DNA of 9,866 bases, from positions 1 to 9,866 of the forward strand of contig JAMDAP010000188.1 in assembly GCA_023484675.1 (NCBI GenBank). Direction: 5' to 3'. Origin of the DNA: Bacillota bacterium (GTDB taxonomy: Bacteria > Bacillota_E > Symbiobacteriia > JAMDAP01). Shown here piece after piece: positions 1 to 9,866 of this stretch (its first letter is position 1; the number at the start of each line of letters is the position of its first letter). The notes beneath the pieces were generated by a model. The model had not been told where the DNA came from. It did not search any database and saw only the letters and a program-made list of their open reading frames with translations. A program made the position numbers and the translations under genes.

Positions 1-138
1 TGGATCAACCGCTTCCGCCGCCTCCGTGAGATGGTTGCGCACAAACGACACGTCGCGCTCGCACTCGCGCAGCTCGAACATCGTCTCGCGGCCATGGCGC
101 CGCTCGATCTCGCACCACATCTCGTAGCCGAGGTGATA
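1..138 (-). pseudogene. spoVR-like fragment, open at window edge
   Basis: Read on the minus strand from 138 down to 1, an open frame of 46 codons contains YHLGYEMWCEIERR, GRETMFELRE and DVSFVRNHLT. This is the arrangement seen in the SpoVR/YcgB family (a LG-[FY]-E segment, then an ExMFExRE segment, then DxSFxRNYLT). SpoVR is a roughly 450-500-residue protein needed for normal spore cortex formation in Bacillus. Only this short internal piece is present. Its 5' side ends at the terminal repeat of the insertion sequence (137-156), and no upstream spoVR sequence reappears beyond the other end of the element near 1876. The last eight codons (positions 1-25) coincide with a 25-bp sequence that also occurs inside the transposase gene. 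The fragment is therefore truncated on at least one side. The family call rests on motif memory, not a search. Confidence 0.62.
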
Positions 139-156
139 AGAGCCTATCCAGAAACC
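137..156 (+). repeat. left terminal inverted repeat of IS
   Basis: TAAGAGCCTATCCAGAAACC. Its reverse complement matches 1856-1875 with a single mismatch (A at 141 against C). If the true tip is GAGCCTATCCAG, the outer TAA would be flanking target sequence. Confidence 0.85.
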
Positions 157-373
157 CTGGGGTGTGGGGTCGGTTGTCAGCGGCAGAGCTGAGGGAGGAG
201 CGCCGGAGGAACGGGGTGAGCAAGCTTGTCTACGCGGCCTTGAGGGGCGGTAGATGCGGCGAGATGGGTGTGCGGCGACGGTGTGAGTGTTGGCTCGGCG
301 TGGCGCCGAGGTGATGGCGTGGGCCACAAGGGGGGGATTTGATGGCGACGGCGGCGTGCATGGTGAACGGGAC

Positions 374-1255
374 TCAGTCGCAGATGCCGGCAGCGCGGAA
401 CAGGTGCCAGGTGAAGGCCAACTTGAGCAAGGCGAGGTAATTCTCCACTTTCTTCTCCCAGCGGACGAGGAGGCGGCGGAAGCGGTTGATCCAGGAGTGG
501 GTGCGCTCGACGACCCAGCGGCGTGCCCGGTAGCCTAGGGATGTCGCGCTTGGCGACGGCCTCCTCGCCACGCGTCCGCAGGTGAGGGGTGTAGTTTCGT
601 TCCTGCAGGATCGGGGGGACACGCGGATAGTCGTAACCCTTGTCCACCAGAGGTGGTGCGGGTCCTGGGGGGTCGGCAGCGGTCGTGGGACGGGGATGCT
701 GTCGAGCGTCTTGGCGAGCAGGAGGTGGTCGTTGACGTTGGCCCCGGCGACCGCCACGCTGAGGGGCTGCCCGCGACCGTCGCTGAGCAGGGAGCGTTTG
801 GTGCCCGACTTACCGCGGTCGGTGGGATTGGGACCCGTAGCCTCGCCGCCCAATGGCGCCTTGGTCATGGTGCCGTCGGCGGACTGCCAACCCCAGGCGA
901 TACCGTGGCGGGCGTCGTAGTGCAATAGGCCGGCGGCATGGAACCGGTCAAACACGCCGGCGCGAGTCCACTCCTGGAAGCGCGCGTGGACGGTGCTGGC
1001 GGGGCCAAATGGCCGCGGCAGGGCCTTCCACTGACAGCCGGTGCGCAGCGGATAGAAAATGCCGCTCAGGATCGTGCGGTCATCCCGGCGCGGTCGTCCA
1101 CCGCGTGGATGCGGCGGCGCCGGTGGCAACAGGGGCGCGATCTTCTCCCACACGGACCGGGGCAGCAGCCACGACCCCGGGGCGACCGTGACCCAGGGAT
1201 CGGCGGCGGAGTGGGTGAGGTGGATCGCGGGTGGGTTGCGCGTCATCGGTGTCAT
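374..1255 (-). pseudogene. IS5-family transposase, two compensating frameshifts
   Basis: DDE transposase with the IS5-family N-terminal helical region (SVWEKIAPLLPP, GCQWKALPRPFG, HARFQEW), first-aspartate region (SADGTMTKAPLGGEATGPNP) and C-terminal catalytic block (RARRWVVERTHSWINRFRR, RWEKKVENYLALL). The second-aspartate block (DKGYDYPRVPPILQERNYTP) is present but in another frame. A base appears lost near 650, where CTCTGGTGGACAAG stands where family members would have a CTC-TGC-GTG-GAC-AAG type sequence, and one appears gained near 534 (CCTAGGCTACCGG), which restores the frame. Between these points about 38 codons are out of frame, including the second catalytic aspartate. The ATG at 1255 overlaps the TGA of the DUF4338 frame as ATGA, so translation would be coupled. 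With both shifts repaired, the length (about 293 codons) suits the family. Sequencing error is an alternative to real decay. Confidence 0.85.
469..493 (-). repeat. 25-bp segment repeated inverted at window start
   Basis: The reverse complement of 469-493 equals positions 1-25 exactly; identity stops at 26 (G against T). Within the transposase it encodes the WINRFRRL part of the conserved HSWINRFRRLLVRWEK motif. Confidence 0.9.
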
Positions 1256-1665
1256 TCCGTCTCCGTCAAGATTTGACGGAAGTGACGATCCAGGGGGTAA
1301 AGCCAGATGTCCTTGACGGGCTTGTCCGCGCGGTGGGTGCGATCCAATTTGCCGCGGCCCTGGGTTTGCCCGACGCAAACCCAGTTCGCGGCCCGGTAGC
1401 TGGTCCCCGTGAACCGCGGGCGCTCGACGAAGCTTTCCAGGAGCACCGGCCGATAGCCATAGCGGGCCTGCCAGTCGGCGCCGATCCGCCGTGCCGCCAA
1501 CGCCAGAACGCTGGAAGCCAGGTAGCGCGCCCGGACCCAGGGCAGGACGAGGAAGCGCGCATTGTTGACGACCAAATGCAGATGGGCTTGGCGCTGCGCG
1601 GCAGTCCAACCGATGAACCGGTCGCGCGGTGCGACTTTCCAGGCGGCGGCGCCGAAGCCGAGCAC
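1252..1665 (-). CDS. DUF4338 (DruA-like) protein, N-terminally truncated
   Basis: The 137 codons read GFGAAAWKVAPRDRFIGW, LHLVVNNARFLVLPWV, LASSVLALAARRI, ADWQARYGYRPVLLESFVE and TSYRAANWVCVGQTQGRGK, then VKDIWLYPL. This is the conserved core of DUF4338, the domain of the DruA protein of the Druantia anti-phage system. The domain is also common as a passenger in transposons, and its biochemical role is unknown to me. The family usually has another 100 or more residues in front of the LGFGAAAWK motif. Here an in-frame TAA at 1699-1701 cuts that region off, and only a GTG at 1665 is left as a start, with no good ribosome binding site. The gene is probably a truncated remnant, although the core is uninterrupted. 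Its stop overlaps the transposase ATG (ATGA), which ties both to one transposon transcript. Confidence 0.75.
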   Translation of the reverse strand: MLGFGAAAWKVAPRDRFIGWTAAQRQAHLHLVVNNARFLVLPWVRARYLASSVLALAARRIGADWQARYGYRPVLLESFVERPRFTGTSYRAANWVCVGQTQGRGKLDRTHRADKPVKDIWLYPLDRHFRQILTETE

Positions 1666-1855
1666 CCCCAGGAGCAGACGCCGCCGCTGCCGCTCGCGTT
1701 ATCCTTGCCCACGCCGACCATCATAGACCGCGACGCCGGCAGTGTCCAGCAGGATCTCTGTCGATATACCTCCAGACCGTACAGCCGTGATTTCGCCAAC
1801 CAGCTCACGCTAAACCGCTGTTACGGCCTCAGGCTAGTGAAAACTCCACCATTGA

Positions 1856-1875
1856 GGTTTCTGGATAGGCGCTTA
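1856..1875 (-). repeat. right terminal inverted repeat of IS
   Basis: GGTTTCTGGATAGGCGCTTA, the inverted partner of 137-156 (19/20). It ends 30 bp before the stop codon of the glutaredoxin-like gene, so the element lies just beyond the 3' end of that gene. Confidence 0.85.
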
Positions 1876-1905
1876 GCCCGCACGGCCGCTTTGGCTGCAT
1901 CTGAC

Positions 1906-2145
1906 CTAGACCAGCCCCAGGAGCTGGCTCAAGCGGCGGCGGTCGAAACCGACGACGATCTCGCCGCCCACGTCAACCACCGGCACGCCCATCTGGCCCG
2001 ACTTCTGGACCATCTCCAGGGCCGCCATACGGTCGCGGGAGACGTCCACATCACGGAACGGAATCTCGTTCTCGATCAGAAACTCCTTGGTCGCCCGGCA
2101 CCAGGTGCAGGTGGGGGTGGAGTAGACGGTCACTTCGAAGTCCAC
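1906..2145 (-). CDS. glutaredoxin-like thiol-disulfide protein (NrdH/YruB type)
   Basis: A 79-residue, single-domain thioredoxin-fold protein. The redox motif CTWC is at residues 13-16 after a beta strand (EVTVYSTPT), and the cis-proline loop GVPVVDV has Pro55. The C-terminal VGFDRRRL resembles the glycine-containing end of short glutaredoxins. Such proteins pass electrons from thioredoxin reductase or low-molecular-weight thiols to target disulfides in the cytoplasm; the partner cannot be told from sequence. The start is GTG, about eight bases after an AAAGGAG ribosome binding site at 2153-2159 (minus). It lies 127 bp downstream of the ArsR-family gene on the same strand, so the two may be co-transcribed, although two inverted repeats lie between them. 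The 3' end is 30 bp from the insertion sequence, which has left the gene intact. Confidence 0.87.
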   Translation of the reverse strand: MDFEVTVYSTPTCTWCRATKEFLIENEIPFRDVDVSRDRMAALEMVQKSGQMGVPVVDVGGEIVVGFDRRRLSQLLGLV

Positions 2146-2192
2146 GAAGCAGTCTCCTTTCTTTCGGTTCCCAGGATCAAGGCCTGTCTCTG

Positions 2193-2219
2193 GTCCACGA
2201 GCCGCTTGCGGCCGTGGAC
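2193..2219. repeat. 11-bp-stem hairpin between arsR and grx
   Basis: GTCCACG, a single A, GCCG, loop CTTG, CGGC, CGTGGAC. The stem is perfect apart from the bulged A. No T-run follows on either strand, so it is not a standard terminator. It lies in the leader of the glutaredoxin-like gene, about 40 bp upstream of its ribosome binding site, and could act as a processing, stability or attenuation element. Confidence 0.55.
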
Positions 2220-2246
2220 AAACTAACTCATGGCAAGGCCCTTCCT

Positions 2247-2268
2247 TACATCGAGGTCAGGCGATGTA
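2247..2268. repeat. 7-bp-arm inverted repeat just after arsR stop
   Basis: TACATCG, 8-bp spacer, CGATGTA. It starts 5 bp beyond the arsR stop codon. The arms share the ATCG/CGAT core with the inverted repeat in the arsR promoter (2620-2637) and have the same 8-bp spacing, so it could be a second operator for the ArsR-type protein in front of the glutaredoxin-like gene. It could also be a small RNA hairpin. Confidence 0.45.
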
Positions 2269-2272
2269 GCGG

Positions 2273-2572
2273 TCACACCAGGTGGTCGATCAGGGTGCGA
2301 AACTCGCGGTATCGCTCGCGATTGATGGAGTAACAGGTGGACGGCCCCTCGTCGTGCCCCTCCAGCAGACCTGCCTCGCGCAGGGCTTTGAGGTGGTGGG
2401 AGATCGTGGACTGGGCCAGGCCAAAGTAGTTGACCAGGTCACCGCAGTACAAGCGGCGGGCTCCCAGGATACGGATGATCTGCACCCGTACCGGATGGCT
2501 CAGGGCTTTGCAGACGTCGGCCAACAGCTGGTCGCCGCTGCTGGGTTCGTGCCTGCCGGGCGCCTCGGTCAT
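2273..2572 (-). CDS. ArsR/SmtB-family transcriptional regulator
   Basis: A 99-residue winged-helix repressor. The first helices read ADVCKALSHPVRVQIIRIL (about 18-36), the helix-turn-helix runs LAQSTISHHLKALREAGLL (about 52-70), and the wing reads EGPSTCYSIN. Family members bind DNA as dimers and release it when metal ions, metalloids, thiols or other signals bind. The classic CVCDL metal site of ArsR is replaced here by LYCGDL with one cysteine (Cys43). Cys21 and Cys80 are the only others, so a metal-responsive or a redox-responsive mechanism is possible. The ATG at 2572 has a GGAGGGG ribosome binding site nine bases upstream. A sigma-A promoter and a candidate operator lie in front (2620-2676). 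The glutaredoxin-like gene follows, which suggests thiol or oxidative control, but that is inference. Confidence 0.88.
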   Translation of the reverse strand: MTEAPGRHEPSSGDQLLADVCKALSHPVRVQIIRILGARRLYCGDLVNYFGLAQSTISHHLKALREAGLLEGHDEGPSTCYSINRERYREFRTLIDHLV

Positions 2573-2619
2573 GTTCGCCCCTCCTTGGCTCTTCGCCCCA
2601 AACCCCAGGGCATAAGCTA

Positions 2620-2637
2620 AATCGCATATCGACGATT
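2620..2637. promoter_or_regulatory. candidate ArsR operator
   Basis: AATCG, 8-bp spacer CATATCGA, CGATT. A further CGATT follows at 2640-2644. The repeat lies just downstream of the -10 box, around the expected transcription start of the ArsR-family gene. That is where an autorepressor would block transcription. The assignment comes from position and symmetry only. Confidence 0.5.
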
Positions 2638-2647
2638 AACGATTTTG

Positions 2648-2676
2648 AGTATAGGGCGTCTTTCCCTGCCCGTCAA
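2648..2676 (-). promoter_or_regulatory. sigma-A promoter of the arsR-family gene
   Basis: On the minus strand a -35 box TTGACG (2671-2676) is followed by exactly 17 bp and a -10 box TATACT (2648-2653). Each matches the vegetative consensus at 5 of 6 positions. Transcription would start near 2640, about 70 bp before the ATG at 2572. This is the best vegetative promoter I can see in the window. Confidence 0.75.
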
Positions 2677-2766
2677 GGCCCAGTTTGGGAAGGAGTGGTT
2701 GCGGGTTTCCGTCGAAATGTGTCTTGGGTTCAGAAAAAGCCATGGAGGCAGGTCTTGGAGGCAGTT

Positions 2767-3333
2767 ATGGGGCACCTGGAAGTTGTTTGCGGCAGCATGT
2801 TCAGCGGAAAGTCCGAGGAGCTCATCCGCAGGGTGCGGCGCGCTATCATAGCCCGCCGCCGGGTCGGGGTTTTCAAGCCGTCGATCGATACGCGCTACCA
2901 TAATGAGGCCGTGGCATCCCACAATGGCACCTCCGTCCAGGCCGTGGTGGTTCCGGCCGACGAACCCTGGGCCATCTGGTCCTGGGTTCTGGACAACCCA
3001 GTGGAGGTAGTGGGCATTGATGAAGCTCAGTTCTTCGACCCCACTTTGATGCAGGTGGTGGACCGCCTGGTTCAGCACCGCATTCGGGTCATCGTGGCCG
3101 GGCTGGACATGGACTTTGCCGGCCGGCCCTTCGGCGTCATGCCGCACCTGATGGCCGTAGCGGACGACGTGACCAAGCTCAAGGCCATTTGCGCCCGTTG
3201 TGGCGAACCAGCCACCTTCAACCAGCGTTTGGTCGAGGGCAAGCCGGCCAAACTGTCCGACCCGTTGGTCCTGGTGGGCGGGGGCGATCGGTACGAGGCC
3301 CGGTGCCGCCGTTGCTTCGAAGCGCCGCAGTAG
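2767..3333 (+). CDS. tdk: thymidine kinase, type II
   Basis: A 188-residue cytoplasmic enzyme that phosphorylates thymidine to dTMP with ATP, in pyrimidine salvage. Motifs in order: the P-loop GSMFSGKS (9-16), the Walker B region GIDEAQFF with the expected catalytic base Glu86, GLDMDFAGRPFG (the Mg/lasso-adjacent segment), then the two zinc-binding pairs CARC (Cys142, Cys145) and CRRC (Cys180, Cys183). All are intact, and the length is normal for the tetrameric bacterial/human TK1 type. The start was placed at the ATG at 2767 because GGAGG ends five bases before it and the family begins close to the P-loop. An in-frame GTG at 2695 would add 24 unrelated residues. The gene stands alone, divergent from the arsR-family gene and convergent with the lipoprotein gene. 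Confidence 0.95.
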   Translation: MGHLEVVCGSMFSGKSEELIRRVRRAIIARRRVGVFKPSIDTRYHNEAVASHNGTSVQAVVVPADEPWAIWSWVLDNPVEVVGIDEAQFFDPTLMQVVDRLVQHRIRVIVAGLDMDFAGRPFGVMPHLMAVADDVTKLKAICARCGEPATFNQRLVEGKPAKLSDPLVLVGGGDRYEARCRRCFEAPQ

Positions 3334-3355
3334 TGGCAGGAGGGCTGCCATAACG

Positions 3356-3391
3356 AGGTAAGGGGCGAACCGGGTGGCTCGCCCCCTACCT
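3356..3391. terminator. shared hairpin between convergent tdk and lipoprotein genes
   Basis: AGGTAAGGGGCGA pairs with TCGCCCCCTACCT (12 of 13 pairs) around a 10-base loop. It lies between two converging genes, 22 bp after the tdk stop and 15 bp from the other stop. No T-run follows on either strand, so it would be an unusual intrinsic terminator or a 3'-end stabilising structure for both mRNAs. Confidence 0.55.
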
Positions 3392-3406
3392 GACTCAACT
3401 GACGTC

Positions 3407-3988
3407 CTAGGGCCGTTCCCTTGGGGAGCCGGTACTCGATGACGCTGTCCCGGGCGCACTGCCGGAGGCCGCCGGGGCCGTCCCGCCGGGCTGCGGCATC
3501 AGCGACCGCAGGGCCGCTACCATCTGAGGCTCCTTCATCAAGTCAATCATGATGGCAATCAGTTGGGGACGGTACTTGGGGTCTCTGGCCAGGTCGCGGA
3601 AACCCTTCAGGTTGTTGGCCCTGGTCCGATCCGACAGGGTTGGATCCGAACTGAGCTTTTCCATCACGTCCATCCGCAGGCGCAGTAGGTCCGGCAGATA
3701 ACGCGGATCGGCGGCGACGGCCTTTTGCTCGTCCAGGTCCTGCTGCAGGAAGGAGTCTCGAGGCCCGTTCTGGGTCAGCAGGGAGCGCCGCCCATCGGCG
3801 AGAGCCCGTTGCACTTCGGCGTCTCTGGCCAGGGTGAGCGTGGCGCTTTTGGCTGCGTTGGCCCCGGGCTCTGGCTGCCTGGCAGCGCTGCAGCCGGCGG
3901 GCAGGAGGAACATGACAGCCAGAAGCATGAAGATCGAGATGCGAAGCGCCCGCCGCGGGCGTAGCAGGCGGCGGAAGAAGGCCAGCAT
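3407..3988 (-). CDS. lipoprotein, possibly spore germination GerD-like
   Basis: A 193-residue protein. An Arg-rich N-terminus and a hydrophobic stretch (about 17-30) end in LPAGCS, a lipobox-like site with Cys33 as the lipidated residue; proline at -3 is atypical. The mature part is helical and charged, with two similar segments: DPRYLPDLLRLRMDVMEKL and DPKYRPQLIAIMIDLMKEPQM. A Pro/Gly/Ser/Ala-rich low-complexity tail ends the protein. GerD, the lipoprotein that organises germinant receptors in the spore inner membrane, has the same layout of lipobox, repeated DP-x-[YF] helical segments and a disordered tail, and a similar size. The match is by pattern only, so an unrelated lipoprotein remains possible. 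ATG 3988 has AAGGAGG about nine bases upstream. It follows the DUF3243 gene on the same strand, with a GC hairpin between. Confidence 0.6.
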   Translation of the reverse strand: MLAFFRRLLRPRRALRISIFMLLAVMFLLPAGCSAARQPEPGANAAKSATLTLARDAEVQRALADGRRSLLTQNGPRDSFLQQDLDEQKAVAADPRYLPDLLRLRMDVMEKLSSDPTLSDRTRANNLKGFRDLARDPKYRPQLIAIMIDLMKEPQMVAALRSLMPQPGGTAPAASGSAPGTASSSTGSPRERP

Positions 3989-4013
3989 GGGGAGTGCCTC
4001 CTTGCGAACAGGG

Positions 4014-4036
4014 GAGCCCCCGCTCGGCGGGGGCTC
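4014..4036. repeat. 9-bp perfect GC hairpin between DUF3243 and lipoprotein genes
   Basis: GAGCCCCCG, loop CTCGG, CGGGGGCTC. It starts 7 bp after the DUF3243 stop (minus strand) and ends about 15 bp before the ribosome binding site of the next gene. No T-run follows. It may reduce read-through or protect the upstream mRNA; two separate transcripts are possible. Confidence 0.5.
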
Positions 4037-4043
4037 TACCTTG

Positions 4044-4292
4044 CTAATGTTGGACCAACTTGCTTACCATCTTGGCCAGGTGCTGCTGATCCTGGCTGTC
4101 GCCCGAATCCCACAACTCCTTGAGGAGCCGCTGTTCCCTGTTGCTTGGGTCGACGCTGTTGGCCAGGTAGCTGCCCATCTTAGTGGCTACCTTGGTGATC
4201 TCTTGATCGGAGGCGCCAGCGGCCTTGGCCATACCGACACCCTCCGCCAACGTGTTCTTCCAATTGTCAAAGGAATCCGTGGTCTGCAACAA
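4044..4292 (-). CDS. DUF3243 (YmfJ-like) protein
   Basis: About 82 residues. DNWKNTLAEGVGMAKAAGAS, then ITKVATKMGSYLANSVDPSNREQRLLKELWDSG, then QQHLAKMVSKLVQ. This follows Bacillus YmfJ (DUF3243) along its length: WKxxLxxxxxxAxxxGxS, a GDYLAxxVDPxNxEERLLKELWDxA core, and a helical end. It is a small, soluble, helical protein whose function is unknown. A GTG at 4298 is in frame but lies inside the ribosome binding site (AGGGAGG ends at 4298), so it cannot be the start for that site. TTG at 4292 (5 bp spacing) or TTG at 4289 (8 bp) fits better. The gene precedes the lipoprotein gene on the same strand. Confidence 0.85.
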   Translation of the reverse strand: MLQTTDSFDNWKNTLAEGVGMAKAAGASDQEITKVATKMGSYLANSVDPSNREQRLLKELWDSGDSQDQQHLAKMVSKLVQH

Positions 4293-4497
4293 AAACACCT
4301 CCCTTTCCGCCCGGCCCGCGCCGCGCGTTCATGTGGATAGATCCGCAGCCCTAGTCTAACCACCGCCCCTGCTGTCATACGTTGGCGACTAATTTGCCCA
4401 CAGCCGACAAACTTCTTGGAAGGAACTGGGACTCTGCACCCGGAAGGCAAGACTGTCTCCAACACGGCAGTGCAGACAGCAGGGGGAGATCGCCCGC

Positions 4498-5328
4498 ATG
4501 ACAATAGCAACGCGCCGGCTCGTTCAGACTCTAGCCTCTTTGGCCCTCCTCGCCGGCATGCTGCCGGCCGCGGCCCTGGCCACCGCACCGCTCGCCTCCG
4601 AGCTGGGGGTCCCTGACCGCAAGGTTCTGTGGCGCGACGGCACGCCTGTCACCCTGGTGGCGCGAGGGCCCAACCTTGGGCAGTGCCTGGCCAGCGATCC
4701 GGACTCTCTCGTCTTTGCCCTTGGCTACCTGGCCGGGGTTCGCGATCCAAAGGCACTGAAACGCGCCTGGCAACGGGCGCAGGGTGCCGACCTTCTGGCG
4801 CGCCTGAGCGCTCCTGACCTGGCGGAGGTCAGGCAGGTCCTCGCCTCCTGGCCGAAGGAGCGGGTAAAGCTTCTTGACGGGTTGGCCGAGGGTCTCAACC
4901 TGGCAGCACGTTCTATGGGAGTGGAGGAGCGCTGGAGCCGTGAGAAAGTCGCCGCGCTTGCCCTGCAGGAACCAGTGCTGGCTGCGGCAGGCGACTGGGA
5001 GGAGGTGCCGGCCCAGGCCCGTCTGACCGTGCGCCTGGGTGCCGCGGCCAAGGACGCCGCCTGGGGGCCGGCGCTCACCAGCTGGGCCGCCGCCCTCTTC
5101 CCCTGGATCGCCCTGGACGGGTCCCAGGGCGGGGCGGTGGAAGACGAGCAAAGCGCGGCCTTTTTTTCTTGGGTGGAAGTAAACCCTGCGGGTGGAAATC
5201 CTCTGCTATGGGTGGACGAGGCGGGCGGCTTGGGGCTGGTGTATCGCGCCCCACCTCTGCCAACGCGCCTGGAAGCCCTGGGCAAGCGGCTGGACCGGTC
5301 CCTTTTCGAGGTCAGCCCATCGTCCTAG
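4498..5328 (+). CDS. secreted protein of unknown function, faintly penicillin-acylase-like
   Basis: A 276-residue protein with a Sec signal peptide: TRR, a hydrophobic core (about 8-22) and an ALA site at 26-28. The mature part is Ala/Leu-rich with a single cysteine (GQCLASD). I do not recognise a clear family. Three segments, in order, recall penicillin acylases: RDGTPVTLVAR (compare RDxxGVPHIxA), DSLVFALGYLAG through LLARLS, and GLAEGLNL (about 69-135), then FFSWVEVNPAGGNPLLWVDEAGG from 222. That last part resembles the start of the beta chain (SNxWVV...GKPLLAxDPH), but the nucleophilic serine position is Phe222. At 276 residues it is far shorter than a full acylase of about 750. The ATG has AGGGGGAG about nine bases upstream. 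It is a single gene, divergent from the DUF3243 gene; an inverted repeat overlaps its stop. Confidence 0.8.
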   Translation: MTIATRRLVQTLASLALLAGMLPAAALATAPLASELGVPDRKVLWRDGTPVTLVARGPNLGQCLASDPDSLVFALGYLAGVRDPKALKRAWQRAQGADLLARLSAPDLAEVRQVLASWPKERVKLLDGLAEGLNLAARSMGVEERWSREKVAALALQEPVLAAAGDWEEVPAQARLTVRLGAAAKDAAWGPALTSWAAALFPWIALDGSQGGAVEDEQSAAFFSWVEVNPAGGNPLLWVDEAGGLGLVYRAPPLPTRLEALGKRLDRSLFEVSPSS

Positions 5329-5355
5329 TCTAGGACCACAGTCCTGAAATTTTTG
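5322..5355 (+). terminator. weak terminator, three overlapping hairpin arms
   Basis: GTCCTA (5322-5327), TAGGAC (5331-5336) and GTCCT (5341-5345) let the middle arm pair with either neighbour. The downstream stem (AGGAC-CACA-GTCCT) is followed by GAAATTTTT. With only five pairs and a gap before the T-run, termination would be inefficient. The stop codon TAG lies inside the upstream hairpin. Confidence 0.35.
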
Positions 5356-5364
5356 AAAAACCTC

Positions 5365-5381
5365 TTGTGTGTTCGACACAA
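5365..5381. repeat. 6-bp-arm inverted repeat in AT-rich leader
   Basis: TTGTGT, spacer GTTCG, ACACAA. A direct repeat TTCGACA (5372-5378 and 5382-5388) overlaps it. The stretch 5345-5460 is clearly more AT-rich than its surroundings and should contain the promoter for the riboswitch transcript, but I cannot fix -35 and -10 boxes. The repeat is a candidate protein-binding site. Confidence 0.4.
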
Positions 5382-5454
5382 TTCGACAGAACAATCGGAA
5401 ATGGACATGTTATCCTCTACTCACATAGTCTTCAATTGCATAGAGTTGGAAGTC

Positions 5455-5546
5455 CGATAAAGACAACCCTTCCCGAAAGGGATGGGGCGTAAAGCAGTGG
5501 GTCTAAAGGCGTAAGCCCAAGACCGCCACGCTGCCGAAGACGATCG
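5455..5546 (+). ncRNA. c-di-GMP-I (GEMM)-like riboswitch aptamer
   Basis: The conserved GEMM elements appear in order. AAAGACAACCC starts the aptamer. A hairpin capped by a GNRA loop follows (CCC GAAA GGG, loop 5475-5478). Then comes the joining sequence GGGGCGTAAAGC (5484-5495; family GGGACGCAAAGC), and the second helix begins with GGGTCTAA (5499-5506) and returns through AGACC (5520-5524). The 3' end CCACGCTGCC matches the family's GCCGGGUUGCC only roughly. The closing P1 helix (5462-5466 with 5531-5535) is weaker than usual, with two mismatches. Aptamers of this class bind cyclic di-GMP, and some variants bind cGAMP; the ligand should be tested. A terminator follows at 5563-5603 and the DUF5317 gene at 5639, so it most likely controls transcription of that operon. 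Confidence 0.75.
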
Positions 5547-5550
5547 CTGG

Positions 5551-5567
5551 GGAACCCTCAGGGGTCC
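5551..5567 (+). promoter_or_regulatory. possible antiterminator hairpin
   Basis: GGAACCC, loop TCA, GGGGTCC: six pairs and one mismatch. Its 3' arm covers 5563-5567, the first bases of the terminator stem, so the two structures cannot form together. This is the geometry expected for a riboswitch expression platform, although how the aptamer chooses between them is not visible. Confidence 0.45.
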
Positions 5568-5603
5568 GGCGCTTGGCCTTCGGCCGATGCACCGGGCCTT
5601 TTT
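5563..5603 (+). terminator. riboswitch-controlled intrinsic terminator
   Basis: An outer stem GGTCCGG/CCGGGCC (one G-U pair) and an inner stem GGCC-TTC-GGCC are followed immediately by TTTTT (5599-5603). It lies after the aptamer and 35 bp before the DUF5317 start, inside the leader, so it marks conditional rather than end-of-gene termination. Confidence 0.8.
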
Positions 5604-5638
5604 GCATTGGGCGCCCGGACCAGGAGGAGGTTCATTCC

Positions 5639-6175
5639 ATGCTGGCCGACATGATCCTGCTGAGTGTGCTGGTGGCCCTGATTCGCGGTGGACGCCCCAG
5701 CGACAGCCTCAAGGTGCGTTACCCCTGGATGATCTTCGCAGCCTTGGGCCTGCAGCTGGTGGCGGTGGTTGCGCCACGCGATATTAGCCCGCTGCTGATT
5801 CTGGCGTCTTACGCCGTACTGTTGACGGGACTGGCCTTCAATCTCGAGAAGCAGAGCCTACGCCTGATCTTCGTCGGCGTGTTGCTCAACGCCGTGGTCA
5901 TCGGACTTAACGCCGGACACATGCCGGTGTCGGTGGCGGCGGCCAACGGGCTCGGGTTCAACACTCAGTCACTGGTAGCCGGCGCCGACTACAAGCGCGT
6001 GGCGATGAGCGACAGCACTCTGTTTAACTTCCTTGGCGATGTTATCCCGGTGCCATTTCCCCTGCCCAGGGTGGTCAGCATTGGGGACGTTCTCATCGCT
6101 CTGGGCGCGTTCCTATTGATTCAGGAGTTTATGTCCAAGCCGGTCACCTTTCGGGCCAGAAGGCTGAGCCTCTAG
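5639..6175 (+). CDS. DUF5317 membrane protein
   Basis: A 178-residue integral membrane protein. Hydrophobic segments run at about 3-15, 30-46, 53-69, 77-92 and 149-163. Between the last two lies a conserved-looking loop: LNAGHMPVS, then STLFNFLGDVIPVPFPLPRVVSIGDVLI. This pattern (NAGxMPVS...LxFLGDVIPxP...VxSIGDVLI) is what I associate with DUF5317, a family without known function found in spore-forming Bacillota. The ATG at 5639 follows AGGAGGAGG by 8 bases; a longer frame from 5573 would start inside the terminator and is not credible. It is the first gene behind the c-di-GMP-like riboswitch. A 27-codon ORF and the HD-GYP/GGDEF gene follow on the same strand, which suggests the protein takes part in, or responds to, c-di-GMP signalling at the membrane. 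Confidence 0.85.
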   Translation: MLADMILLSVLVALIRGGRPSDSLKVRYPWMIFAALGLQLVAVVAPRDISPLLILASYAVLLTGLAFNLEKQSLRLIFVGVLLNAVVIGLNAGHMPVSVAAANGLGFNTQSLVAGADYKRVAMSDSTLFNFLGDVIPVPFPLPRVVSIGDVLIALGAFLLIQEFMSKPVTFRARRLSL

Positions 6176-6212
6176 CGAAGAATCGAGAGTCAGGATTAAA
6201 GGAGGTGTTCTC

Positions 6213-6296
6213 ATGCGTAAGTACAGCTACTACTTCTACGCTGCTCTTCTCGTCCTCGCTCTTGTCTCTGCCTCTGTCGCTGACTGGCTCTGGTAG
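6213..6296 (+). CDS. 27-residue membrane miniprotein
   Basis: The sequence is MRKYSYYFYAALLVLALVS followed by ASVADWLW. It has a basic, Tyr-rich start, one hydrophobic helix (about 10-22) and a Trp-rich end. The ATG is preceded by AAAGGAGGTG (6198-6207) with a 5-base gap, one of the strongest ribosome binding sites in the window, which argues that it is translated. It sits 37 bp after the DUF5317 gene and 76 bp before the TTG start of the HD-GYP/GGDEF protein, in the same apparent operon. I do not recognise a family. Its size and single helix suit a regulator or subunit of a neighbouring membrane protein. It could instead be a leader peptide for the downstream gene. Confidence 0.65.
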   Translation: MRKYSYYFYAALLVLALVSASVADWLW

Positions 6297-6372
6297 CACC
6301 GAACCTCCCGAGTTTGCTCAGTCCTTCTGGTCCGTTCACTTCTCCCTTCCTAATTTCTGAGGGGGCGGCACT

Positions 6373-8211
6373 TTGACCAGGCGAGCCAACCTCTATATTG
6401 CGGTTTTGACGGGACTGGCCATCTTCGTCATCGTGCGTGGCGGGGTCGATTGGACGCTTTTCCTTCTGGTTTTGCCGGTCCTGCTGCAGCGCGTCTTCGG
6501 GCAGTATTACAGCGCCCTCAAGCGCAACGCCGAGTCCAGTCGCCTGCACGAGGTCCAGGACTCCATGCTGGCGGCCCTGGTCGCCGCCCTCGACGCCCGG
6601 GATCCCTACACCCGCGGCCACTCGGCCCGCGTCTCCCACTACACGCAGCTGTTGGCCCAGGAGATAGGGCTCGGCCCGAAGCGTCGCGACGAGCTCAAAT
6701 ACGCCAGCCTTCTGCACGACATTGGCAAGATAGGCATCCCCGATGCGACGCTTCGCAAGGAGGGGCCGCTGTCTCCCGCCGAACGGGCCTTGATGATGGA
6801 GCACCCGGTGCGGGGCATCCAGCTTCTGGCCCACGTCAACCTGCCGGACAGCGTTGTTCCAGCCATTAAGTACCACCACGAATGGTACAACGGCGGCGGC
6901 TACCCGGAGGGGCTCAAGAGCGACCTCATTCCCCTGGAAGCCCGCATTATTGCCGTGGCTGACGCCTTTGACGCCATGACCTCGGACCGGCCCTACCGCA
7001 AAGGCATGCCCTGGATGGAAGCCATCAATCGGGTGAACCAGGGGCGCGGCGTGCAGTTCGACCCGGTGGTGGCTGATGCCCTGGTCCACATTGTTGAGCG
7101 CACCCCCGATCTTCCTCATGAGGCCGCTTTGTTGAAAAGCGACTTCAGCGATGTTGACAGTCTGCTGAGTGAGGTACCGCAGGAAGGGTACGGCTTTGAT
7201 CGCACGGGCCGCATCCTCCCTGTCCATTCCAAGGAGTTGAAGATTCTCTACCAGCTCTCCCTGGAGCGCCGCTCGCTGCTGGACACGTCTCGTGCCCTGC
7301 ACCGGGTGCTGGAGATCCTCTACGACACCATCGGGCCGCATGCCTACTACATCGTGCTCTCTGACAAGCCCGCTGGTGATATGGTGGTGAGCTCCGCCAC
7401 CGGCTGCAACCGGGACGTCATCGGCCACCGCTGGCCCGTGAGCACCGGCCTCTGCGGCTGGGTGTTGCGCCACGGCCAACCCCTGGTGGCTGCGGATGTG
7501 GAGAAGGATGAACGATACGTTCGCATTAACCAGACGACCCGCTCCGAATTGGCGGTGCCGCTGGTCACCGAGAACGAGGTCATCGGTGTGCTGAACCTGG
7601 AGTCGTCCCGGGTCGGCGCCTTCAGCGACGATGATGTCTACCTGCTTACCGCCGTGGCCCGGCAGGTGGCCGACGCCATTGAGGTGGCACGGGCGCACGA
7701 GCGCATGTCCTACGCCGCCACCCACGACGGGCTCACCGGCGCGCTCAACCGCGCCACCTTTTATCGCCTGTTGGACGAGGAGCTGCAAACAGCCCGGCAC
7801 GAATCCTACCCTGTGGCTGTGGCCCTCTTCGACATCAATAGTCTAAAGCTGATTAATGACACGTATGGCCATCTGGCTGGGGATCAGGCCGTGCGCGAGT
7901 TCGGCCTGCACTTAAAGGAGCAGGTCCGATCCACCGACCTGGTGGCCAGGTATGGCGGCGACGAGTTCGCTGTGGTCATGCCGCATACCACCAGGGAGGA
8001 AGCCCACGACAGGATGGCCGAGGTTGCCGCCGACACGGGTCAGGCCATCTCCGTGGGAAGCGGCTTCATCCCGCTGCCCACCGCCTCCTGGGGTGTGGCC
8101 GCCTACCCCGAGGAGGGAGAGATCGCGGAGGATCTGGTGGCCCGTGCGGACGAGGGAATGTATGAGGAGAAGAAAGGCAAACCGGCGCCTCACCTGTACG
8201 TAATCAAGTAG
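6373..8211 (+). CDS. membrane HD-GYP / GAF / GGDEF c-di-GMP protein
   Basis: A 612-residue protein. Two short membrane segments lie near the N-terminus (about 7-21 and 26-40). An HD-GYP phosphodiesterase domain follows (about 65-225) with HDIGK at 115-119, HHE at 168-170 and NGGGYPEGL with GYP at 176-178. A GAF sensor domain spans about 300-440. The C-terminal diguanylate cyclase domain (about 450-608) has HDGLTGALNR, FDINSLKLINDTYGH, GGDEF at 528-532 and the inhibitory RSTD site at 519-522, five residues before GGDEF. Both catalytic domains therefore look active: one hydrolyses c-di-GMP, the other makes it from two GTP. Position 489 is Asn where Asp is more usual. The start is TTG at 6373, seven bases after GAGGGGG; no ATG suits the membrane segment. 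It is the last gene of the riboswitch-led operon, followed by a strong terminator. Confidence 0.93.
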   Translation: MTRRANLYIAVLTGLAIFVIVRGGVDWTLFLLVLPVLLQRVFGQYYSALKRNAESSRLHEVQDSMLAALVAALDARDPYTRGHSARVSHYTQLLAQEIGLGPKRRDELKYASLLHDIGKIGIPDATLRKEGPLSPAERALMMEHPVRGIQLLAHVNLPDSVVPAIKYHHEWYNGGGYPEGLKSDLIPLEARIIAVADAFDAMTSDRPYRKGMPWMEAINRVNQGRGVQFDPVVADALVHIVERTPDLPHEAALLKSDFSDVDSLLSEVPQEGYGFDRTGRILPVHSKELKILYQLSLERRSLLDTSRALHRVLEILYDTIGPHAYYIVLSDKPAGDMVVSSATGCNRDVIGHRWPVSTGLCGWVLRHGQPLVAADVEKDERYVRINQTTRSELAVPLVTENEVIGVLNLESSRVGAFSDDDVYLLTAVARQVADAIEVARAHERMSYAATHDGLTGALNRATFYRLLDEELQTARHESYPVAVALFDINSLKLINDTYGHLAGDQAVREFGLHLKEQVRSTDLVARYGGDEFAVVMPHTTREEAHDRMAEVAADTGQAISVGSGFIPLPTASWGVAAYPEEGEIAEDLVARADEGMYEEKKGKPAPHLYVIK

Positions 8212-8249
8212 AAAAGACGCTCGTCGGAAGAGCAGGTTGAAGGATAGGA

Positions 8250-8295
8250 GGCGGCGCAGCCTCAGGCCATGGGCCGGGGCCGCGTCGCCCTTTTG
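8250..8295 (+). terminator. intrinsic terminator after HD-GYP/GGDEF gene
   Basis: A 16-base stem (8250-8265 with 8274-8289) has two A-C mismatches and two G-U pairs around an 8-base loop, then CTTTTG. It lies 38 bp after the stop codon and separates the c-di-GMP operon from the cotE-like gene. Confidence 0.72.
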
Positions 8296-8319
8296 TTGTG
8301 CCCGCGGGGACACCCGGCG

Positions 8320-8328
8320 CATAGGATA
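8320..8328 (+). promoter_or_regulatory. possible sporulation-sigma -10 box
   Basis: CATAGGATA fits the sigma-K -10 pattern CATANNNTA and loosely that of sigma-E. It lies 53 bp before the cotE-like start and beyond the preceding terminator, where the promoter is expected. I cannot see a convincing -35 box at the right distance, so this is weak. Confidence 0.35.
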
Positions 8329-8381
8329 CCCTGGCAACACAGTTCCGGGCTTAACCCGGAGAAAGGGAGGGCAAAAGACAT

Positions 8382-8948
8382 ATGGCGGGTCGGTTCGTGC
8401 AAGTGCTCCTGCGGGCCGTGGTAGGTAATGCCCGCAAGCGCATCAGAACCACCCAGGAGATCCAGCTCGGCAGCCGTGCGCGCTCTCTGCTAGGCTGCCA
8501 CGTGTCCCGTCCTTCGCTCAGCGCCTCCTGGAACAATGGCAAGATGGAGGTCACGCTGGACTTTGACGTGGACGCCTGGTTTACATCCGACGACACCGGT
8601 CAGACCCTGCTGCACCGTGAGCCAATCACGGTGACGGAGGCCGTGGGCGTCGACCTCATCGGCCCAATCCTCGCCGATCCGGCTGCCTTCGCCAACCTGG
8701 TGGGCACCCTGCGCTGCGCCGACAGCCACATCACGACGGCCAAGGGGGCGGTTGCGTCCACCTTGACAGCCAAGGTGGTTGGTCTGGTCTCCACGGAAGT
8801 GGTAGCCACGACTCGGCTGATGGTGCAGGCCTTCCCGGTGCCCGAGGGCGCGGACAAGGAGGAAAAGGAGCTGGCCTGTGAGGTTGAGCCGGAAGAGCTG
8901 GAGGATGACACCTGGGAAGACGAGGAGTTGCTGGAAGCGGACGTTTAG
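8382..8948 (+). CDS. cotE: CotE-family outer spore coat morphogenetic protein
   Basis: A 188-residue protein that resembles Bacillus CotE (181 residues) in layout. The N-terminal AVVGNARKRIRTTQEI matches CotE AVVAKGRKFTQCTNTI, and SLLGCHVSRP matches SILGGWIINH. KMEVTLDFDVDAWFTSDD matches VEIEGYYDINVWYSYADN, followed by VTEAVGVDLIGP and a valine-rich strand region. The Asp/Glu-rich tail (EVEPEELEDDTWEDEELLEADV, split here only by charge) matches the acidic CotE end. CotE assembles around the forespore and recruits outer coat proteins; it is made in the mother cell. ATG 8382 follows GGGAGG by 11 bases, a little long. A terminator lies on each side, so it is a single-gene transcript. The amidoligase gene next door fits a coat function. 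Confidence is moderate to high from pattern comparison. Confidence 0.8.
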   Translation: MAGRFVQVLLRAVVGNARKRIRTTQEIQLGSRARSLLGCHVSRPSLSASWNNGKMEVTLDFDVDAWFTSDDTGQTLLHREPITVTEAVGVDLIGPILADPAAFANLVGTLRCADSHITTAKGAVASTLTAKVVGLVSTEVVATTRLMVQAFPVPEGADKEEKELACEVEPEELEDDTWEDEELLEADV

Positions 8949-8974
8949 TCCGCCCGGCCTGTTCCCATCCGGCC

Positions 8975-9024
8975 AGGGGGAGCGAAAAGAGGAAGCCCTC
9001 CGCTTTTCGGTTCCCCCTCTTTTT
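8975..9024 (+). terminator. intrinsic terminator after cotE-like gene
   Basis: AGGGGGAGCGAAAAG pairs with CTTTTCGGTTCCCCCT (about 14 pairs, one bulged G), and the stem is followed by CTTTTT (9019-9024). It begins 27 bp after the cotE stop and ends 36 bp before the next start. Confidence 0.87.
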
Positions 9025-9060
9025 GCCCCGGCGTGACGCAAGGCAGAGGTGGGTGAGAGC

Positions 9061-9866
9061 GTGGGTGCAGCCGAAGTGAAGGCAACGGCTTCGGGGCGGC
9101 AAGGTCTGGCGAGTGAAACGCCCGTTCGGCCGGCGGCGCATTTGGCCTTGAGCAACCGGCCTGGGCACCATTGGCTTGTTGCCAACCTTTCCGAGGGCTG
9201 GGCAATCTGGCGGGATGGCCAAATCGCCGCTGCGTCCACCGAGTCCCCCGAGGTGCTGGTGCGCTGGGGCAGCTTGGAGGGACCCGAGGGCGGGCGACTG
9301 ACGCTGAACCCGGTGGTGCGTCTACGAGTGGCGCAAGAGCCTCTGGAAGTTCAGTCAGTCTGGCAGGCCGCCAGGGTTCGGACCTTGCCGGCGGAGAGCG
9401 CGGCCCAGGTGCGCCGGCGGTTTCGCGTGGACGTGTTCAACGGGCAGGTGCTGGCCATGCATCTCCGAGGCAGGGGCGGAGGACTGCGCCCCCTGGCCTG
9501 GGGATCCAGCCGGGAGGGGCTTCTGGTGGCCTGGCATGCCATGCGGGCTCTGCATGCGTTGCGCCTGGACTTCGGGGCTGTCTGGATCGGGGTGCAGGGT
9601 CTGCGCACCTACGCCTTGGACGTGGAGCCCTCGCCACGCCTCACCCCGGCCCTTGCCGCCACCTACGTCGCTGCGCTCGAGGGTCTGGACTCGGACCTGC
9701 TATGGTGGCCCGGAGATCCACCGGCCACGCAGCCGGACGTGGTGCTGGGGGCGGATCCGGAATTTGTCCTGCGCGACCAGGCCAGTGGCGAGATGATCCC
9801 GGCGTCCGACTACTTTTCCCGCTACGGTGTGGTGGGCTGCGACCGTCAACTCTTTGACCGGGCCAG
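9061..9866 (+). CDS. amidoligase (COOH-NH2 ligase type 2) domain protein, partial
   Basis: An open frame runs from 9061 past the right edge (268 codons seen). The N-terminal region (about 1-225) is strand-rich and begins near LALSNRPGHHWLVANLSEGW; I know no family for it. From residue 230 come GADPEFVLRDQASGEMIPASDYF and YGVVGCDRQLFDR. The GADPEF opening and the later G-x-GCD motif are typical of the putative amidoligase (COOH-NH2 ligase type 2) family. That family is predicted, by its glutamine-synthetase-like fold, to form amide or isopeptide bonds using ATP. In spore formers such genes often lie near coat-associated ATP-grasp proteins (YheC/YheD). GTG 9061 has GAGGTG nine bases upstream; GTG 9049 is the only earlier start before the stop at 9034-9036. 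The preceding terminator gives it its own transcript. Confidence 0.8.
   Translation, partial: MGAAEVKATASGRQGLASETPVRPAAHLALSNRPGHHWLVANLSEGWAIWRDGQIAAASTESPEVLVRWGSLEGPEGGRLTLNPVVRLRVAQEPLEVQSVWQAARVRTLPAESAAQVRRRFRVDVFNGQVLAMHLRGRGGGLRPLAWGSSREGLLVAWHAMRALHALRLDFGAVWIGVQGLRTYALDVEPSPRLTPALAATYVAALEGLDSDLLWWPGDPPATQPDVVLGADPEFVLRDQASGEMIPASDYFSRYGVVGCDRQLFDRA

What the first reader, a model, noticed from the sequence alone, without database searches (positions are those of the whole stretch)
5455..8211. A c-di-GMP-sensing leader in front of its own c-di-GMP enzyme: possible closed feedback loop with two unknown membrane proteins
Seen: a GEMM-like aptamer, a terminator, DUF5317, a 27-codon ORF and a membrane HD-GYP/GAF/GGDEF protein, all on one strand with no other terminator before 8250. 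Known: GEMM-I RNAs bind c-di-GMP and commonly control motility, adhesion and c-di-GMP enzymes. Inferred: the messenger tunes synthesis of the enzyme that makes and destroys it, and the DUF5317 and miniprotein genes may belong to the same membrane complex.
Basis: partly seen in the sequence, partly recalled or inferred. Interest (0 to 1): 0.75.

Follow-up and report, generated by a model that had tools for sequence, protein, structure and literature searches.

The report
Riboswitch-led c-di-GMP operon with microprotein
A bacterial RNA switch for the signal molecule c-di-GMP sits in front of an operon that encodes a c-di-GMP enzyme, and the tiny 27-residue membrane protein encoded just before that enzyme appears to belong to a widespread, overlooked family.

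Summary
The leader is real: 5452-5538(+) is Rfam RF01051 (61.3 bits, E 2.4e-10) with the ligand residues of c-di-GMP sensors. Its expression platform has Cd1-type OFF topology: the strand with the ligand-pairing C pairs with the terminator's 5' arm (0.99 in transcripts ending at 5585; 0.86 in relative L001), then a strong terminator (5562-5604) forms. So c-di-GMP most likely shuts the operon DUF5317 - 27-aa membrane microprotein - HD-GYP/GAF/GGDEF. A review says c-di-GMP riboswitches rarely control c-di-GMP enzymes; 4 of 20 operons of this kind examined have one. The larger result is the microprotein. Candidates occur in 18 of 19 DUF5317 loci followed by an HD-GYP gene, 0 of 60 followed by secA and 1 of 38 others. 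In a mostly fresh set, 19 of 28 MASE9/HD-GYP genes have one directly 5'; among HD-GYP genes classed soluble 1 of 13, itself a misclassified membrane protein. DUF5317 lies within 3.5 kb of a MASE9 gene in 59 of 95 places. Ligand binding, switching, one transcript, microprotein expression and any complex are untested.

The parts
5353..5429 (+). two weak sigma-70-type promoter-like sites (5353-5382, 5402-5429) upstream of the aptamer
   Evidence: consensus scan, 9 of 12 matches each; not evidence of function
5452..5538 (+). c-di-GMP-I (GEMM-I) aptamer; G5462 = selectivity residue, A5463-U5490 = first P2 pair, C5534 = ligand-pairing C
   Evidence: RF01051 61.3 bits, E 2.4e-10; letters checked; mapping of residues from the model's structure line and PMC6274999 passages
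5533..5539 (+). aptamer 3' strand GCCGAAG, predicted to pair with the terminator 5' arm (CTTCGGC 5578-5584) in the antiterminator
   Evidence: pairing probability 0.99 at transcript end 5585
5562..5604 (+). intrinsic terminator of the riboswitch: hairpin 5562-5599 and T tract 5600-5604
   Evidence: folds
5639..6175 (+). DUF5317 gene (178 aa membrane protein)
   Evidence: PF17248 113.7 bits; AF2 model pLDDT 84.5, pTM 0.77
6213..6296 (+). 27-aa single-pass membrane microprotein gene, Shine-Dalgarno at 6198-6207
   Evidence: 9 of 11 changed codons synonymous against L001; like ORFs in 18 of 19 DUF5317/HD-GYP loci
6373..8211 (+). membrane HD-GYP/GAF/GGDEF enzyme (612 aa); HDIGK 6715-6729, HHEWYNGGGYP 6874-6906, I-site RSTD 7927-7938, GGDEF 7954-7968
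   Evidence: Pfam, motif positions; most of the MASE9 domain of its relatives is missing
8243..8294 (+). terminator at the end of the operon
   Evidence: fold; scanner hit 8276-8291

Best explanation
A class-I c-di-GMP riboswitch of transcriptional OFF type controls a three-gene operon: DUF5317, a 27-aa single-pass membrane microprotein, and a membrane-anchored HD-GYP/GAF/GGDEF enzyme. At low c-di-GMP the aptamer's 3' strand, which carries the ligand-pairing C5534, pairs with the 5' arm of the terminator and RNA polymerase reads through. At high c-di-GMP the aptamer is held closed, the terminator at 5562-5604 forms and the operon is shut. c-di-GMP thus limits synthesis of the enzyme that makes or destroys it; the enzyme also keeps an I-site for product inhibition. 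DUF5317, the microprotein and the HD-GYP protein are inferred to act as one membrane signalling unit, because their genes travel together. Shown by computation: aptamer, terminator, competing strand, intact motifs, gene order, conservation of the microprotein. Inferred: ligand binding, sign of the switch, one transcript, the complex. I lean (about 55:45) to the enzyme acting mainly as a phosphodiesterase, because HD-GYP is constant in the family and GGDEF optional; the loop would then be self-reinforcing (c-di-GMP represses its own destroyer) rather than homeostatic.
For: RF01051 61.3 bits; G at the selectivity residue and C at the pairing residue. Antiterminator probability 0.99 (window) and 0.86 (L001), lost when the terminator's 3' arm is made; the same arrangement is described for the Cd1 OFF switch (PMC9262584, sections 3 part 1, 12 and 20 seen). 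Same leader and gene order in L001. Class-I aptamers directly upstream of the same kind of operon in G082b and G262b. HD-GYP and GGDEF motifs and I-site intact. Neighbourhood statistics.
Against: No binding or transcription data. At full length the terminator is favoured whatever the aptamer does, so the switch must be kinetic; the platform alone folds no better than shuffles (z -0.55). The first P2 pair is A-U where 57 of 60 sampled GEMMs have GGC at positions 11-13, so affinity could be altered. The platforms of L131 and L295 did not show a clear OFF arrangement. 16 of 19 fetched DUF5317/HD-GYP loci have no riboswitch directly upstream.
Confidence: 0.65

Rival explanations
1. The switch is ON: ligand binding prevents termination, as in the Geobacter pilM cGAMP riboswitch, where the terminator uses the aptamer's own 3' strand.
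For: Both signs occur in this aptamer class (PMC9262584 introduction). In L295 a terminator-like fold uses sequence next to the aptamer's 3' end, which could be ON-like.
Against: In the window the terminator (5562-5604) and the aptamer (5452-5538) do not share sequence and can coexist, while the antiterminator consumes the aptamer's 3' strand.
Confidence: 0.2
2. The enzyme acts mainly as a diguanylate cyclase, so that the OFF switch gives plain negative feedback that holds c-di-GMP steady.
For: GGDEF motif, NDTYGHLAGD and I-site RSTD are intact.
Against: HD-GYP is the constant domain: the enzymes of L089, L224 and L304 have HD but no GGDEF by Pfam. The HD-GYP motifs of the window enzyme are intact too.
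Confidence: 0.4
3. The 27-codon ORF is not a partner subunit but a cis-acting leader peptide, for example one whose translation or membrane targeting tunes the downstream enzyme gene; its charged start, hydrophobic core and small residues resemble a signal sequence.
For: It lies directly 5' of the enzyme gene in both gene orders, DUF5317 first and enzyme first. Arrest peptides upstream of protein-localisation genes are known (PMC12992588, abstract in listing only).
Against: Two tandem copies in L271 and near-identity of protein over changed codons suit a product acting in trans; I saw no known arrest motif (by eye, recalled).
Confidence: 0.25
4. The aptamer senses another cyclic dinucleotide such as 3',3'-cGAMP.
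For: GEMM-I variants sense cGAMP (PMC7266159 passages); changes low in P2 can alter selectivity (PMC9262584 introduction) and the window has an unusual A-U pair there.
Against: The selectivity residue is G5462, not A; the neighbouring GGDEF has the canonical Asp (mapping recalled).
Confidence: 0.1

Closest known systems
Cd1 c-di-GMP-I riboswitch of the Clostridioides difficile flgB operon (PMC9262584, PMC6366702)
   Same: Aptamer class; OFF topology in which terminator and aptamer coexist and the antiterminator takes the ligand-pairing C.
   Different: Controls flagellar genes, not a c-di-GMP enzyme operon; unusual A-U first P2 pair here.
GEMM-Ib cGAMP riboswitches with Hypr GGDEF enzymes of Geobacter (PMC6456294, PMC8835794)
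   Same: Same aptamer fold, linked to GGDEF signalling.
   Different: G rather than A at the selectivity residue; canonical Asp rather than the Hypr Ser (mapping recalled); there the switch does not precede its own cyclase gene, as far as the passages seen say.
MASE9-type membrane HD-GYP phosphodiesterases (PF20972 + PF13487)
   Same: Full-length relatives P0045-P0048 carry MASE9, HD-GYP, GAF, GGDEF; microprotein ORF directly 5'.
   Different: The window enzyme has lost most of MASE9, keeping about two TM segments.
Small single-pass subunits of membrane complexes such as KdpF or CydX (recalled)
   Same: About 25-37 aa, one TM, encoded beside the large partner.
   Different: Different partner; no sequence relation tested.

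Membership tests
c-di-GMP-I riboswitch (RF01051) | covariance score above the gathering threshold, full-length match | tested here: met
   61.3 bits against 35, model 1-87 of 87
c-di-GMP-I riboswitch (RF01051) | G at the selectivity residue (last of J1/2) and C that pairs with the ligand | tested here: met
   G5462 and C5534; mapping via PMC6274999 passages and PMC9262584
c-di-GMP-I riboswitch (RF01051) | binds c-di-GMP and changes expression | not testable with these tools
   needs in-line probing and transcription assays
GEMM-Ib (cGAMP) riboswitch | A at the selectivity residue | tested here: not met
   G5462
HD-GYP phosphodiesterase | HD domain with HDxGK and HHExxNGxGYP motifs | tested here: met
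   HD_5 135.1 bits; HDIGK and HHEWYNGGGYP
GGDEF diguanylate cyclase | GGDEF domain with intact active-site motif | tested here: met
   PF00990 133.4 bits; GGDEF and I-site RSTD; activity not tested
Hypr GGDEF | Ser in place of the substrate-binding Asp | tested here: not met
   NDTYGHLAGD keeps Asp; that this Asp is the residue of PMC6456294 is recalled, not aligned here
MASE9 (PF20972) | profile match in the window enzyme | tested here: not met
   no match at E 0.1, while relative P0045 scores 25.6 bits (cut-off 24.3)
DUF5317 (PF17248) | profile match | tested here: met
   113.7 bits, cut-off 25
described small-protein families | match of the 27-aa protein to Pfam, NCBIfam or PHROGs | tested here: not met
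   0 families in each; 27 aa is hard for profile search, so this is weak evidence

The most novel reading that the evidence does not exclude
The 27-aa ORF belongs to an undescribed, widespread family of single-pass membrane microproteins (24-36 aa) that are near-constant partners of MASE9-type HD-GYP c-di-GMP phosphodiesterases. Together with DUF5317 they form a membrane signalling complex, often encoded next to secA. In some lineages, this one included, the unit has been put under direct c-di-GMP control by a riboswitch.
Probability: 0.45. Interest if true: 0.8.

Novelty: new variant of a known kind. Interest (0 to 1): 0.66.

Why it matters
A review says c-di-GMP riboswitches rarely control c-di-GMP enzymes, so an enzyme operon under such a switch is a clean test of whether the loop damps or latches the messenger. 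More generally, DUF5317 (no paper in the held library) and an overlooked microprotein gain a concrete partner, the MASE9/HD-GYP phosphodiesterase, which makes the open question of what these membrane sensors detect, and with what subunits, directly testable.

Tried and rejected
cGAMP specificity was checked and set aside: the selectivity residue is G, not A. A first thought that the adjacent A5463 was that residue was dropped once J1/2 and P2 were matched to the model's structure line. The WT1-AS_4 match at 8201-8336 (24.4 bits, gathering 60) is chance.

Weaknesses: the microprotein filter was set after the first examples and changed; the earlier version missed two ORFs that overlap the DUF5317 stop and gave candidates, later dropped, in G029 and G488. 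Loci are related to one another and 40 of the 117 came from a search with an alignment made from the HD-GYP type, so the Fisher values are only indicative. In the clade L287, L291, L293, L295, L302 the ten pairs show 2-5 synonymous and 3-6 replacement codons, no clear purifying signal; L280/L289 differ at 28 of 34 codons by replacement in an unaligned comparison. One search read minus-strand loci in the wrong orientation; one search replaces it. Pairing DUF5317 and enzyme hits by equal contig length is inference.
Full report
WHAT IS THERE. On the + strand the window holds a leader, three genes and a terminator. 5452-5538 is a full-length c-di-GMP-I aptamer (RF01051, 61.3 bits, gathering 35, E 2.4e-10). 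A strong hairpin with a T tract follows (5562-5604). DUF5317 is 5639-6175 (PF17248, 113.7 bits). A 27-codon ORF with a strong Shine-Dalgarno is 6213-6296. The enzyme, 6373-8211, carries HD_5, GAF and GGDEF. A terminator folds at about 8243-8294. The + strand promoter-like sites nearest the operon lie upstream of the aptamer. No genome is held for the window. Its nearest DUF5317 hits are mostly metagenomic proteins, one from a MAG named Symbiobacteriia, and L001, an uncultured Firmicutes MAG (81% identity).

THE APTAMER. The model's structure line starts P2 at position 12, so the last J1/2 residue, position 11, is the selectivity residue (A14 in the cGAMP riboswitch, where J1/2 is A9-A14 and P2 starts at C15: PMC6274999, passages seen). 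It is G5462 here, as in c-di-GMP sensors; the ligand-pairing C is C5534. One oddity: the first P2 pair is A5463-U5490. Of 60 GEMM hits from relatives, 57 carry GGC at positions 11-13; L194, the leader of the G001 orthologue, carries GAC like the window; L187 carries AGC and L188 CGC. The introduction of PMC9262584 (section 3, part 1 seen) says that changes low in P2 can alter affinity and selectivity, so affinity is an open point.

THE SWITCH. In transcripts ending at 5585 the strand 5533-5539 (GCCGAAG, containing C5534) pairs with the terminator's 5' arm with mean probability 0.99, falling to 0.01 at 5600 once the terminator's 3' arm exists. In L001 the same strand reaches 0.86 at 1622 and 0.00 at 1637. 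Holding that strand open, as a crude proxy for bound ligand, lets the terminator begin earlier (0.18 against 0.06 at 5591). This is the Cd1 arrangement: terminator and aptamer coexist and the antiterminator takes the ligand-pairing C (PMC9262584, sections 3 part 1, 12 and 20 seen). Hence the predicted OFF switch. At full length the terminator wins either way, so the mechanism must be kinetic. Folding is only moderately better than shuffles for the whole leader (z -2.18) and not for the platform alone (z -0.55). The leaders of L131 and L295 gave no clear OFF arrangement, so the sign may differ between lineages.

THE ENZYME. HDIGK, HHEWYNGGGYP, GGDEF and an I-site RSTD five residues before GGDEF are intact. 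The Asp of GHLAGD argues against a Hypr enzyme (PMC6456294 passages; mapping recalled). The four closest relatives, P0045-P0048, are 783-785 aa and are listed with MASE9 (P0045 confirmed). The window protein is 612 aa and lacks about 170 residues of that membrane domain. This looks like loss of the sensor domain in this lineage; an assembly fault is not excluded.

HOW RARE IS THE LOOP. [quoted passage not shown] Of 60 GEMM loci from relatives, with 174-6270 nt of downstream sequence each, 2 had an HD-GYP or GGDEF motif downstream on the same strand, L194 (the orthologue) and L151; 2 (L146, L158) had one on the opposite strand, so in general there is no enrichment (a crude motif search). Yet of the 19 DUF5317/HD-GYP loci below, 3 have a class-I aptamer directly upstream of DUF5317: G001:C41 (L076, RF01051 43.7 bits), G082b (L131, RF03167 63.9 bits) and G262b (L295, RF03167 73.1 bits). 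With the window that is 4 of 20. L151 (G045:C84) reads aptamer, microprotein candidate, HD-GYP-like membrane protein, without DUF5317.

THE MICROPROTEIN. Window and L001 differ in 11 of 27 codons and 9 of the changes are synonymous; L280/L290 in 13, 12 synonymous; the tandem copies in L271 in 13, 10 synonymous. The chance of so few replacements without selection is 6e-5, 2e-7 and 6e-5, using the window's codons for the neutral expectation. The clade L287-L302 shows no such clear excess. With one filter (20-40 aa, SD, K/R near the start, hydrophobic core, within -75 to +450 of the DUF5317 stop) a candidate is found in 18 of 19 DUF5317 loci followed by an HD gene, 0 of 60 followed by secA, and 1 of 38 others (G098, whose contig ends 140 nt on); 117 loci in all, three with under 300 nt downstream. 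The one miss, G003b, has no room between the genes. Background: 9 of 416 ends of ORFs of at least 250 aa gave a candidate. Two of these are the same microproteins met again; three (L081, L086, L140) lie directly 5' of a MASE9 gene upstream of DUF5317 (these MASE9 genes are in the list); two (L238, L242) lie 5' of a similar-sized membrane ORF beside DUF5317 that was not in that list; two remain unexplained.

A MOSTLY FRESH SET. The best-scoring MASE9 loci were then taken without regard to the microprotein. Of 28 with an HD motif, 19 have a candidate directly 5', most sharing one pattern, e.g. MARLMRAILALLALVLAGGAHFQWG; 2 further loci without a recognised HD motif have none. Some of these regions had been fetched before for their DUF5317 gene, but only G013 (L324 = L086) had been seen to carry the ORF. 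Of the 30 HD_5 loci, 5 of 6 membrane types have one (two of them are loci of the MASE9 set), 1 of 13 classed soluble (L369 = G042, in truth a membrane protein with an inserted segment), 1 of 1 without a recognised HD motif, and 0 of 10 whose 5' end was cut off. So the ORF follows the membrane HD-GYP gene rather than DUF5317. Nine of the 28 show none by this filter.

DUF5317. Its commonest downstream neighbour is secA (60 of 117 loci by motif; Pfam-confirmed for one, L077). Of 95 DUF5317 places in 84 of 121 genomes, 59 have a MASE9 match on the same strand within 3.5 kb, 56 upstream and 3 downstream. Among 14 control genomes both families ring in the same two, Thermus composti and Thermotoga maritima. 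Nine of the 19 other DUF5317 homologues at 56% identity or more sit on contigs of exactly the length of contigs with enzyme homologues (inference). A fair model (pLDDT 84.5) has no clear PDB relative.

MECHANISM AND STATUS. Shown by computation: aptamer, terminator, competing strand, intact motifs, gene order, selection on the microprotein in three comparisons, neighbourhood counts. Inferred: c-di-GMP binding, OFF sign, one transcript, the membrane unit. The sign of the loop depends on which activity dominates; HD-GYP is constant and GGDEF optional among the relatives scanned, which tips me slightly to a phosphodiesterase and a self-reinforcing loop. As a riboswitch this is a member of a known class in an unusual place. 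The window microprotein matches nothing in Pfam, NCBIfam or PHROGs, and my paper searches, which cover open-licence papers only and were read as listings, showed no description of the family.

Noticed in passing
L187 (GEMM at G001:C367 4648-4721): This aptamer of the relative G001 carries A at the selectivity position (AGC at 11-13), the pattern of cGAMP-sensing GEMM-Ib RNAs; G001 has 12 GEMM-I matches in all.
   Followed up: no
L271 1571-1642 and 1739-1810: Two tandem, near-identical microprotein ORFs between DUF5317 and the HD/GGDEF gene; 10 of 13 codon differences are synonymous.
   Followed up: partly
DUF5317 loci of relatives, e.g. L077: In 60 of 117 loci the gene after DUF5317 reads as secA by motif; the combination membrane HD-GYP, DUF5317, secA is common.
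   Followed up: partly
window 6373-6510: The enzyme lacks about 170 residues of the MASE9 membrane domain that its four closest relatives have.
   Followed up: partly
window 8318-8382 and L001 about 4815-4888: The stretch before the CotE-like gene is almost identical in window and L001 (alignment): a possible conserved promoter or regulatory site.
   Followed up: no
window 374-1609 (-): Overlapping minus-strand reading frames that look like an IS transposase (by eye; no family search made).
   Followed up: no
window 4044-4298 (-), 8382-8948 (+), 9061-9864 (+): DUF3243 (102 bits), a CotE-type spore coat protein (46.7 bits) and the start of a COOH-NH2 ligase (37.4 bits) flank the operon, pointing to a spore-forming Bacillota.
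   Followed up: no
L079 2071-2153 (+): A c-di-GMP-II riboswitch (62.8 bits) lies beyond the 3' end of the DUF5317 - HD-GYP pair of G003, on the opposite strand.
   Followed up: no
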